From NCBI GenBank assembly GCA_951800645.1, contig CATOIK010000008.1, forward strand, positions 1 to 64,000: 64,000 bases of DNA. Reading direction: 5' to 3'. The position numbers were made by a program, and so were the translations under genes. Shown here piece by piece: positions 1-64,000 of this stretch. The notes under the pieces are model-generated. The model did no database searches. It was not told where the DNA came from and saw nothing but the letters and a program-made list of their open reading frames with translations. The stretch is from an uncultured Eubacteriales bacterium. GTDB lineage: Bacteria > Bacillota > Clostridia > Lachnospirales > Lachnospiraceae. Numbering within the stretch: the first letter of the stretch is position 1; each line of letters opens with the position of its first letter.

Positions 1-48
1 CACTGCCTGTACTTTGTATTCATGGTCATATTGTCTGTTTTCTGCCAT
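1..48 (-). CDS. IS transposase OrfA-like, N-terminal fragment (runs off the window)
   Basis: The reverse strand starts with ATG at 48 and reads MAENRQYDHEYKVQAV before leaving the window. A GGAG site sits 8 bases upstream. This short opening resembles the helix-turn-helix OrfA proteins of IS3-type elements; that is my recollection of the family and only 16 residues are visible. It is transcribed away from the broken vapE gene next to it, as expected if the element inserted there. Its terminal region seems to extend to about position 125. Confidence 0.55.
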   Translation of the reverse strand, partial: MAENRQYDHEYKVQAV

Positions 49-126
49 TTTGTTCACTCCTTATTCTCTAGATTATATCTCAAATCCTTGAGAATGGGGT
101 GTCAACTTTTTTTATACCACATCAAA
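49..126. mobile_element. Probable insertion-sequence end and junction with vapE
   Basis: Between the OrfA start and the point where VapE-like coding begins (about 127) lie 78 AT-rich bases. Read on the minus strand they start near TGATGTGGTATAAAAAAAG, pass GTTGACA and reach the OrfA ribosome binding site. That is the layout of an insertion-sequence terminus. The exact boundary and any target duplication cannot be fixed because the other end of the element is outside the window. Confidence 0.5.
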
Positions 127-813
127 ATGTCGGAAATGATAGCAACCGCCAACGCCAAGAGCATTGAGGAAATCAAGTCATTTTTAAGCCGGCAGAAAGA
201 GGTTTACAAGATACCTTATGAAACTCATCCGGCAGACCGCCCCAGACAATGCGTGTTTGGCGGTACTTCCAATGCCCTTGACTTCCTGCCCCTTGACCGT
301 TCCGGCAATCGCCGCTTTATCCCGGTCATGGTGTACCCGGAGCAGGCGGAGGTTCACATTTTGAAGGATGAAGCCGCTTCCAGAGCCTATATCGAACAGA
401 TGTGGGCGGAAGCGATGGAGATTTACCGAAGCGGCAGGTTCAAGCTGGCTTTCAGCCCTGCCATGCGGCGGTATCTCAAAGAACACCAGCGGGATTTTAT
501 GCCGGAGGACACCAAGGCCGGAATGATACAGGCGTATCTTGATAAGTACACCGGGAGCATGGTCTGTTCCAAGCAGCTCTACAAGGAAGCCTTGAACCAT
601 GCCTTTGACGAACCGAAGCAATGGGAAATCAACGAGATTATGAACCAGAGCATTGACCGCTGGCGGTACTTCCCGAACCCAAGAATGTTTTCAGAATATG
701 GCAGACAAAAGGGCTGGGAGCGTGAAAACCCGGCAACGGACTCCAGCAACCTGTCTGAAAAAACGGTGGACGGTTTTGTGGAGGTCACAGAACAGATGGA
801 GCTTCCATTCTGA
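127..813 (+). pseudogene. VapE-family (virulence-associated E) helicase, 5'-truncated by an insertion
   Basis: From about MSEMIATANAK onward this matches the C-terminal half of VapE-like SF3 helicase proteins of phages and integrative elements, including the GGTSN segment and the following GNRRFIPV basic patch. The C terminus ends naturally (QMELPF stop). The N-terminal half with Walker A is missing. The frame stays open upstream but encodes unrelated residues derived from insertion-sequence DNA. No ribosome binding site precedes the ATG at 127, so the remnant is unlikely to be made as a functional protein. It belongs to the same mobile module as xis and int downstream. Confidence 0.75.
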
Positions 814-1054
814 AAATGACAGCCCGTTGCACCCCCTGTTGCTATCCCGTTGCCGAGCCGGTTGCCGGGGAAAATCCCATAACTGCGGGCTTTTCTCCCT
901 TATAACAACCAAAACAACAGAAAAATAAAAGAAAAGTATAAATAGTAACCATCGCCAGATTGAGATTGTTTGCAAGGTCTTTTGAAGCCCGTTGCCGGAC
1001 TTCGTTGCCGACACCCTCTGTCTGGCTATTTTCATGCATGGAGGATAACTGCCT
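814..1054. repeat. Non-coding spacer with phased GTTGC iterons upstream of xis
   Basis: No gene is apparent in these 241 bases. The pentamer GTTGC, usually preceded by CC and one more base, occurs at 826, 838, 849 and 861, which is 11-12 bp apart or about one helical turn. It recurs at 991 and 1004. This regular phasing suggests a binding array for a DNA-binding protein of the mobile element such as a replication or excision factor. That role is inferred. Confidence 0.45.
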
Positions 1055-1288
1055 ATGGCGAATAATAAGATGAATGTTGAAGGAAAAAATTACTCAGATA
1101 TTCCGGTGTGGCGTAGATATACACTTACCATTGAAGAAGCTGCAAGATATTATCATATCGGCGAAGGAAAACTGAGAACGCTTATTGACACACATCCCAA
1201 TGAGGATTTTTATGTGATGAATGGCAATCGTGCCCTCATTAAGCGTGAGAAATTTGAGAGGTATCTGGATCAGGCTACTGCTGTGTAA
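1055..1288 (+). CDS. xis: Tn916-type excisionase
   Basis: This 77-residue protein has the Tn916 Xis layout: a winged-helix DNA-binding fold with the YTLTIEEAARYYHIGEGKLR segment and a C-terminal wing (GNRALIKREKFERYL). Excisionases bend DNA next to the attachment site and bias the integrase toward excision. It is followed 111 bp later by the integrase gene in the same direction, the usual order. The start ATG at 1055 has GGAGGA upstream at a suitable distance. The module is probably still able to make Xis even though the upstream helicase gene is broken. Confidence 0.9.
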   Translation: MANNKMNVEGKNYSDIPVWRRYTLTIEEAARYYHIGEGKLRTLIDTHPNEDFYVMNGNRALIKREKFERYLDQATAV

Positions 1289-1399
1289 AAAGAGCTGACA
1301 GATTTACCGATTTCACATGATATAACTATGCGGAGAGCTGGATTTGTGCTATGATAAGAGTGCAAGTCTGGCTCTCTTTTTTTGAAAGGAGAGTTCACC

Positions 1400-2599
1400 A
1401 TGAGTGAGAAAAGACGAGATAACCGTAATCGGATTTTGCGAGAGGGCGAATACCAGCGTAAAGATGGGAGGTATCGGTTCCGCTATATTGATGAGGACGG
1501 AAAAGAGAAAAATGTATACAGTTGGCGTTTGGACAAGAATGACCCAATGCCAAAGGGGAAGAAGCGGGAGCCTTCTCTGCGTGAGAAAGAAAAACAGATT
1601 GAAGCGGATTTGTTTGACCGTATCGTAACAAACGGCGGTAACTATACTGTTTTGGAACTGGTGGAAAAATATGTTTCATTGAAAACAGGAGTTCGCCACA
1701 ATACGGTTGCCGGGTATAAAACGGTCATCAATATGCTGAAAAAAGAAAACTTCGGGAAACAGCGAATTGATAAGGTTCGGTTGTCGGATGCAAAGGCATG
1801 GCTGATTAAGCTCCAGCAGATAGATGGACGAGGATACAGTTCCATCCATTCCATCCGGGGCGTTCTTAGACCGGCATTTCAGATGGCAGTGGATGATGAT
1901 TTGCTTCGAAAAAATCCATTTGAATTTGAGCTGGCATCCGTCATTGTCAATGACTCTGTTACCAGAGAAGCGATTACCCGGAAACAGCAGAGAGACTTGT
2001 TGAAGTTTATTCAGGAAGATAAGCATTTTAGCAGATACTATGATGCAATCTACATTCTTTTTCACACAGGGCTTCGTATCTCAGAGTTCTGCGGGCTGAC
2101 GGTTTCAGATATTGAATTTGGAGAAATGCGGATTAAAGTAGACCATCAGTTACAGCGTACTTCCCAGATGCAGTATGTGATTGAAGAACCAAAAACAGAT
2201 AAAGGCATCCGATATGTGCCGATGACAGAAGCAGTTGCAGCGTGTTTTCGCAGAATCATTGCCAATCGCAAGACACCAAAGGTTGAGCCGATGGTGGAAG
2301 GATACGCCGGATTTTTGTTTCTGGATAAAAACGATATGCCGATGGTTGCCCTTCACTGGGAGAAGTATCTGGAGCATATCATTCAAAAATACAATAAAAT
2401 TTATCGTATTCAGATGCCGAAAGTTACCCCTCATGTATGCAGGCACACCTTTTGCTCTAATATGGCAAAATCCGGAATGAATCCGAAAACCTTGCAGTAT
2501 ATCATGGGTCACGCAGACATCAGTGTAACCTTGAACACTTACACCCATGTGAATTTTGATGATGCAAAGGAAGAAGTATATCGGATAGCAAATAGTTAA
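1400..2599 (+). CDS. int: Tn916-family tyrosine recombinase (integrase)
   Basis: This 399-residue integrase carries an N-terminal arm-binding domain (about 1-75), a SAM-like core-binding domain (about 80-165) and a catalytic domain. The tyrosine-recombinase residues are all visible: Arg226 in TGLRISEF, Lys265, His345 and Arg348 in HVCRHTF, His371 in GHADIS and the nucleophile Tyr381. ATG at 1400 follows AAAGGAGAGTTCACC; an upstream in-frame start at 1382 is less likely. With xis it forms the recombination module of an integrative element whose right end must lie between here and 2786. The intact catalytic set implies that the enzyme is active. Confidence 0.95.
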   Translation: MSEKRRDNRNRILREGEYQRKDGRYRFRYIDEDGKEKNVYSWRLDKNDPMPKGKKREPSLREKEKQIEADLFDRIVTNGGNYTVLELVEKYVSLKTGVRHNTVAGYKTVINMLKKENFGKQRIDKVRLSDAKAWLIKLQQIDGRGYSSIHSIRGVLRPAFQMAVDDDLLRKNPFEFELASVIVNDSVTREAITRKQQRDLLKFIQEDKHFSRYYDAIYILFHTGLRISEFCGLTVSDIEFGEMRIKVDHQLQRTSQMQYVIEEPKTDKGIRYVPMTEAVAACFRRIIANRKTPKVEPMVEGYAGFLFLDKNDMPMVALHWEKYLEHIIQKYNKIYRIQMPKVTPHVCRHTFCSNMAKSGMNPKTLQYIMGHADISVTLNTYTHVNFDDAKEEVYRIANS

Positions 2600-2606
2600 T
2601 AAAAGC

Positions 2607-2637
2607 CCGTTGGTAAGGACGCTTGCTTTACCAACGG
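2607..2637 (+). terminator. Stem-loop after int
   Basis: CCGTTGGTAA at 2607-2616 pairs perfectly with TTACCAACGG at 2628-2637 around an 11-base loop, 8 bases after the int stop codon. No T-tract follows, so it may stabilise mRNA or be part of the element end rather than a classical terminator. Confidence 0.45.
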
Positions 2638-2659
2638 ATTTACCAAGATTGCAGGGAAA

Positions 2660-2785
2660 AACATAAGAAAACACGAGAAGATTTGAGAAGATACCTTGAA
2701 AAGAATGGAAAACTCAAAAGTCGGAAAACCCTGAAATACCAAGCGTTTGAGAAGAAATACAAGACTTAAATGGAGATATAAGAAG
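2660..2785. mobile_element. Probable right end of the Tn916-like element (att region)
   Basis: This AT-rich spacer contains three copies of GAGAAG, two of them 10 bp apart (2675 and 2685) and one at 2749, the latter two as TTTGAGAAGA. Short direct repeats close to the integrase end are typical arm-type integrase sites, so I place the element boundary here. The chromosome resumes at the phosphatase gene at 2786. The exact coupling sequence cannot be set without the left end. Confidence 0.4.
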
Positions 2786-3253
2786 ATGATAAAAGTACTA
2801 TTTGTTTGCCACGGCAACATCTGCCGTTCCCCCATGGCCCAATTCGTCTTCCAGCACCTGGTAGACCAGGCGGGCTTAACAGCCTGCTTCCACATTTCCT
2901 CTGCAGCCACCAGTACGGAGGAAATTGGCAACCCCATCCACCATGGAACCATGGGGATTTTCCGGAAATACAGTATCCCCTGCAGCGGCCATCATGCTGT
3001 CCAGATGAAGAAGACGGACTATGAAAAATATGACTGGCTTATCGGCATGGACCAGGCCAATATCCGTAACATGAACCGTATCTGTGGGGGAGACCCGAAC
3101 AATAAAATCTATAAGCTGACGGCGTTTGCAGGCAGCAGCAAGGATGTGGCAGACCCCTGGTATACTGGGGACTTTGAGGTGACTTACCGGGATGTGCTGG
3201 CCGGATGTCAGGGGCTTTTAGAAGAAATCCGAAACCGTTGCGGCATGTTTTGA
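2786..3253 (+). CDS. Low-molecular-weight protein-tyrosine phosphatase
   Basis: This 155-residue protein opens with the phosphate-binding loop CHGNICRS (nucleophile Cys8, Arg14) and has the general-acid DPWY motif at 123-126, so it should hydrolyse phosphotyrosine in the cytoplasm. ATG at 2786 follows GGAG at 2772; a longer frame from 2747 would add 13 residues with no ribosome binding site and would move the P-loop away from the N terminus, which is unusual for the family. The gene lies directly downstream of the mobile-element end, so its native promoter may have been displaced. Ogt follows 27 bp later, probably cotranscribed. Confidence 0.92.
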   Translation: MIKVLFVCHGNICRSPMAQFVFQHLVDQAGLTACFHISSAATSTEEIGNPIHHGTMGIFRKYSIPCSGHHAVQMKKTDYEKYDWLIGMDQANIRNMNRICGGDPNNKIYKLTAFAGSSKDVADPWYTGDFEVTYRDVLAGCQGLLEEIRNRCGMF

Positions 3254-3280
3254 CAGTCAACAGAGGAAGGACGGCTTACT

Positions 3281-3814
3281 ATGCACTATATAACCTACTA
3301 TTCATCCCCTATGGGAAATATGCTTCTGGCAGCAGATCACATTGGCCTGACCGGCTTATGGTTTGATGAGCAGAAATACTTTGCCCGCTGTCTGGACCAA
3401 GATTATGAGGAAAAGGAACTGCCGGTGTTTAAGCAGACAAAAGCCTGGCTGGATATTTATTTTGCTGGAAAAGAGCCGGATTTTCAGCCGCCTCTCCATT
3501 TCATTGGGACAGAATTTCAAAAAAAGGTGTGGGAAATTCTTTGCAAGATTCCTTATGGACAGACCATGACTTATGGTGAGATTGCAAAGCAGTTGGCTGC
3601 GGAGAGAGGCATTTTGCGGATGTCGGCCCAGGCGGTAGGCGGCGCTGTGGGCCACAACGAAATCTCCATCATTGTGCCTTGTCACCGGGTAGTGGGTACA
3701 GGTGGAAACCTGACTGGGTATGCCGGCGGTATAGATAAGAAAATAAAATTGCTGGCTCTGGAAAGGGTGGACATGTCCAGGTTCTTTATCCCGAAAAAAG
3801 GAACCGCACTTTAA
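3281..3814 (+). CDS. ogt: Methylated-DNA--protein-cysteine S-methyltransferase
   Basis: This suicide DNA-repair protein transfers the alkyl group from O6-alkylguanine to its own cysteine. The diagnostic IVPCHRVVG motif is present with acceptor Cys134, preceded by the helix-turn-helix segment (PYGQTMTYGEIAKQL). At 177 residues it has normal length, with an N-terminal ribonuclease-H-like domain (about 1-75). The start at 3281 has GAGGAAGG upstream. It follows the phosphatase gene by 27 bp. Confidence 0.95.
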   Translation: MHYITYYSSPMGNMLLAADHIGLTGLWFDEQKYFARCLDQDYEEKELPVFKQTKAWLDIYFAGKEPDFQPPLHFIGTEFQKKVWEILCKIPYGQTMTYGEIAKQLAAERGILRMSAQAVGGAVGHNEISIIVPCHRVVGTGGNLTGYAGGIDKKIKLLALERVDMSRFFIPKKGTAL

Positions 3815-3854
3815 AGTCGGTATGTCGAAGCCGGCATTTTAAAATCCGCAAATC

Positions 3855-3883
3855 TTTACAACAACCGGGAACCGTGGTATGAT
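3855..3883 (+). promoter_or_regulatory. Promoter of the YkgJ-type gene
   Basis: TTTACA at 3855-3860 and TATGAT at 3878-3883 are separated by exactly 17 bp, 69 bp before the ATG at 3952. Confidence 0.55.
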
Positions 3884-3951
3884 TAGGCGTTAGAAAAGCG
3901 GGGCAGAATCCGGGAAAAGGAGCGGAAACCCTGGGAAAAGGAGCGCCGATT

Positions 3952-4608
3952 ATGCTGCGGGAAGTATCGATGGAAGAAATCTCAGACGGAAAATTATATG
4001 GGCCTAATGATATGGTGAAGGCGGGCTGTGATGACTGCAGGGGCTGTTCGGCCTGTTGCCGCGGCATGGGCACCTCCATTGTGCTGGACCCTTACGATAT
4101 GCACCGGATGGCAGCCGGGCTTGGGATGCCGGCTGCTGCCCTTCTGGGGGAAAGCCTGGAGCTGAATGTAGTGGACGGTATTGTGCAGCCCAATATCCGC
4201 ATGGCGGGAGAGGGAGAGCAGTGCCTGTTTTTAAATGAGGCGGGACGATGCAGGATTCATCCTTATCGGCCCGGCATCTGCCGGCTGTTTCCTCTGGGCC
4301 GGGTTTACGACGGCGAAAAGGGATTTCAGTATTTTCTTCAGGTTCACGAGTGTAAAAAAGAGAACCGCACTAAGGTGAAGGTGCGTAAGTGGATGGATAC
4401 GCCGGATGGCGCTCATTACGATACTTTCATCGCAGATTGGCATTACTTTTTGCTGAAGCTGCAGAAGAAGCTGACTGCAGAAAACAGCCGGGAAATCAGC
4501 ATGTATGTGCTGCAGCAGTTTTATCTGACGCCATATGGAACTGGAGATTTTTATGAGGTGTTTGATGACCGTTTAAAAGCGGCGAAAGCCTGGGCAGAAA
4601 ATCTGTAA
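3952..4608 (+). CDS. YkgJ-type cysteine-cluster protein
   Basis: This 218-residue protein has an N-terminal cysteine cluster (Cys26, 29, 32, 35, 36) and a second Cys-rich stretch (EQCLFLNEAGRCRIHPYRPG, followed by ICRLFPLG). That is the pattern of the YkgJ/PF03692 family, thought to bind zinc or an iron-sulphur centre; the function is unknown. It starts at ATG 3952 after AAAAGGAGCG. The following patatin gene starts 28 bp after its stop, so the pair may be cotranscribed. Confidence 0.8.
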   Translation: MLREVSMEEISDGKLYGPNDMVKAGCDDCRGCSACCRGMGTSIVLDPYDMHRMAAGLGMPAAALLGESLELNVVDGIVQPNIRMAGEGEQCLFLNEAGRCRIHPYRPGICRLFPLGRVYDGEKGFQYFLQVHECKKENRTKVKVRKWMDTPDGAHYDTFIADWHYFLLKLQKKLTAENSREISMYVLQQFYLTPYGTGDFYEVFDDRLKAAKAWAENL

Positions 4609-4636
4609 AATTTCTGAATATCTTTAAAAAGAACCA

Positions 4637-5668
4637 GTGGCAGAATGGAAGAAGACAGCGCAGGACAGCATGGAACATAATATTATGGAACAGAACAATA
4701 GAAAGCAGAACAGCATGAAACCAGATAACAGGAAGCAGGAAACTATAAAACAGGAAAAATTAAAGCAGGAAAAATCAGGACTTGTACTGGAAGGCGGCGG
4801 GATGCGGGGCATCTATACGGCAGGAGTTCTGGATGTGATGATGGAAGAAGGGATTGCTTTTGACGGTGTGATCGGCGTGTCAGCAGGGGCCATTCACGGA
4901 TGTTCCTTTGTGTCCGGCCAGAATGGGCGGAGCATCCGCTATTACGAGAAATACTGCAATGACAAGCGGTTTATGAGCCTTTCCAATGTATTCCGCACAG
5001 GAGACCTGATAGACGCTCAGTTCTGCTATCACGATTTGCCGGAGCGATTGGACCCTTATGATTATAAAGCCTTTAACAAATCCAGGACAGAATTCTATGT
5101 GACCTGCAGCAACCTGGAAACCGGAAAAGCAGAATATCTGCGGATTACGGACATGAAAAAGCAGATTGACATGGTGCGGGCGTCTGCATCCCTTCCCTAT
5201 GTGTCACGGATCGTGGAGTTTGAAGGCAGGAAATATTTAGACGGCGGATGCTGCGACAGCATTCCGGTGCTGGCATTCCGGGAAATGGGTTTTACCAAAA
5301 CGGTGGTGGTTCTTACCAGACCGGAAACCTATGTAAAGCAGCCGGAGAGTACCTGGATGGCAAAGCTTCGTTACTGGAAATATCCCAGGTTTATTAAGGC
5401 TCTGAAGAATCGTCATCGGCGGTACAATCAGACAGTCTGCCAGATGAAGGAGCTGGAAGATGGGGGAGACATTTTTGTAATCCGCCCGGAAAACGCCATT
5501 CCCATTGAGCGGACAGAAAAGGACCCTGTGCGTCTGCGGGAGGCCTACTGCATGGGGCGGCGGGACGGCAAAAACCAGATGGAAGCTCTAAAAGCGTGGC
5601 TGTCTAAAGAAGGTAAAAAAGTGAAAGAAACGAAAGAAGCGGGGCAGAACCATGGGACAGAGCAATGA
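4637..5668 (+). CDS. Patatin-like phospholipase
   Basis: Patatin-fold serine hydrolase of 343 residues: oxyanion-hole GGGMRG (53-58), nucleophile elbow GVSAG (Ser82) and the second dyad residue Asp202 in LDGGCCD. It probably hydrolyses an acyl ester of a lipid; the substrate is unknown. Residues 12-47 are a hydrophilic, Lys/Gln/Asn-rich lead-in with near-repeated NRKQ units. The GTG start at 4637 has no clear ribosome binding site; ATG at 4670 (after AGGAC) is a good alternative and removes 11 residues. The gene overlaps the next one by 17 bp, indicating translational coupling. Confidence 0.85.
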   Translation: MAEWKKTAQDSMEHNIMEQNNRKQNSMKPDNRKQETIKQEKLKQEKSGLVLEGGGMRGIYTAGVLDVMMEEGIAFDGVIGVSAGAIHGCSFVSGQNGRSIRYYEKYCNDKRFMSLSNVFRTGDLIDAQFCYHDLPERLDPYDYKAFNKSRTEFYVTCSNLETGKAEYLRITDMKKQIDMVRASASLPYVSRIVEFEGRKYLDGGCCDSIPVLAFREMGFTKTVVVLTRPETYVKQPESTWMAKLRYWKYPRFIKALKNRHRRYNQTVCQMKELEDGGDIFVIRPENAIPIERTEKDPVRLREAYCMGRRDGKNQMEALKAWLSKEGKKVKETKEAGQNHGTEQ

Positions 5669-6992
5669 TTTGACAAAAGGAAACCTGGTTCAGACGATTA
5701 TCTGGTTTTCCATTCCCTTTCTTCTGGCTAATCTGATTCAGGCATTTTACGGTGCAGCCGATTTGATGGTGGTGGGCCGCTACTGCGGGGCTGAGGCAGT
5801 GGCTGCGGTTTCCACCGGAACCCAGGTAACTCAGATTGTTACCAGCATCATTACAGGACTGACTTTGGGCAGTACGGTGTTAGTGGGAAACTATGCAGGC
5901 CAGAAGCGGACAGAGCAGGTGAAGGAAACCATTGGTACCAGCCTCTGCCTGTTTGGAATTGTGGGACTGGCATTGTCTGCCCTTATGTGGCTGCTTGCCC
6001 CGCAGATTTTAATGGCTCTTAAGACGCCGGAGGAAGCATTCCTTCTGGCGCTTTCTTATGTGCAGGTCTGTAGCTGCGGCGTAGTGTTTATCTGCGGCTA
6101 CAATGCCATCAGCGCCGTGCTGCGGGGGTATGGGGACTCCAAAAGCCCTCTGCTTTTTGTAGCAGTGGCGGGGCTTATGAACATTGCAGGCGATGTTGTG
6201 CTGGTAAAGTATTTCCATATGGGCGTAAGGGGAACGGCTCTTGCCACCATCTTTTCCCAGGGCTTTTCCATGGTTTGCGCCATGGCGTATTTAAACCGGC
6301 GGAATTTTGTGTTTTCCTTTCGGCCGGAAAACTTTAGAATCCATAAAAATCGGGCCTTGGAGTTGGCAAAAATCGGCGTCCCGGTTTCCCTGCAGGAGTG
6401 TATGGTGCGTCTGTCCTTTTTATATCTGACATCCGTTACCAATGCATTGGGAGTGGCTGCTTCCTCTGCAGTAGGCATCGCCAGCAAATACGATGTGTTC
6501 GCCATGCTCCCGGCTACCTCCATTGCCAGCGCCCTGGCCTCTATTGTGGCGCAGAATCATGGGGCAAAGCAGTACGACCGGATGAACCGGGCATTGTGGA
6601 TTGGCATTCTGGCGGCAGCCCCCTTTTCCCTGGCTTTCTTTTTGTGGGCTCAGATTTCGCCGCAGTCCATGATCGGATTGTTCTCTCAGGACGAGGCAGT
6701 CATTGCGGCAGGAATCCCTTTCTTTCGGATCTGCAGCTTTGACTATCTGGCGGTGCTGTTTGTATTTGCCATGAACGGTTATTTAAATGGCCGGGGCAAG
6801 ACCATCTTTACCATGATTAGCTGCTGCAGCGGCGCGCTGCTTTTGCGGATGCCGCTTATCTGGCTGGTGGTGCGGTATCTGCCGGAAAATCTGGGGATGA
6901 TCGGCGCAGTGGCTCCGACAGTTTCCGGGCTTATGGCGGTGTATACGGGGGTTTATGTTATTAAAATGATGAAGAAACAGGAAGGCATGTAA
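5652..6992 (+). CDS. MATE-family efflux transporter
   Basis: This 446-residue membrane protein with twelve predicted hydrophobic segments in two homologous halves fits the MATE (multidrug and toxin extrusion) family, which exchanges cationic compounds for Na+ or H+. The N-terminal segment (GNLVQTIIWFSIPFLLANLI) and the YGAADLMVVGRY and NAISAVLRGYGDSK motifs are characteristic. Its start overlaps the end of the patatin gene by 17 bp. The substrate cannot be predicted. A second MATE gene lies at 38280. Confidence 0.92.
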   Translation: MGQSNDLTKGNLVQTIIWFSIPFLLANLIQAFYGAADLMVVGRYCGAEAVAAVSTGTQVTQIVTSIITGLTLGSTVLVGNYAGQKRTEQVKETIGTSLCLFGIVGLALSALMWLLAPQILMALKTPEEAFLLALSYVQVCSCGVVFICGYNAISAVLRGYGDSKSPLLFVAVAGLMNIAGDVVLVKYFHMGVRGTALATIFSQGFSMVCAMAYLNRRNFVFSFRPENFRIHKNRALELAKIGVPVSLQECMVRLSFLYLTSVTNALGVAASSAVGIASKYDVFAMLPATSIASALASIVAQNHGAKQYDRMNRALWIGILAAAPFSLAFFLWAQISPQSMIGLFSQDEAVIAAGIPFFRICSFDYLAVLFVFAMNGYLNGRGKTIFTMISCCSGALLLRMPLIWLVVRYLPENLGMIGAVAPTVSGLMAVYTGVYVIKMMKKQEGM

Positions 6993-7001
6993 AGAAACGA
7001 T

Positions 7002-7730
7002 ATGAACGAAGGAAGAAACTGGTACAAAAAGGGGATCCGAAATGGGATTCCCATCGGATTAGGATATTTTGCGGTCTCGTTTACGCTGGGGATCAGTGCG
7101 AAAAAGGCGGGGCTTTCCGCAGTGCAGGCATCGGTAATGTCTCTGGCCATGCTGGCCTCTGCAGGACAGTTTGCCGGTATCAGCATGATTGCAGCAGGAG
7201 CCGGTCCGCTGGAGCTGATCGTCACCACCATTGTGGTGAATATGCGCTATCTTTTGATGTCCAGCGCCCTTTCCCAGAAGGTGCGGCAGGACAAGCCCTT
7301 TTATCATCGGTTTTTGATGGCTTATGAGGTGACCGATGAAATCTTCGGCGTTTCCGTGGCAGTGCCGGGGCGGCTGCATCCGGCTTACATGTACGGAGCA
7401 GCTACGGCGGCGGTTCCTGGCTGGGTGCTGGGTACTTTTTTAGGGGCTGTCATCGGCATGGTGCTCCCTGTCAGAGTGATGAGCGCCCTGAATGTGGCTC
7501 TCTACGGAATGTTTATGGCGGTGGTGATTCCGCCTTCCAGAAAGAGCAGAATCATCGCCGGGGTGGTGGCGCTTTCTATGGCAGCCAGCGCCGCTTTTTC
7601 TTTGATTCCGGGACTAAAGGAGATTTCCTCCGGATTCCGGATGATGATTTTAACCATTGTCCTGGCCGGAGCAGCGGCAGTGCTGTTTCCGGTAAAAGAG
7701 GAAAAGGAGGAAGAAAGCCATGTCCGGTAA
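7002..7730 (+). CDS. azlC: AzlC-family branched-chain amino acid exporter, large subunit
   Basis: This 242-residue membrane protein has the AzlC signature (FAVSFTLGISAKKAGLSAVQ and VNMRYLLMSSALSQK). With the small AzlD protein it forms a two-component exporter of leucine-like amino acids. It begins 9 bp after the MATE gene and overlaps azlD by 11 bp, a classical coupled pair. It starts at ATG 7002. Confidence 0.92.
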   Translation: MNEGRNWYKKGIRNGIPIGLGYFAVSFTLGISAKKAGLSAVQASVMSLAMLASAGQFAGISMIAAGAGPLELIVTTIVVNMRYLLMSSALSQKVRQDKPFYHRFLMAYEVTDEIFGVSVAVPGRLHPAYMYGAATAAVPGWVLGTFLGAVIGMVLPVRVMSALNVALYGMFMAVVIPPSRKSRIIAGVVALSMAASAAFSLIPGLKEISSGFRMMILTIVLAGAAAVLFPVKEEKEEESHVR

Positions 7731-8025
7731 AATATGGATTAGTCTGCTGATTATGTTTCTGACAATTTACAGCGTGCGGGCTCTTCCGCTGACGCTGCTG
7801 AAGAAAGAAATCAAAAGCCCGTTTATTCGGTCCTTTTTATACTATGTTCCCTATGTAAGCCTGTCGGTGATGACCTTTCCGGCAATTCTTTCCGCCACCT
7901 CGGATGTACGGTCCGGTCTGGCCGGATTTGTAGCAGCAGTTATCTTTTCCTGGATTGATGGAAATCTGTTTAAGGTATCCATCGGAGCCTGTCTGGCGGT
8001 GTATGTGGCAGAGCTGTTTTTATAA
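7720..8025 (+). CDS. azlD: AzlD-family exporter, small subunit
   Basis: This 101-residue protein with about four hydrophobic segments matches AzlD: an SVRALPLTLL segment near the start and YVPYVSLSVMTFPAIL in the middle. It partners with AzlC and overlaps its gene by 11 bp, starting inside the azlC end after an AAAGGAGG site. Confidence 0.9.
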   Translation: MSGKIWISLLIMFLTIYSVRALPLTLLKKEIKSPFIRSFLYYVPYVSLSVMTFPAILSATSDVRSGLAGFVAAVIFSWIDGNLFKVSIGACLAVYVAELFL

Positions 8026-8061
8026 TGTCGGTGATTGCCTGAAGATATTCAAGGCTTTTCA

Positions 8062-8120
8062 TTGACAAATACAGAAAACAGATATATAATTCCCTCAACA
8101 TAGTCTTTTGAGGACTGTGT
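8062..8120 (+). promoter_or_regulatory. Consensus promoter and small folded 5' UTR of the DUF6465-type gene
   Basis: TTGACA (8062-8067) and TATAAT (8085-8090) are perfect consensus boxes 17 bp apart, so strong expression is expected. The leader contains two competing short stems: CCTCAA 8093-8098 with TTGAGG 8108-8113, and CATAGTC 8099-8105 with GACTGTG 8113-8119. Confidence 0.75.
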
Positions 8121-8165
8121 AAGAAAGCAATAGATTCCAGATTCAAATGAGGAGGAAAAGGGACT

Positions 8166-8543
8166 ATGGCAGTAAAGAAAGATGCGGTAAAGGAAGTTGC
8201 TGTAAAGGAAGCCGCTGTAAAAACAGCAGCCGTAAAAGCAGAGCCGGTAAAGGCTGAACCCGCAAAAGCAGCAGAAGTGAAGAAAGAGGAAGCTCCGAAG
8301 AAAGCTCCTGCAGCAAAGAAGGCCCCGGCTAAAAAAGTAGAGCCGAAGGCATCTGTTATTATTGAGTACGCCGGAAACCAGATCGTTGCTAAGGATGTGC
8401 TGGCAGCAGCTACCAAGGCATTCAAGAAGGACAACAAGGGCGTTACCATCAAGACCATTGAAGTTTATGTGAAACCGGAAGAAAATGTGGCATACTATGT
8501 TGTAAACGGAGAAGGTTCTGAGGATTACAAAGTATCTTTATAA
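8166..8543 (+). CDS. DUF6465-type protein with a Lys/Ala-rich N-terminal tail
   Basis: This 125-residue protein has two parts. Residues 1-60 are a low-complexity Lys/Ala/Glu/Pro/Val tail built from AVK and AKKAP-like units, resembling histone H1 tails. Residues 61-125 form a compact domain (ASVIIEYAGNQI, FKKDNKGVTIKTIEVYVKPE) that I recognise as the clostridial DUF6465 type. Function is unknown; nucleic-acid binding through the basic tail is a guess. It stands alone between a consensus promoter and an intrinsic terminator, so it is an independently expressed, probably abundant protein. AGGAGG precedes the ATG. Confidence 0.8.
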   Translation: MAVKKDAVKEVAVKEAAVKTAAVKAEPVKAEPAKAAEVKKEEAPKKAPAAKKAPAKKVEPKASVIIEYAGNQIVAKDVLAAATKAFKKDNKGVTIKTIEVYVKPEENVAYYVVNGEGSEDYKVSL

Positions 8544-8581
8544 TCCTGGATATTGATAAAAGGTAATAACAAACGAAAAGG

Positions 8582-8617
8582 CGGTATGTCTGATGCGTTC
8601 AGATGTACCGTTTTTTT
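8582..8617 (+). terminator. Intrinsic terminator of the DUF6465-type gene
   Basis: A 12-bp stem (8582-8593 with 8599-8610, two G-U pairs) and a 5-base loop are followed by seven T. Confidence 0.85.
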
Positions 8618-8677
8618 ACGCCGGCTGCAGACGAAGATTAACGGATGAAACCGGATGAAGGAAAAACAGGAGAAACG

Positions 8678-10201
8678 ATGAATACAGAGCAGGATACAGC
8701 AAATAATACGGCGCAGAATGCAGGGCTGCCGGAAGCTTTTGCAGCCCGGATGAAGACGCTTTTGGGAGAGGAATATACAGCGTTTATAAACAGCTATCAG
8801 GATACAAAAGTCCAGGGACTTCGGTTTAATCCTTTAAAGGGAAAGCCGGAGGAACTGGCGGCCAGATACGGCAGCCGGTTTGGCCTGCGCCCGGTGGCCT
8901 GGTGCCGGGAAGGCTATTACTATGACAGTCAGACAAGGCCTGGAAAATCCCCCTGCCATGAGGCGGGCGTTTACTATATTCAGGAACCCAGCGCTATGGC
9001 TGTGGTTTCTCTTTTAGACCCTGAACCGGGAGACAGGGTACTGGATTTGTGCGCGGCCCCTGGCGGAAAAACTACCCAGATTGCAGGCCGTCTTCTGGGA
9101 GAAGGGCTTTTGGTCAGCAATGAAATCCATCCGGCCCGGGCAAAAATCCTGGCCCAGAATGTGGAACGGATGGGGATTCCCAATGCTGTGGTAACCAATG
9201 AGGATTCCGGGAAGCTGAAGGGCCATTTTCCTGGATTTTTTGATAAAATCGTGGTGGATGCTCCCTGCTCCGGCGAGGGAATGTTCCGCAAGGATGAGCA
9301 GGCCAGAGACGAGTGGAGCCTGGACAATGTAGCCCTCTGCGTTCGCCGTCAGCAGGAGATTTTAGACAATGCAGCCGCTATGTTAAAGCCAGGCGGACAA
9401 CTGGTTTACTCTACCTGCACCTTTGCGCCGGAGGAGGATGAAGATGGAATTGCCCGGTTTTTAGGGCGGCATCCAGAGTTTTCCATTGTGGAGCAGAGCG
9501 GAATGGAGGAAGCCGGCGGTTCAGGCCTTCCCGGACTTTCTAAAGGCCGTCCGGAGTGGGCTTCTGATTCGATTCCGGCCTTGGAACATACCTTCCGTAT
9601 CTGGCCTCATCTTACAGAAGGAGAAGGTCACTATCTGGCGCTGCTTCAAAAGGCAGGAGAGGCAGAAGATGGGGTGGTGGCGCAGGGGAATGCGCCGGAA
9701 GAAAAGCGGAAAAAAGCAAAAGAAAAGGAGCGGAAAAAATCCGGTTCTGAATTCTGGCGGGATAAGGCGGGGATTTCAGTTCTGCGGGACTGGATGAAAA
9801 CCTGTTTTACAGAAAGCTTCTGGAAAGAATGGGAGACATCCGGATGGGAAAACAGGCTTCTCCTATATGGAGAGCAGATCTATTTACTGCCTTGTGAAAC
9901 ATTGTCTTTGCATGGGCTGAAGGCCCTGCGCCCCGGTCTTCATTTAGGCGCCTTAAAAAAGAACCGGCTGGAACCGGCTCACGCTTTGGCACTGGCATTA
10001 AAGCCTAAGCAGGTGCGCCTCAGTCTGAATTTAGATTCCGAGGGAGCAGAGGTTCAGGCTTATTTATCCGGCCAGGTTTTGACAAAGCAGGAAATGGAAA
10101 AGGGCTGGGTGCTGATTTGTACGGACGGCTGCAGTTTGGGCTGGGCCAAGGCGGTTTCCGGCACTCTTAAAAATCACTATCCAAAAGGACTTCGTCAGTA
10201 A
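8678..10201 (+). CDS. RsmF-like rRNA (cytosine-5) methyltransferase, NOL1/NOP2/Sun family
   Basis: This 507-residue SAM-dependent methyltransferase has the SAM-binding LDLCAAPGGKT motif, DAPCSGEGMFRK and the catalytic YSTCTF cysteine. It should methylate a cytosine in 16S rRNA. The C-terminal third (after a Lys/Glu-rich linker at about 340-355) resembles the RNA-binding region of RsmF/YebU-type enzymes. ATG at 8678 follows ACAGGAG; the in-frame ATG at 8645 has no good site. Its end overlaps the convergent RluA-like gene by 35 bp. Confidence 0.88.
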   Translation: MNTEQDTANNTAQNAGLPEAFAARMKTLLGEEYTAFINSYQDTKVQGLRFNPLKGKPEELAARYGSRFGLRPVAWCREGYYYDSQTRPGKSPCHEAGVYYIQEPSAMAVVSLLDPEPGDRVLDLCAAPGGKTTQIAGRLLGEGLLVSNEIHPARAKILAQNVERMGIPNAVVTNEDSGKLKGHFPGFFDKIVVDAPCSGEGMFRKDEQARDEWSLDNVALCVRRQQEILDNAAAMLKPGGQLVYSTCTFAPEEDEDGIARFLGRHPEFSIVEQSGMEEAGGSGLPGLSKGRPEWASDSIPALEHTFRIWPHLTEGEGHYLALLQKAGEAEDGVVAQGNAPEEKRKKAKEKERKKSGSEFWRDKAGISVLRDWMKTCFTESFWKEWETSGWENRLLLYGEQIYLLPCETLSLHGLKALRPGLHLGALKKNRLEPAHALALALKPKQVRLSLNLDSEGAEVQAYLSGQVLTKQEMEKGWVLICTDGCSLGWAKAVSGTLKNHYPKGLRQ

Positions 10202-11129
10202 AAATCTTCATATCGTCAGGAACCGCTGCCGTAAAGGTAAGCGGTTCTTTTGTGATTGGGTGGGAAAAAGCCAGCTTCCAGGAGTGAAGACTTTGCCGGT
10301 TGATCAGGCTGTAATCCGGGTTGTAGAGAAAATCTCCCAGCAGAGGATACCCCAGGTACTGAAAATGAACCCGAATCTGGTGGGTACGGCCAGTCTCCAG
10401 CTTCAGCCTTACCAGGGAGATGTTCAAATCCTTCTGAAATCCCAGAATCTGGTAGTGGGTAACCGCGTCTTCCCCGTCTGTAAAATTCACTTCCCGTTTG
10501 ATCGTGGAGTCTTTTGTCCGGGCGATGGGAGCGGAGATCATACCGGATTCTGAATCAGAACAGAAAAGCCCCGGAATATCCATGTCAGCCAAGCGCCTTA
10601 AATCTCCGGATACTGCCGCCAGGTAGGTGCGGTAAATCTGCCCTCTGCTTACCATGCGGGATAAAATGGAAGCGCTCAGGGCATGTTTTGCCAGAATCAA
10701 AAGCCCTGTGGTGTCCTTATCCAGCCGGTTGATTACACGGAAGGTAAAGGGTTCCCCTTTCTGGTCAAAATACCAGGCCATGCCGTCAGCCAGAGAGTTG
10801 CCGTGATTTCCCTGAGAAGGGTGAATCGGCACCCCTGAGGCTTTGTTCACTACCATTAAATCCTCATCCTGATAGACAATTTGAAGCTTCATGGGAGTGG
10901 GAGTAACTGCGCTTGAGGGAGTTTCCGGCGGAAGGGTAACGGTAAGGGTATCTTTCGGCGAAACCGATGCAGTGACGGTTACTGCTTTTCCGTTTAACAG
11001 CAGTCCATCCGGTATCTGTTTCACATCGATGATAAGCCTGCGGGAGTAGCCCTTGGATTTTAAAAGCTCCTGGACCGAAAGGGTTTCTCCAGGGGCAGTC
11101 CGGTAGGTAAACTGGCGTTGTCTGTTCAT
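10167..11129 (-). CDS. RluA-family pseudouridine synthase
   Basis: This 320-residue enzyme isomerises uridine to pseudouridine in RNA. Catalytic Asp137 lies in RLDKDTTG and the C-terminal TGRTHQIRVH motif is intact. The N-terminal 70 residues are S4-like. ATG at 11129 follows AGAAGGATGG. It overlaps the stop of the upstream polymerase gene as ATGA, so the two are translationally coupled. The 3' end overlaps the convergent rsmF-like gene by 35 bp; the C-terminal residues are encoded there. Which RNA position is modified cannot be told. Confidence 0.9.
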   Translation of the reverse strand: MNRQRQFTYRTAPGETLSVQELLKSKGYSRRLIIDVKQIPDGLLLNGKAVTVTASVSPKDTLTVTLPPETPSSAVTPTPMKLQIVYQDEDLMVVNKASGVPIHPSQGNHGNSLADGMAWYFDQKGEPFTFRVINRLDKDTTGLLILAKHALSASILSRMVSRGQIYRTYLAAVSGDLRRLADMDIPGLFCSDSESGMISAPIARTKDSTIKREVNFTDGEDAVTHYQILGFQKDLNISLVRLKLETGRTHQIRVHFQYLGYPLLGDFLYNPDYSLINRQSLHSWKLAFSHPITKEPLTFTAAVPDDMKIFTDEVLLDSDF

Positions 11130-12382
11130 GATCCATCCTTCTGCTTCCAATGTTTTTTCTTGCTGACTGCATGATCCACCACCGTATTATCCTGTAAAAA
11201 GCTGGCCCGTTTCACACTGTCAATACCGTACTTGCCCCGGATAGAATCCACCGCTTTTTCCAGGGCTTTCATTTTCCGGCTCTGCTCCGTCTCAAACAGG
11301 CTCATCTGTTCGTAGGAATCCTCCTGAATCCGGGCAGCCCGCAGCCCAATCAGCCGCACCGGCGTCAAATCCCAGAATTCCTTTAACAGCCTGCAGGCAT
11401 TCTGGTACAGCACGGAAGTGGAATCTGTGGGAACCGCCAGAGTGGTCTGGTGGGAGAGGGAGTTAAACTGCCAGTCCTTCAGTTCCACACATACGCTGTT
11501 GCACCGAACCTGATGCTGCCGCAGTCTTGCCCCCACTGTTTCGCTTAAGGCCAGAAGTACCTGACAGGCAGTTTCGTAATCATTTATATCTCTGGAAAGG
11601 GTGATGCTGTTGCCGTAGCCCTTGTTTAAGGGCTCCCGCTCTGTCACCGGGGAGTCGTCAATGCCGCAGGCATACTGGTGAATCAGGGCGCCGTATTTAT
11701 TGCCCAGATGAGCCTTTAAAATCTGTTCATCGCAGGCAGCCACATCTCCAATAGTGTGAAGACCGATCCGTTCTAATTTTCCGGCGGCGGCTCCGCCTAC
11801 AAAAAACAGTTCCCGCACCGGCATGGGCCACATTTTCGTGGGGATTTCATCGAAAAAAAGGGTGTGGGTCTTATCTGGCTTTTCAAAGTCTGACGCCATT
11901 TTAGCCAGCAGCTTATTTGGGGCGATGCCTACATTGACTGTAAAGTCCAGCTCTGTCCGTATGCGGCTGCGGATCTGATCTGCCACCTGGGCGGGAGAGC
12001 CGAATAAGTGAATGGTTTCCGTCATATCCAGAAAGGCTTCATCAATGCTGAACTTTTCAATGTCCGGGGTGTATTCCTCCAGCAGACGGATCAGCTTCTG
12101 GGAGCACTCCAGATAAAAGTCAAAGCGGGAAGGGACGATGGTTAAGTCCGGACATTTCTTCAATGCGGAAACAATGGTCTCGGCGGTGGAGATGCCGAAC
12201 CTTTTGGCAGGAACTGACTTGGCCAGCACAATGCCGTGGCGGGAGGATGTATCGCCTCCTACAATGGCCGGAATAGTCCGAAGATCCACTGCCTCCGGAT
12301 CCTGCTTCAGCCGATACACCGATTCCCAGCTTAAGAATGCAGAGTTTACGTCAATGTGAAAAATCAGCCGCTCCCGAACCAT
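11126..12382 (-). CDS. dinB: Y-family DNA polymerase (Pol IV / DinB-type)
   Basis: This 418-residue translesion polymerase has the catalytic carboxylates in HIDVNSAF (Asp11) and SIDEAFLD (about 110-117). A helix-hairpin-helix and little-finger region follow, and near the C terminus a beta-clamp binding motif QMSLF. It copies damaged templates at low fidelity. The start at 12382 has GGAGG upstream on the minus strand. It heads a two-gene unit with the RluA-like gene. No LexA box was evident in the short spacer upstream. Confidence 0.9.
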   Translation of the reverse strand: MVRERLIFHIDVNSAFLSWESVYRLKQDPEAVDLRTIPAIVGGDTSSRHGIVLAKSVPAKRFGISTAETIVSALKKCPDLTIVPSRFDFYLECSQKLIRLLEEYTPDIEKFSIDEAFLDMTETIHLFGSPAQVADQIRSRIRTELDFTVNVGIAPNKLLAKMASDFEKPDKTHTLFFDEIPTKMWPMPVRELFFVGGAAAGKLERIGLHTIGDVAACDEQILKAHLGNKYGALIHQYACGIDDSPVTEREPLNKGYGNSITLSRDINDYETACQVLLALSETVGARLRQHQVRCNSVCVELKDWQFNSLSHQTTLAVPTDSTSVLYQNACRLLKEFWDLTPVRLIGLRAARIQEDSYEQMSLFETEQSRKMKALEKAVDSIRGKYGIDSVKRASFLQDNTVVDHAVSKKKHWKQKDGS

Positions 12383-12460
12383 GTACCATTCCTCCTTTTC
12401 CTTTGTATGATTCCTTTATCATACCAGAATATTTACAGAAAAGCCAGAATAGTATGCTAC
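12383..12460. other. Spacer between divergent dinB and the cloverleaf repeats
   Basis: These 78 bases between the Y-family polymerase gene and the repeat block hold only the dinB ribosome binding site and AT-rich sequence. Together with the repeats, the gene-free stretch runs from 12383 to 12812. Confidence 0.5.
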
Positions 12461-12775
12461 AGTTCAGGACGGCGGATGAAACGGCCAAAAGTCATGCGTT
12501 AAGCTTGCATATAAGCAGGTCTTTTGGCCGTTTCATACATCGGGTGGATGCCCGATGCATCTTGCCCGGAATAACAGGGCAAGATGAGTTCCGTCCTGAA
12601 CTTGGGGCAGCGGATGAAACGGCCAAAAGTCATGCGTTAAGCTTGCATATAAGCAGGTCTTTTGGCCGTTTCATACATCGGGTGAACGCCCGATGCATCT
12701 TGCCCGGAATAACAGGGCAAGATGAGTTCCGTCCTGAACTTGGGGCAGCGGATGAAACGGTCGAAAAGTTCCATT
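12461..12775. repeat. Tandem 138-bp repeat with cloverleaf fold (2 copies plus a fragment)
   Basis: Copy 1 occupies 12472-12609 and copy 2 12610-12747; they differ mainly in one loop (TGGATG versus TGAACG). A third partial copy starts at 12748 and decays after about 20 bp. Each unit folds as three adjacent perfect hairpins: 16 bp (12476-12491 with 12521-12536), 7 bp (12538-12544 with 12551-12557) and 10 bp (12558-12567 with 12577-12586). Around copy 1 a 12-bp outer stem (AGTTCAGGACGG 12461-12472 with 12591-12602) closes a four-way junction. It lies just upstream of the D,D-carboxypeptidase gene. An open frame runs through it but only because of the repeat. Confidence 0.85.
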
Positions 12776-12812
12776 CGGAACAGCCATATCAGAATTTAGG
12801 GGGATGGACAAC

Positions 12813-14078
12813 ATGGAAAAGAAGCACTGTATTTACGGATTGATGGCAGGCATTACCCTGGGTTTTGCAGTTTGGGGAAGTGCAGATGCTGCTCCGGCGA
12901 AAATATCTCAAACAGAAGCGGTTCAGACAGAAACAGACCATGCCAAAACCGCCCAGGAATCTTTAAAGCTTCACTCTGCCTCCGCCGTTTTAATCGACGC
13001 AGATTCTGGCCGTCTTCTTTATGGGAAAGAGGAAGATGAATTCCGCCCCATGGCCAGCACCACCAAGATCATGACGCTTATTCTGGCTCTGGAAAACGGC
13101 TCTTTAAGCGATGTCTGCACCGTTTCCTCCAAAGCTGCTTCCCAGCCTGCTGTTCATTTGGGAGCGCCCAAGGGGACGGAGTTTTATCTGAAGGATCTTC
13201 TCTATTCTCTTATGCTGGAATCTCATAATGATGTGGCAGTGGTGATTGCGGAGCATATCGGCGGCTCTGTGGAAGGCTTTGCTGCCATGATGAATCAGAA
13301 GGCCAGAGATATTGGCTGTCAGGACACCTGGTTTATTACCCCCAATGGACTGGACGCCCAGGAGACATTGCCTGACGGAACGGAAAAAATCCATGGTACT
13401 ACGGCGGCAGATTTGGCCCGCATTCTTCGATACTGTATTCAGCAGTCTCCAAAGCAGGAGGAGTTTCTTCAGATTACCCGGATTCCCAGCTATACTTTCA
13501 CCGATGTCTCCGGAAAGCGGTCCTACTACTGCGCAAACCACAACGCCCTTTTAACCATGATGGACGGAGCCTTAACCGGAAAGACCGGTTTTACGGGAGA
13601 CGCCGGCTATTCTTATGTGGGGGCGTTAAAAGATGATGACCGAACCTTTATCATCGCCCTTTTAGGCTGCGGCTGGCCGCCTCACAAGACCTATAAATGG
13701 GCTGATGCCAGAATCCTGTTTCAGTATGGGACGGATCGATATGCTTACCGGGATGTGTTTGAACCGGTGTCTTTGCCGGAGCTTCCGGTAGAAGACGCTG
13801 TCAGCAAGGAGCGGATTCCTGTTTCTGACCGGCTGGCAGGAGAGCAGCAGTTGTTATTATTACTCAGTGAGGAGGACCGGATCCAGTATCAGCTAAGCCT
13901 TCCGGAAAAGCTTGATGCTCCGGTTAAAAAGGGAGATGTAGTAGGGGTAAGGAGCTGTCAGTTAAATGGAGAGACTGTGGCTGTCTGGCCTCTTTATGCA
14001 GAGGAAAATGCAGAGCGGTGGAACTTTTTTTATTGCCTGGAATGTGTTTTGCAAAGATTTGTTGCGGTTCAGAACTAA
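12813..14078 (+). CDS. D-alanyl-D-alanine carboxypeptidase (peptidase S11, DacF-like)
   Basis: Penicillin-binding carboxypeptidase of 421 residues that trims the terminal D-Ala from peptidoglycan stem peptides outside the membrane. A signal peptide covers about residues 1-28 (ending near SADAA). Active-site motifs are SxxK (Ser82-Lys85 in ASTTKIM), SHN and KTG (near residue 255). After the catalytic domain comes a C-terminal beta-rich domain. The AGGGGG site is 9 bases from ATG 12813 but directly touches the earlier ATG at 12804, so 12813 is preferred. Its last codons form one arm of hairpin element A. Confidence 0.9.
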   Translation: MEKKHCIYGLMAGITLGFAVWGSADAAPAKISQTEAVQTETDHAKTAQESLKLHSASAVLIDADSGRLLYGKEEDEFRPMASTTKIMTLILALENGSLSDVCTVSSKAASQPAVHLGAPKGTEFYLKDLLYSLMLESHNDVAVVIAEHIGGSVEGFAAMMNQKARDIGCQDTWFITPNGLDAQETLPDGTEKIHGTTAADLARILRYCIQQSPKQEEFLQITRIPSYTFTDVSGKRSYYCANHNALLTMMDGALTGKTGFTGDAGYSYVGALKDDDRTFIIALLGCGWPPHKTYKWADARILFQYGTDRYAYRDVFEPVSLPELPVEDAVSKERIPVSDRLAGEQQLLLLLSEEDRIQYQLSLPEKLDAPVKKGDVVGVRSCQLNGETVAVWPLYAEENAERWNFFYCLECVLQRFVAVQN

Positions 14079-14134
14079 CCTCAAAAATGCAAGAATCTCG
14101 CTTCTGTTTTATAAAATTTTGCCTGGTTCTGAAC
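14067..14134 (+). repeat. Hairpin element A (copy 1 of a duplicated structured element)
   Basis: GTTCAGAAC (14067-14075) pairs with GTTCTGAAC (14126-14134). The interior aligns with element B at 16969 through AAAATGCA, CTGTTT and AAATTTTG, and also has a nested CAAAAT/ATTTTG pairing. The 5' arm is the last three codons of the carboxypeptidase gene. It may act as a terminator-like 3' end, but no clean T-tract follows. Confidence 0.65.
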
Positions 14135-14180
14135 AGGAATAAAAAATATGTAAATCCTGGTGGAAAAGGGGAATAAAACC

Positions 14181-14209
14181 TTGAATTTTTATGATAACTG
14201 TTATACAAT
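14181..14209 (+). promoter_or_regulatory. Promoter of the decarboxylase operon
   Basis: TTGAAT (14181-14186) and TACAAT (14204-14209) are spaced by 17 bp, giving a leader of about 115 bases before the ATG at 14333. Confidence 0.6.
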
Positions 14210-14281
14210 TATAATCGGCAGAAGTTGGATTTATTAAGTGGAAGATTGTCTAACATTTAACAATGACAGTCTTTTGCAAAG

Positions 14282-14303
14282 TGCAACAGTCAGAACTGTT
14301 GCA
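14282..14303 (+). promoter_or_regulatory. Perfect hairpin/operator in the decarboxylase leader
   Basis: TGCAACAGT at 14282-14290 pairs with ACTGTTGCA at 14295-14303 around CAGA, 30 bases before the start codon. It could be an RNA hairpin or a dimeric repressor site. Confidence 0.5.
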
Positions 14304-14332
14304 TTGAATATTTCGAAATGGAGGATTGCAAA

Positions 14333-15784
14333 ATGAGTAATTCAACAACATCAGCAAGTAACAGAATCAACGCATTGCTTGATGAGAACAGCTTTGTTGA
14401 AGTCGGCGCTTATGTAACTGCAAGAAGCACAGATTTCAATATGGCTGACCAGGAGACTCCGGCCGATGGCGTAATCACCGGCTACGGCACCATCGAGGGC
14501 TGCCTGGTGTATGTTTACAGCCAGGACGCTTCCGTACTGGGCGGTTCCCTGGGAGAGATGCATGCAAAGAAGATCAGCAGCATTTATTCCATGGCTATGA
14601 AGATGGGAGCGCCGGTAATCGGTCTGATCGACTGTGCAGGTCTTCGTCTGCAGGAGGCAACTGACGCACTCCACGGCTTTGGACAGATGTACTTAAGCCA
14701 GGCAATGGCATCCGGCGTTGTACCGCAGATCTCTGCAGTATTCGGCACCTGCGGCGGCGGTATGGCAGTGTCTTCGGCAATGGCAGATTTTATTTTCATG
14801 GAAAGCAAGAAAGCGAAGCTGTTCGTAAATTCTCCCAACGCCATTGACGGCAACCGGGCAGAGAAGTGCGACACCTCCAGCGCAGCATTCCAGAGCGAGG
14901 AGGCCGGTCTTGTTGACTTTACCGGAAGCGAGGACGAGATTCTGTCCCAGATCCGCAGCCTGGTATCCATTCTGCCGGCAAACAACGAGGACGACATGTC
15001 CTACGACGAGTGCAATGACGACTTAAACCGGGTATGTGCAGACCTTGCCAACTGCGCCGGCGCTACCGACATTGCCCTGTCCCAGATTTCTGACGACAAT
15101 TTCTTTGTAGAAGTAAAGAAAGATTATGATAAATCCATGGTGACCGGCTTTATTCGCTTAAACGGCACCACTGTAGGCTGTGTGGCAAACCGCACAGAGG
15201 TATACGGAGAGGATGGGGAGAAGGCAGAAACCTTTGACGCTGTACTTTCCTATAAGGGATGCGAGAAGGCAGCCAAGTTTGTTTCCTTCTGCGACGCCTT
15301 CAACATTCCGCTGCTGACTCTGGTGAATGTAAAGGGCTACAAAGCCAGCAAGTGCACCGAGCGCCGGATTGCCAAGGCGGCAGGCCGTCTGACCTATACA
15401 TTTGCAAACGCCAGCGTTCCGAAGGTGACTGTGATCGTAGGCGAGGCATACGGCACCGCTTATCTGGCTATGAACAGCAAATCCATTGGCGCAGACCTGG
15501 TTTATGCATGGCCGAACGCATCCATCGGCATGATGGACGCTGCGCAGGCAGTCAAGATCATGTACGCGGATGAGATTGCAAAGGCAGACGACAGCCTGGC
15601 GCTGATCCAGGAGAAGGCAGCCGCATACCATGAACTTCAGTCCAGCGCAGAAGCTGCTGCAAAGAGAGGCTATGTAGACGACATCATCGAGGCATGCGAT
15701 ACCAGAAAACGAGTGATTGCAGCGTTTGAGATGCTGTTTACCAAGAGAGAGGATCGTCCTGACAGAAAACACGGAACGGTTTAA
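14333..15784 (+). CDS. Acyl-CoA carboxyltransferase (MmdA / transcarboxylase 12S-like)
   Basis: This 483-residue protein has two crotonase-like halves, as in methylmalonyl-CoA decarboxylase alpha and transcarboxylase 12S. Visible are the first-half oxyanion motif FGTCGGGMAVSS and the second-half VIVGEAYGTAYLAM segment. It transfers the carboxyl group between an acyl-CoA and biotin. The acyl-CoA (methylmalonyl, malonyl or glutaconyl) cannot be decided here. At 483 residues it is a little shorter than typical MmdA (about 510). ATG at 14333 has GGAGG 8 bases away; ATG at 14318 lacks a site. It heads a five-gene operon with OadG-like, biotin carrier, OadB and OadA. Confidence 0.85.
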   Translation: MSNSTTSASNRINALLDENSFVEVGAYVTARSTDFNMADQETPADGVITGYGTIEGCLVYVYSQDASVLGGSLGEMHAKKISSIYSMAMKMGAPVIGLIDCAGLRLQEATDALHGFGQMYLSQAMASGVVPQISAVFGTCGGGMAVSSAMADFIFMESKKAKLFVNSPNAIDGNRAEKCDTSSAAFQSEEAGLVDFTGSEDEILSQIRSLVSILPANNEDDMSYDECNDDLNRVCADLANCAGATDIALSQISDDNFFVEVKKDYDKSMVTGFIRLNGTTVGCVANRTEVYGEDGEKAETFDAVLSYKGCEKAAKFVSFCDAFNIPLLTLVNVKGYKASKCTERRIAKAAGRLTYTFANASVPKVTVIVGEAYGTAYLAMNSKSIGADLVYAWPNASIGMMDAAQAVKIMYADEIAKADDSLALIQEKAAAYHELQSSAEAAAKRGYVDDIIEACDTRKRVIAAFEMLFTKREDRPDRKHGTV

Positions 15785-15801
15785 AACGAGGTGACTGATA
15801 T

Positions 15802-16575
15802 ATGAAACAGTTTAAAAAGCGAGTTATGTTATTGTTATGCATGGCGCTTTGCTTCCTGTCCCTGACCGCATGTGCTGCCAGCACGGCAGAGGAGGCGGAG
15901 ACAGCGGAACCGCAGATCTCCATGTATATTCAGCAGGTAAACGAAAACCTGATGCAGAGTATCGTCTCTATGGACGAGTCTGTGGCTGCGGCAGAGGAAG
16001 AAGCGCTTTTAAAGGCTGAAGAAACCGGTCTGGCCAGCGGTGTAACTTCCTGGATGGGCGTAATGAAAGATACCGGCGCATTTGTGAATGTGATCTCCAG
16101 CAGCCTGGAGCTTACAGAGGACGAGCAGTTTGCAGTTACCACATTGGCTCAGTTTGAGAACCGTAATGTTGAGTTCAAGTCTTTTTATGAGCTGGACCAG
16201 CAGACCGGCCAACTGAATCCGACATCCATGACCTTCAGCCCGGAGTACACCACCGGCGAGAAAATGACAAAAGCAGCCATGAATACCTTAATGGGTATGG
16301 GAACCGTGTTTGTAGTGCTGGTTTTTATCAGCCTGATCATTGCATGCTTCAAGTTCATCAATATCTTTGAGAATAAAGCAAAGACAAAAGCTCAGGAAGA
16401 AGCCCCGGCAGCCGCCCCGGCTCCTGCAGCGGCAGTGGAGGAGAACCTTGCAGATGATTTGGAGCTGGTGGCAGTTATTACCGCAGCCATTGCGGCAAGT
16501 ACCAATTCATCGGCAGACGGCCTGGTAGTGCGCTCCATCAGACGGGCGCCGGGCGCAAAATGGAAAAGAGCATAA
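15802..16575 (+). CDS. OadG/MmdD-like membrane subunit of the decarboxylase
   Basis: This 257-residue protein begins with a lipoprotein-type signal (LTAC lipobox, Cys24), followed by a roughly 130-residue extracytoplasmic domain, a transmembrane segment at about 160-185 and a Pro/Ala hinge. The C-terminal VAVITAAIAAS...VVRSIRR motif is typical of OadG/MmdD gamma/delta subunits, which anchor and stabilise the carboxyltransferase on the beta subunit. The large N-terminal domain is bigger than in classical OadG (about 80-100 residues). The gene lies 17 bp after the carboxyltransferase gene. Confidence 0.75.
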   Translation: MKQFKKRVMLLLCMALCFLSLTACAASTAEEAETAEPQISMYIQQVNENLMQSIVSMDESVAAAEEEALLKAEETGLASGVTSWMGVMKDTGAFVNVISSSLELTEDEQFAVTTLAQFENRNVEFKSFYELDQQTGQLNPTSMTFSPEYTTGEKMTKAAMNTLMGMGTVFVVLVFISLIIACFKFINIFENKAKTKAQEEAPAAAPAPAAAVEENLADDLELVAVITAAIAASTNSSADGLVVRSIRRAPGAKWKRA

Positions 16576-16595
16576 GCGAATAGGAGGATTTAATC

Positions 16596-16964
16596 ATGAA
16601 AAATTATACCATCACTGTAAATGGAAATGTATATGAAGTTACCGTAGAAGAAGGCGCGTCCACCGGCGCTCCGGCAGCAGCGCCCAAGGCTGCTCCGAAA
16701 GCAGCTCCGGCAGCAGCACCCAAAGCAGCAGCACCGGCAGGCGCAGCAGGTTCCGTAACCGTAACCGCTCCCATGCCCGGCAAAATCCTGGCTGTAAAGG
16801 CATCTGTAGGACAGGCAGTTAAAAAAGGCGATGTAATCATGGTTCTGGAAGCCATGAAGATGGAAAATGATATTGTAGCTCCTCAGGACGGCACCATTGC
16901 AAGCATCAACGCAGCAGTTGGCGACTCTGTAGAGGCAGGCGCAACTCTGGCCACCTTAAACTAA
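16596..16964 (+). CDS. Biotin carboxyl-carrier protein
   Basis: This 122-residue protein has a biotinyl domain (about 52-122) with the biotinylation motif EAMKMEN, Lys88 carrying biotin. The N-terminal 22 residues form a small module, and residues 25-50 an Ala/Pro/Lys hinge. It shuttles carboxyl groups between the carboxyltransferase(s) and the OadB membrane pump. AGGAGG precedes the ATG at good spacing. It is the only biotin carrier in the operon, so it must serve both carboxyltransferases (14333 and 18376). Confidence 0.93.
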   Translation: MKNYTITVNGNVYEVTVEEGASTGAPAAAPKAAPKAAPAAAPKAAAPAGAAGSVTVTAPMPGKILAVKASVGQAVKKGDVIMVLEAMKMENDIVAPQDGTIASINAAVGDSVEAGATLATLN

Positions 16965-16968
16965 AATG

Positions 16969-17040
16969 ATTGTTCAAAGCCGCCTCCAAAATGCAGGGAT
17001 TTTACGCCTGTTTATGAAATTTTGTCTGGCTTTGAACAAT
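16969..17040 (+). repeat. Hairpin element B (copy 2, between biotin carrier and oadB)
   Basis: ATTGTTCAAAGCC (16969-16981) pairs with GGCTTTGAACAAT (17028-17040), a 13-bp perfect stem. The interior is homologous to element A (AAAATGCA, CTGTTT, AAATTTTG conserved). It starts 5 bases after the biotin-carrier stop codon and ends 19 bases before the oadB ATG. Confidence 0.7.
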
Positions 17041-17059
17041 TCCACATGGAGGGATTAAA

Positions 17060-18208
17060 ATGGATTATATTATGACAACCTTTTCTAATCTTCTTCAGCA
17101 GACAGCCTTTATGAACTTAAGCGTCGGCAATATGCTCATGATTGGTGTGGCACTGTTTTTCCTGTACCTGGCCATCAAGCATGGTTTTGAGCCGCTTCTG
17201 TTAGTACCGATCGCATTCGGTATGCTGCTTGTTAATATCTATCCGGATATTATGGCGTCTCCTGAAGATACATCCAACGGTGTAGGCGGACTGCTTCATT
17301 ACTTCTATCTCCTTGACGAGTGGAGTATTCTTCCTTCCCTGATTTTTATGGGTGTGGGCGCAATGACGGACTTTGGTCCGCTGATTGCCAATCCAAAGAG
17401 CTTCCTGCTGGGAGCAGCAGCCCAGTTCGGTATCTATGCAGCATATTTTATGGCCATCTTTATGGGCTTCAATGATAAGGCAGCAGCGGCTATTTCCATC
17501 ATCGGCGGAGCTGACGGCCCTACCTCCATCTTTCTGGCTGGTAAGTTAGGCCAGACTGAGTTTATGGGCCCGATTGCAGTGGCTGCTTATTCCTATATGG
17601 CTCTGGTGCCCATTATCCAGCCGCCGATCATGAAGCTTCTGACAACTGAGGAGGAGCGTAAGATCAAGATGGAACAGCTGCGTCCGGTATCCAAGCTGGA
17701 GAAGATCCTGTTCCCGATCATCGTTACGGTTGTAGTTTGTCTGATCCTGCCGTCTACAGCTCCCCTGGTTGGTATGCTGATGTTAGGCAACCTGTTCCGT
17801 GAGTCCGGCGTGGTAAAACAGTTGACAGAGACTGCCAGCAACGCCCTGATGTATATTGTTGTTATCCTGTTAGGTACTTCCGTTGGCGCTACCACCAGCG
17901 CAGAGGCATTCCTTAAGGTGACTACGCTGCAGATTGTGGCTCTGGGTCTGATTGCATTTGCATTCGGTACTGCAGCCGGAGTTGTTTTCGGCAAGATTAT
18001 GTGTAAGGTAACAGGAGGCAAGGTAAACCCGCTGATTGGTTCTGCCGGAGTTTCCGCAGTTCCCATGGCTGCCCGCGTGTCCCAGAAGGTAGGCGCTGAG
18101 GCAGATCCCACCAACTTCCTGCTGATGCACGCTATGGGCCCCAATGTGGCCGGCGTTATCGGTACGGCAGTGGCAGCAGGAACCTTTATGGCAATCTTCG
18201 GAGTATAA
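17060..18208 (+). CDS. oadB: Sodium-ion-translocating decarboxylase beta subunit
   Basis: This 382-residue membrane protein with about nine hydrophobic segments is the Na+ pump of OAD/MMD-type decarboxylases. The signature GGADGPT carries the conserved Asp that binds Na+, and the PPI motif and the late AGVSAVPMAARVSQK segment agree with the family. It accepts carboxybiotin and couples its decarboxylation to Na+ export. GGAGG lies upstream of the ATG at 17060. A 167-bp gap separates it from oadA. Confidence 0.95.
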   Translation: MDYIMTTFSNLLQQTAFMNLSVGNMLMIGVALFFLYLAIKHGFEPLLLVPIAFGMLLVNIYPDIMASPEDTSNGVGGLLHYFYLLDEWSILPSLIFMGVGAMTDFGPLIANPKSFLLGAAAQFGIYAAYFMAIFMGFNDKAAAAISIIGGADGPTSIFLAGKLGQTEFMGPIAVAAYSYMALVPIIQPPIMKLLTTEEERKIKMEQLRPVSKLEKILFPIIVTVVVCLILPSTAPLVGMLMLGNLFRESGVVKQLTETASNALMYIVVILLGTSVGATTSAEAFLKVTTLQIVALGLIAFAFGTAAGVVFGKIMCKVTGGKVNPLIGSAGVSAVPMAARVSQKVGAEADPTNFLLMHAMGPNVAGVIGTAVAAGTFMAIFGV

Positions 18209-18375
18209 AAAGCTGTGGGGAATATGAGACAGTGACAGATAGGCTTTCGTTCACACATAAGCAGATGACGCCGGCTTATATTCCATAGGGCGAATGCCTG
18301 CGGCCGAGATGAAGTGCGCAGCACGGAATCGAGGTTCACGGCGAAGGAAAATAACAATTCAGGAGGACATATAAA
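18209..18375 (+). promoter_or_regulatory. Structured intergenic leader between oadB and oadA
   Basis: This 167-bp gap inside the operon holds an inverted repeat, GGAATATGAG (18219-18228) with CTTATATTCC (18275-18284). It is followed by a G/C-rich stretch with short potential stems, and the oadA AGGAGG. It may be an internal processing or attenuation site. No promoter boxes were recognised. Confidence 0.35.
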
Positions 18376-19788
18376 ATGGCAGAAATTCAGAAAAAGCCGG
18401 TTAAGATCGTAGAGACTGTCCTGCGTGACGCACATCAGTCCCTGATCGCAACCAGAATGAGCACAGAGCAGATGCTTCCCATCATCGAAAAGATGGACAA
18501 GATCGGCTACTATGCAGTAGAGTGCTGGGGCGGCGCTACCTTCGATGCTTCCCTGCGTTTCCTCAAGGAAGATCCCTGGGAGAGATTAAGAAAATTAAAA
18601 GACGGATTTAAAAATACAAAGCTGCAGATGCTGTTCCGCGGCCAGAATATTTTAGGCTATAATCACTATGCAGATGATGTAGTAGAGTACTTTGTACAGA
18701 AGTCTGCAGCCAACGGCATCGATATTATCCGTATTTTTGACTGCTTAAACGACCTGCGCAATCTGCAGACTGCTGTAAAGGCAGCAAACAAGGAAAAGGC
18801 TCACGCCCAGATCGCACTGTGCTACACCTTGGGAGATGCTTACACTCTGGACTACTGGAAAGATATTGCAAAGAGAATCGAGGATATGGGCGCAGACTCC
18901 ATCTGTATCAAGGATATGGCAGGCCTTCTGACTCCCTATGCAGCCCAGGAACTGGTAAGCGCATTAAAAGAGTCTACCGAGCTGCCCATCGATCTGCATA
19001 CTCACTACACCTCCGGTGTAGCTTCCATGACCTACTTAAAGGCAGTGGAGAGCGGATGTGACATCATCGACACCGCTATGTCTCCTCTGGCTCTGGGTAC
19101 CAGCCAGCCGGCTACAGAAGTTATGGTTGAGACCTTTAAGGGCACTCCCTACGATACCGGCCTGGATCAGGAGAAGCTGGCAGAGATCACCGACTATTTC
19201 ACACCCCTTCGGGAGGAAGCATTAAAGAGCGGTCTCTTAAATCCGAAGGTGCTGGGTGTAAATATCAAGACCCTGCGCTATCAGGTGCCGGGCGGCATGC
19301 TGTCCAACCTGGTAAGCCAACTGAAAGAGGCAGGCAAGGAAGACAAGTATCAGGAGGTTTTAGAGGAGATTCCGAGAGTAAGAAAAGACTTTGGCGAGCC
19401 GCCGCTTGTTACTCCGTCTTCTCAGATTGTAGGTACTCAGGCAGTTATGAATGTAATTGCAGGAGAGCGCTACAAAATGGTTCCGAAGGAGTCCAAGAAG
19501 ATCATGCTTGGCGAGTTCGGCCAGACCGTAAAGCCGTTTAATCCGGAAGTGCAGAAGAAGATCATCGGCGATGAGACCCCCATCACCTGCAGACCTGCAG
19601 ACCTGATTCCGCCGCAGCTTCCTCAGTTTGAGAAGGAGTGCGCACAGTGGAAGCAGCAGGATGAGGATGTTCTGTCCTACGCTCTGTTCCCGAAGGTAGC
19701 AGAGGAGTTCTTCAAGTACAGAGAGGCTCAGCAGACTAAGGTAGACGCCGCTGTGGCAGATACTGCAAGCAAGGCTTATCCGGTATAA
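18376..19788 (+). CDS. oadA: Oxaloacetate decarboxylase alpha / transcarboxylase 5S-like carboxyltransferase
   Basis: This 470-residue TIM-barrel carboxyltransferase of the OAD alpha / pyruvate carboxylase CT type has VLRDAHQSLIATRM (metal and substrate site), the lysine-bearing IKDMAGL and the metal ligands in DLHTHYTSG. A conserved PYC/OADA domain follows (about 310-450). It lacks the C-terminal biotinyl domain of classical OadA, which is supplied in trans by the carrier at 16596. It transfers CO2 from oxaloacetate to biotin (or the reverse, forming oxaloacetate from pyruvate). AGGAGGACATATAAA precedes the ATG. Confidence 0.9.
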   Translation: MAEIQKKPVKIVETVLRDAHQSLIATRMSTEQMLPIIEKMDKIGYYAVECWGGATFDASLRFLKEDPWERLRKLKDGFKNTKLQMLFRGQNILGYNHYADDVVEYFVQKSAANGIDIIRIFDCLNDLRNLQTAVKAANKEKAHAQIALCYTLGDAYTLDYWKDIAKRIEDMGADSICIKDMAGLLTPYAAQELVSALKESTELPIDLHTHYTSGVASMTYLKAVESGCDIIDTAMSPLALGTSQPATEVMVETFKGTPYDTGLDQEKLAEITDYFTPLREEALKSGLLNPKVLGVNIKTLRYQVPGGMLSNLVSQLKEAGKEDKYQEVLEEIPRVRKDFGEPPLVTPSSQIVGTQAVMNVIAGERYKMVPKESKKIMLGEFGQTVKPFNPEVQKKIIGDETPITCRPADLIPPQLPQFEKECAQWKQQDEDVLSYALFPKVAEEFFKYREAQQTKVDAAVADTASKAYPV

Positions 19789-19814
19789 AAATCAAGAGCT
19801 TATATCAGTGATTA

Positions 19815-19848
19815 GGGCGAGGTATCATGAACCTCGCCCAATTTTTTC
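19815..19848 (+). terminator. Intrinsic terminator of the decarboxylase operon
   Basis: GGGCGAGGT (19815-19823) pairs with ACCTCGCCC (19831-19839) around a 7-base loop, followed by AATTTTTT. Confidence 0.9.
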
Positions 19849-19912
19849 CATTTCATTTTTCTTACAAATTATGGCGATTCTATGAAGTTTCTTTTGATGC
19901 GGTTGACTATCC

Positions 19913-19931
19913 CAGTTTTTGTCATTATAAT
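19913..19931 (+). promoter_or_regulatory. Promoter of the SH3/glucosaminidase gene
   Basis: TTGACT (19913-19918) and TATAAT (19926-19931 by its start) are 17 bp apart when counted from 19919 to 19935 allowing the two reading registers of the T-rich spacer; the boxes themselves are clear and lie about 65-80 bases before the ATG at 19996. The spacing should be rechecked by alignment. Confidence 0.45.
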
Positions 19932-19995
19932 TAAAAAGATATAAAAATAGATACAGCTATGTCAATGATAAGATTCATGTGTAAGGAGAAACTAC

Positions 19996-22200
19996 ATGAA
20001 AAAAAGACCATGGAAAAAAGGCCTGGCGGCGGCGCTGGGAGTGATGCTCGGCATCCAATCCCCGGTATCTGTGTTATTGCCGTCCTATCAGGCCTATGCT
20101 TATACAGAGAAGTCGGCCACTGTCAATGCGTCGTCTTTAAATGTGCGCAGCGGGGCAGGCACCGGATTTGCTTCCGTAGGAAAGCTGACCCAGGGAACTT
20201 CCATTACAGTAATCGGTGAGACTGCCGGAACAGATGGAAAGCTTTGGTATCAGATTCGCTTTACTGGAAGCGGAGGGCAGACTTCCACCGGATATGTACT
20301 GAGCACTTATGTAAGATTTCCGGTGGCTTACAGCCATGACGGAGATTTTGAGGCCCAGTTAAGCGCCCAGGGATTCCCGGAATCCTACAAGGACAGTCTG
20401 CGTCAGCTGCACGCCCAGTATCCCAACTGGACCTTTACGGCCCAGCATACCGGATTGGACTGGAACACGGCAGTGCAGAATGAGGCTGTTCTGGGACGAA
20501 ACCTGGTACATAAAAACAGCATTTCTTCTTTTAAGTCTACGGCAGACGGAGCTTATAACTGGGATACCGGCGTGTGGACCGGCTTTGACGGAGCTGCCTG
20601 GGTGGCTGCGTCAGAGGATGTGCTGCGCTACTATATGGATCCCCGGAATTTCCTGGATTCGGTTTATGTATTTCAGTTTATGTCCCAGAAGTATGACCCG
20701 GCCATTCACACCAGAGAAGGGCTGGAGGCCATGCTGAAGGGCAGCTTTATGGAAAATAAAACCATTGCAGGTTCCGCAGGAAACGGTACTTCTTCAGGCG
20801 GCAGCGTGTCAGCAGGCCCTGGAGCAGGAAGCACCAGTTCCGGCAGTGTTTCCGCCGGTCCCGGAATCTCCGCTACGCCAGGAGGCCCGGCAGATTCCAG
20901 CTCAGGAAACGGTGGCGGAACTCCGAACCTTTCCGCTCCAGGCGGTCAGAACGCTACGATTCAGAATGGCAGCCAGACATCCGCCAGCCCGGAAGCCGGA
21001 AGCTCTGCTCCTGGTTCTGGAACCAACGGAAGCGGAGATAATGGCGTCCGCTTTGAGGGGCCCAGTGCTTCCATCAGTATAAACAATGCCCCACGGGTGG
21101 CAGTCAGCCAGGTTATTACAGCCGGACCGGGCGGTTCTTCTTCCAGCGGCAGTACGAGCCCGGCTCCGGGAGGAGAAAGCAGCGGTGCTGCACCGGCAAA
21201 TACAGTTAATGTCAGCTATGTGGACGCCATTATGAAAGCGGCGGAAACATCGGGGGTAAATCCCTATGTCATTGTAGCCATGATTATCCAGGAACAGGGA
21301 AGAAACGGCGCCGGTAATTCCATCAAGGGAAATTATGCCGGGTATGTGAATGTTTACAATTACTTTAATGTAGGCGCCTACGCTTCCGACGGCATGGGCG
21401 CAGTAGAGCGGGGGCTGTGGTATGCGTCCCAGTCCGGCAGCTACGGCCGGCCCTGGAATACCCCGGAAAGCTCCATTATCGGCGGAGCCCAGTTTTACGG
21501 CACAAACTATGTAAATGCAGGACAGGATACCCTTTATTTAAAGAAGTACAATGTCCAGGGCAGCAATATGTATAAGCACCAGTACATGACGAATGTAGAC
21601 GGTGCTGCGTCAGAGGGCTCTATCTTTGCAGAGGGATTCTCTGAGGAATTAAAACAGACAGCCCTGAACTTCAAGATTCCGGTTTATACCAATATGCCGG
21701 CTTCTCCCTGTGTGAAGCCTACCGTAGACGGAAGCCCCAACAATAAACTGAATGGTCTGGGGGCAGATGGATTTACCCTGACGCCTACCTTTAATAAGGA
21801 TACGGTTTCCTATGACCTGATTGTGGATCACTCTGTATCCAATGTCACCATCAATGCTTCTGCTATTGATTCCAAAGCAACGGTAAGCGGCGCCGGAAAC
21901 ATCCAGCTGCAGGCAGGAAACAATGACATTACCATCAGTGTAAAGGCAGAAAACGGTAATCAGCGGGATTATGTAATTCATGTGGTTCGTCAGACCGGAG
22001 GCCCCACCTATAATGCAGGGCTTGGAAACGGCACGCCTGCAGGCGGCAGTTCCGGCGTAACCGTAGTGGGACCGGGTATGTCCGGCAGCAATCATGGAAT
22101 TTCCGCCGGCAGCCAGGGTATCTCAAATGTCGGTCCGGGAGGTGCGGGAGCGTCGGCTCCTGGCGGCGGCGGCGTTGTTTTAGTAGGCCCCGGAAACTAA
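19996..22200 (+). CDS. Secreted SH3b / glucosaminidase-type cell-wall hydrolase with cadherin-like domain
   Basis: This 734-residue exported protein is modular. It has a signal peptide (1-34), a bacterial SH3 domain (about 38-105, SSLNVRSGAGTGFASVG) and a conserved segment (120-250). A Gly/Ser/Pro-rich linker (255-405) leads to a lysozyme-like N-acetylglucosaminidase domain (about 408-550, YVIVAMIIQEQGRNG with the probable catalytic Glu). A cadherin-like beta-sandwich domain (585-655) is followed by a Gly-rich C terminus. It probably cleaves peptidoglycan glycan strands outside the cell. GGAG lies before the ATG. The next gene also encodes a cadherin-like domain. Confidence 0.82.
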   Translation: MKKRPWKKGLAAALGVMLGIQSPVSVLLPSYQAYAYTEKSATVNASSLNVRSGAGTGFASVGKLTQGTSITVIGETAGTDGKLWYQIRFTGSGGQTSTGYVLSTYVRFPVAYSHDGDFEAQLSAQGFPESYKDSLRQLHAQYPNWTFTAQHTGLDWNTAVQNEAVLGRNLVHKNSISSFKSTADGAYNWDTGVWTGFDGAAWVAASEDVLRYYMDPRNFLDSVYVFQFMSQKYDPAIHTREGLEAMLKGSFMENKTIAGSAGNGTSSGGSVSAGPGAGSTSSGSVSAGPGISATPGGPADSSSGNGGGTPNLSAPGGQNATIQNGSQTSASPEAGSSAPGSGTNGSGDNGVRFEGPSASISINNAPRVAVSQVITAGPGGSSSSGSTSPAPGGESSGAAPANTVNVSYVDAIMKAAETSGVNPYVIVAMIIQEQGRNGAGNSIKGNYAGYVNVYNYFNVGAYASDGMGAVERGLWYASQSGSYGRPWNTPESSIIGGAQFYGTNYVNAGQDTLYLKKYNVQGSNMYKHQYMTNVDGAASEGSIFAEGFSEELKQTALNFKIPVYTNMPASPCVKPTVDGSPNNKLNGLGADGFTLTPTFNKDTVSYDLIVDHSVSNVTINASAIDSKATVSGAGNIQLQAGNNDITISVKAENGNQRDYVIHVVRQTGGPTYNAGLGNGTPAGGSSGVTVVGPGMSGSNHGISAGSQGISNVGPGGAGASAPGGGGVVLVGPGN

Positions 22201-22241
22201 GGGAAATCCGTTAGAAACCATAAGAAAAGACAGGAGACAGT

Positions 22242-23834
22242 ATGAATAGGAAATTGAAACAGGCTTGCAGGCGGATGGCGTTAGCCATGGCCCTGACTGC
22301 CGCATTGTCGTTCCAGAGCTTTGCGGCTAATGCAAAGATTGCATTTTCAGACCCGTCTGCAGAAACGGGCAGTGAATTTTCCGTTACCATGAAATTTACC
22401 TCCACCAGCGGAGATGTGCTGGGAAACACCGATGTGATGCTGTCCTACGATGCCAGCGCCATTGAGTTTTTAGGCGGTTCGGAAAATGCCAGCGGCGGCT
22501 CCGGAGCAATCCGGGTCACCAGCGGCATGACCGGTGCAACTGAGGTAGCTACAGAGCTGAAGTTCCGTGCTTTGAAGGCAGGAACCACTGGCATCACTAT
22601 TGTTTCCTGGGAAGGCTATGACGGAGACGGACAGATTCTGACTATGGACCACCAGGGCAGCTCTGCCATTACCATTACTGCAGGAGCAGAGGCAGCAGCT
22701 CTTTCCAGTGATGCCGCGCTGCAGAATCTCCAGGTATCTCCCGGAGTTTTGGAACCGGCATTTAGCCCGGAGGTGAACGCTTACAGCGTTTCGGTAGGCA
22801 TGGATGTAGATAAGCTGACGGTAAGCGCAGTTGCCAGCCATGAGAATGCTTCTGTGGCAGTGGAAGGCGGCACAGAGCTTCAGCCGGGAGCCAATACGGT
22901 AATTTGCCGGGTGACCGCTGAGGATGGAGCTTCCGTTCGGGATTATACGATTACAGTCAATAAAGTAGAGGGCGGAGCCAGTGACGCGGCAGATCAGGCA
23001 GGGGAGAGCACCTCGGTTCCGGAGGGCGAGATTCTGGCCCGGCTGGAAGCTTCCAGAACTCCCCTTAGCATTGGTATTCTTCCCATTCCGGAAGACGCCA
23101 AGCTTCCGGCAGGTATGAAGGAAAGCGCCATCACCATCGGCGACACCAGGGTACAGGGCTGGACCCAGGATGGAGAAGGCCAGCCTCAGTTCTGCATCTT
23201 CTATGCAGTAAATCCGGACGGAACCCAGGGCTTCTACCGGTATGACATGACAGAAAAGACCCTGCAGCGCTACTTTGAGTACAGCGAAGACGCCATGACT
23301 CCGGAGTATTTAGAGCTGGCTGCCCAGCACAATGAGCTGGTAGACGATTACAATGTGATGCGGATTCTGGCTATTGCAGCGGTGGCTGCAGCAGTGATTC
23401 TGCTTCTGGTAATGATGGCGGTATTAGCGAAGCTGGGAAAACGGCAGGATGATTTTATAGAGCGCCGTCCGGTGCCTCAGCCCAAGGAAAAGCCGGAGCG
23501 GAAAGCGTCCCGTGCAGCAAACGGCCGGAAGCTTACAAAGGAAGAACGCTACATGATGGGCGAGGAGGATGAGTATGAGGAAGATGATTCCTTAGATTAC
23601 ATACCTCAGATGGCAGCTGCCCAGATGCCGGAGGAGGATGGAGACTATCTTCCGGAGGAAGCGGATTGTGAGCCGGCGGATTTAGGGCTTTACGAGCCGG
23701 AGCCGGAGATAGTGGGACAGGCAGATGCAGTGGAGCAGATGCTGGCTGCAGATCTGGCGAAGGAAGCTTCCGAGGCTGTAGCAGAGCCGGAGCAGGACGA
23801 GGATGAAGATGATTTTGAGATCCTGGATTTATAA
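22242..23834 (+). CDS. Exported cohesin-like and cadherin-like membrane protein
   Basis: This 530-residue protein has a signal peptide (about 1-28), a cohesin-like beta domain (about 30-150, GSEFSVTMKF and VMLSYDASAIEF) and a cadherin-like domain (about 165-245). An uncharacterised domain (265-365) precedes one transmembrane helix (about 375-397). The cytoplasmic tail is strongly acidic (398-530). Cohesin-fold domains bind dockerin modules; no dockerin gene is visible here. It lies 41 bp after the glucosaminidase gene and is probably cotranscribed, suggesting a wall-attached pair. The function is unknown. Confidence 0.75.
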   Translation: MNRKLKQACRRMALAMALTAALSFQSFAANAKIAFSDPSAETGSEFSVTMKFTSTSGDVLGNTDVMLSYDASAIEFLGGSENASGGSGAIRVTSGMTGATEVATELKFRALKAGTTGITIVSWEGYDGDGQILTMDHQGSSAITITAGAEAAALSSDAALQNLQVSPGVLEPAFSPEVNAYSVSVGMDVDKLTVSAVASHENASVAVEGGTELQPGANTVICRVTAEDGASVRDYTITVNKVEGGASDAADQAGESTSVPEGEILARLEASRTPLSIGILPIPEDAKLPAGMKESAITIGDTRVQGWTQDGEGQPQFCIFYAVNPDGTQGFYRYDMTEKTLQRYFEYSEDAMTPEYLELAAQHNELVDDYNVMRILAIAAVAAAVILLLVMMAVLAKLGKRQDDFIERRPVPQPKEKPERKASRAANGRKLTKEERYMMGEEDEYEEDDSLDYIPQMAAAQMPEEDGDYLPEEADCEPADLGLYEPEPEIVGQADAVEQMLAADLAKEASEAVAEPEQDEDEDDFEILDL

Positions 23835-23846
23835 GTGAATTAAGAA

Positions 23847-23890
23847 GGGGATGCTGCAGGGTGTAGCTGCGTACACTGGGCGGCGTCCCC
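23847..23890 (+). terminator. Stem-loop after the cohesin-like gene
   Basis: GGGGATGC (23847-23854) pairs with GCGTCCCC (23883-23890) with an inner GTGTA/TACAC stem. No T-tract follows; it ends 31 bases before the next start codon and may limit read-through or mark RNA processing. Confidence 0.4.
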
Positions 23891-23921
23891 ATCTGCAGAT
23901 ATGGAAAAGGAGAAAAGAAGT

Positions 23922-24725
23922 ATGGAAAAGAAACGGTTGGGAATTATGGGCAGCGGATTTTTGTCCGGTATTGTAGTAAAGGCGTGGAAAGACGGCCTGC
24001 TGCCAGACTATGAGATTGTAGGTGTTTTGGGACGAAATGAGCAGACTGCAGGGGGACTGGCGGCTGAGGCCGGCTGTCCGGCCTGCAAAACTTTAGATGA
24101 GCTTTTGGCCTTTAAGCCGGAGTATGTGACAGAGGCGGCCTCTGTTCAGATGGTAAAGGACTCTGCAGAGAAGATCCTGTCTTCCGGATGCAGCCTGGTG
24201 GTGCTGTCTATCGGGGCATTTGCTGATGCGGCCTTTTATGAGCGGGTAAAGGAAACGGCAAAAGCGAACGGCACTAAGGTTTATATTGCCTCTGGCGCAG
24301 TAGGCGGTTTTGATGTGCTGCGGACGGTAACCCTTATGGGAGAGGCGGCAGAGCATCAGCGGGCAGTGGCCGGAATTGAGACTCACAAAGGCCCTAAATC
24401 TTTGATGAACACGCCCTTGTTTGAAGACCATCTGCTGACGGATACAGAAGAAACGAAAGTATTTTCCGGAAATGCAAGAGAGGCCATCAGCCTTCTTCCT
24501 ACCAAGGTAAATGTGGCAGTGGCATCGTCTCTGGCTACCATCGGACCGGAGGACACTACCGTTCAGATCACCAGTGTGCCAGAGTTTGTGGGAGACGACC
24601 ACAAGATTACCGCAGAGATTCCGGGAGTAAAGGCAGTGGTGGACATCTACTCCAGCACCAGCGCCATCGCCGGATGGAGTATGGTGGCAGTGCTGCAGAA
24701 TATTGTATCGCCGATTGTATTTTAA
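23922..24725 (+). CDS. Aspartate-dehydrogenase-like NAD-binding oxidoreductase
   Basis: This 267-residue protein has an N-terminal Rossmann fold (GIMGSGFLSG) and a C-terminal DUF108-type domain with a THKGPKSL segment. It resembles L-aspartate dehydrogenase (NadX), which converts aspartate to iminoaspartate. Neither nadA nor nadC is nearby, so a role in NAD synthesis is not supported; a different amino or keto acid is possible. ATG at 23922 has AAAAGGAG upstream; the earlier ATG at 23901 does not. It is followed 15 bp later by a 2-hydroxyacid-dehydrogenase-like gene, and the two probably work in one pathway. Confidence 0.72.
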   Translation: MEKKRLGIMGSGFLSGIVVKAWKDGLLPDYEIVGVLGRNEQTAGGLAAEAGCPACKTLDELLAFKPEYVTEAASVQMVKDSAEKILSSGCSLVVLSIGAFADAAFYERVKETAKANGTKVYIASGAVGGFDVLRTVTLMGEAAEHQRAVAGIETHKGPKSLMNTPLFEDHLLTDTEETKVFSGNAREAISLLPTKVNVAVASSLATIGPEDTTVQITSVPEFVGDDHKITAEIPGVKAVVDIYSSTSAIAGWSMVAVLQNIVSPIVF

Positions 24726-24740
24726 GGGGAGGACATCGTT

Positions 24741-25643
24741 ATGTTTCAGAAATTAGTGGCAATCGAGCCGGTCAGCCTGGTAATTGAGGCTGAAAAAAAA
24801 CTGTATGACTATGCCAGGGAAGTGGTGCTTTACCCGGATATTCCGGCAGATGATGAGGCGATTATCCGCCGGATTGGAGACGCAGACGCAGTGCTGTTAA
24901 GCTACACCTCCCGTATCAGCAAATATGTGCTGGCGCACTGCGAAAAGGTGCGCTATATCGGTATGTGCTGCAGCCTTTATTCTGAGGAAAGCGCCAATGT
25001 GGATATTGCCTTTGCAAGAGAGCGGGGCATTCAGGTGCTGGGTATCCGGGATTACGGCGACCGGGGCGTGGTGGAGTTTGTGCTGTGCGAGCTGGTTCGT
25101 CTGCTCCATGGTTTTGACCGTCCTATGTGGCGTCTGCTGCCGGAGGAGATTACCGGCCTTAAAGTGGGGATTGTAGGACTGGGAGTTTCCGGCGGAATGA
25201 TTGCCGATGCCCTTCAGTATATGGGAGCGGAGGTTTCTTACTACAGCCGTAGCCGCAAGGAAGAAAAGGAGCAGGCAGGCATGTCCTATCGGCCGTTAAA
25301 AGAGCTGCTGGCTCACTGTGATGTGGTGTTTACCTGTCTCAATAAAAATGTGATTCTTTTAAAAGCAGAGGAATTTGCAGCTATGGGCAACGGCAAGATC
25401 CTTTTCAACACCTCCATTGGTCCGTCCCATGATCCGGCGGCTCTGGCAGACTGGTTAAGTCACGGAGATAACTTCTTTGTGTGCGACACCGCTGCAGCAG
25501 CCGGAGATGCAGACGGCAGTATTTTACGCCATCCCAATACTATCTGCGCCAATGTATCTGCAGGCCGGACAAGACAGGCCTTCGGGCTGCTGAGCCAGAA
25601 GGTATTGGCTAATTTAGAGACTGCGGTAAAGGCATTATCATAA
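24741..25643 (+). CDS. D-2-hydroxyacid-dehydrogenase-like protein
   Basis: This 300-residue member of the D-isomer 2-hydroxyacid dehydrogenase fold has GLGVSG for NAD binding (about 147-152). The usual catalytic Arg site (N-x-x-R-G) reads NTSIGPS, so the Arg is absent. The usual His position also lacks a clear PHxG context (SILRHPN is the nearest). It may have another activity or none. It forms a pair with the aspartate-dehydrogenase-like gene just upstream. The start has GGGGAGG upstream. Confidence 0.7.
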   Translation: MFQKLVAIEPVSLVIEAEKKLYDYAREVVLYPDIPADDEAIIRRIGDADAVLLSYTSRISKYVLAHCEKVRYIGMCCSLYSEESANVDIAFARERGIQVLGIRDYGDRGVVEFVLCELVRLLHGFDRPMWRLLPEEITGLKVGIVGLGVSGGMIADALQYMGAEVSYYSRSRKEEKEQAGMSYRPLKELLAHCDVVFTCLNKNVILLKAEEFAAMGNGKILFNTSIGPSHDPAALADWLSHGDNFFVCDTAAAAGDADGSILRHPNTICANVSAGRTRQAFGLLSQKVLANLETAVKALS

Positions 25644-25686
25644 GATAATTCATATACAAATCAGAAAAAACCAGGCAGCTGGGAAA

Positions 25687-25729
25687 ACGCGGGGGAGAAG
25701 GAATGCGCCTTGACTTCCCTGCGTTTTTT
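25687..25729 (+). terminator. Intrinsic terminator overlapping the next promoter
   Basis: ACGCGGGGGAG (25687-25697) pairs with CTTCCCTGCGT (25714-25724, two G-U pairs) with an inner AAGG/CCTT, then six T. It ends the dehydrogenase pair. Confidence 0.8.
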
Positions 25730-25737
25730 GCTATAAT
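25710..25737 (+). promoter_or_regulatory. Promoter of the gntR-mcsA-mcsB-clpC operon
   Basis: TTGACT (25710-25715) and TATAAT (25732-25737) are 16 bp apart. The -35 box lies in the 3' arm of the preceding terminator. No CtsR-type GGTCAAA repeat was found around it. Confidence 0.7.
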
Positions 25738-25821
25738 TGTGTTATATCAAATGTATAACAGAAGAAGGCTGTCTGGGATAGAATTTTCTCCTGAACGGCT
25801 GCAACGAAAGATGGTGGGAAG

Positions 25822-26217
25822 ATGATGCTGAAAATTGACTTTGAGAGCGAGGATGCCTTTTACATCCAGCTTCGGGACCAGATTATCCTGGGAATTGCCA
25901 CAGAGCAGTTTCGGGAGGGAGATTCCCTGCCCTCGGTGCGTCAGTTGGCGGACCACATCGGAATCAATATGCATACGGTAAATAAGGCCTACTCTGTGCT
26001 GAAGCAGGAAGGTTTTATTAAGCTGGATCGGCGGCGGGGGGCGGTCATTGCTTTGGATATGGATAAGATCCGGGCTATGGAGCAACTGAAAAATGAGCTG
26101 GCGGGAACCATTGCCCGCTGCATCTGCAGGCAGGTAACCCGGACTGAGGTTCATGAGATGGTAGATGAGCTTTACGATTATTTCAGCCGAAGCTGCCGGA
26201 GTGATATAAATAAGTGA
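25822..26217 (+). CDS. GntR-family (YtrA-type) transcriptional regulator
   Basis: This 131-residue protein has a winged-helix GntR domain (DSLPSVRQLADHIGINMHTVNKAYSVL split by the recognition helix) and only a short C-terminal helical tail, as in the YtrA subfamily. It is encoded 17 bp before mcsA, in the position where Firmicutes usually have ctsR. It may control this operon or an unlinked ABC transporter. ATG at 25822 is directly followed by a second ATG and preceded by GTGGGAAG. Confidence 0.85.
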   Translation: MMLKIDFESEDAFYIQLRDQIILGIATEQFREGDSLPSVRQLADHIGINMHTVNKAYSVLKQEGFIKLDRRRGAVIALDMDKIRAMEQLKNELAGTIARCICRQVTRTEVHEMVDELYDYFSRSCRSDINK

Positions 26218-26234
26218 CAGATGGAGGATTGCCT

Positions 26235-26882
26235 ATGTTATGTGAGCGCTGCAAGATCAGAGAGGCCAATATCCAGTATACAGAAATTGTAAACGGCGTG
26301 AAGACAGAGCATCATTTTTGCGCCCAGTGTGCAAAGGAACTGGATTTTGGGCCATATTCCGCAATATTTGACAGTGACTTTCCTTTAGGAAAGCTGCTGT
26401 CCGGACTGCTGGGCGTGGGAGAAACGGCCGGAGAAGAACAGGTACAGGTAGTATGTCCCACCTGCGGATTAAGCTATGAGGAGTTTGTAAAAAACAGCCG
26501 GTTTGGCTGCCCGGACTGCTACGGCGTGTTCGATCTTCTGATCAGCGACAAAATCAAGCAATTACAGGGAAATGACAGCCATAAGGGAAAACAGCCGGAA
26601 GACTGGAAGCGAAAGCAGAAGGAGATGGCAGCAGGGTCTGTGTTTGGCAGCCAGAAAGAAGCCCAGGCAGACAGTCAGGCAAAGGCCGGTGAGACAGGAG
26701 CAGAGGGAAACCTGGAGTCAGAGACAGTTTCTGCCGGAAGCGGAAGAAGCATTCCGGAGATTGAGGAAGAAATCAGGGTGCTGGACGCCAGACGGCAGGA
26801 GGCCATCCGCCGGGAGGAGTATGAAACTGCAGCTCAGTGCCGGGACAGAATAAAAGAACTGAGGGAGGAAATCGGCCTATGA
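26235..26882 (+). CDS. mcsA: McsA, activator of protein-arginine kinase
   Basis: This 215-residue protein has four CxxC knuckles (CERC, CAQC, CPTC, CPDC) for metal binding, a low-complexity linker and a C-terminal UVR motif (about 175-210). McsA activates McsB, which marks proteins with phospho-arginine for ClpCP degradation. ATG at 26235 follows GGAGG at 6 bases. Its stop overlaps the mcsB start as ATGA, showing coupled translation. Confidence 0.92.
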   Translation: MLCERCKIREANIQYTEIVNGVKTEHHFCAQCAKELDFGPYSAIFDSDFPLGKLLSGLLGVGETAGEEQVQVVCPTCGLSYEEFVKNSRFGCPDCYGVFDLLISDKIKQLQGNDSHKGKQPEDWKRKQKEMAAGSVFGSQKEAQADSQAKAGETGAEGNLESETVSAGSGRSIPEIEEEIRVLDARRQEAIRREEYETAAQCRDRIKELREEIGL

Positions 26883-27913
26883 CAAGATGGTTTGATGAAG
26901 CGTCTGAAAAAGGCTCTGCAGTTGTCAGCAGCCGGGTGAGGCTGGTCCGCAACCTGGATGGGTATGTGTTTCCTTCCAGAATGACATCTGGTGAAAGCGC
27001 AGAGATGGTAAGAAGGCTGAAAGGCGGCCTGCGGGAACTGGACAGTTTGGATGGAAAAAGCTATGAATATCTGGATTTGACAGAGCTTGGCAGTCTGGAG
27101 AAAAAGGCCTTAACAGAGCGCCGGGTGATCAATACCACCATTGCGGCTAAGAAAGAGCCTTCCGGCCTGATCTTTTCGGAGGCGGAAGATACAGGGATTC
27201 TGCTGAACGGTTCGGACCATGTTCGGATCCAGGTTATGGCTTCCGGCCTGAAACTTCCGGAGCTTTGGAAACAGGCAAATAAGATTGACGACTATATTGG
27301 CGAACGGTTTTCCTATGCCTTTGACGAAAAATACGGCTATCTGACATCGTTTCCCACCAACATGGGAACCGGCCTGCGGGCGTCTGTGATTCTCCATCTT
27401 CCGGCTCTTTCCCTGGGCAAGAAATTCAACGGAATGGTGACGGAGATGAGCCGGTTCGGCGCTGCAGTAAAAGGGGTCTACGGAGAGGGCAGCGAAAACT
27501 ACGGAGCTCTCTACCAGGTCAGCAACCAGAAAACCTTAGGCATCAGCGAAAAGGAGATTCTGGAGCTGGTGACTAAGGTGGCGCTGCAGTTGGCTTCCCA
27601 GGAGGAGCAGGTGCGCCGTATGGCTATGGAAAAACATAGTCTGGAATGTGCAGACGAGGCATATAAATCCTATGGTGTGTTAAAATATGCCAGACGGCTG
27701 TCCCAGAAGGATGCCATGATCTTTTTATCTCAGATGATGTCCGGGGTAACAGACGGCATTCTGCAGTTTAAAGAACCCTGCAGCCTGTACCGGATTATGC
27801 TGGGAATCCAGCCGGGGAATCTTCAGTTGGGAGCGGACCGGCCCTTTGACAAGGAAGAACTGGATGCAGTCCGGGCAGCCTTTGTGCGGGAAGAACTTCC
27901 GGAGCTGATATAG
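26879..27913 (+). CDS. mcsB: Protein-arginine kinase
   Basis: This 344-residue homologue of phosphagen kinases has the SSRVRLVRNLDGY ATP-contact segment near the N terminus and the NTTIAAKKEPSG stretch. It phosphorylates arginines on misfolded proteins, targeting them to ClpC-ClpP. It overlaps mcsA by 4 bp and precedes clpC by 19 bp, the conserved order. Confidence 0.92.
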   Translation: MTRWFDEASEKGSAVVSSRVRLVRNLDGYVFPSRMTSGESAEMVRRLKGGLRELDSLDGKSYEYLDLTELGSLEKKALTERRVINTTIAAKKEPSGLIFSEAEDTGILLNGSDHVRIQVMASGLKLPELWKQANKIDDYIGERFSYAFDEKYGYLTSFPTNMGTGLRASVILHLPALSLGKKFNGMVTEMSRFGAAVKGVYGEGSENYGALYQVSNQKTLGISEKEILELVTKVALQLASQEEQVRRMAMEKHSLECADEAYKSYGVLKYARRLSQKDAMIFLSQMMSGVTDGILQFKEPCSLYRIMLGIQPGNLQLGADRPFDKEELDAVRAAFVREELPELI

Positions 27914-27932
27914 ACAACAAGGAGGATTTACT

Positions 27933-30395
27933 ATGATAGACAGATTTACCGACCAGGCCAGAGCGGCAATCGGCCTGGCCGTGGAGGCGGCAGAGAATCT
28001 GGGCCATAATTATGTAGGCACAGAGCATCTGCTGATTGGACTTTTGCGGGAGGGAAGCGGCGTAGCGTCCCGTGTGCTGGAGGCAGGCGGAGTAAAGGCG
28101 GAGAAGGTATTGGAGCTGGTAAATCAACTGATTTCTCCCAGCCAGGCCGTAGGCACGGCAGAGCGCAGCACCTATACGCCGGGAGCCAGACGGGTGCTGG
28201 AGAACAGCTACCGGGAGGCAGTGCGCTTTAAGGCGCCCTTGATCGGCACAGAGCATCTTTTAATTGCCATGATTCGGGAAAACGACGGTGTGGCAGTGCG
28301 TCTTCTTAATACCATGGGCGTCAGCATCCAGAAGCTTTACCTGGAAATACTCTCTGCTATGGGAGAGGACGCTCCTGCAGGAAAAGAGGAGCTGCAGGTT
28401 GGCCGGTCTGCAGGAAAAGGAAAGGCAAATACCCCTACCTTAGACAGCTACAGCCGGGATTTAACGGCTCTTGCCAGAGACGGACGGCTGGATCCGGTTA
28501 TCGGCAGAGAATCGGAGATACGGCGGCTGATTCAGATTTTAAGCCGCCGCACCAAAAATAATCCCTGCCTTATCGGCGAGCCGGGAGTAGGAAAAACGGC
28601 TGTGGTGGAAGGCCTGGCTCAGATGATTGCCGGAGGAGATGTGCCGGAGATGATTGCCCAAAAGCGGGTGCTGACTCTGGATTTGTCCGGCATGGTGGCC
28701 GGTTCCAAGTACCGGGGCGAGTTTGAAGAGCGCATCAAGAATGTGCTGGCAGAGGTGCGGGAAGACGGAGAAGTTCTTCTGTTTATTGATGAGATCCACA
28801 CCATCATCGGTGCAGGCGGGGCAGAGGGAGCCATTGACGCTTCCAATATTTTAAAGCCGTCCCTGGCCAGGGGAGAGCTTCAGCTGATTGGAGCCACTAC
28901 CATAGAGGAATATCGGAAGTACATTGAAAAGGACGCGGCTCTGGAGCGCCGGTTCCAGCCTGTGACGGTAGAGGAGCCGTCTGAGGAGGAGGCTGTCGCT
29001 ATTTTAAAAGGTCTTCGTCCCAGGTATGAGGCTCATCACAAGGTTACCATTACAGACAATGCCCTGGTTGCGGCAGTGCGGCTGTCAGCCCGGTATATTA
29101 ACGACCGGTTTCTGCCGGACAAGGCTATTGATTTGATTGACGAGGCGTCCTCTAAGGTGCGGCTGACGGTTTATGTGGAGCCTGCAGAGATCAAGGAATT
29201 GGAGCGGGACATTGCTGCCATGGAAAGGCAGAAGGAGGCAGCCATCAAGGCGGAGGCCTACGAGAAGGCAGGCGAGATTAAACGGAAGCAGGCAAAGAAG
29301 CGGGAGAAGATTGAAAAAATCCGGGCCAAATGGCAGAAGGAGAAGGATTCCCGCAAGCTGGTCGTGGACGAAGGAGAGATTGCAGATGTGGTCTCCGGCT
29401 GGACCAGGATTCCGGTGCGGAAGCTGGAAGAAGGTGAGGCAGAGCGGTTAAGGAGGCTGGAAGAAATTCTCCATGGCCGGGTAGTAGGCCAGGAGGAAGC
29501 AGTCACTGCAGTAGCCAAAGCCATCCGCAGAGGCCGGGTAGGCTTAAAAGACCCCAGACGGCCTATTGGCTCCTTCCTGTTTTTAGGACCTACCGGCGTA
29601 GGAAAAACAGAGCTTTGCAAGGCTCTGGCAGAGGCCATGTTCGGCACGGAAAATGCGTTGATCCGGGTAGATATGTCGGAGTACATGGAGAAGCACAGCG
29701 TATCTAAAATGATTGGTTCCCCGCCGGGATATGTAGGCTATGATGAGGGCGGTCAGCTAAGCGAAAAGGTGCGGAGAAATCCTTACTCTGTCATTTTGTT
29801 TGACGAGATTGAGAAGGCTCATCCGGATGTGTTCAATATACTTTTGCAGGTGCTGGACGACGGCCATATTACGGACGCCCAGGGCCGGAAAATTGATTTT
29901 AAGAACACCATTCTGATTATGACCTCCAATGCCGGCGCGGAGAACATCATTTCCCCGAAACGGCTGGGCTTTGCCTCCAGCGATGACGCAGGAGAACGAT
30001 ACAAGTTCATGAAGGACCGGGTGATGGAGGAAGTAAAGCGTCTCTTTAAGCCGGAATTTTTGAACCGGATTGACGAGGTGATCGTGTTCCACCAGCTTAC
30101 TCAGGAGCATATGAAGGATATTGTCAATATTATGCTGGGAAGTATCGAAAAGCGGACCATCCGGCAGATGAATTTAAAGCTGCAGGTCAGTGACGCCGCC
30201 AGGATTTTCCTGGTGGAAAAGGGATACGATGAAAAATACGGAGCCAGACCCCTGCGCCGGGCAATCCAGAATCATCTGGAGGACAGGCTGGCAGAGGCTG
30301 TGCTTTACGGAAGCGTGAAAGCAGGAGATGAAGTGGCTGTGGATCGGGATGAAAACGGATTGACCTTTCAGACCATGGAAGCAGCAGTGAAATAA
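27933..30395 (+). CDS. clpC: ClpC AAA+ chaperone/unfoldase
   Basis: This 820-residue Clp/Hsp100 ATPase feeds substrates to ClpP. It has the ClpN double repeat (1-145) and a first AAA+ domain with Walker A GEPGVGKTA (about 215-222). The middle domain carries a UVR-type motif (about 420-465), and the second AAA+ domain has Walker A GPTGVGKTE (about 552-560) and the sensor arginines of the C-terminal D2 domain. It works with McsA/McsB encoded just upstream. AAGGAGG precedes the ATG. Confidence 0.96.
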   Translation: MIDRFTDQARAAIGLAVEAAENLGHNYVGTEHLLIGLLREGSGVASRVLEAGGVKAEKVLELVNQLISPSQAVGTAERSTYTPGARRVLENSYREAVRFKAPLIGTEHLLIAMIRENDGVAVRLLNTMGVSIQKLYLEILSAMGEDAPAGKEELQVGRSAGKGKANTPTLDSYSRDLTALARDGRLDPVIGRESEIRRLIQILSRRTKNNPCLIGEPGVGKTAVVEGLAQMIAGGDVPEMIAQKRVLTLDLSGMVAGSKYRGEFEERIKNVLAEVREDGEVLLFIDEIHTIIGAGGAEGAIDASNILKPSLARGELQLIGATTIEEYRKYIEKDAALERRFQPVTVEEPSEEEAVAILKGLRPRYEAHHKVTITDNALVAAVRLSARYINDRFLPDKAIDLIDEASSKVRLTVYVEPAEIKELERDIAAMERQKEAAIKAEAYEKAGEIKRKQAKKREKIEKIRAKWQKEKDSRKLVVDEGEIADVVSGWTRIPVRKLEEGEAERLRRLEEILHGRVVGQEEAVTAVAKAIRRGRVGLKDPRRPIGSFLFLGPTGVGKTELCKALAEAMFGTENALIRVDMSEYMEKHSVSKMIGSPPGYVGYDEGGQLSEKVRRNPYSVILFDEIEKAHPDVFNILLQVLDDGHITDAQGRKIDFKNTILIMTSNAGAENIISPKRLGFASSDDAGERYKFMKDRVMEEVKRLFKPEFLNRIDEVIVFHQLTQEHMKDIVNIMLGSIEKRTIRQMNLKLQVSDAARIFLVEKGYDEKYGARPLRRAIQNHLEDRLAEAVLYGSVKAGDEVAVDRDENGLTFQTMEAAVK

Positions 30396-30401
30396 AAATT
30401 G

Positions 30402-30437
30402 CAGAAAACCCGGCGTCAAATTAGCTGGCGTTTTCTG
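30402..30437 (+). terminator. Stem-loop after clpC
   Basis: CAGAAAAC (30402-30409) pairs with GTTTTCTG (30430-30437), with inner CCGGC/GCTGG. The T-run is within the stem rather than after it, so efficiency is uncertain. Confidence 0.5.
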
Positions 30438-30524
30438 AAACAATGTTGTATAATTTAGAGGTGAGCAGGACAGTCCGTCCAAGAGATGTCCTGCTCATAT
30501 TTACATACAGGAGGACAGACTACT

Positions 30525-30938
30525 ATGCCAGTAATTGAATCTTTGATCCGTTCAGAGGCAGACGGAACCATCAGCTTTGGAAATTATAAATTGGAGAGTA
30601 AGGCGAAGCTGCAGGATTTTGAGCACGCCGGAGATGTATATAAGATTAAAACCTACTACGAAATCACCAAGTTAGAGCGCAACGGAATGTTTGTGTATGA
30701 GTCGGTTCCCGGCACAGTGGCAGAGCATTTTACCGTAAATCATGACGGCGTGGAGTTTTTGGTAGAGGGGGATAAGGACGCCCAGATCACCATTCAGTTA
30801 GAGGACGATACGGAGTACGAGGTGTTTGTGGACGGCGCGGCCGTAGGCGGCATGACTACCAACATGAGCGGGAAACTGAACTTAAGCGTGGAACTGAATG
30901 AGGGCGTACCCTGTCAGGTGAAAGTGGTTAAGAGATAA
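30525..30938 (+). CDS. Conserved clostridial protein of unknown function (137 aa)
   Basis: This 137-residue protein begins MPVIESLIRSEADG and is rich in beta-strand-like alternation without a signal peptide or membrane segment. I recall similar proteins in Lachnospiraceae sometimes labelled endosialidase, but no catalytic motif supports that. ATG at 30525 has AGGAGG upstream. The gene sits 3 bp before radA, so it is probably cotranscribed with it. Confidence 0.75.
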   Translation: MPVIESLIRSEADGTISFGNYKLESKAKLQDFEHAGDVYKIKTYYEITKLERNGMFVYESVPGTVAEHFTVNHDGVEFLVEGDKDAQITIQLEDDTEYEVFVDGAAVGGMTTNMSGKLNLSVELNEGVPCQVKVVKR

Positions 30939-30940
30939 GA

Positions 30941-32350
30941 ATGGCAAAAGCAAAAACAACAGCATTCTTTTGTAAGGAGTGCGGATTTGAATCCAGCAAA
31001 TGGATGGGGCAGTGTCCTGCCTGTCATGCCTGGAACACCATGGTGGAGGAGCCGGTGGCTAAAACGGCTTCTGTGCCGGGCAGGGTAACCCTTGGCGTTT
31101 CCTCCTTTTCTTCCGGCGGGAGAGCAGGAGGCCGGGCCGGAGCTGCTCCGGTAAAGCTGGATCAGGTATCCTTAGAAGAACAGGATCGGATTTCCACCGG
31201 ATTCGGAGAGCTGGACCGGGTGCTGGGAAGCGGCATTGTGGCCGGCTCCCTGGTACTGGTAGGCGGAGATCCGGGCATTGGAAAATCCACCCTGCTTCTT
31301 CAGGTCTGCCGGAACCTGGCAGCAGCAGGACGCCGGGTATTATACATTTCCGGAGAGGAGTCCTTAAAGCAGATTAAAATGCGGGCCAGCCGTGTCGGGG
31401 AGGTAACAGGAGAGCTGCTGTTTCTCTGTGAGACCAATCTGGATGAGATTCAGGCAGCCATTGAAGGAGAAAAGCCGGAGGTAGTTGTCATCGATTCTAT
31501 CCAGACTATGTTCCGGGAAGATGTGGCCTCTGCTCCGGGCAGCGTAAGCCAGGTGCGGGAGTCTACCAATATTCTGATGCAGATTGCAAAGGGCCTTGGC
31601 ATTGCCGTGTTTATTGTAGGCCATGTGACCAAAGAAGGCGTGGTGGCAGGTCCAAGAGTGCTGGAGCATATGGTAGATACGGTGCTTTACTTTGAGGGAG
31701 AGCGCAACGCCTCCTACCGGATTCTGCGGGGCGTAAAAAACCGGTTCGGCAGCACCAATGAAATCGGTGTGTTTGAGATGCAGCAGCAGGGGCTTGTAGA
31801 GGTGGAGAATCCATCGGAGTACCTGCTCAGCGGAAGACCGGAGGAAGCCTCCGGCGCTGTGGTGGCCTGTTCCATTGAAGGCACCCGGCCTATGCTTTTA
31901 GAAGTTCAGGCTCTGGTAACCCAGACCAACTTTGGTATGCCCAGGCGGACGGCAGCTGGAACGGATTACAACCGGGTAAATCTTCTGATGGCAGTGCTGG
32001 AGAAGCGGTGCCACTATGAGATGTCCCGGTACGACGCTTATGTGAACATTGCAGGGGGGCTGAAAATGAATGAACCGGCTCTGGACTTAGCCATTGTGCT
32101 GGCTTTGGTGTCCAGCATGAAGGATGCGGCAGTCAGCCCCAAAACCATTATCTTCGGCGAGGTTGGCTTATCCGGCGAGGTTCGGGCTGTTTCCATGGCA
32201 GAGCAGCGGGTAAACGAGGCCATCAAGCTGGGATTTTCTTCCTGCATCCTGCCGCAGGTAAACCTGGATAAAATGAAATCTACCGACAAGATTGCCCTTT
32301 ATGGCGTGCGCAATGTGCGGGAGGCTATAGGGCTGTTAAGCCGAGTGTAG
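30941..32350 (+). CDS. radA: DNA repair protein RadA (Sms)
   Basis: This 469-residue RecA-like helicase aids strand exchange and branch migration. The order is N-terminal zinc finger (CKECG...CPAC, about 10-30), RecA core with Walker A GGDPGIGKST (108-117), the RadA-specific KNRFGS motif (about 265-270) and a C-terminal Lon-protease-like domain. The start is ATG 30941, 3 bp after the preceding gene. Confidence 0.95.
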   Translation: MAKAKTTAFFCKECGFESSKWMGQCPACHAWNTMVEEPVAKTASVPGRVTLGVSSFSSGGRAGGRAGAAPVKLDQVSLEEQDRISTGFGELDRVLGSGIVAGSLVLVGGDPGIGKSTLLLQVCRNLAAAGRRVLYISGEESLKQIKMRASRVGEVTGELLFLCETNLDEIQAAIEGEKPEVVVIDSIQTMFREDVASAPGSVSQVRESTNILMQIAKGLGIAVFIVGHVTKEGVVAGPRVLEHMVDTVLYFEGERNASYRILRGVKNRFGSTNEIGVFEMQQQGLVEVENPSEYLLSGRPEEASGAVVACSIEGTRPMLLEVQALVTQTNFGMPRRTAAGTDYNRVNLLMAVLEKRCHYEMSRYDAYVNIAGGLKMNEPALDLAIVLALVSSMKDAAVSPKTIIFGEVGLSGEVRAVSMAEQRVNEAIKLGFSSCILPQVNLDKMKSTDKIALYGVRNVREAIGLLSRV

Positions 32351-32387
32351 AAGTGTCACAGTTTTTGACACAATTCACAAAAAACAG

Positions 32388-32416
32388 TTGACAGACACCA
32401 GGCAGTGTGGTATTAT
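32388..32416 (+). promoter_or_regulatory. tRNA-Trp promoter
   Basis: TTGACA (32388-32393) and TATTAT (32411-32416) are 17 bp apart, about 40 bp before the tRNA. Confidence 0.8.
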
Positions 32417-32456
32417 AATCTGGCGCGTTACAAAACAGTAATGCGCCATAATTTAA

Positions 32457-32527
32457 AGGGGAATAGTTCAATGGTAGAGCAGCGGTCTCCAAAACCGTAG
32501 ATGGGGGTTCGAGCCCCTCTTCCCCTG
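32457..32527 (+). tRNA. tRNA-Trp (anticodon CCA)
   Basis: The 71-base sequence folds as a cloverleaf. The acceptor AGGGGAA pairs with TTCCCCT, the D arm is GTTC...GAGC and the anticodon stem GCGGT/ACCGT has loop CTCCAAA (anticodon CCA). The T arm is GGGGT/GCCCC-like. The discriminator base is G. The 3' CCA is not encoded. Confidence 0.95.
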
Positions 32528-32562
32528 CTGACTATTTAAAAGAATAGCCCAACCCGAAAAGT

Positions 32563-32605
32563 AGTTGGAATCCTTAAGATGTTTAAGGGTTTCAGCTGTT
32601 TTTTT
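32563..32605 (+). terminator. tRNA-Trp terminator
   Basis: A 15-bp stem with G-U pairs (32563-32577 with 32583-32597) is followed by seven T. Confidence 0.85.
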
Positions 32606-32919
32606 GTATTTTTCTCAAATTATAATATCAAATTCCAGTGAAATTGACGAAATTTGAAGGAGTATGATGGGAACTTTGACAAGAAAAATGATAGGAAATG
32701 GAAGCGTTTACGGGTTCCTGGAAAAATTTTACATTTTAATGCACAAAAATAAAAACAATTCTCTGGGGAAACTGGATAAAAGTAATAAAAGACAGGCCTG
32801 ATTTTCCAGAAAACAGGAAAATTGACTAGAAAAGGGATTCGTGATATACCTATATATGATACAAAAGAGTATGGAAAAGCCAAATCTATTTTTTTATAGA
32901 AGGAGTTGTTTTCATTATT
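32606..32919 (+). promoter_or_regulatory. Gene-free leader of the HPr-like gene, with cre-like site and promoter
   Basis: No coding region is visible in these AT-rich 314 bases. ATGGAAGCGTTTACG (32698-32712) fits the catabolite-responsive element consensus (WTGNAANCGNWNNCW) except for the last base. A promoter TTGACT (32822-32827) with TATACC (32845-32850) at 17-bp spacing lies 70 bp before the ATG at 32920. The cre-like site would be about 145 bp upstream of the start of transcription. Confidence 0.5.
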
Positions 32920-33168
32920 ATGAAAGAGAAGATGATCAGATTGGCCTCGATTGATGAAGTGAAGAAATTTGTTTCAGCAGCCCTTCAGTGTGATTTTGAT
33001 GTGGATGTATGCTATAACCGCATTATCATCGATGCAAAGTCCATTCTGGGAGTGTTCAGCCTGGATTTAAGAAATAATCTGACTGTGCGGATGCATGGCG
33101 AAAATTCGGAATTTGAAACACTTTTAGATCAGCTGGCCCCTTTAAATGAGCGGGAAGCAATCGCTTAA
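32920..33168 (+). CDS. HPr-like (Crh-type) protein without the catalytic histidine
   Basis: This 82-residue protein has the HPr fold length and the region around the regulatory serine (AKSILGVFSLDL, equivalent to Ser46). The segment where HPr has its phosphorylated His (GLHARPA) reads differently and has no histidine. This resembles Bacillus Crh, a co-repressor of catabolite repression that is phosphorylated on serine only. A cre-like site in its own leader fits such a role. AAGGAG lies before ATG 32920. It stands alone, not next to a ptsI gene. Confidence 0.75.
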   Translation: MKEKMIRLASIDEVKKFVSAALQCDFDVDVCYNRIIIDAKSILGVFSLDLRNNLTVRMHGENSEFETLLDQLAPLNEREAIA

Positions 33169-33210
33169 AATTTGACAGAATATCAGACAGTTTAAGAAGA
33201 CCGAAAACTG

Positions 33211-33248
33211 CGGCGGGCAGCACTGCAAATGTGCTTGCCCGCCGTTTT
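33211..33248 (+). terminator. Intrinsic terminator of the HPr-like gene
   Basis: CGGCGGGCA (33211-33219) pairs with TGCCCGCCG (33236-33244) with an inner GCAC/GTGC, followed by TTTT. Confidence 0.85.
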
Positions 33249-33306
33249 GTGTCATGGCAACGGGGAAAATGGACATCGTGCTTGCACGAATGGACATTTC
33301 ACGACT

Positions 33307-33351
33307 GTATAACAGAGTGAAATTTGCGTAGCGCATTTCCCTCTGTTATAC
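33307..33351. repeat. Long inverted repeat upstream of the helicase gene
   Basis: GTATAACAGAG (33307-33317) pairs with CTCTGTTATAC (33341-33351). An inner GAAAT...GCG/CGC...ATTTC extends the hairpin. TATAAT at 33352-33357 abuts the 3' arm, so the structure may overlap a promoter. Just before it, ATGGACAT occurs twice around a CGTGC/GCACG hairpin (near 33270-33300). Confidence 0.6.
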
Positions 33352-33402
33352 TATAATGAACAAAGAAATGGTTCAGAACAGTGAGAGATCAGGAGAGCGG
33401 AT

Positions 33403-35790
33403 GTGGAAGATCAGGCAAAGGACACGAAGGAGCAGGCGGAAAGTTTGGCAGCAAAAAGAGGCATAAAAATATCGGTGCGCAGCCTGGTGGAATTTGTCAT
33501 GCGGGGCGGAGACATCGACAACCGAAGGACCTCCGGCGCAGAGAAGGATGCTATGCAGGCGGGAAGCCGGATTCACCGGAAGATTCAGCGGCGCATGGGG
33601 GCAGATTACCGGGCAGAAGTGCCTCTTCGCCATGTGGTGGAGGAGGACTGCTACCAGATTGTGATAGAAGGCCGGGCAGACGGCATTATTGAGAATCCTG
33701 CAGAAGTGGTTATCGATGAAATCAAGGGGATGTATCTGGATGTGGCCCGGCTGGAAAAGCCTATTCTGGTTCATCAGGCCCAGGCTCTGTGCTACGGCTA
33801 TATCTACTGTTATACCCATGAACTGCCGGGAATCGGGATTCAGGTCACCTACTGCAATATAGAAACCGAGGAAATCCGCCGGTTCCGGGAGGACTGGACC
33901 TGGGAGGAGTTAAAATCCTGGTTTGACGGGCTGATTCACGAGTATGTGAAGTGGGCGGAGTATTTATATCTTCATGGCCTGCGGAGGGAGGAATCTTTAA
34001 AGGCTCTGGAGTTTCCCTATGAATACCGGGAGGGGCAGCGGGAGCTGGCGGTATCGGTATATAAGTCTGTCAGCCGTGGAAAGAATCTGTTTATTCAGGC
34101 GCCTACCGGCATTGGAAAAACCTTGTCTGCAGTGTATCCGTCCTTAAAAGCCATGGGAGAGGGGATGGGGGAGAAGCTGTTTTATCTGACGGCCAAGACC
34201 ATTACCCGCAGCGTGGCGGAGGAGTGTTTTGGCCTTCTCAGAGACCGGGGGATGTATTTTTCTACAGTCACCATTACGGCGAAGGAAAAGCTGTGTCCCA
34301 TGGAGCGGACAGAGTGTAATCCGGACGCCTGTCCCTATGCAAAGGGCCATTATGACCGGGTCAATGATGCAGTTTTTGAGATTATCCATCAGGAGCGGGG
34401 CATCACCAGAGAGGTGGTGCTGGATTATGCAAAGCAGTTTTCTGTCTGCCCCTTTGAGTTTTGCCTGGACGTCAGCAACTGGGTGGATGGGATTATCTGC
34501 GACTACAACTATGTTTTTGACCCCAGCGCGAAGCTGAAACGGTATTTCGGCGACGGTGTAAGCGGGGATTATTTATTTCTGATTGACGAGGCCCATAACC
34601 TGGTGGGGCGGGCCAGAGAAATGTACAGCGCCCTTCTGGTGAAGGAGGATGTGCTGGCAGTGAAGCGGATCATAAAGGGGAAAAGTCCCAAATTGGAGCG
34701 GGCTTTGGAGCGGGTAAACAAAAGCCTTCTGGAACTGAAACGGGAATGTGAAAGCTGGCGGCTTTTAAAGGATGTCAACGGCATGGCTGCTCATCTGATG
34801 ACGGCCTTGGGAGAGATGGAAGGGTTTTTAGAAGAATATAAGGAGTTTGAGGGCCGGGATCTGGTACTGGATTTTTATTTTGAGGTGCGGCATTTTCTCA
34901 ACATGTATGAAGGTCTGGACGATAAATACCGGATTTACTGCGAGCTGGGGGCAGATGGGAATTTCCGGGTGCGGCTGTTTTGCATCGACCCGTCAGGAAT
35001 GCTTAAGGACTGCCTGGAAAAAGGCCGGAGTACCATATTCTTTTCCGCTACTTTGCTTCCGGTTCTGTACTATAAAAAGCTGCTTAGCGGAAATGAGGAG
35101 GACTATGCAGTCTATGCCAATTCCCCTTTTGACAGCGCCAATCGGCTGCTTTTAATCGGTGGGGATGTCAGCAGCCGCTATACCAGGCGGAACCGGGCAG
35201 AGTATGCCAAGGTGGCAGAGTATGTGGAAGCTCTGGCTTTAAGCCATAAAGGAAACTACCTGGTGTTCTTTCCCTCTTATCAGTATATGGAAGCAGTGGA
35301 GCGGCATCTTTCGGAAATGTCCCTGGGAGGCTATTCTTGGCGGATGCAGGAGGGGCATATGACGGAGGCCCAGCGGGAAGATTTTCTGGCGGATTTTGAG
35401 GTCAGCCGAAATCAGTCTTTCGTAGGACTATGTGTGTTGGGCGGGATTTTTTCTGAGGGAATTGATTTAAAAGAAGAACGGCTGGAAGGGGTCATGATCG
35501 TGGGGACCGGCCTTCCCATGGTCTGTACAGAACAGGAAATATTAAAGAATTATTTTGATGAACATGGAGAAAACGGCTATGATTATGCCTATCAGTATCC
35601 GGGCATGAACAAGGTGCTGCAGGCTGCCGGCCGGGTAATCCGGACAGCCAGAGACAGGGGGGTGATTCTTTTGCTGGACGACCGTTTCCTCAGGCCGGAT
35701 GTGCAGGAACTGTTTCCAAGAGAATGGTCTGAATACGGAGCAACTACACGCCGGACGGTGGAAGGATGGCTGAAACGGTTCTGGGAGTAG
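33403..35790 (+). CDS. PD-(D/E)XK nuclease fused to XPD/DinG-type Fe-S helicase
   Basis: This protein has 795 residues. Residues 1-190 look like a RecB/Cas4-type nuclease: GRADGI, the DEIKG motif at about 106-110 and HQAQALCYGYIYC. From about 225 a superfamily 2 helicase of the XPD/DinG group follows, with Walker A APTGIGKT (about 235-242), four cysteines in the Fe-S region (CPMERTEC...C at about 297-311 and CPFEFC near 350) and a DEAH box (about 395). It probably acts in DNA repair, unwinding and cutting. The start is GTG at 33403 after AGGAGAG. The gene stands alone on its strand; a LysR gene converges on it. Confidence 0.85.
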   Translation: MEDQAKDTKEQAESLAAKRGIKISVRSLVEFVMRGGDIDNRRTSGAEKDAMQAGSRIHRKIQRRMGADYRAEVPLRHVVEEDCYQIVIEGRADGIIENPAEVVIDEIKGMYLDVARLEKPILVHQAQALCYGYIYCYTHELPGIGIQVTYCNIETEEIRRFREDWTWEELKSWFDGLIHEYVKWAEYLYLHGLRREESLKALEFPYEYREGQRELAVSVYKSVSRGKNLFIQAPTGIGKTLSAVYPSLKAMGEGMGEKLFYLTAKTITRSVAEECFGLLRDRGMYFSTVTITAKEKLCPMERTECNPDACPYAKGHYDRVNDAVFEIIHQERGITREVVLDYAKQFSVCPFEFCLDVSNWVDGIICDYNYVFDPSAKLKRYFGDGVSGDYLFLIDEAHNLVGRAREMYSALLVKEDVLAVKRIIKGKSPKLERALERVNKSLLELKRECESWRLLKDVNGMAAHLMTALGEMEGFLEEYKEFEGRDLVLDFYFEVRHFLNMYEGLDDKYRIYCELGADGNFRVRLFCIDPSGMLKDCLEKGRSTIFFSATLLPVLYYKKLLSGNEEDYAVYANSPFDSANRLLLIGGDVSSRYTRRNRAEYAKVAEYVEALALSHKGNYLVFFPSYQYMEAVERHLSEMSLGGYSWRMQEGHMTEAQREDFLADFEVSRNQSFVGLCVLGGIFSEGIDLKEERLEGVMIVGTGLPMVCTEQEILKNYFDEHGENGYDYAYQYPGMNKVLQAAGRVIRTARDRGVILLLDDRFLRPDVQELFPREWSEYGATTRRTVEGWLKRFWE

Positions 35791-35801
35791 ATGGAGCAGG
35801 A

Positions 35802-36677
35802 TTAAAGCATCTCCATAAACTGCTTTGCAGCCTGAGACAACGGAATATTCTCATTGTAGGCTGCCACCATCTGGCGGGTTGGAAGCTGTTCTTCCAGCTT
35901 TACTGCAAACAGGGTCTTGTCATCTGCCGGGATGCAGTAGTCGGGAACAAAGGCGATGCCTAAGCCGATGCGGGCCAGATCAATCAGCAGGTCATTGCTG
36001 GAAAGCTCAATCTCCGGCACCAGATCCAGTTGATGCCGCTGGAACATGCTGTGGAGGAATTCGCTGGTGGTGCTTTTCCGGTCCAGCATCAGGATGGGAT
36101 GGGTCTGCAGCTCCTGAAGGGATACGGTCTTGTTTTTTAAAGAAGCGTAGTCCTCGTTGGCTACGAAAACATCGTGGAATTCGTGAATAATGCGCACATT
36201 CTGGGTGTTGGACAGACCGGAGTTAGGGTAGTTGGTAATGGCAAAGTCCACCTGACCGGATTCCAGCAGCTTGGCGCAGGCAATGGAGGTCTGGTTGGTA
36301 ACCTTGATGTGGACATTGGGATAGCGGCGATGGAAGTCCTTTAAGTAGGGGATTAAGTAGTAGCGGCAGATGGTATCGCTGGCGCCGATGCGCAGCTGGC
36401 CGCCGTTTAAGGTGTTGGCCTCTAAAAGCTGGTTTTCCCCCTGCTTGATTAAGTTCATGGCCGGTTCAATATGCTTTAATAAAATCTCACCTTCCGGTGT
36501 CAACTGGACCCGCTTGGTGCTGCGGATGAAAAGAGGCTGGTTCAGCTTCTTTTCCAGTACCTTGATGGACTGGCTGACTGCAGACTGGGAGATAAAAAGC
36601 TGTTTGGATGCTTCGGAGAAGCTTAAGGTGTTGGCTACATGGTAGAATACTTTGTAGAGCTCGTAATTGATGTCCAT
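35802..36677 (-). CDS. LysR-family transcriptional regulator
   Basis: This 291-residue protein has an N-terminal winged helix (YEVFYHVANTLSF-type start, SQSAVSQSIKVLEKKL recognition helix) and a C-terminal effector-binding domain. It is divergent from pepD with a 139-bp spacer that carries ACATATTTA twice, 14 bp apart (36697 and 36711). LysR proteins usually regulate a divergent neighbour, so pepD is a possible target. AAGGAGG precedes the start on the minus strand. Confidence 0.9.
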   Translation of the reverse strand: MDINYELYKVFYHVANTLSFSEASKQLFISQSAVSQSIKVLEKKLNQPLFIRSTKRVQLTPEGEILLKHIEPAMNLIKQGENQLLEANTLNGGQLRIGASDTICRYYLIPYLKDFHRRYPNVHIKVTNQTSIACAKLLESGQVDFAITNYPNSGLSNTQNVRIIHEFHDVFVANEDYASLKNKTVSLQELQTHPILMLDRKSTTSEFLHSMFQRHQLDLVPEIELSSNDLLIDLARIGLGIAFVPDYCIPADDKTLFAVKLEEQLPTRQMVAAYNENIPLSQAAKQFMEML

Positions 36678-36696
36678 TATTAGTCCTCCTTATAAA

Positions 36697-36719
36697 ACAT
36701 ATTTAGTTTAACATATTTA
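36697..36719. promoter_or_regulatory. Direct repeat in the lysR-pepD spacer
   Basis: ACATATTTA occurs at 36697-36705 and 36711-36719, in the divergent spacer. Its position fits a LysR binding region, but the T-N11-A hallmark was not evident. Confidence 0.35.
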
Positions 36720-36816
36720 TAATGGAGATGTAAAGAGGAAAAGTCCCATAGCCGAAATATCCTACTTGTGTTACAATAGAAGAAATGACAGGAAATGAAA
36801 ACAGGAGGAAATAGAT

Positions 36817-38256
36817 ATGGCTGTATTAAATCATTCAATCCCAATCTTCAGATATTTTGAGGAAATCTGCCAGATTCCCCACGGCTCCTTTGAGGAGCAG
36901 CGGGTGGCAGATTATGTGGAACAGTTTGCAAAAGAGAAGGGGCTTTCTGTTGTGCGGGATCAGATGAACAATCTGGTGATTTATAAGGACGGTTCTGCAG
37001 GAAAAGAAAATCTGCCGCCGCTGATGCTGCAGGCTCATATGGATATGGTAAATGAAAAGAACCAGGGCTGCAGCCATGACTTTTCTGCAGATCCGCTGGA
37101 CCTCTATGTAGAGGACGGCTGGCTTCGTGCCAGAGGCACTACTTTAGGAGGCGATGACGGCTATGGCGTGGCTTACATGATGGCCCTTCTGGCAGACGAT
37201 ACTCTGGTTCATCCGCCCTTAGTCTGCGTGTTTACGGTGCAGGAGGAAGTGGGGCTTTGCGGCGCCATGGGCCTGGATCCGGCGCTTTTAAAGGCAGACA
37301 GGCTGATCAACCTGGATGCAGATGTAGAGGGAAATGTGTTCGTATCTTCCTCCGGCGGCCGGGATGTGCTGGTTACCAGACATTTAGACTGGCTGAAAAA
37401 TGATGCAGCCGTTTATGAGCTGGACATCAAGGGACTGTTAGGCGGCCACTCCGGCGGAGAGATTCATAAAGAGCGGGGCAATGCCAACAAGATTGCAGCC
37501 CGGATACTGCTGTCTATGCTGCGGGCAGGTCTGGATGTGCAGCTGACAGATTTTACCGGCGGCCTGAAGGACAATGCAATTCCCAGAGAGTGCAGATGCA
37601 CCTTTGCCAGCGCTTCCGGGGAAGAAGCTCTGCAGGCAGTGGTGGAACAGTGCCGGAAGGATTTGAAGGAGGAACTGGCTTTCAGTGACAGCGGCCTTCA
37701 GATAAATCTGACAGAGGGCGGCCATAAGGCAGAAACCGCAGTAAGCCGGGCAGATACTGCTTCTGTGGTATCCCTTATGTTTCTGGCGCCTAACGGGATG
37801 CAGGCCAAATCCATGGCTATTGAGGGACTGACTACCGTTTCTCTGAACCTGGGTGTAGTGCGGATAACAGACGGCAGTCTGGTGCTTCATTTTTCCCTTC
37901 GTTCTCCGATGTTAAGCGCAAGGGAAGAACTGACCTGGAAGCTGGAGCTGCTTTCCAAGGTGTATGGAGCTGAGTGTCAGGTAAAGAACGATTATCCCGG
38001 CTGGAATTATGATGACGCATCGGCTCTCAGAAAGGCCTTTGCAGAATATTATGAGAATGCTGCCGGAAAAGCCATTGTGGAGGAAGCTACCCACGGCGGT
38101 CTGGAAACCGGCGTGTTTAAGGGATATAATGAGAACCTGGACATCATCTCCGTAGGACCGGAGATTTTGGATCTGCATACGCCGGATGAGCGGATGAACC
38201 TGGAGTCCTTTGTGCGGGTTTATGATATTTTGAGAGGATTTATTGAGACACTATAA
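36817..38256 (+). CDS. pepD: Aminoacyl-histidine dipeptidase (peptidase M20, PepD-like)
   Basis: This 479-residue cytosolic zinc peptidase has metal-binding motifs LQAHMDMV, GGDDGYG and EEVGLCGA, and a lid domain in the middle. It should hydrolyse dipeptides such as carnosine-type Xaa-His. The start has AGGAGG upstream. Another MATE gene follows 23 bp later, in the same direction. Confidence 0.93.
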   Translation: MAVLNHSIPIFRYFEEICQIPHGSFEEQRVADYVEQFAKEKGLSVVRDQMNNLVIYKDGSAGKENLPPLMLQAHMDMVNEKNQGCSHDFSADPLDLYVEDGWLRARGTTLGGDDGYGVAYMMALLADDTLVHPPLVCVFTVQEEVGLCGAMGLDPALLKADRLINLDADVEGNVFVSSSGGRDVLVTRHLDWLKNDAAVYELDIKGLLGGHSGGEIHKERGNANKIAARILLSMLRAGLDVQLTDFTGGLKDNAIPRECRCTFASASGEEALQAVVEQCRKDLKEELAFSDSGLQINLTEGGHKAETAVSRADTASVVSLMFLAPNGMQAKSMAIEGLTTVSLNLGVVRITDGSLVLHFSLRSPMLSAREELTWKLELLSKVYGAECQVKNDYPGWNYDDASALRKAFAEYYENAAGKAIVEEATHGGLETGVFKGYNENLDIISVGPEILDLHTPDERMNLESFVRVYDILRGFIETL

Positions 38257-38279
38257 AGAGAAGATACTGAGGTGCGGCA

Positions 38280-39659
38280 GTGAACAGTTTGAAACGGTTA
38301 TTCGGGCAGGTTGACATGACAGAGGGAAGACCCTGGGAGAAGATCCTTCTCTTTACCATTCCCATGATTATCGGCAATGTGGCCCAGCAGCTTTACAATA
38401 CGGTGGACAGCATCGTGGTGGGACGATATGTAGGAGACAATGCTCTGGCTGCGGTTGGAAGCGCCAGTCCCATCTTAAACCTGCTTTTGGTGCTGTTTAT
38501 CGGCATCTCCATGGGCGCCAGCATTATGGTGTCCCAGTATTTCGGATCCAGGGACCGGGAAAACCTGTCCCGGACCATCGGCAGTGTGCTGACGCTGACG
38601 GCAGCCTCTGCTGTATTTCTGCTAATTGCAGGCTCAGCTTTGATCCGGCCTGTGCTGGAGGTTTTAAACACCCCGGCCAGCATCATCGACTGGTGTTCAG
38701 ATTATCTGTTTATTATGATGTACGGCATTGCCGGAGTCGCTTACTATAACATTCTCTGCGGCGTGCTGCGGGGACTGGGAGATTCCTTTTCTGCCCTGTT
38801 GTATCTGATGATTGCCACAGTGATAAACATTGTGCTGGATTTGTGGTTTGTGGCAGGCCTTGGTATGGGGGTGGCCGGAGTGGCTTTGGCTACGGTCATT
38901 GCCCAGATGTTTTCGGCTGTGCTGTGCTTTTTAAAGCTGCGGCGTATGACCCATCTGTTTGACATGAAGCTTTCCTATCTAAAACCGGATAAGGAAAATA
39001 TTCTGACTGTGGTGCGGCTGGGGGTGCCCAGCGGCGTGACCCAGGCTATCTTTTCTCTTGCTATGGTAGTGGTGCAGTCTCTGACCAACAGCTTCGGGGA
39101 AATGGTGATTGCAGCCAATGTTATCATCATGCGGGTGGACGGCTTTGCCATGATGCCTAACTTTTCCTTTGGAACGGCCATGACAACCTATTCCGGCCAG
39201 AATGTGGGGGCCAAGAATTTAAAGCGGGTGCACCAGGGGGCAAAACAGGGCACCTTGATTGCAGTAGGCACCTCTGCTGCTATTACAGCGGTGATTTTGC
39301 TGTTTGGCCGCCATCTGATGGCGATTTTTACCAGCACTTCGGAGTTAGTGGCATTGAGTAATAACATGATGCGGATCCTGGCTGCCGGTTACTTGGCTAT
39401 GGCGGTAACCCAGAGCCTGTCCGGCGTGATGCGGGGAGCGGGAGATACCATGACGCCTATGTGGATTTCTCTGATTACCACAGTGGCTATCCGGGTTCCT
39501 TTAGCTTACGGCATTGCTTATCTGACCCGGTCTCCGGAAATGCCTGGTGGCTGGTACGGATGTATCTGGGTGTCTCTGTTATCTTCCTGGGTGCTGGGAG
39601 CTGTGATTACGGCTCTCTTTTACCGGTGGGGCAGATGGGAAAAACGGGCCCTGAAATAA
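38280..39659 (+). CDS. MATE-family efflux transporter
   Basis: This 459-residue membrane protein has twelve predicted segments; the MATE signature (TIPMIIGNVAQQLYNTVDSIVVGRY and LRGLGDSFSALLY) is intact. It probably exports a small cationic compound using an ion gradient. It starts with GTG at 38280 after GAGGTG. It shares the family but not close sequence with the MATE gene at 5652. Substrate unknown. Confidence 0.9.
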   Translation: MNSLKRLFGQVDMTEGRPWEKILLFTIPMIIGNVAQQLYNTVDSIVVGRYVGDNALAAVGSASPILNLLLVLFIGISMGASIMVSQYFGSRDRENLSRTIGSVLTLTAASAVFLLIAGSALIRPVLEVLNTPASIIDWCSDYLFIMMYGIAGVAYYNILCGVLRGLGDSFSALLYLMIATVINIVLDLWFVAGLGMGVAGVALATVIAQMFSAVLCFLKLRRMTHLFDMKLSYLKPDKENILTVVRLGVPSGVTQAIFSLAMVVVQSLTNSFGEMVIAANVIIMRVDGFAMMPNFSFGTAMTTYSGQNVGAKNLKRVHQGAKQGTLIAVGTSAAITAVILLFGRHLMAIFTSTSELVALSNNMMRILAAGYLAMAVTQSLSGVMRGAGDTMTPMWISLITTVAIRVPLAYGIAYLTRSPEMPGGWYGCIWVSLLSSWVLGAVITALFYRWGRWEKRALK

Positions 39660-39689
39660 GGCAGAACAGATTATATGGGAGAAGGGACA

Positions 39690-40643
39690 ATGATTGATAA
39701 ATATGGGAGACAGATTACCTATCTGCGGCTGTCTGTAACGGAGCTGTGCAATCTGCGGTGCCGTTATTGTATGCCGGCAGAAGGAATCTGTAAGAAAGAC
39801 CATAGCCAGATGATGACAGAGGAGGAGATTGTGCTGGCTGTAAAGGCGGCGGCGTCTTTGGGAGTACGGAAGCTGCGGATTACCGGAGGGGAGCCGCTGG
39901 TAAAGAAAAACATTCTTTCTATCTGTGAGAAGACTGGGGCGGTGAAAGGGATTCAGGAGGTGTGCCTGACTACTAACGGCATTCTTCTGCCGGAAATGGC
40001 AAAGGATTTACGCAGGGCCGGAGTCAGCCGGGTAAATATCAGCTTAGATACATTGAATCCGGAACGGTATGCCTATATTACCAGAATAGGCAGTCTTAAA
40101 CAGGCCATGGCCGGGATTGAGGCGGCTTTGGCTGCTGGTTTTGAAAGGGTAAAGATCAATGCGGTTTTAATCGGCGGCTTCAATGACGGTGAAATCCGTG
40201 ATCTGGCAGGGCTGACCTGCCGGTATCCGCTGGATGTGCGTTTTATTGAGCTGATGCCCATGAGTGGAAGCCGGGAGTTTGGGGAGGATTCCTACCTTCC
40301 CGGAACTGCGGTTTTAGACCGGATTCCGGAGCTTGAGCCGGCGTCTGCAGACGGCGGCGTAGCCCGGCTTTACCGGATACCTGGAGGCAAGGGGCAGGTT
40401 GGCTTGATCAGCCCGGTCAGCGCTCATTTCTGCGGCCTCTGCAACCGGCTTCGGCTGACGGCTGACGGTAAAATCAAGCCCTGCCTTCATTCCTCAGCAG
40501 AGTATTCGATCCGGGGGCTGGATGAAGCAGGAATGAGAGCACAGTTTTTGCGGGCTATGGAAGAAAAACCGGCCTGGCACGGAGAATTGTCAGCCAAGTG
40601 TCCCAGCCAGGCAGGACGGAGCATGAACCAGATTGGCGGATAG
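39690..40643 (+). CDS. moaA: GTP 3',8-cyclase MoaA
   Basis: This 317-residue radical SAM enzyme carries out the first step of molybdopterin synthesis, GTP to 3',8-cH2GTP. The N-terminal SAM cluster is CNLRCRYC (Cys20, 24, 27); the C-terminal second 4Fe-4S cluster uses the CGLCNRLR cysteines and a later Cys in KPCLHS. ATG at 39690 has GGGAGAAGGG upstream; the longer frame from 39675 has none. MoaC and MoaD are not in the window. The next gene completes other cofactor steps. Confidence 0.93.
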   Translation: MIDKYGRQITYLRLSVTELCNLRCRYCMPAEGICKKDHSQMMTEEEIVLAVKAAASLGVRKLRITGGEPLVKKNILSICEKTGAVKGIQEVCLTTNGILLPEMAKDLRRAGVSRVNISLDTLNPERYAYITRIGSLKQAMAGIEAALAAGFERVKINAVLIGGFNDGEIRDLAGLTCRYPLDVRFIELMPMSGSREFGEDSYLPGTAVLDRIPELEPASADGGVARLYRIPGGKGQVGLISPVSAHFCGLCNRLRLTADGKIKPCLHSSAEYSIRGLDEAGMRAQFLRAMEEKPAWHGELSAKCPSQAGRSMNQIGG

Positions 40644-40673
40644 GCGGGACTAGGCGGCAGGAAAGGACAGAAT

Positions 40674-41588
40674 ATGAATCAGACGGCAGCAGTGATCACC
40701 ATAAGCGACAAGGGGGCAAGGGGGGAACGGATTGACACCAGCGGCCCGGCTCTTTGCCGGTTACTGGAGGAAGAAGGATTTCAGGTAGCTTACCGGGCTT
40801 TGATTCCGGACGAGAGAGAGCAGATTCAGGCGGAGCTGATACGATGTGCCGACGAACAGAAGATCTCTCTGATTCTGACAACCGGAGGAACCGGATTTTC
40901 TCCAAGGGATGTGACGCCGGAGGCGGCTCTGGCAGTAATAGAGCGGAAGACTCCCGGTATTCCGGAAGCGATGCGTGCGGAAAGCATGCGGATTACCCCA
41001 AAGGGATGTCTTTCCCGGAGCGTGGCAGGAATCCGGGGCAGCAGCCTGATTATTACGCTGCCAGGCAGTGAAAAGGCAGCCAGGGAAAACCTTCTGGCGG
41101 TGCTTAAGCCGGTAAAGCACGGACTGGATATGCTGTTGTCATCCGGTTCTGCAGACTGCAGCGAGCCGGCTGCAGGCCGGGGGACGGATACGGTTTCTGC
41201 TGAAAAAGCTCCGTCTATGGATGCCTGGATGCGGGAGGCCAAAGCCCATGAAAGCGCCGGCCAGTGCGGCATGTATCTGTTTCACAATGGAGTGGTGCGG
41301 GAGACGGCGAAGGCAAAGGTGCGGGAAGGATGGTCTGACGCCCGGTCTGTGACAGGAATGGTGTTTTCTTATGACGCAGAGAAGGTGGAGGACGCCATAG
41401 CTGCAGCTTATCAGTTCCCCGGCATTTATTATGTGAGGGTGTGGCTGGCTGAAGGGCGCCTTTTTGTTGGGGATGATATTATGCTGGTGCTGATTGGCGG
41501 AGATATTCGTCCTCATGTGGTGGAGGCCCTGCAGGGATTAGTAGGAAGACTGAAAGAAACCTGTGTGAAAGAAGAAGAGATATACTAG
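40674..41588 (+). CDS. MogA molybdopterin adenylyltransferase fused to MoaE-like domain
   Basis: This 304-residue protein has residues 1-160 as MogA/MoaB-type (TTGGTGFSPRDVTPEA, GSRS-like loop) and residues 185-304 as a MoaE-like fold (FVGTVR-type positions diverged, VGDDIMLVLIGGDIRPH, ending KETCVKEEEI). The C-terminal part has weak resemblance to the large subunit of molybdopterin synthase; key lysines may be shifted. It lies 30 bp after moaA, so both act in molybdenum cofactor synthesis. The fusion would couple two steps that are separated by MoaD thiolation. Confidence 0.7.
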   Translation: MNQTAAVITISDKGARGERIDTSGPALCRLLEEEGFQVAYRALIPDEREQIQAELIRCADEQKISLILTTGGTGFSPRDVTPEAALAVIERKTPGIPEAMRAESMRITPKGCLSRSVAGIRGSSLIITLPGSEKAARENLLAVLKPVKHGLDMLLSSGSADCSEPAAGRGTDTVSAEKAPSMDAWMREAKAHESAGQCGMYLFHNGVVRETAKAKVREGWSDARSVTGMVFSYDAEKVEDAIAAAYQFPGIYYVRVWLAEGRLFVGDDIMLVLIGGDIRPHVVEALQGLVGRLKETCVKEEEIY

Positions 41589-41596
41589 AGAATAAA

Positions 41597-41632
41597 AAGG
41601 GATGGAACAGGCTGCTCCATCCCTTGCGTTTT
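41597..41632. terminator. Terminator between mogA-moaE and luxS (convergent)
   Basis: AAGGGATGGA (41597-41606) pairs with TCCATCCCTT (41616-41625) around a 9-base loop; GCGTTTT follows on the plus strand and AAAAA precedes (T-run for the minus strand), so it may act in both directions. Confidence 0.75.
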
Positions 41633-41634
41633 GC

Positions 41635-42129
41635 TTATTCAGGTGTTTGATCCGCTGGATAGATCAACCGGTCATCGGCGATGTTGTCCAGCACTTCCCG
41701 CAGATATTTATCTGCTAAATACTTTGCCATATTCAGGTTCATATCCTGATAGTTTCCGCAGTCTTTGGCGCAGGCGCCCGGCACTTCTCCCTGGTAGTCC
41801 CGGATAAAGACAAACAAATCCCGCATCAGCGGCACAATATCCTGAGAACTGTAGTCCCCGGCTATCAGAAGATAAAAGCCGGTTCTGCAGCCCATGGGGC
41901 CAAAGTAGATGATTTTCTCTCCAAACAGCGGGTGATTCCGCAGAAAAGTAGCAGCCAGATGCTCAATGGTGTGCATCTCCGCCGTATTCATGACCGGCTC
42001 AAAGTTGGGGCGGGTCATGCGCAGGTCAAAGGTGGTAATGACGGCATCCCCTGCCTTGTCCTTCCGGGAAACATACACCCCTGGCAGCAGCCTGAGGTGG
42101 TCGATTGTAAAGCTGGTTATCTTTTCCAT
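41635..42129 (-). CDS. luxS: S-ribosylhomocysteine lyase
   Basis: This 164-residue metalloenzyme splits S-ribosylhomocysteine into homocysteine and DPD, the precursor of autoinducer-2. Metal ligands are His53 and His57 (HTIEH) and Cys124 (DCGN); catalytic Cys81 lies in GCRTG. ATG at 42129 follows GGGAGGAATTTC; a longer frame to 42336 reads through the tRNA and is not real. Pfs is not in the window. Confidence 0.95.
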   Translation of the reverse strand: MEKITSFTIDHLRLLPGVYVSRKDKAGDAVITTFDLRMTRPNFEPVMNTAEMHTIEHLAATFLRNHPLFGEKIIYFGPMGCRTGFYLLIAGDYSSQDIVPLMRDLFVFIRDYQGEVPGACAKDCGNYQDMNLNMAKYLADKYLREVLDNIADDRLIYPADQTPE

Positions 42130-42161
42130 TCTGAAATTCCTCCCATTTGGTTGTGAAATAT

Positions 42162-42189
42162 AGAAAAAGCCTGGCACATACCAGGCTTT
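42162..42189 (-). terminator. Terminator of tRNA-Ala (minus strand)
   Basis: AAAGCCTGG (42166-42174) pairs with CCAGGCTTT (42181-42189); on the minus strand a TTTTTC run follows. Confidence 0.8.
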
Positions 42190-42194
42190 GTGAG

Positions 42195-42267
<73 letters not shown>

Positions 42268-42283
42268 ACGGAATCTGTAGTGT

Positions 42284-42312
42284 ATTATAGCATAGAACAG
42301 AACTTCTGTGAA
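42284..42312 (-). promoter_or_regulatory. tRNA-Ala promoter
   Basis: On the minus strand TTCACA (42312-42307) and TATAAT (42289-42284) are 17 bp apart. Confidence 0.7.
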
Positions 42313-42392
42313 CCCTAAAAATAATTTTTTTTCCAAAAGTTTACTTTTCGCAATTTAGTGAAAGTTTTTCTGTTAAGGCTGCTGAAATGTGT

Positions 42393-42410
42393 TAGAATAG
42401 AACTATTCTA
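42393..42410 (+). promoter_or_regulatory. Perfect palindrome over the -10 region of the membrane-protein gene
   Basis: TAGAATAGAACTATTCTA has 8-bp arms and a 2-bp centre. TAGAAT resembles a -10 box, so a dimeric repressor bound here could block transcription. It lies 22 bp before the ATG at 42433. Confidence 0.5.
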
Positions 42411-42432
42411 TTGTGAAGGAGAATGAAAATCT

Positions 42433-44205
42433 ATGAAGAAAAAGCGTATCGTCTCGGTTCTGGGCCGGGTTTTTGTATCCCTGATTGTGATTTTTCTGAT
42501 GTTTTATGTGATGCTTCCGGCCATCAACCTGCGGGATCAGAACTTTATTATGTTTCTGATTCTTTCCATTCTGGCGGTTCTGACCGTGAATTTTATGACT
42601 GTGGTAAAGCGCTTCTTTGCATCTTTGGGAGGAGGCCGCAGAGTGATCATCGGGCGGGACACGGCTACGGGAATGCCCATTTTCGGCCGGGAGCAAGAGG
42701 AAGAACGGGAACCTATCAGCCTGGCAGAGCCCTTGAAAATAGGCTTTGGTGCAATCGCAGTGCTGATTGCCTTAAGCTTCCTGGCCAGTCTTTTAGGTGC
42801 AAAACTATTTAATGCTGGCCGTTATCGGGACTTGATCCAGATTACAGACCGGGATTTTACTGCGGACGTGGCGGAGATTAACATGAACCAGATTCCGGTG
42901 GTAGACAAGGATACTGCCGTGCGGCTGGGCAGCCGGAAGCTGGGCGAGATGACAGAGCTGGTGTCTCAGTTTGAAATCCAGGAGGACTACACCCAGATTA
43001 ACTATAAGAAAAGTCCGTACCGGGTAACGCCTCTGGCTTATGCAGACCCGATTAAGTGGCTGTTTAACCGGCAGAAGGGGCTTCCTGCCTACATCACGGT
43101 CAACATGGTAACCCAGGAGACAGATCTGGTCTGGCTGGAGTCCGGCATGAAGTATTCCCCCAGCGAGTATTTCTTCCGGAATATTTATCGTTGCCTTCGT
43201 TTTTCCTATCCAACCAAAATGTTTGACCAGGTAACATTTGAGATAGACGATGAAGGAACCCCGTACTGGGTTGCGCCTACCATTACCTACCGGATTGGCT
43301 GGTGGAACGGAAAAGATATAGACGGGGCAGTGCTGGTAAATGCCTGCACTGGCGAGAGTCAGTATTATGCCAAGGCGGATGTGCCTCAGTGGATTGACCA
43401 GTTGTATCATTCTAATCTGATTATTGAGCAGCTGGACGACAATGGCCGTTTCCAGAACGGTTATTTCAACTCCATTTTAGGGCAGCGGGGCGTGCGGCGC
43501 ACCACCTACGGCTATAATTATCTGGCCATTGACGATGATGTGTATCTGTATACCGGCATGTCCTCTGTTACGGCTGACGAGTCCAACATCGGATTTGTTC
43601 TGGTAAACCTGCGGACCAAAGAGACCCGGTTCTACGCGATCCCCGGTGCAACAGAAAGCTCGGCTATGGCATCTGCCCAGGGACAGGTGCAGCACTTAAA
43701 CTATGTGGCAACCTTCCCTCTGCTTCTGAATATTTCGGACCGGCCTACCTACTTTATTTCTCTGAAGGACGGAGCAGGCCTGGTAAAGATGTACGCCTTT
43801 GTAGATGTTGCCCAGTATCAGATTGTAGGGACTGGAAATACCATTGACGAAGCCAAGGAAAACTATCGGAAAGCCCTGAATCTGGAGGCAGATGTAGAGC
43901 TGCCGTCGGGACAGCCCCAGGAGATTAAGGGAATTATTGAAGATATTGCCGATGTGGTAGTAGGCGGTAACAGCTGTTACTACTTTACCTTAAAGGGGCA
44001 GGAGCAGGTTTACACTGCTGTAATTACCGTATCGGAGCAGCTTCCCTTTGCCAAACCAGGCGATGGAGTAAGCCTGAAGATTGTGGTGCCGGAGGCAGGT
44101 GCAGCATCCACAGTGGAGGTAACCGGATTTTCCATTACCAGACCGGAATCTGAGACGGCAGAGTTTCCTGCCGCAGAGCCGGTAACCCAGGCAGCGGAAA
44201 ATTGA
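42433..44205 (+). CDS. Membrane protein of unknown function with large extracytoplasmic domain
   Basis: I do not recognise this 590-residue protein. Two transmembrane helices near the start (about 8-30 and 38-58) and one at about 97-120 are followed by roughly 460 residues of soluble sequence. This region has repeated QIPVVDKDTAV / ETRFYAIPGATESS-like aromatic and Gly-rich segments and no signal for secretion other than the membrane anchors. The membrane topology suggests the soluble part faces outside. An 18-bp palindrome lies on its promoter, so it is probably regulated. The gene downstream encodes a sigma-like protein. Confidence 0.7.
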   Translation: MKKKRIVSVLGRVFVSLIVIFLMFYVMLPAINLRDQNFIMFLILSILAVLTVNFMTVVKRFFASLGGGRRVIIGRDTATGMPIFGREQEEEREPISLAEPLKIGFGAIAVLIALSFLASLLGAKLFNAGRYRDLIQITDRDFTADVAEINMNQIPVVDKDTAVRLGSRKLGEMTELVSQFEIQEDYTQINYKKSPYRVTPLAYADPIKWLFNRQKGLPAYITVNMVTQETDLVWLESGMKYSPSEYFFRNIYRCLRFSYPTKMFDQVTFEIDDEGTPYWVAPTITYRIGWWNGKDIDGAVLVNACTGESQYYAKADVPQWIDQLYHSNLIIEQLDDNGRFQNGYFNSILGQRGVRRTTYGYNYLAIDDDVYLYTGMSSVTADESNIGFVLVNLRTKETRFYAIPGATESSAMASAQGQVQHLNYVATFPLLLNISDRPTYFISLKDGAGLVKMYAFVDVAQYQIVGTGNTIDEAKENYRKALNLEADVELPSGQPQEIKGIIEDIADVVVGGNSCYYFTLKGQEQVYTAVITVSEQLPFAKPGDGVSLKIVVPEAGAASTVEVTGFSITRPESETAEFPAAEPVTQAAEN

Positions 44206-44237
44206 CAAAACTATAAAATGACGTTAGGAGCAAAACT

Positions 44238-44783
44238 ATGCAGGATTTTGATGAAGTATATAAGTTGTATCTGGCAGAATTAGAAGGCCTTACTGCCTGT
44301 ACAGAGGAGGAGACAAGAACTTTGCTGAGCCGTTGGAACCAGGGGGACGAGTCTGCAAAAACCCGTCTGATGGAGGGCCATCTGAGGTTTATTACAGAGC
44401 TGGCAGAGAGCTACGGCGACCGAGGCCTTCCTCTGGGAGATTTGGTGCAGGAGGCCAACATGGCCCTTATTCTGGCAGTGGGCCAGGCTGCCAAAAGCGG
44501 CATTGCAGAGCCATCTGAATTTGAGGCGCTGGTAAAAACTCAGGTGGAGGAAGCTTTGGAGGTTGCTCTGGAAGAACAGCAGGTTTCCGATCAGGTAGGA
44601 GAGGAGCTTTTAGCCAGGGTAAATGTGCTGAAAGACATTTCTCAGCAGATGGCAGAGGAGCTGGGCCGGGAGGCCACTGTAGAAGAACTGGCAGAAAAGA
44701 TGAAAATGACAATAGATGAAATTAAGGATATTATGAAGCTGACCTTGGATGCCATGAGCGTCAGCCCGGATGCAGAAATATAA
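44238..44783 (+). CDS. Sigma-factor-like protein with regions 2 and 3 but no region 4
   Basis: This 181-residue protein resembles sigma-70 region 2 (RLMEGHLRFITELAESYGDRGLPLGDLVQEANMAL, here cited in short pieces RLMEGHLRFITE and LGDLVQEANMAL) and a region-3-like segment (AEELGREATVEELAEKM). Sequence then ends at residue 181, where region 4 for the -35 box should begin. Many aromatic residues for -10 melting are missing. It may act as an anti-sigma-like decoy, or need a partner. It is 33 bp after the membrane protein, probably one operon. Confidence 0.72.
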   Translation: MQDFDEVYKLYLAELEGLTACTEEETRTLLSRWNQGDESAKTRLMEGHLRFITELAESYGDRGLPLGDLVQEANMALILAVGQAAKSGIAEPSEFEALVKTQVEEALEVALEEQQVSDQVGEELLARVNVLKDISQQMAEELGREATVEELAEKMKMTIDEIKDIMKLTLDAMSVSPDAEI

Positions 44784-44865
44784 GCTGAGTTTTTGGGTTA
44801 TAGCCAATGTCTATCTGAATAAAAGAAGATAAGTGCAAGTTATAAATAAAATAAGATATATTGAT

Positions 44866-44895
44866 TTTACTTATAAAATCCAATGTGTTATACTG
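44866..44895 (+). promoter_or_regulatory. Possible purL promoter
   Basis: TTTACT and TATACT are 17 bp apart in the AT-rich spacer about 55 bp before purL. No purine riboswitch or PurR box was found. Confidence 0.4.
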
Positions 44896-44945
44896 ACAGG
44901 GAATGAAAACGATTCTGGCGAGTACCATCATTTCAGGAGGATACC

Positions 44946-47900
44946 ATGAGCGTAAGAAGAGTGTATGTAGAAAAGAAGCCGGAGTTTGCCGTAAAGGCAG
45001 GAGAGCTTCGGGAAGAAATCAGCAGCTACTTAAGCATTGGCACCGTAACCAATGTGCGGGTGCTGATTCGTTACGATATTGAAAATCTGTCAGAGGAGAC
45101 CTACAAAAAGGCCCTGGTAACCATCTTTTCCGAACCGCCGGTAGATGTGATTTACGAGGAGGAGTTTCCGAAAGAGGCAGGGGATACGGCATTTTCCGTA
45201 GAGTACCTGCCGGGGCAGTTTGACCAGCGGGCAGACTCTGCAGAGCAGTGCGTAAAGCTGCTGGCAGAGGATGAGGAGCCGGTGATCAAGAGCGCTACCA
45301 CCTATGTGCTGTCCGGAAATCTGACTGCAGACCAGGCAGCAGCCATTAAGGCGTTCTGCATCAACCCGGTGGATTCCAGAGAGGCGGTTTCAGAGAAGCC
45401 GGAGACTCTGGTAACCCAGTTTGAGACCCCTGCAGATGTAGCGTCCTTTGAGGGCTTTACGAATGCCTCTGAGGAAGACTTAAAGGCGCTTTATGATTCT
45501 TTAAATCTGGCTATGACCTTTAAGGACTTTTTGCATATCCAGAAGTATTACGCAGAGGAGGAGCATCGGAATCCTACGGTAACGGAAATCCGGGTGCTGG
45601 ACACCTACTGGTCCGACCACTGCCGTCACACCACCTTCTCCACAGAGCTTAAAGATGTGACTATCACAGACGGAGCGTATAAGGCTCCCATTGAGGCGGC
45701 CTACAACCAGTACCTGGCTGACCGGGCTGTCATTTACAAAGACCGGGACGACAAGTTTATCTGCCTGATGGATCTGGCACTGATGGCTATGAAAAAGCTG
45801 CGTGCAGAAGGCAAGCTGGAGGATTTGGAAGTATCCGATGAAATCAATGCCTGCAGCATTGTAGTGCCGGTGGAAATTGACGGCAAGAAAGAAGAATGGC
45901 TGGTGAACTTTAAAAACGAGACTCACAACCATCCTACGGAAATTGAGCCTTTCGGCGGAGCAGCTACCTGTCTGGGCGGCGCCATCCGAGACCCCCTTTC
46001 CGGAAGAACCTATGTATATCAGGCCATGCGTGTGACAGGAGCAGCAGATCCTACCCGTCCCCTTTCTGAGACCTTAAAGGGCAAGCTGCCCCAGAGAAAG
46101 CTGGTAAACGGTGCAGCAGACGGCTACAGCTCCTACGGCAACCAGATTGGTCTGGCTACCGGCTATGTAAAGGAAATCTACCATCCCAATTATGCGGCAA
46201 AGCGGATGGAGATTGGCGCAGTTATGGGCGCAGCTCCCAGAAAATATGTAAAGCGTTTAAATTCTGATCCAGGCGATATTATCGTACTGTTAGGAGGCCG
46301 CACCGGCCGTGACGGCATCGGCGGCGCAACCGGTTCCTCCAAGGTACACACAGAGGCATCCATCGAGGTCTGCGGTGCAGAAGTGCAGAAGGGAAATGCT
46401 CCCACAGAGCGGAAAATCCAGAGACTGTTTCGCCGTCCGGAGGTTTCCAGCATCATCAAAAAGTGCAACGACTTTGGCGCAGGCGGCGTGTCCGTAGCCA
46501 TCGGCGAGCTGGCAGCAGGTCTGGAGATTGATTTAGATAAGGTTCCGAAAAAGTATGCAGGTTTAGACGGTACGGAGATTGCCATTTCCGAGTCTCAGGA
46601 GCGGATGGCTGTGGTGCTGGACGCATCGGATGTAGACAAGTTCCTGGGATTTGCAGAGGAAGAAAACTTAGAGGCAGTTCCGGTGGCAGTTGTAACAGAA
46701 GAACCTCGTCTGGTTATGCACTGGAGAGGCAAAACCATCGTAGACTTAAGCCGCAGGTTCCTGGATACCAACGGCGCCCATCAGGAGGCAAAGGTGGTTC
46801 TGGAAACTCCGGAGAGAGAAGGCACGCCGTTTGAACGCAGAGACATTGGCGATGTAAAAGCAGCGTGGAAAAATGTGCTGTCTGATCTTAATGTCTGCTC
46901 CCAGAAGGGACTGGTGGAGATGTTTGACGGCTCTATCGGCGCAGGCAGCGTGTTTATGCCTTATGGCGGAAAATATCAGCTGACGGAGACCCAGGCTATG
47001 GTGGCCAAGCTGCCGGTTCTGGAAGGAACCACGGATACCGTTACCATGATGAGCTATGGCTTTGACCCCTATTTGTCCAGTTGGAGTCCTTACCACGGTG
47101 CAGTTTATGCAGTGGTTTCCTCTGTGGCAAAGATTGTGGCAAACGGCGGTGATTTCAGCAAGATCCGCTTCACCTTCCAGGAATACTTTAAGCGGATGAC
47201 AGAGGATCCTGCCCGCTGGGGCGCGCCCTTTGCCGCTTTGCTGGGCGCTTATAATGCACAGATCGGTTTCGGCCTGCCTTCCATCGGAGGAAAGGACAGT
47301 ATGTCCGGCACCTTTAACGATGAGCAGCACGGAGAAATCAATGTTCCGCCTACCCTGGTTTCCTTTGCAGTGGATGTGGCAAGCCACAGACACATTATTT
47401 CTCCGGAGTTTAAGAAGCCGGGCAATAAGCTGGTGGTATTCCGGATTGAAAAGGATTCCTACGACCTGCCGGTTTACAGCCAGATTATGGATGGTTATCG
47501 GAAGCTTCATGAAGATATTAAGGCAGGCCGGATTATTTCCGCATATGCAGTAGAGGGTCACGGACTGGCAGAGGCAGTCAGCAAGATGGCCTTCGGCAAC
47601 AAGCTGGGCGTGAAGATTGAGCACAATGTAGATCCCAGAGACTTCTTTGCACCGGGATGGGGCGATATTGTCTGTGAAGTACCGGACGGCAAGGTTGGTG
47701 AACTGGCTATCACTTATACTCTGATTGGTGAGGTAACCGATAAGGCAGCCTTTGAGTACGGACCGGCAACCATCTCCATGGACGAGGCCTTAAATGACTG
47801 GACCCAGACATTAGAGTCTGTATTCCCCACTCAGTCAGGCGTGGAAAATACTCCGGTAAGCGACCGGCTTTATAAGGCAGGCAGCATCTATGTCTGCAGT

Positions 47901-48710
47901 CACAAGCTGGCGCAGCCCAATGTGTTTATTCCTGTATTCCCAGGCACCAACTGTGAGTATGACAGCCGAAAGGCCTTTGAGCGGGCAGGCGCCAAAGTAT
48001 CCACCAGGGTATTTAAGAACCTGACTGCATCCGATATACGGGAGTCAGTAGAAGCGTTTAAGAAGGAGATTGCCAAGGCGCAGATCGTAATGTTCCCCGG
48101 CGGATTCTCTGCAGGCGATGAGCCGGAAGGCAGCGCCAAGTTCTTTGCTACGGTATTCCGCAATGCAGTGATCAAGGAAGAGATCGAGAAGCTGCTGAAT
48201 GAGCGGGACGGCCTGATGTTAGGTATATGCAACGGCTTCCAGGCTCTGATCAAGCTGGGACTGGTCCCTGAGGGACAGATTGCAGAGCAGCGGGCAGATT
48301 CCCCCACTCTGGCTATGAATACCATTGGACGCCATATCTCTAAAATGGTGAACTTAAAGGTGGTTTCCAACAAGTCTCCGTGGCTGCAGAAGGCGAGCCT
48401 GGGCGGCGTTTACACGAACCCGGCTTCCCACGGCGAGGGCCGTTTTGTAGCGAATGATGAGTGGCTGAAAAAGCTGTTTGAGAATGGTCAGGTAGCTACC
48501 CAGTATGTAGACGATGCAGGAAATCCCACCATGGACGAGTTCTGGAACCCCAACGGCTCCTATATGGCTATCGAAGGCATTACCAGTCCGGATGGTCGTA
48601 TCCTGGGCAAGATGGCTCACTCTGAGAGGCGAGGCGAGGCAGTAGCCAAGAATATTTACGGCGAGCAGGATATGAAGATATTTGAGAGCGGAGTAAATTA
48701 CTTCGCATGA
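44946..48710 (+). CDS. purL: Phosphoribosylformylglycinamidine synthase (single-chain)
   Basis: This 1254-residue enzyme catalyses FGAR + ATP + glutamine to FGAM in purine synthesis. The long single-chain form includes an N-terminal PurS-like domain, two AIRS-type synthetase domains and a C-terminal class I glutamine amidotransferase with Cys near residue 1096 (GICNGFQ), plus a His/Glu pair in SHGEGRF. Most Bacilli split this into PurS/Q/L; the fused form is common in some Clostridia. No other pur genes are in the window. Confidence 0.95.
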   Translation: MSVRRVYVEKKPEFAVKAGELREEISSYLSIGTVTNVRVLIRYDIENLSEETYKKALVTIFSEPPVDVIYEEEFPKEAGDTAFSVEYLPGQFDQRADSAEQCVKLLAEDEEPVIKSATTYVLSGNLTADQAAAIKAFCINPVDSREAVSEKPETLVTQFETPADVASFEGFTNASEEDLKALYDSLNLAMTFKDFLHIQKYYAEEEHRNPTVTEIRVLDTYWSDHCRHTTFSTELKDVTITDGAYKAPIEAAYNQYLADRAVIYKDRDDKFICLMDLALMAMKKLRAEGKLEDLEVSDEINACSIVVPVEIDGKKEEWLVNFKNETHNHPTEIEPFGGAATCLGGAIRDPLSGRTYVYQAMRVTGAADPTRPLSETLKGKLPQRKLVNGAADGYSSYGNQIGLATGYVKEIYHPNYAAKRMEIGAVMGAAPRKYVKRLNSDPGDIIVLLGGRTGRDGIGGATGSSKVHTEASIEVCGAEVQKGNAPTERKIQRLFRRPEVSSIIKKCNDFGAGGVSVAIGELAAGLEIDLDKVPKKYAGLDGTEIAISESQERMAVVLDASDVDKFLGFAEEENLEAVPVAVVTEEPRLVMHWRGKTIVDLSRRFLDTNGAHQEAKVVLETPEREGTPFERRDIGDVKAAWKNVLSDLNVCSQKGLVEMFDGSIGAGSVFMPYGGKYQLTETQAMVAKLPVLEGTTDTVTMMSYGFDPYLSSWSPYHGAVYAVVSSVAKIVANGGDFSKIRFTFQEYFKRMTEDPARWGAPFAALLGAYNAQIGFGLPSIGGKDSMSGTFNDEQHGEINVPPTLVSFAVDVASHRHIISPEFKKPGNKLVVFRIEKDSYDLPVYSQIMDGYRKLHEDIKAGRIISAYAVEGHGLAEAVSKMAFGNKLGVKIEHNVDPRDFFAPGWGDIVCEVPDGKVGELAITYTLIGEVTDKAAFEYGPATISMDEALNDWTQTLESVFPTQSGVENTPVSDRLYKAGSIYVCSHKLAQPNVFIPVFPGTNCEYDSRKAFERAGAKVSTRVFKNLTASDIRESVEAFKKEIAKAQIVMFPGGFSAGDEPEGSAKFFATVFRNAVIKEEIEKLLNERDGLMLGICNGFQALIKLGLVPEGQIAEQRADSPTLAMNTIGRHISKMVNLKVVSNKSPWLQKASLGGVYTNPASHGEGRFVANDEWLKKLFENGQVATQYVDDAGNPTMDEFWNPNGSYMAIEGITSPDGRILGKMAHSERRGEAVAKNIYGEQDMKIFESGVNYFA

Positions 48711-48774
48711 TAAAAGGCCGCAAGTGTAAACGGGCGGACTGAAAACAGCAAAAAAGGAACTGTGAAAGTTTGTG

Positions 48775-48825
48775 ATACCCCCAGGCAGGACGATGAAATA
48801 GAAAAAACTGCCTGGGGGTATTTCT
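48775..48825 (+). terminator. Intrinsic terminator of purL
   Basis: ATACCCCCAGGCAG (48775-48788) pairs perfectly with CTGCCTGGGGGTAT (48808-48821), then TTTCT. Confidence 0.85.
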
Positions 48826-49070
48826 ATGCCCGGAAAAATGCACAGAAGGAAATTCCGCCATGAGTGAGGGCAGAGGGGCGTAGGACCGGAGAATTTGATC
48901 TGCGGATACCGCAGCCAAGAAGGACTGACAGCAGAAGTACAGCGGCGTCTTCAGGCAGGGCAAAAATGTGCCATATGGATATGATAGATTGCAAAATGCA
49001 GCTATGATTGGCTTTATCAGGCAGCAGATGAGGATGATCGTACCGGGTTTATCTGACGGGTTTACAAAGC

Positions 49071-49085
49071 TCAATCGTTTGCGTA
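49071..49085 (+). promoter_or_regulatory. Shared 15-bp motif upstream of pfp-fba (copy 1)
   Basis: TCAATCGTTTGCGTA is nearly identical to the motif at 57856 (one difference). On the reverse strand it reads TACGCAAACGATTGA with a central CG and the GCAAACG half-site typical of LacI-family operators. Confidence 0.5.
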
Positions 49086-49165
49086 GAATTTATACAAATT
49101 GCTGAAAAAATATGGTATTCTAGTAGTATCAAGGTGAATGTTTTAGAAGTCGGGAGAGGGGAAAA

Positions 49166-50386
49166 ATGATGGGAAATGTACTTGTGGTACATGGCGGTGG
49201 CCCCACTGCAGTGATCAACGCATCACTGTACGGAGTGATTGAGGAGGCAAAGGCCTGCGGAGTGGAAAAGGTGTATGCTGCCATGGGAGGCAGCGAAGGA
49301 ATTCTAAAAGAGGATTTTCTTGACCTTTTGCAGTTTTCAAAGGAGCGGTTAAAGCTGCTGCTTACAACTCCGGCTACGGCCATTGGTTCTTCACGCTATG
49401 CATTGGAACAGGAAGACTATGACGCCATGCCTAGAATTTTTGCAAAATATGACATCAAGTATGTTCTTCTAAATGGAGGAAATGGAACCATGGACACCTG
49501 CGGCAAGATTTACGCTGCCTGTAAGGCGTCCGGGGTTACAGTAGTAGGGATTCCGAAAACCATCGATAACGACATTGCGATCACCGACCATACGCCGGGG
49601 TTTGGCAGCGCAGCCAGATACATAGCGGCTACCACCGCAGAAGTGGGAGTGGATGTGAAATCCCTGCCAATCCATGTATGTGTGATTGAAGCAATGGGAA
49701 GAAATGCCGGGTGGATTACAGCAGCTTCAGCCCTTGCCAGAAGGAATCCGGGAGATGCTCCTCACCTTATATATCTGCCGGAGCGTGTGTTCAGCGAGGA
49801 TGAGTTCCTGGAAGATGTAAAGCGGCTTTATGAAGAAAAGGGCGGAGTCGTGGTTGTTGCCAGTGAAGGTCTTAAAGGAGCGGATGGCGAGCCGATCGTA
49901 CCTCCGATTTTCAAGCAGGGACGGGCAACCTACTATGGAGATGTAAGCGCTCATTTGGCGAACCTTATCATCCGCAGACTTGGCATCAAGGCCAGAAGCG
50001 AGAAGCCGGGCATTTGCGGCCGTGCGTCGATTGCATGGCAGTCTCCGGTGGACCAGGACGAGGCGGTTCTGGCTGGAAGGGAAGCGCTTCGGGCAGCCAT
50101 GGATGGCGTTGGCGGTGTGATGATCGGTTTTATTCGTGATGAGACAGAAGATGGCAGCTATCGCATTCATACAGAACGGATCCCCATTGAAAAAGTGATG
50201 ATGTATGAGCGCACAGTTCCGGAAAACTACATCAACCAGCGGGGCAATGATGTGACCCAGGAGTTTGTAGACTGGTGCAGGCCTCTTATCGGACCGGAGC
50301 TGCGGGAATTTATTGATTTTCACGATGAGCGGAAGAAACTTGAAACAAATAAATTTATAACCAGTAAAGGAGAGGACGCGATATGA
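49166..50386 (+). CDS. pfp: 6-phosphofructokinase, PPi-dependent-type (Pfp-like)
   Basis: This 406-residue glycolytic enzyme phosphorylates fructose 6-phosphate. The PKTIDND loop (residues 130-136) carries the Lys characteristic of pyrophosphate-dependent enzymes. The nucleotide loop reads GGNGTMD (104-110) where PPi enzymes usually have GGDD and ATP enzymes GGDG, so the donor preference is uncertain. Two ATGs adjoin at 49166 and 49169. The stop overlaps the fba start by ATGA. A 15-bp motif lies 95 bp upstream. Confidence 0.88.
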   Translation: MMGNVLVVHGGGPTAVINASLYGVIEEAKACGVEKVYAAMGGSEGILKEDFLDLLQFSKERLKLLLTTPATAIGSSRYALEQEDYDAMPRIFAKYDIKYVLLNGGNGTMDTCGKIYAACKASGVTVVGIPKTIDNDIAITDHTPGFGSAARYIAATTAEVGVDVKSLPIHVCVIEAMGRNAGWITAASALARRNPGDAPHLIYLPERVFSEDEFLEDVKRLYEEKGGVVVVASEGLKGADGEPIVPPIFKQGRATYYGDVSAHLANLIIRRLGIKARSEKPGICGRASIAWQSPVDQDEAVLAGREALRAAMDGVGGVMIGFIRDETEDGSYRIHTERIPIEKVMMYERTVPENYINQRGNDVTQEFVDWCRPLIGPELREFIDFHDERKKLETNKFITSKGEDAI

Positions 50387-51546
50387 GTTTAGTTCCCTTA
50401 CGCCCCTTAATGGAGGCAAGCATGAAGTATGGCTACGGCCAGGGCGGATTTAATGTAAACGCAGTTGCCCAGGCAAAGGCAGTTATTGAGGTGCATGAGA
50501 TGTTCCGTTCTCCGGCAATCCTGCAGGGTGCAGACCTGGCAAACGGCTTTATGGGCGGCAGAACAGATTTTATGAATGCAACTCTGGAAGACAAGAAGAT
50601 TGGAGCAAAAAATATCGGCAATGCAGTGAAGAAATATGGCGTGGATTCTGAAATCCCCATTGTACTGCATCTGGACCATGGCAGAGATTTTGATTCCTGC
50701 GTGGCAGCAATCGAGGGCGGTTACACCTCTGTCATGATTGACGGCTCATCCCTGCCGTTTAAGGAAAACATAGAACTGACCCGTGAAGTGGTAAAATACG
50801 CTCACGCAAGAGGCGTCAGCGTAGAAGGCGAGCTGGGAGTGCTGGCAGGAGTGGAGGATCATGTATTTTCTGCCAATTCCACCTATACCAATCCCCTGGA
50901 CGCTGTGGAATTTTTCCAGAAGACCGGTGTCGACGCATTGGCGATTTCCTATGGCACCATGCACGGCGCTTCCAAAGGAAAGAATGTAAAACTGCGGAAA
51001 GAGATTGCAGTAGCAATCCGCGAGTGCTTAAACCACCTTGGTATTTTCGGCGCCCTGGTGTCCCATGGTTCTTCCACCGTTCCCCAATATATTGTTGATG
51101 AAATTAACGGTTTGGGAGGTTGTCTGTCCGATACCTACGGTATTTCCATTGAGGAGCTGCAGGGGGCAATCGGCGCTGGTATCAACAAGATCAATGTAGA
51201 TACAGATATTCGCCTGGCTGTTACCCGCAATATGAAGGAGCTGTTTGCCAAATACCCGGAGAAACGCACCAGCGCTTCCATCGGCGGTATCTATGAGCTT
51301 TTGGAAACGAAAAAGACGGCATTTGACCCGCGGGTATTCCTTCCGCCGATTATGGACACTGTAATGTACGGCAATATTCCGGATGAGGATGTGGCTGCCA
51401 TTGTAGACTGTGTAGAGCGGGGAGCAAAAGAAGTAGTAGGTACTCTGATTGTGAAGTTCGGCTCTTACGGAAAAGCGCCGCTGATTGAGACGGTTACTCT
51501 GGATGAGATGGCAGAGCGGTATAAAGAGATTGATAAAAATCTGTAA
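50383..51546 (+). CDS. fba: Class II fructose-bisphosphate aldolase (long form)
   Basis: This 387-residue zinc-type aldolase has metal ligands in HLDHGRDFDSC, EGELGVLAGVEDH and the SHGSSTV loop. It is about 80 residues longer than classical class II FBA (near 300), the extra length being at the C terminus (KTAFDPRVFLPPIMD onward). It cleaves fructose 1,6-bisphosphate. It overlaps pfp by 4 bp, so the two glycolytic steps are cotranslated. Confidence 0.92.
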   Translation: MSLVPLRPLMEASMKYGYGQGGFNVNAVAQAKAVIEVHEMFRSPAILQGADLANGFMGGRTDFMNATLEDKKIGAKNIGNAVKKYGVDSEIPIVLHLDHGRDFDSCVAAIEGGYTSVMIDGSSLPFKENIELTREVVKYAHARGVSVEGELGVLAGVEDHVFSANSTYTNPLDAVEFFQKTGVDALAISYGTMHGASKGKNVKLRKEIAVAIRECLNHLGIFGALVSHGSSTVPQYIVDEINGLGGCLSDTYGISIEELQGAIGAGINKINVDTDIRLAVTRNMKELFAKYPEKRTSASIGGIYELLETKKTAFDPRVFLPPIMDTVMYGNIPDEDVAAIVDCVERGAKEVVGTLIVKFGSYGKAPLIETVTLDEMAERYKEIDKNL

Positions 51547-51577
51547 GGATTTTTAATAACCATGATGCAGTAAAAAA

Positions 51578-51597
51578 GAGTCCGGTTCACCGGACTC
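51578..51597. terminator. Hairpin with a minus-strand T-run between fba and the TSUP gene
   Basis: GAGTCCGG (51578-51585) pairs with CCGGACTC (51590-51597) around TTCA. On the minus strand TTTTTT follows, so it works best there, though it may also end fba transcription. Confidence 0.6.
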
Positions 51598-51742
51598 CCG
51601 CGCCGGAGCGCGTCTGCGTCAGCAGACATTTTCCTTAAGCGCGAAGTGCGCATCCCGCGGCAACTTTTTCTAATGGTCGCTCCCACAAGAGCGGCCGGCT
51701 CTCCCTGGAGGCTTTTTATTTTATAGGGCGTAATTTTTTGTA
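51598..51742. repeat. Dense cluster of small hairpins
   Basis: This 145-bp G/C-rich stretch holds several short stems in a row: GTCTGC/GCAGAC (51612-51627), GCGC...GCGC near 51640, and CGCTC/GAGCG near 51681-51695, with further partial pairings. No coding region. It resembles other Lachnospiraceae extragenic palindromes in general style only. Confidence 0.4.
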
Positions 51743-51787
51743 AAATAAAAAGAAGCTGCCGAGAATGTACCGACTCATTCCGGCAGC
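51743..51787 (-). terminator. Terminator of the TSUP gene
   Basis: GCTGCCG (51755-51761) pairs with CGGCAGC (51781-51787), with inner GAATG/CATTC; on the minus strand TTCTTTTTATTTTA follows. Confidence 0.8.
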
Positions 51788-51826
51788 CTCAATAAAGCTT
51801 GCTTTCTATAAAATAAGGGATGGCAA

Positions 51827-52660
51827 TCAGCCCAGTCCTAACTTGGTATAAATATTCCAGCAGCAAAGTCCCATAATTACAAAGATCAGGATCACGAACA
51901 GTTTGTCTACGGTAGAGCTGGGAATCTTCTTGTTAATCTTTTTGCCGATAATACCGCCGCATATGCCGCAGATAATCATGCCGATCATCATTACCCAGAG
52001 ACCGGGGTCAGTATCGATGTAGAGGGCTTCTGGAACGCTGCCGTTGATAAAGGTTACAATCAGGCTGGCAATCTGGGAAATCAGAATCATGTAAAGGGAG
52101 TTCTGAGCTGCTGTTTTGGTAGGCATGGAAAGGAAGAAGTACAGCACAGCCAGGTTCATGGGGCCGCCGCCGATTCCTACAAAGGAGGACAGGGTTCCCA
52201 GGCCAAAGCCCAGAAGGCTTAAAACCGCAGGATTGGTCACATGAAAGGTTTTCCATTTGTTTTTGTTCAAGGTATAAACCAGAGTAAGGAGCACAGCAAT
52301 CAAAAGGGCGATTGCCTGGTAACCGCCTACAATCTCCTTGTTGGCAGCAGAATTCTTGATGATGTCGTATAAGTATTTTCCAACAACGCCGCCGATCGCA
52401 GAACCGATAGCCAGCCAGGTTCCCAGGTTCCAGTCAATCAGGTTTTCACTCTTGCCTTTTTTGGAGTTGATGGCGGAGCTTAACACATTGTAGCTGGTCA
52501 TGGAAATAACGGTGCAGGTGGAAAGAAAGGTAATGGTATTTACCGGAAGCACCCCCACTGCGTCCAGGGCAGGTTTCATAAATACGCCGCCGCCTACGCC
52601 GCAGATAGCGCCGACTACAGAAGCCACAATGCTGACTGCAAAAAAGATAATGTAGGTCAT
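51827..52660 (-). CDS. TSUP/TauE-SafE-family sulfite or small-acid exporter
   Basis: This 277-residue membrane protein has about eight hydrophobic segments. The family motif GAICGVGGGVFMKP near the start and GFGLGTLSSFVGIGGGPMNLA in the second half are clear. TSUP proteins move sulfite, sulfonates or organic acids. It starts 6 bp after the C_GCAxxG gene and shares its promoter, so both act together. Substrate unknown. Confidence 0.9.
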   Translation of the reverse strand: MTYIIFFAVSIVASVVGAICGVGGGVFMKPALDAVGVLPVNTITFLSTCTVISMTSYNVLSSAINSKKGKSENLIDWNLGTWLAIGSAIGGVVGKYLYDIIKNSAANKEIVGGYQAIALLIAVLLTLVYTLNKNKWKTFHVTNPAVLSLLGFGLGTLSSFVGIGGGPMNLAVLYFFLSMPTKTAAQNSLYMILISQIASLIVTFINGSVPEALYIDTDPGLWVMMIGMIICGICGGIIGKKINKKIPSSTVDKLFVILIFVIMGLCCWNIYTKLGLG

Positions 52661-52666
52661 AATGGT

Positions 52667-53128
52667 TTATTTCTCCTTATCTTTGAAATAGGTAGGCGCT
52701 TCAAACTGTCCTGGGAAAATGTGCTTTTCCGCCAGAATGGCAGCGAGAGCGATGCAGTCCAGACAGGAGCGGAAGGTGTGGGCGCCCGGCTTTTTTAAAT
52801 CATCGCAGGTAACGGTGCCGGTTTCTTCGTAGAATTCTTTTGTGATTTTTTCAGCCAGATTGTAGGATGCCTGTTTGGATTTGTTGGTTTTGTCATTGTC
52901 CATGTGTCCGGTGCTGGTGACAAATCCTGCCAGGTAAATGGCGCCGGAAATGGCTCCGCAGGTGCCAAGCTTTGCCCCCATACCGTGGCCAAAGGTTTCC
53001 ATGCCTTTAAAGCACACCATGGGATCCAATCCCAGCAGGTCTGCATAGGTAACGGCTACAGCCTGAGAACAGTTGTAGCCGCTTTTTACATAGTAGTCTA
53101 CTGCAGTCTGTGCTCTTGATTGTAACAT
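52667..53128 (-). CDS. C_GCAxxG_C_C-family protein
   Basis: This 153-residue cysteine-rich protein of the C_GCAxxG_C_C family carries YNCSQAV, KLGTCGAISG, VTCDDLKK and RSCLDC. The spaced cysteines suggest a redox or metal site. Often found in anaerobes next to membrane transporters. Start at 53128 after GGGGG. It is the first gene of a two-gene operon with the TSUP exporter. Function unknown. Confidence 0.85.
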   Translation of the reverse strand: MLQSRAQTAVDYYVKSGYNCSQAVAVTYADLLGLDPMVCFKGMETFGHGMGAKLGTCGAISGAIYLAGFVTSTGHMDNDKTNKSKQASYNLAEKITKEFYEETGTVTCDDLKKPGAHTFRSCLDCIALAAILAEKHIFPGQFEAPTYFKDKEK

Positions 53129-53159
53129 AAAAGAAATACCCCCTTTGTATAGTCAGTTT

Positions 53160-53188
53160 ATTATAGCATTTCGTCAGAAACATGTCAA
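53160..53188 (-). promoter_or_regulatory. Consensus promoter of the C_GCAxxG/TSUP operon
   Basis: On the minus strand TTGACA (53188-53183) and TATAAT (53165-53160) are 17 bp apart, a perfect consensus. Confidence 0.8.
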
Positions 53189-53217
53189 TTTTAAGAAGTT
53201 TGGAAGCTGGGTTTTTG

Positions 53218-53246
53218 TAGACAAATAAAAGGGGAAACCTTATAAT
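53218..53246 (+). promoter_or_regulatory. nrdG promoter
   Basis: TAGACA (53218-53223) and TATAAT (53241-53246) are 17 bp apart. Confidence 0.65.
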
Positions 53247-53285
53247 GATACTTACCACATTTTAGACGAAAGGGAACGGATTTTT

Positions 53286-53813
53286 ATGAATTATGCGACA
53301 ATCAAACCGGTGGACATAGCCAACGGACCTGGGGTGCGGGTTTCTCTGTTTGTAAGCGGCTGTACCCACCACTGCAGGGACTGTTTTAATGCAGAGGCCT
53401 GGGATTTTGATTTTGGAAAACCGTTTACAGAGGAAACCATAGAAGGACTTTTGAAAGCCCTGGATCACGATTATATCGAGGGACTGACCCTGTTGGGCGG
53501 AGAGCCGCTTGAGCCTTCCAATCAGGAAGGACTGCTGCCTTTTATCCGCCGGGTGAAAAAACGGTTTCCGGAGAAAACCATCTGGTGTTTTTCTGGCTAC
53601 GAATTTGAAAAGGACATTTTAGGCCGGATGATGCCTTCCTCTGATGTGAGCCGCAGCCTGATTCCTATGTTTGATGTTCTGGTGGACGGACGGTTTGTGG
53701 CAGAGAAGAAAAACTTGAGTCTGAAATTCCGGGGTTCGGAAAATCAGAGAATCCTGGATGTGAAAAAGTCATTGGAAGCAAAAACAGCCGTCTGGGTGGA
53801 GGAGTTCAGTTAA
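53286..53813 (+). CDS. nrdG: Anaerobic ribonucleotide reductase activating protein
   Basis: This 175-residue radical SAM activase installs a glycyl radical on anaerobic ribonucleotide reductase NrdD. The SAM cluster motif CTHHCRDC (Cys26, 30, 33) is at the N terminus. It starts with ATG at 53286. NrdD is not next to it in this window, although they are often paired. It points to strictly anaerobic life. Confidence 0.93.
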   Translation: MNYATIKPVDIANGPGVRVSLFVSGCTHHCRDCFNAEAWDFDFGKPFTEETIEGLLKALDHDYIEGLTLLGGEPLEPSNQEGLLPFIRRVKKRFPEKTIWCFSGYEFEKDILGRMMPSSDVSRSLIPMFDVLVDGRFVAEKKNLSLKFRGSENQRILDVKKSLEAKTAVWVEEFS

Positions 53814-53909
53814 AAGATTGACAATGCTTACCGGGGTATGGTACGCTATATAGACCCCTTTTATGAGGGAAAACAGATGATTCCAGATAAATACGGAGGA
53901 ATGAATAAC

Positions 53910-55628
53910 ATGAATAAAGGAAATATGATTGGCTTGAGCGTTATGGCTGCAGCGTCGGTGCTGGTAGTGGCAGGAACCGGCCCGATCTATAAAGCTGTAA
54001 AACAGCAGCAGTTAAATGCAGCGGCAGACGGTGCGGAGACTATTGTGGTAACGGGAGAGGGAGCAGGTTACGGCTCCACCCCTATTCAGGCAGAGGTAAC
54101 TCTGGCAGGAGACAAGATCATTGCCCTGAATTTAATCGGCGAGGGGGAGACCCCGGAAATCGGCGGAGCTGCCATGGGCGCATTAAAAGAGGCAATTCTG
54201 GCAGCCGGCACCATTGAAGGAGTAGACGCCATATCCGGCGCTACCTGGACCTCCAACGGTGTGTTTGAGGCCGTCAAGTCTGCTATGGGCGTAGAGGCAG
54301 AAGCAGAGGAGGCAGAAGAGGAAGTAGTTTCCATGGAGGCAGCCGGCCTTTCTCATGGTCTTGGTTTTTACTCCACTGGCCGTGTTGGCCCTGGTAAGGA
54401 CGATCAGGAGACCGGCGTTTACAGCTTCAATGAAGTTGTGGCTTATGTATTGTTTGACAATGACGGCCGCATCATGGATTTGGAGATTGACCAGTTGGAG
54501 GTGGCTACTCCCAACTACGACGGCGCTTCTATGCCGGACTTTACCGGTTTTCCGGGACAGAATTACAATAAGGACGAGGATCACGACGGCACGGTAGACA
54601 AAACAGCAGAGCAGACTGACGACACATTCCTGGCAGAGGTAGACGGCTGGAAGACCAAGCGGGAGCGGGGCGCAGATTATAAAATGGGAACAGGCACCTG
54701 GGCTGACCAGATGGACATTTTTGAAAGCCTGTTTAAGGGCATGACTGTAGAAGAAGTAAAGTCCTGGTATACAGAGAACTGTTCTGATTTAAATGGAAGA
54801 CCCCTTCACGGCACTTCAAACAAGGAAGAGGACATTGCAAAATACGAGGCTTTGTCTGATGAGGCAAAGGCTGGGCTGGATGCTGTTTCCGGCGCTACCA
54901 TGTCTCTTAACGACTCTCATGGAAACATTGTAGGCGCCATTGAGCGGGCATATGAAAACCGCGTGGCAATAGAGGCAGAGAAGGTTTCCAGGATTGGCCT
55001 TGGCTTTACCAACACCGGCCGGGTAGGCCCTGGAAAAGATGATAAAGAGGTTAGCGTGTACAGCTTTAACATCCAGGCAGCAGGCGCGGCTTACGATGCA
55101 GACGGCAAGATTCTGGCTCTTTACACTGATGTTATGGAAGTGGCTACTCCTAACTACGATGGTGCGAGTATGCCAGATTTCACCGGATTCCCGAACCAGA
55201 AATACAATGCTGATGAAGACCATGACGGCACCGTAGACACTCTGTTAGATCAGACGGAAGACAGCTTCCTGGAACAGGTGGGATCCTGGAAGACCAAGCG
55301 GGAGCGGGGCGACAGCTACAAGCTGGGCGCAGGCACCTGGGCAGATGAGATGGATATTTTCCAGAACTACTTTACAGGCATGACTGCAGACGAGGTAAAC
55401 GGCTGGTTTGACAAATACTGCTCTGATTTAAACGGACGGCCCCTGTTTGGAACCTCCAACAAGGAAGATGATATTGCCAAGTACGAGGCTTTAACTGAGG
55501 AGGAGAAGGCTGGTTTAGACGCCGTTTCCGGAGCTACCATGAGCCTGAAGGATCCCCATGGCGACATTCTGGGCGCAATCCTGGATTCCTGGGAGAAGGC
55601 AAAAGACACGGATATTACAGTAAAATAA
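53910..55628 (+). CDS. Secreted/anchored flavoprotein with three FMN-binding modules
   Basis: This 572-residue protein has an N-terminal membrane anchor (about 8-28). The first FMN-binding module has DAISGAT at 106-112. Two near-identical units of about 213 residues follow, each starting with a TGRVGPGKDD block and ending in DAVSGAT (Asp324 and Asp537). The D-x-x-SGA-T motif is where ApbE-type transferases attach FMN covalently. Each repeat also holds DEDHDGTVD, an EF-hand-like calcium motif. It may be an extracytoplasmic electron carrier. ATG at 53910 has GGAGGA at the right distance; ATG at 53901 touches it. Confidence 0.85.
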   Translation: MNKGNMIGLSVMAAASVLVVAGTGPIYKAVKQQQLNAAADGAETIVVTGEGAGYGSTPIQAEVTLAGDKIIALNLIGEGETPEIGGAAMGALKEAILAAGTIEGVDAISGATWTSNGVFEAVKSAMGVEAEAEEAEEEVVSMEAAGLSHGLGFYSTGRVGPGKDDQETGVYSFNEVVAYVLFDNDGRIMDLEIDQLEVATPNYDGASMPDFTGFPGQNYNKDEDHDGTVDKTAEQTDDTFLAEVDGWKTKRERGADYKMGTGTWADQMDIFESLFKGMTVEEVKSWYTENCSDLNGRPLHGTSNKEEDIAKYEALSDEAKAGLDAVSGATMSLNDSHGNIVGAIERAYENRVAIEAEKVSRIGLGFTNTGRVGPGKDDKEVSVYSFNIQAAGAAYDADGKILALYTDVMEVATPNYDGASMPDFTGFPNQKYNADEDHDGTVDTLLDQTEDSFLEQVGSWKTKRERGDSYKLGAGTWADEMDIFQNYFTGMTADEVNGWFDKYCSDLNGRPLFGTSNKEDDIAKYEALTEEEKAGLDAVSGATMSLKDPHGDILGAILDSWEKAKDTDITVK

Positions 55629-55646
55629 ATAAGAGACATAAAAAGG

Positions 55647-55689
55647 CCCTGTCCGGCGAAGCTGTTTTAACGCCGGGCAGGGTTTTTTT
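55647..55689 (+). terminator. Intrinsic terminator of the FMN protein gene
   Basis: CCCTGTCCGGCG (55647-55658) pairs with CGCCGGGCAGGG (55671-55682), then seven T. Confidence 0.9.
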
Positions 55690-55763
55690 CATTTCATAGG
55701 AAAGTTCGTCTTTGGGATCAAAACGCTTCCCAGGCTGCGAACGCTTTTCCCATTAAAAAATAG

Positions 55764-56648
55764 TTAATTCAGAATCCGGATTGTCAGCTCATGGCATCTG
55801 GTTTCTCTGGCTTTTAAGGTCTGGAGATGCTTTTTGTGCTCGTAGTTATCGTCCTCATCAGAGCGGATAGCGGAGCCGTTCCAGGGCTCTACACAAAGGA
55901 AGGAGGCTTTGGGATTGTCCATGGTCCAGAAAGCCACGGTTTCAAATCCCGGAAAGTCTACCTGAACCCCTTTTCTGCTGTCCTTGTGTATGAGGGATAC
56001 GCTGCGGGATTTAAGGCCGTCAAAAAAGATGGCATCATCGTTAAACAGTCCGTGGGTCAGAGAAATCTCTCGTTCTCCCTCCAGAGTTACCCGGCTGCGG
56101 TTTACATCGAACTGCAGATTGGGAATGTCATAGACGATGGAGCGGATGTGCTCTGGTTTCTCCAATTCCAGTACATAGTCGTCAAAGCAGGCTCCTTCTT
56201 CCATGGGGCAGATAAAGCCAGGATGGGCGCCTAAGCAGTAGTGCATGGGAGAATCCTGCAGGTTTTCTACCTGGTAGGTTATGCCCAGTTCTCCATCCTT
56301 TAACCGGTAGGTAAGGGTCAGCTTAAATTCAAAGGGATAGAAGCTGCGGGTACGGTCATCGGAAGAAATCTGGAAGGAAGCCTCTGATTGGGAACTCTGG
56401 TTGGGGGTAAAGTCCGCCTCCCGGCAGAAACCGTGTTTGGGAATCTGATACCAGGTTCCGCCAATCATGGTGCGGCCATCCCGGCAGTTGCCGATGGTGG
56501 GAAACAGGAGGGGAGAACACTGTCCCCACACTTCCCTGTCCCGCTGCCAGATGTATTCTTTTCCGGCTGCATCCTGGTAGGAGATCAACTGAGCGCCCAG
56601 GGTGTCAATGGCTGCAGAAGCCTTTTCGTCTCGAATGGTGATAATCAT
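55764..56648 (-). CDS. Aldose 1-epimerase-family protein
   Basis: This 294-residue galactose-mutarotase-fold protein has QIPKHGFCRE and the LGAHPGF motif with its His, and an acidic base near the C terminus. It would interconvert sugar anomers or act on hexose phosphates. Second ATG (56648) is better spaced from AAGAAAGG than 56657. It is on the minus strand just after the LacI gene, likely cotranscribed. Confidence 0.85.
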   Translation of the reverse strand: MIITIRDEKASAAIDTLGAQLISYQDAAGKEYIWQRDREVWGQCSPLLFPTIGNCRDGRTMIGGTWYQIPKHGFCREADFTPNQSSQSEASFQISSDDRTRSFYPFEFKLTLTYRLKDGELGITYQVENLQDSPMHYCLGAHPGFICPMEEGACFDDYVLELEKPEHIRSIVYDIPNLQFDVNRSRVTLEGEREISLTHGLFNDDAIFFDGLKSRSVSLIHKDSRKGVQVDFPGFETVAFWTMDNPKASFLCVEPWNGSAIRSDEDDNYEHKKHLQTLKARETRCHELTIRILN

Positions 56649-56699
56649 AATTCGCATCCTTTCTTAAATATATATTAAACTGTGAAACTTCTGTGTCAA

Positions 56700-57722
56700 T
56701 TACCCCTGGCAGGGGCCGCAGCTTTCCCGCTTGGCAATGTAGTAGGGAAGGCTGATCTTCATAGGCAGCGTGTGTCCGCCTTCAATCCGGTCAATTAAGG
56801 TTTTGGCAGTGACCTGGCCCATTTCGTCTACAGGAATATGAACCGTAGTCAGCATAGGTGTTAAATACTGGGCGGTTTCGATGTTGTCGATGCTGATAAT
56901 GGATACATCCTTCGGGATAGAGTAGCCCTGCTCCTGGAATGCCCGCATAGCCCCGATGGCAGTGTTGTCGTTGGAGCAGAAAAAGGCAGTAGGGGTACAG
57001 CCAATATCCAGAAGACTGCGGATTCCTTTGTAGCCGCCCTCCGGCGTCTGGGGAGCGTTGACGACATGGCCTTTATAAATGGGAAGGCCTGCTTCTGTCA
57101 TGGCATCGCAGTAGCCACGGTACCGGTTTTCGTTTTCCACCTCTCCGATGTAGCCGATGTTTCTGTGGCCCAGTTCTAACAGATACTGAACCGCACTTTT
57201 TCCTGCTTCATAGCCGTTGCAGATGATCTGGTCGTATTTGGCGTTTATTTCATTTAATCCGGTGTAGGCCACATGGCGGAAATATTGCTTTAAAAATTTT
57301 AACAGCGGCTTATCGCAGCGGCCCAGCACTGCCACGCCGTCCACCTGGTTGTCGGCAATCAGCCGGAAGGTGTTGGGGTGATGGATGTCAAAGGCGGTGA
57401 AGGTGTACTTCAAGATGTAGCCATGCTGAAATGCCTCTTTTTCGATACTTCTTGCCAGACTGGAGAAAAAGGAATCTGTCTCTGCGTCCGGAATCCGGGC
57501 GAACAGGCAGGCGATGGAGTGGCAGCGGGTGAAATCCTTGCCCGGCCCGCCTTTTTTTAAGTCACGGGCAGTGGCGTTCGGCACATAGCCGGTTCGCCGC
57601 ACAATTTCCCAGATTTTGTCCTGCACCTCTTTGCTGGCGGGAGATTTGCTGCTTTTGTTGATAACTCTGGATACCGTTGAGATAGAAACACCGGCTTCCT
57701 CGGCAATCTGTTTTAGCGTCAT
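56700..57722 (-). CDS. LacI-family transcriptional regulator
   Basis: This 340-residue protein has an N-terminal LacI helix-turn-helix (TLKQIAEEAGVSISTVSRVIN) and hinge helix, then a periplasmic-binding-protein-like sugar domain. It is divergent from the ABC transporter genes. A LacI-type half-site motif (57856) lies in the shared 260-bp spacer, and the same motif is upstream of pfp-fba. AAAGGAAA precedes the start on the minus strand. The effector sugar is unknown. Confidence 0.9.
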   Translation of the reverse strand: MTLKQIAEEAGVSISTVSRVINKSSKSPASKEVQDKIWEIVRRTGYVPNATARDLKKGGPGKDFTRCHSIACLFARIPDAETDSFFSSLARSIEKEAFQHGYILKYTFTAFDIHHPNTFRLIADNQVDGVAVLGRCDKPLLKFLKQYFRHVAYTGLNEINAKYDQIICNGYEAGKSAVQYLLELGHRNIGYIGEVENENRYRGYCDAMTEAGLPIYKGHVVNAPQTPEGGYKGIRSLLDIGCTPTAFFCSNDNTAIGAMRAFQEQGYSIPKDVSIISIDNIETAQYLTPMLTTVHIPVDEMGQVTAKTLIDRIEGGHTLPMKISLPYYIAKRESCGPCQG

Positions 57723-57736
57723 GGAGTTTCCTTTCT

Positions 57737-57754
57737 GCAGGGATAGACCCCTGC
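57737..57754. promoter_or_regulatory. Hairpin in the lacI leader
   Basis: GCAGGG (57737-57742) pairs with CCCTGC (57749-57754), just upstream of the lacI start on the minus strand, possibly an operator or leader hairpin. Confidence 0.35.
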
Positions 57755-57855
57755 TAAGTCCAGATTTTGTCTATATAGTTCCAGTATAGAATATTTTTAT
57801 AAAAAATCCTAGTCCCAAAAAGGAAAAGATTGCGTAAAAATGAAATAGATGTAAG

Positions 57856-57870
57856 TCAATCGTTTGCATA
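57856..57870 (+). promoter_or_regulatory. Shared 15-bp motif upstream of the ABC operon (copy 2)
   Basis: TCAATCGTTTGCATA differs from the pfp-fba motif (49071) by one base. It lies 127 bp before the ABC permease ATG, and about 45 bp upstream of an extended -10 (TGTTATAAT near 57900). Confidence 0.5.
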
Positions 57871-57982
57871 AGAACTGCGTGCAAAAGTTGGACAATATGT
57901 TATAATGAAGGCATAAAAACAGCAGGTTGACTAGAAAAACAGTACAACACGAAGCAGCTATATCAGCAAAAAGGAGGTAAAA

Positions 57983-58792
57983 ATGATGGGTTCCCAAGAG
58001 AAAAAGCAAGGAAAAAAAGAACTGGACATCATTGGCCGGATTCCCAACTGGGGTTGGCTGTTGATTTCATTTCTGACAGCAATGGTTCTTTGGTTCTGGC
58101 TCTCGATCAATGAGACAACTGCAAGAAGCTTCCCGTTTGTTCCGGAGGTGTTTGCTTCCCTGCAGACCATGATCCAGCGGGGCGTGCTCTGGCAGGATTT
58201 TTCCAGCAGTATGATTTCCGTAATCCTGGGTTTTGCACTGGGATTTGTAACTTCTGTACCGGTGGCCTTTTTAATGGCCTGGTATCGTCCGGTTCGCTAT
58301 GTGGTGGAACCATGGATCCAGTTTATCCGTAACATCCCGCCGTTAGCATATGTTCCTCTGGTAGTTATTTCCGCAGGCGTAGGCAGAAAACCGCAGGTAA
58401 TTGTAATCTGGATGGCTACGTTCCTGATTATGACGGTAACCATCTATCAGGGCGTCCGCAATGTGGACAATACCTTGATCAAGGCAGCAAGAGTGCTGGG
58501 GGCAAAAGACAAAGACATTTTCATAAAGGTCATTTTCCCGGCAACGACACCGTTTATTGTAACGGCAGTGCGGCTGGGCGTTTCCGTAGCTCTGACTACC
58601 CTGATCGCAGCAGAGTCTACCGGTGCTATTGCCGGACTGGGTATGAGAATCCGTTCCTTAAACAACAGCTTTGAGGTGGCGCCGATGCTGCTCTACATTA
58701 TCATAATCGGTATCATCGGTATCACCAGTGAGAAGATCATCAAATACTTAGAAAGGAAGTTCACAGGATGGCAGGAGACGAGAAACGAGTAA
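57983..58792 (+). CDS. ABC transporter permease, SsuC/TauC type
   Basis: This 269-residue permease has six predicted transmembrane segments; the family segment for ATPase contact (AARVLGAKDKDIFIKVIFPATTPF) is clear. Together with the ATPase and binding protein that follow it forms an importer of the nitrate/sulfonate/thiamine-precursor class. AGGAGG lies upstream of twin ATGs at 57983/57986. It overlaps the ATPase gene by 25 bp. Confidence 0.92.
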   Translation: MMGSQEKKQGKKELDIIGRIPNWGWLLISFLTAMVLWFWLSINETTARSFPFVPEVFASLQTMIQRGVLWQDFSSSMISVILGFALGFVTSVPVAFLMAWYRPVRYVVEPWIQFIRNIPPLAYVPLVVISAGVGRKPQVIVIWMATFLIMTVTIYQGVRNVDNTLIKAARVLGAKDKDIFIKVIFPATTPFIVTAVRLGVSVALTTLIAAESTGAIAGLGMRIRSLNNSFEVAPMLLYIIIIGIIGITSEKIIKYLERKFTGWQETRNE

Positions 58793-59559
58793 AAGTAAAA
58801 ATCGACCATGTTGAAAAAATCTATGAAGGCCGTCAGGGAAAAATGATTGCTTTAAACGGCGTAGATTTAGACATCATGGAAAATGAGTTTATCTGTGTGG
58901 TTGGTCCTTCCGGATGCGGAAAATCCACCCTGTTAAACATCATTGCCGGCCTTTTGGAGCCTACTTCCGGTTCTGTGTATGTGGACGGCAAAAAGGTGGA
59001 GGGAACCGGAACAGAGCGGGGCGTTGTATTCCAGCAGTATGCGCTGTTCCCCTGGCTGACTGTGTTAAAGAATGTTATGTTCGGCCTGAAATTGAAAGGC
59101 ATGAACGATGCAGAGGCCAAAGAGCTGGCTATGAAGTACATAAAAATGGTAGAGCTGGAGGATTTCGTGGACGCTTACCCCAAAGAGCTGTCCGGCGGTA
59201 TGAAACAGCGTGTGGCTATCGCAAGAGCCTACGCCGTTCAGCCGGAGGTGCTGCTTATGGACGAGCCTTTCGGCGCACTGGACGCCCAGACCAGAACCCA
59301 GCTTCAGTCTGAGCTTATCAAAACCTGGCAGGAGGAGAAGAAAACCTGCTTCTTCATCACCCACGATGTGGAGGAAGCCATCATTCTGGCTACCAAGGTT
59401 ATTATTATGAGCGCAAGACCGGGCAGGATCAAAAAGATTGTAGACATCAATCTTCCTTATCCCAGAACCCAGGAAATGAAGATGGAGCTTCCATTCCTGG
59501 ATTATAAGAGCTACATCTGGGGCGAGGTATATAAAGAATACCTGGAGATCCGCAAGTAA
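58768..59559 (+). CDS. ABC transporter ATP-binding protein, SsuB/TauB type
   Basis: This 263-residue ATPase has Walker A GPSGCGKST, ABC signature LSGGMKQR, Walker B LLMDEPFGALD and the H-loop ITHDVEEA. It powers the permease encoded just before. The genes overlap by 25 bp. Confidence 0.95.
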   Translation: MAGDEKRVKVKIDHVEKIYEGRQGKMIALNGVDLDIMENEFICVVGPSGCGKSTLLNIIAGLLEPTSGSVYVDGKKVEGTGTERGVVFQQYALFPWLTVLKNVMFGLKLKGMNDAEAKELAMKYIKMVELEDFVDAYPKELSGGMKQRVAIARAYAVQPEVLLMDEPFGALDAQTRTQLQSELIKTWQEEKKTCFFITHDVEEAIILATKVIIMSARPGRIKKIVDINLPYPRTQEMKMELPFLDYKSYIWGEVYKEYLEIRK

Positions 59560-59626
59560 GAACTTATTTTAAGAAAAGTTATGCAGCAAAATTATATTAT
59601 CCATATCAAAAGGAGGAACTTGTATT

Positions 59627-60727
59627 ATGAGAAAGAGAATCTTATCTGCAACCCTGGCGGCAGCTATGGTAATGTCCTTAGCAGCATGCGGCGGCAGCAA
59701 GCCGGCAGAGGCCACTGCAGCACCGGCAGCCACTGAGGCGCCGGCAGAGACCGAAGCTCCCGCAGAGACGGAGGCAGAGACCGAAGCTCCCGCAGAGACG
59801 GAGGCAGAGACCGAGGCAGCAGCAGAGCCTATCACCTTAAACATCGCTTACATGCCCAACTACGGAAGCCTTTGGTCCGTAACCACTGCTATCAACAAAG
59901 GTTATTTTGAGGAAGAAGGCATCACGGTAAACATGGTTGAGTTTGCAGACGGCCCCACCATTATTGCAGCAATGGAGTCCGGCAGCATCGATATGGGTTA
60001 TATCGGCCAGGGGGCTCACAAGCTTTGCGTACAGGGTCAGGCTAAAATCTTTGCCCTGTCCCATGTCTCCAACGGTGACGCTTTGATCGGCGGTCCTGGC
60101 GTAGCTTCCATGGAAGACTTAAAGGGCAAGAAGGTTGCTTATTCTTCCGGAACCTCCAGTGAGGACATCTTAAATAATGCACTGACAAAAGCAGGCATGA
60201 CTGCTGCAGACATTGTTCCGGTTGACATGGACGCTTCCGGTATCGTAACCGCAATGTTAAGCGGCGGTGTAGATGCATGCGCAACCTGGTCCCCAAACAG
60301 CTTAAAGATCATGGAAGAAGTAGAAGGCGCAACCAAGCTGGCTGACAACTTAACCTTCTCCGATACCACCGTTTCTCTGGCAAGCTGGATTGTAACCTCC
60401 AAATATGCAGAAGAAAACCGTGATAAAATCCTGCGCTTCACCAGAGCTTTATACAAGGCAATGGATTATGCAGCAGACGAGAATTACGAGGAAGTAGCAG
60501 GTTATGTGGCAAACCAGACCAAGACCGATGAGGAAAGCGTTTACGCTCAGCGGGGCGACGCAGACTGGCTGACCGGCAAGGAAGTAGCTGAGGGCGCAGA
60601 AGACGGTACTGTAGAGAACTACTACAAGATTCAGCAGGATAACTTCATCGCATCCGGCCAGGTTGAGGCTGAGGTTCCGGTAGCAGATTATGTAATGCTG
60701 GATCTGATGGTTGAAGCAGGCAAGTAA
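59627..60727 (+). CDS. ABC transporter substrate-binding lipoprotein (NMT1/SsuA type)
   Basis: This 366-residue lipoprotein has lipobox SLAAC (Cys21) and a Thr/Glu/Ala/Pro-rich linker (about 22-65) with a 30-base tandem repeat in the DNA (59747-59816). The ligand-binding domain (YMPNYGSLWSVTTAINKGYF, VEFADGPTIIAAMESGSIDMG) is of the taurine/sulfonate/thiamine-precursor family. The ligand cannot be assigned. It follows the ATPase gene by 67 bp and completes the importer. Confidence 0.92.
   Translation: MRKRILSATLAAAMVMSLAACGGSKPAEATAAPAATEAPAETEAPAETEAETEAPAETEAETEAAAEPITLNIAYMPNYGSLWSVTTAINKGYFEEEGITVNMVEFADGPTIIAAMESGSIDMGYIGQGAHKLCVQGQAKIFALSHVSNGDALIGGPGVASMEDLKGKKVAYSSGTSSEDILNNALTKAGMTAADIVPVDMDASGIVTAMLSGGVDACATWSPNSLKIMEEVEGATKLADNLTFSDTTVSLASWIVTSKYAEENRDKILRFTRALYKAMDYAADENYEEVAGYVANQTKTDEESVYAQRGDADWLTGKEVAEGAEDGTVENYYKIQQDNFIASGQVEAEVPVADYVMLDLMVEAGK
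59747..59816 (+). repeat. 30-bp tandem repeat in the SBP linker
   Basis: The unit containing CCGAAGCTCC recurs exactly 30 bp apart (59751 and 59781), encoding ETEAPAETEA-like linker residues. Such coding repeats can slip and change linker length. Confidence 0.75.
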
Positions 60728-60768
60728 GAATTAGTAAATCCTTAGAAGAATAAAAAAAGACCATAGTG

Positions 60769-60824
60769 AAAGAGTGTGTCCCAGAAGTGGCGTGTCGCGG
60801 CAGGGTGACACACTCTTTTCCTTT
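60769..60824 (+). terminator. Stem-loop between the transporter and the nagB-like gene
   Basis: AAAGAGTGTGTC (60769-60780) pairs perfectly with GACACACTCTTT (60807-60818), followed by a T-rich TTCCTTTG. It may attenuate read-through from the ABC operon into the sugar genes. Confidence 0.75.
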
Positions 60825-60882
60825 GCTATACACCCCTGTATGGGCATTACCGGGCAAGGCCCGGAGAGATGGAGGCAGCATC

Positions 60883-61704
60883 ATGAGACATGAATATTAC
60901 AGCTATACCAAAGAAGAACTGTTAAAATTTCCGAAAATTCCGTTAATCTGTATGGCAGATAATGCCAGCGTCTTTAAAAAGATGGCGGAGCAGATGGTGG
61001 AGGAGATTGTAAAGCATAATGAGGCCGGAGAGAAGACCGTGTTTATCTGCCCTGTAGGGCCGGTAGGACAGTATCCCTACTTTGTAGACATGGTAAATGA
61101 GCAGAACATCAATTTGAAAAATGTCTGGTTCATCAACATGGACGAGTATTTAGACGATAATAAAAAGTGGGTTTCCAAGGAGCATCCTTTAAGCTTCCGG
61201 GGCTTTATGGACCGTACCGTCTATACAAAGATAAAACAGGAACTGGTGATGCCGGAGAATCAGAGAGTATTCCCGGATCCGGAAAATTTAACCTACATTC
61301 CGGAGCTGATCGAGAAGCTGGGCGGCGTGGACATCTGCTTTGGCGGCATCGGCATCAACGGCCATGTGGCCTTTAATGAGGCAGACCCATCACTGACCGG
61401 GGAAGAATTCCTGGCTCAGAAGACCCGGATACTTCCAATTTCCCCGGAAACCCGTGCTGCCAATGCGATTGGAGATTTTAACGGCGCACTGGAGGATATG
61501 CCTCACTACTGTGTAACCATCGGTATTTATGAGATTTCTCATGCCAGAAAAATCCGGTTAGGCTGTTTCCGCAACTGGCACCGTGCTGTAGTCCGCAGAG
61601 CTGCTTACGGTGAGCCAACGGCAGAGTTTCCGGTAAGTCTTCTGCAGAGTCATCCGGATATTACCCTGACTTTCACAGATTTTGTGGCAGCCAGAGAAGA
61701 CTGA
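60883..61704 (+). CDS. NagB-like glucosamine-6-phosphate deaminase/isomerase-family protein
   Basis: This 273-residue protein of the glucosamine-6-phosphate deaminase fold has NMDEY (Asp87, general base position) and GGIGINGHVAFNE. In classical NagB this reads GxxxDGHIAFNE with a catalytic Asp; here it is Asn159, with His161 and Glu166 kept. The substrate or activity may therefore differ. ATG at 60883 follows GGAGG; the longer frame from 60766 runs through a terminator hairpin. It precedes nagA by 24 bp. Confidence 0.82.
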   Translation: MRHEYYSYTKEELLKFPKIPLICMADNASVFKKMAEQMVEEIVKHNEAGEKTVFICPVGPVGQYPYFVDMVNEQNINLKNVWFINMDEYLDDNKKWVSKEHPLSFRGFMDRTVYTKIKQELVMPENQRVFPDPENLTYIPELIEKLGGVDICFGGIGINGHVAFNEADPSLTGEEFLAQKTRILPISPETRAANAIGDFNGALEDMPHYCVTIGIYEISHARKIRLGCFRNWHRAVVRRAAYGEPTAEFPVSLLQSHPDITLTFTDFVAARED

Positions 61705-61728
61705 TCGAATTTCTGGAAAGGAGCAGAT

Positions 61729-62883
61729 ATGAAAACATTGTTAAAAGGCGGTCTGGTGTACCGGAATCATCAGTTTGAGAAAGCAGACCTTTTGATGGAG
61801 GACGGCATCATCAAAAAAATCGGCAAAGGTCTTTCGGCGGAAGGGGCAGAAGTTTTTTCCATGGAAGGAAAGAAGCTGGTTCCCGGATTTATTGATATTC
61901 ACACTCACGGCTCTGCCGGAGTGGATGTAAATGCAGCTACAAAAGAGGATTTTGAGAAAATCTGCAAATTCCAGGCCAGCCAGGGAACCACCAGCTTTTT
62001 AGGCTCTGTACTGACCGATACCAGAGAGCAGACTTTGTGGTGCATTGACCAGTATAACCAGTGGAAGGCTATGGAGCATGAGGGGGCAACTCTGATGGGT
62101 ATTCATCTGGAAGGGCCGTTTCTGGCGGCGGAGTATAAGGGCGCTATGCCGGAGCATCTGCTTCAGAAGCCTAATATGGAGCTGTTAAAGGAGTATCAGC
62201 AGGCAGCAGGCGGAGACATCCGCTATATTACGGTTTCACCGGAGGTAGAGGGGATTCCGGAATTTATTCCAGACATGAAAAGCCTGGGCATTGTGGTGGC
62301 TATCGGCCACTCCGGTGCAGACTATGAGACAGCCATGAAGGCCATCAAAAACGGCGCTGCAGCAGCTACCCATACCGGCAATGCCATGAAACTTCTTCAT
62401 CAGCACTTCCCGGCTATCTGGGGAGCAGTGCTGGAGGACGATGAGGTTTACTGCGAGGTGATCTGCGATGGCCGTCATCTTCATCCGGGCACAGTGCGGC
62501 TGATTTTAAAGACCAAAGGTTACGACCGCGTGGTGGCTATTACCGATTCCATTATGGCGGCAGGACTGCCGGACGGCCAGTACAAGCTGGGAGTCAATGA
62601 TGTGGTGGTAGTAGACGGAGACGCCAAGCTGGCAGATACTGGCGTGCGGGCAGGAAGTACCCTGACTACCGGAAAGGCACTGACAAATCTTCTGGCCTTT
62701 ACCGGAAAGCCGTTAGAAGATATTCTTCCTCTGCTGACGGAGAATCCGGCAAAGCTTCTGGGATTGGACGGCCGGATTGGATTCCTGGAAGAAGGAAGAG
62801 ACGCAGATGTGGTGGCTTTAGATGAGGCAAACCATGTGGCAGATACATTTGCCAAAGGGAAATATTGTTACCATGCATCATAA
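61729..62883 (+). CDS. nagA: N-acetylglucosamine-6-phosphate deacetylase
   Basis: This 384-residue amidohydrolase has the metal-binding HTHGSAG motif, GIHLEGPFL and TDSIMAAG segments. It removes the acetyl group from GlcNAc-6-phosphate (or a related N-acetyl sugar phosphate), normally giving GlcN6P for NagB. AAAGGAG precedes the ATG. Being next to an altered NagB-like gene, its exact substrate may vary. Confidence 0.92.
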   Translation: MKTLLKGGLVYRNHQFEKADLLMEDGIIKKIGKGLSAEGAEVFSMEGKKLVPGFIDIHTHGSAGVDVNAATKEDFEKICKFQASQGTTSFLGSVLTDTREQTLWCIDQYNQWKAMEHEGATLMGIHLEGPFLAAEYKGAMPEHLLQKPNMELLKEYQQAAGGDIRYITVSPEVEGIPEFIPDMKSLGIVVAIGHSGADYETAMKAIKNGAAAATHTGNAMKLLHQHFPAIWGAVLEDDEVYCEVICDGRHLHPGTVRLILKTKGYDRVVAITDSIMAAGLPDGQYKLGVNDVVVVDGDAKLADTGVRAGSTLTTGKALTNLLAFTGKPLEDILPLLTENPAKLLGLDGRIGFLEEGRDADVVALDEANHVADTFAKGKYCYHAS

Positions 62884-62904
62884 TTTTTGAGAGAGGGACG
62901 ACAA

Positions 62905-63741
62905 ATGAAACATATATATTTAAACTTAAAGCGGTTTGACATCCCAAAAGAATACGGCGGCGTAAACAGCATTGCTCCTGTGGCGGAGTATGGCTCTTAC
63001 ATTATAAAAAACACCCAGGAGCAGTTAAAGGCCTATGACCCGTCTGAGGTGGAGTTTGCCATATATTTCCAGGAGGCTCACCTGATCTCTGCAGTGGGGG
63101 CACTTTGCGAGAACAGCCCGGTGGTGGTAGGATGCCAGAGCGTATACCGGGATGATACGGCAGTAGGCGGCAATTTTGGCGCCTTCACCAGCAATCGGAC
63201 TGCCAATGCTGCCAAGGCGCTGGGCTGCGGCTCTGTGCTGATTGGCCACTGCGAGGAGCGGAGAGACAAGGCCGGAATTCTGGCTGAGGCGGGAGTAACG
63301 GACACGGCAGCGGTAAATCGTCTGCTGAATAAGGAAATTAAGGCGGCTGTAAAGGCAGGCTTAAAGGTGCTTTACTGCATCGGCGAGTCGTCAGAGGAGC
63401 AGGATAAGTGGCAGGAGGTTCTGCGGGAGCAGTTAGAGACTGGTCTGGACGGCGTAGATAAGAGCCAGGTGGTTATCGCCTATGAGCCGATTTGGGCCAT
63501 TGGGCCTGGCAAGATTCCGCCGGATACAGCTTACATTACGAAAATCGGCGCCTTTGTAAAAGAAGTGACAGGCGGTATGGATGTGGTGTACGGCGGCGGT
63601 CTGAAAACGGACAATGCAGAAATGCTGGCGTCTATTCCGGTGATTGACGGCGGCCTGATCGCATTGACCCGGTTTAGCGGAGACATTGGTTTTTATCCGG
63701 AGGAGTATCTGGAAATTATCAGAACATATACAGGAAAATAA
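62905..63741 (+). CDS. Triosephosphate-isomerase-like protein
   Basis: This 278-residue TIM-barrel protein has the catalytic set of triosephosphate isomerase: Asn7-x-Lys9 (NLK), His115 in IGHCEERR and Glu194 in AYEPIWAIG. It is about 25 residues longer than classical TpiA and sits in a sugar catabolic operon instead of beside gap-pgk. It may be a specialised isomerase for another phospho-sugar. ATG at 62905 has GAGAGGG upstream. Confidence 0.85.
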   Translation: MKHIYLNLKRFDIPKEYGGVNSIAPVAEYGSYIIKNTQEQLKAYDPSEVEFAIYFQEAHLISAVGALCENSPVVVGCQSVYRDDTAVGGNFGAFTSNRTANAAKALGCGSVLIGHCEERRDKAGILAEAGVTDTAAVNRLLNKEIKAAVKAGLKVLYCIGESSEEQDKWQEVLREQLETGLDGVDKSQVVIAYEPIWAIGPGKIPPDTAYITKIGAFVKEVTGGMDVVYGGGLKTDNAEMLASIPVIDGGLIALTRFSGDIGFYPEEYLEIIRTYTGK

Positions 63742-63804
63742 TGAGGACGGCAAAAAGATGGATCGTCCTTTTCATACAAACTTCAATTAAGGAGGAATTA
63801 CCCT

Positions 63805-64000
63805 ATGAAATTGTCATTTGAATATGGTCAGGGTCTGATGGCGGCAGAGCTGCCGGACAGCACTGACATCTTTATACCAGGAGAGACGGTAGCAGACCCG
63901 CCCTGCATCCCGGAGGACCAGATTGAAGCAAAGACATTGGAATCCATCCGTAATCCTATGGGCATGGAGCCTCTTTCTGAACTGGCTCACAAAGGTTCCA
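63805..64000 (+). CDS. LarA-like (lactate racemase/DUF2088) protein, N-terminal part
   Basis: Only the first 65 residues are in the window. MKLSFEYGQGLMAAELPD and the later NPMGMEPLSEL match the start of LarA/DUF2088 proteins, nickel-pincer racemases of hydroxy acids. AAGGAGG precedes the ATG, 63 bp after the TIM-like gene. The rest runs off the window, so the active site cannot be checked. Confidence 0.75.
   Translation, partial: MKLSFEYGQGLMAAELPDSTDIFIPGETVADPPCIPEDQIEAKTLESIRNPMGMEPLSELAHKGS

Follow-up and report, generated by a model that had tools for sequence, protein, structure and literature searches.

Structured MITEs in untranslated regions are already known, with BOX, RUP and bcr as described cases (excerpts of PMC2864571, PMC3446304, PMC6542083, PMC10969869 and PMC3049150). 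The BOX, RUP and SPRITE elements are small repeats held to be MITEs, with inverted ends that pair in the fold, and are at times co-transcribed, extending the transcript at its 5′ or 3′ end; the excerpted text of the same source reports no fixed distance to a −10 box for them (PMC3049150). The bcr repeats of the Bacillus cereus group, including bcr1, are MITE-like and reach many copies per genome, and about half of them are found in transcripts, often in UTRs (excerpts of PMC3446304 and PMC6542083). The Clostridiales-1 RNA (RF01699) is typed in Rfam as ‘Gene; sRNA’, and was listed in 2010 as ‘RNA? y, cis-reg n, switch n, Clostridiales, human gut’ in a paper whose excerpted text contains no description of its mobility (PMC2864571). 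Here we describe a repeat located in the window (the whole 64,000-nt stretch of DNA analysed), which is probably an IS66-mobilised, Clostridiales-1-like cloverleaf MITE, some copies of which appear to have become structured mRNA 5′ leaders. A search of the open-licence PMC literature gave no description of the repeat, of its IS66-like ends, or of Clostridiales-1 mobility.

The window contains a 138-bp unit repeated directly (12467-12604 and 12605-12742) with 134/138 identical positions (97%), followed by a 24-nt fragment, in agreement with the two near-identical copies and fragment of the original prediction. This degree of likeness implies that the local duplication is recent. The plus-strand order is outer arm, C (the long hairpin), B, A, outer arm. 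Hairpins C, B and A are unbroken in both copies, so that the three hairpins proposed for each copy stand, with the middle one (B) consisting of 7 Watson-Crick pairs and one G-T pair. The four-way junction proposed around the first copy is likewise recovered by RNA folding, and its 12-bp outer stem (12461-12472/12591-12602) is limited to copy 1 because copy 2 has lost its own 5′ arm. The plus strand of 12455-12610 folds as RNA at −86.8 kcal/mol versus −46.0 (sd 3.9) for 200 shuffles (z −10.6), none of which equals it (0/200), and the opposite strand folded with DNA parameters gives a z of −10.8. The idea that changes between copies fall in a loop is half right: two of the four differences (12547/12685 and 12549/12687) do lie in the middle hairpin loop, whereas the other two (12469/12607 and 12471/12609) lie in the 5′ part of the unit, which in copy 1 is the 5′ arm of the outer stem. 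The family consensus for the C-side terminal inverted repeat is GTAACAGTTCAGGACGGC, and the window copy has one good end and one decayed end. A 168-aa reading frame (12337-12843) that spans the repeats and overlaps both dinB and dacA looks spurious. Tandem copies recur in the family (L040, L224, L226, L230, L156, L041, L110, L395 and L398) at a spacing of ∼129–160 bp where measured, and the window doublet is one case of this habit. Coordinates are collected in Table 1.

Table 1. Features of the window, with strand and basis or remark; R1 and R2 are the models described in the text.
Feature	Position	Strand	Basis or remark
dinB-like gene, divergent neighbour	11126..12382	−	marks orthologous site
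CCAGAATAGTAT	12444..12455	+	counterpart of CCAGAATAGGAT in relatives; by eye, orthologous dinB-dacA gaps
C-side terminal inverted repeat and outer stem 5′ arm, copy 1	12456..12472	+	GCTACAGTTCAGGACGG
Hairpin C, copy 1, 16-bp stem	12476..12536	+	repeat search, fold, R2 match
Hairpin C cap GCGTTAAGCTTGCATATAAGC	12496-12516	+	CTTG loop 12504-12507
Hairpin B, copy 1	12538..12557	+	RNA fold
Hairpin A, copy 1, 10-bp stem	12558..12586	+	inverted-repeat search, RNA fold
A-side terminal inverted repeat and outer stem 3′ arm, copy 1, in part decayed	12591..12602	+	
Copy 2, hairpins C/B/A kept, without outer stem 5′ arm	12605..12742	+	R1 match 12590-12750
Partial third copy	12743-12766	+	24 nt, 83%
dacA-like carboxypeptidase gene	12804..14078	+	downstream of repeats
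tRNA gene	32457-32527	+	Rfam gathering level
tRNA gene	42195-42267	−	Rfam gathering level

The repeat belongs to a dispersed family. In its own genome (G000, 2.42 Mb, assembly 83% complete) it occurs at 14 places by BLAST and at 24 by the model R1 (E ≤ 0.001), which was built on the minus strand, so that R1 matches are read in the opposite sense. Searching the related genomes, as had been proposed, gave R1 matches in 20/24 genomes of the genus, with at least 121 in G012, 75 in G007, 36 in G001 and 0 in G004, G008, G015 and G016. R1 matches are further present in 44/250 genomes of a Lachnospiraceae sample (E ≤ 1e-4) and in 9/246 genomes of an order sample (E ≤ 1e-6), one of these nine belonging to another family and one being the own genome. 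An exact core pattern retrieves at least 117 stretches in named genomes, the matches listed including Enterocloster, Lachnoclostridium, Hungatella and others, and also matches one viral contig record. An intact copy in an IMG/VR record (L304:1825-1976) has 7/8 flanking bases duplicated, and the genes around it look chromosomal; one intact copy compared with plasmid and phage records gave no match.

Evidence for mobility comes from two sets of copies. The first comprises 87 copies aligned to R1; in 30 of them neither end departs from GTAACTGTTCAGGACGGC by more than 6 mismatches, and 18 of these 30 are flanked by a target duplication of 7-8/8 bases, whereas shuffling of the partners predicts 0.9. 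The second, of 180 copies, includes 42 with 7-8/8 duplications; both terminal inverted repeats lie within 5 mismatches of the consensus in 78/180, and 39 of those 78 carry a duplication. The young copies of G012 and G007 form clonal subfamilies, and several end pairs of 38–83 bp are internally deleted copies with duplications. Four loci in G012, G007 and G001 (L340, L341, L343 and L347) consist of end pairs of 38–45 bp with a 7-8/8 duplication and little or nothing between them. The copies of the own genome are old, since the window locus retains 4/8 bases, which is not recognisable as a target duplication, and 0/17 own rows reach 7-8/8. Flanking duplications had been named as the check for a mobile element, and together with a dinB-dacA site that is empty in relatives they bear out the MITE-like option. 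The repeat is thus a non-autonomous MITE of ∼150 bp without a transposase of its own, and its dispersal, 8-bp target duplications and empty site in relatives, all read from sequence, establish its mobility.

Elements of the IS66 family have ends that begin with GTAA and produce 8-bp duplications. The ends of the repeat, which by subfamily read GTAACTGTTCAGGACGGC, GTAACAGTTCAGACGG or GTTACTGTTCACGGGG, conform to a family end motif GTAAC[A/T]GTTCAG. One IS66-type element, L387 of G022 (1812 bp, with a 494-aa reading frame matching PF03050), carries GTAACAGTTCAGCCTT at both ends (16/16 alike) and is flanked by the duplication AATTTTTT (8/8); its 8-bp duplication, like that of L392, agrees with the family hallmark. 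As G022 holds both L387 (GTAACAGTTCAG...) and repeat copies with GTAACAGTTCAGACGG, the ends are alike within one genome. L062 ends in GTAACTGTTCAGCACCC and GTAACTATTCAGAACCC and L349 in GTATCTGTTCAG and GTAACTGTTCAG, with GTAACTGTTCAG common to both at one end and a changed base at the other. Between the repeat and the IS66-type elements the first 12 bases agree and the following bases differ. Reading of 20 IS66 stretches gave perfect ends with an 8-bp duplication in three (L381, L387 and L392), and the ends of the repeat in L387 only; the two further IS66 elements, L381 and L392, end differently. The first 16 stretches read had yielded one other with perfect ends and an 8-bp duplication, L056, which is the same element as L392. 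PF03050 matches occur in 11/24 genomes of the genus, with 0 in the own genome G000 (83% complete) and none in G001 (80% complete), though the repeat is abundant in the latter. An autonomous element with exactly the ends of the repeat was not found by pattern search or in 20 stretches read for that purpose, and apparent autonomous elements of 1.7 kb proved to be host genes between two unrelated copies. Taken together, these observations support, but do not prove, that an IS66-type transposase moves the repeat in trans; the differing ends of L381 and L392 and the lack of a PF03050 match in G001 leave cause and effect a matter of inference. For G000, where none of the 17 own rows retains a 7-8/8 duplication, past IS66 activity is possible.

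The insertion site in the window can be compared across relatives. The product of the gene downstream resembles D-Ala-D-Ala carboxypeptidases in seven NCBIfam matches, all below curated cut-offs, which fits the peptidoglycan carboxypeptidase first proposed, and the divergent neighbour is presumably dinB. dacA is present in 24/24 genomes of the genus and dinB adjoins it in 10/23 others; R1 matches near dacA occur in the own genome only (0/23 congeners at E ≤ 1). The dinB-dacA gap measures 91–207 bp in nine measured relatives versus 421 bp in the window genome. The window element starts directly 3′ of CCAGAATAGTAT, which is likely, from sequence comparison, to be the end of the dacA promoter region; by eye, its counterpart CCAGAATAGGAT is clearest in L306, L307, L310 and L317. 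A promoter scan of 12300-12900 gave no consensus sigma-70 site, there is no good −35 box near CCAGAATAGTAT, and a scan of the same interval gave no terminator after the repeats. Several relatives retain a repeated CAGAATA motif within the gap (CAGAATATTTACAG...CCAGAATAG, window 12430-12455), which may serve dinB or dacA as an operator or promoter. At gathering level, Rfam detects only the two tRNA genes in the whole window and nothing at the repeats; seven low matches in the repeat region, mostly to animal microRNA hairpin models, fall below threshold and were discarded.

A different relation to promoters separates young from old copies. We define as young the copies with a 7-8/8 duplication and the C-side end kept (n=42), as old those with the C-side end kept and no 7-8/8 duplication (n=103), and as a −10 box any hexamer with at most one mismatch from TATAAT that ends 3–8 nt before the element end. 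Among old rows with enough flank, a −10 box is present at the C-side end in 37/100 and at the A-side end in 6/100, compared with 6/40 and 7/40, respectively, in young rows (Fisher p 0.006). The class in which both ends are certain is cleaner, since decayed A-side ends are hard to place, and here the old copies give 12 versus 2 of 38 (C-side versus A-side). A −10 plus a −35 box is present in 34 versus 2 of 180 (4 versus 2 in young copies; 9 versus 0 and 17 versus 0 in other classes). When any distance up to 100 nt is allowed the contrast is smaller, namely 19 versus 8 of 57 in class D, 13 versus 4 of 38, and 9 versus 7 of 39 in young rows. Decayed A-side ends exceed decayed C-side ends (49 versus 1), an excess due in part to ascertainment, as a core near the C side was used to find the copies. 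The distance of the −10 box peaks at 5 nt, which would make the first base of the element, or one close to it, the transcription start. In sequence terms, young copies are without a promoter link and old copies are enriched at one spacing behind −10 boxes.

The genes that follow were assigned by simply taking the longest frame. Of 34 promoter-class copies, 22 are followed by a gene on the same strand, 5 by one on the opposite strand and 7 by no called gene; in the own genome, same-strand and opposite-strand genes follow in 14 and 1 of 17 rows, respectively (13 versus 1 loci). Corresponding values are 49 and 35 of 103 for all old rows (19 without a call) and 17 and 17 of 39 for copies with both ends kept and no duplication, and the strand bias is therefore clear only in the promoter class and the own genome. 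The next start codon follows within ∼60 nt of several promoter-class copies. The downstream genes are diverse and presumably include lipoprotein, cbiD, GMP-synthase-like, glucanotransferase-like and other genes. cbiD is present in 24/24 genomes of the genus, with R1 matches nearby in four. In G000, G001 and G018 the element starts a few bases behind the TATAAT of a conserved promoter (TTGYCAA...TATAAT), and by eye at least seven further genomes (G005, G008, G010, G013, G021, G022 and G023) have the same promoter without an element. In G007 the element lies upstream of the cbiD promoter in reverse orientation, and in L264 (Ca. Lachnoclostridium stercoravium) it again lies behind TATAAT at cbiD. 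Throughout the genus, cbiD is preceded by a short reading frame as well as by a conserved promoter (L352, L356, L360-L362, L364 and L370).

The shape of the element is retained while its sequence is replaced. In alignment A2 (106 R1 matches, fitted to the structure and including a few wrong-strand and partial ones), 91.2% of cells are paired and 58/61 model pairs have changed on both sides, so that covarying stems at many loci, which the original prediction had put forward as its check, are indeed present. Covariation in A2 is 0.498 versus 0.155 for shuffled and at most 0.083 for slid alignments. For stem C, examined without structure fitting in 228 distinct copies, 3887/4241 pairs are Watson-Crick, and ungapped pairing is 80% versus 44% with shuffled partners. 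Mean stem C pairing is 0.86–0.87 in old copies without duplication and 0.90–0.91 in young ones. In three species the element stands 1–3 nt behind the same gene (86.8–91.2% protein identity; L036, L075 and L232), and the hairpins are wholly different in sequence, yet still paired, a difference that may have arisen by compensation step by step, by exchange for another copy, or by insertion on more than one occasion. Stem C of L208 and that of L235, at one orthologous site, show a compensated exchange of a G-C for an A-T pair. A wobble test for the RNA strand leans weakly towards the transcript (133 versus 92 mismatches; 72 versus 54 copies). The alignments thus demonstrate at the sequence level that the family keeps pairing while stem sequences are replaced.

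We infer transcription, the mobilising enzyme and the leader effect from these patterns, and they can be combined as follows. The outer stem, being formed by the terminal inverted repeats, would serve the transposase, and insertion would occur in both orientations into AT-rich DNA. Where a copy has inserted immediately downstream of a −10 box, hairpin C foremost, it would be retained and turn into a structured 5′ leader, with transcription starting at or near its first base. Such a stably folded 5′ terminus could change mRNA lifetime or translation, a change that host selection would use. Should transcription of dacA begin upstream of the repeats, both tandem copies in the window would form part of its 5′ leader, and stable 5′ hairpins in such a leader would most probably alter mRNA lifetime or translation.

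An alternative to this MITE-to-leader reading is that the hairpins matter at the DNA level only, with a transposase or replication requiring a folded single strand or cruciform, the RNA unselected, and near-promoter copies staying by chance or as harmless insertions. The young clonal bursts of G012 and G007, in which the stems are already well paired, indicate that pairing is kept among mobile copies, and wobble mismatches display no clear strand preference, both of which fit such a role. However, stem C in old copies without duplication is paired nearly as in young ones, and the one-sided −10 box of old copies is not predicted by a role in DNA alone; we consider this reading unlikely, at about one chance in a handful or slightly better. 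Somewhat less probable still is a free-standing small RNA gene, as Clostridiales-1 is typed in Rfam, that spread with a mobile element. The Rfam type and the ‘cis-reg n’ entry in the excerpted 2010 paper (PMC2864571) favour it, as does a TATAAT-like box shortly upstream of three copies in G254, but the lack of a terminator after the repeats in 12300-12900 argues against it, and the nearby start codons of promoter-class copies suit a leader.

The location of the repeat within a probable dacA leader could also suggest a cis-regulator that senses a ligand or a protein and serves dacA or cell-wall genes in particular; yet R1 matches stand at dacA in 1/24 genomes of the genus, and the diversity of downstream genes argues against a gene-specific regulator, which makes this reading very improbable. 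The recent local duplication, visible in the 97% likeness of the two copies, might be all there is, namely the doubling in tandem of an ordinary palindrome that belongs to no family, but copies in 20/24 genomes of the genus, with stems that differ yet pair, refute this, and we give it practically no credence. The mobilised cloverleaf with leader copies remains our preferred reading.

The relation to Clostridiales-1 RNA was approached through intermediate loci. The loci that R1 matches in other genera likewise form cloverleafs; their cap is the same, but their stems differ. When 34 distinct loci, including some from the own genus, were scanned with Rfam, RF01699 scored above its gathering score of 48 in two (L126, 141.2 bits; L123, 76.3 bits), both of which coincide with R1 matches, and below it in L111 (36.0) and L396 (24.7); the match strand is as expected. 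The window copies themselves give no RF01699 match, either at the gathering threshold or at E ≤ 10. A hairpin C model, R2, was built from 15 non-congeneric sequences and has 26 pairs, of which 23 are changed on both sides; it matches copy 1 at 12470-12542 (57.3 bits) and copy 2 at 12608-12680 (58.4 bits). The E-values are 8.8e-10 and 1.6e-9 for the window copies, 5.5e-9 for L123 and 0.0013 for L126, with no match at E ≤ 1 in 23 dacA control loci; on 47 further loci, 45 match at E <1e-4, L012 at 0.0019, and L027 is missing. The cap likeness is partly selected, and thus partly circular, because the 15 sequences were found by R1 and chosen by the cap pattern, whereas the Rfam matches are free of that selection. 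Other ends also occur: G169 copies carry CCGAATTATTCAC, one of them (L409) with a 7-base duplication, and G103 and G187 carry GTTACTATTCAC and GTAATAGTTCAGC. A lysine riboswitch (RF00168, 106.6 bits) lies near a cloverleaf copy in another family of the order (L395:2078-2254). The original view, which recognised no known family in the repeat, stands for direct matches of the window copies to RF01699 and gives way at the level of remote kinship; these sequence matches support, but do not prove, that the cloverleaf and Clostridiales-1 RNA are distantly related.

On this reading, mobile DNA is offered as the origin of an orphan Rfam class of gut bacteria, an unexplained candidate of 2010. The copies would form a natural series from young mobile insertions to old ones fixed at transcription starts, which makes testable how selfish repeats become gene leaders. 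Complete stem replacement with kept pairing at orthologous sites provides a case for study.

Among other described systems, the integron attC site has R′/R″ core boxes at the base of its fold and an integrase nearby, whereas the GTTAAGC of the repeat stands in the cap and not at the fold base. IS66 elements share with the repeat GTAA-type ends and 8-bp duplications, but the repeat is without a transposase and its ends differ beyond the first 12 bases. BOX, RUP and SPRITE of Streptococcus pneumoniae differ in host and sequence, and the bcr repeats are tied to a TTTAT motif, without 8-bp duplications and IS66-like ends (excerpts of PMC3446304 and PMC6542083). Compared with RF01699, the stems and hairpins B and A are of other sequence, and target duplications are known for the family of the window, not from RF01699 loci; shared are, in this order, the outer stem, the long C hairpin with its CUUG loop and an unpaired A on the 3′ side, B and A, all on the same strand. 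We put forward only tentatively, at somewhat less than even chances, that RF01699 and the repeat form one mobile cloverleaf superfamily, in which the shape and the cap GCGU-NNNN-CUUG-N′N′N′N′-UAAGC would be selected, the long stems would be replaced entirely, also within a single orthologous site, and +1 copies would repeatedly have been taken as mRNA 5′ ends in gut Lachnospiraceae.
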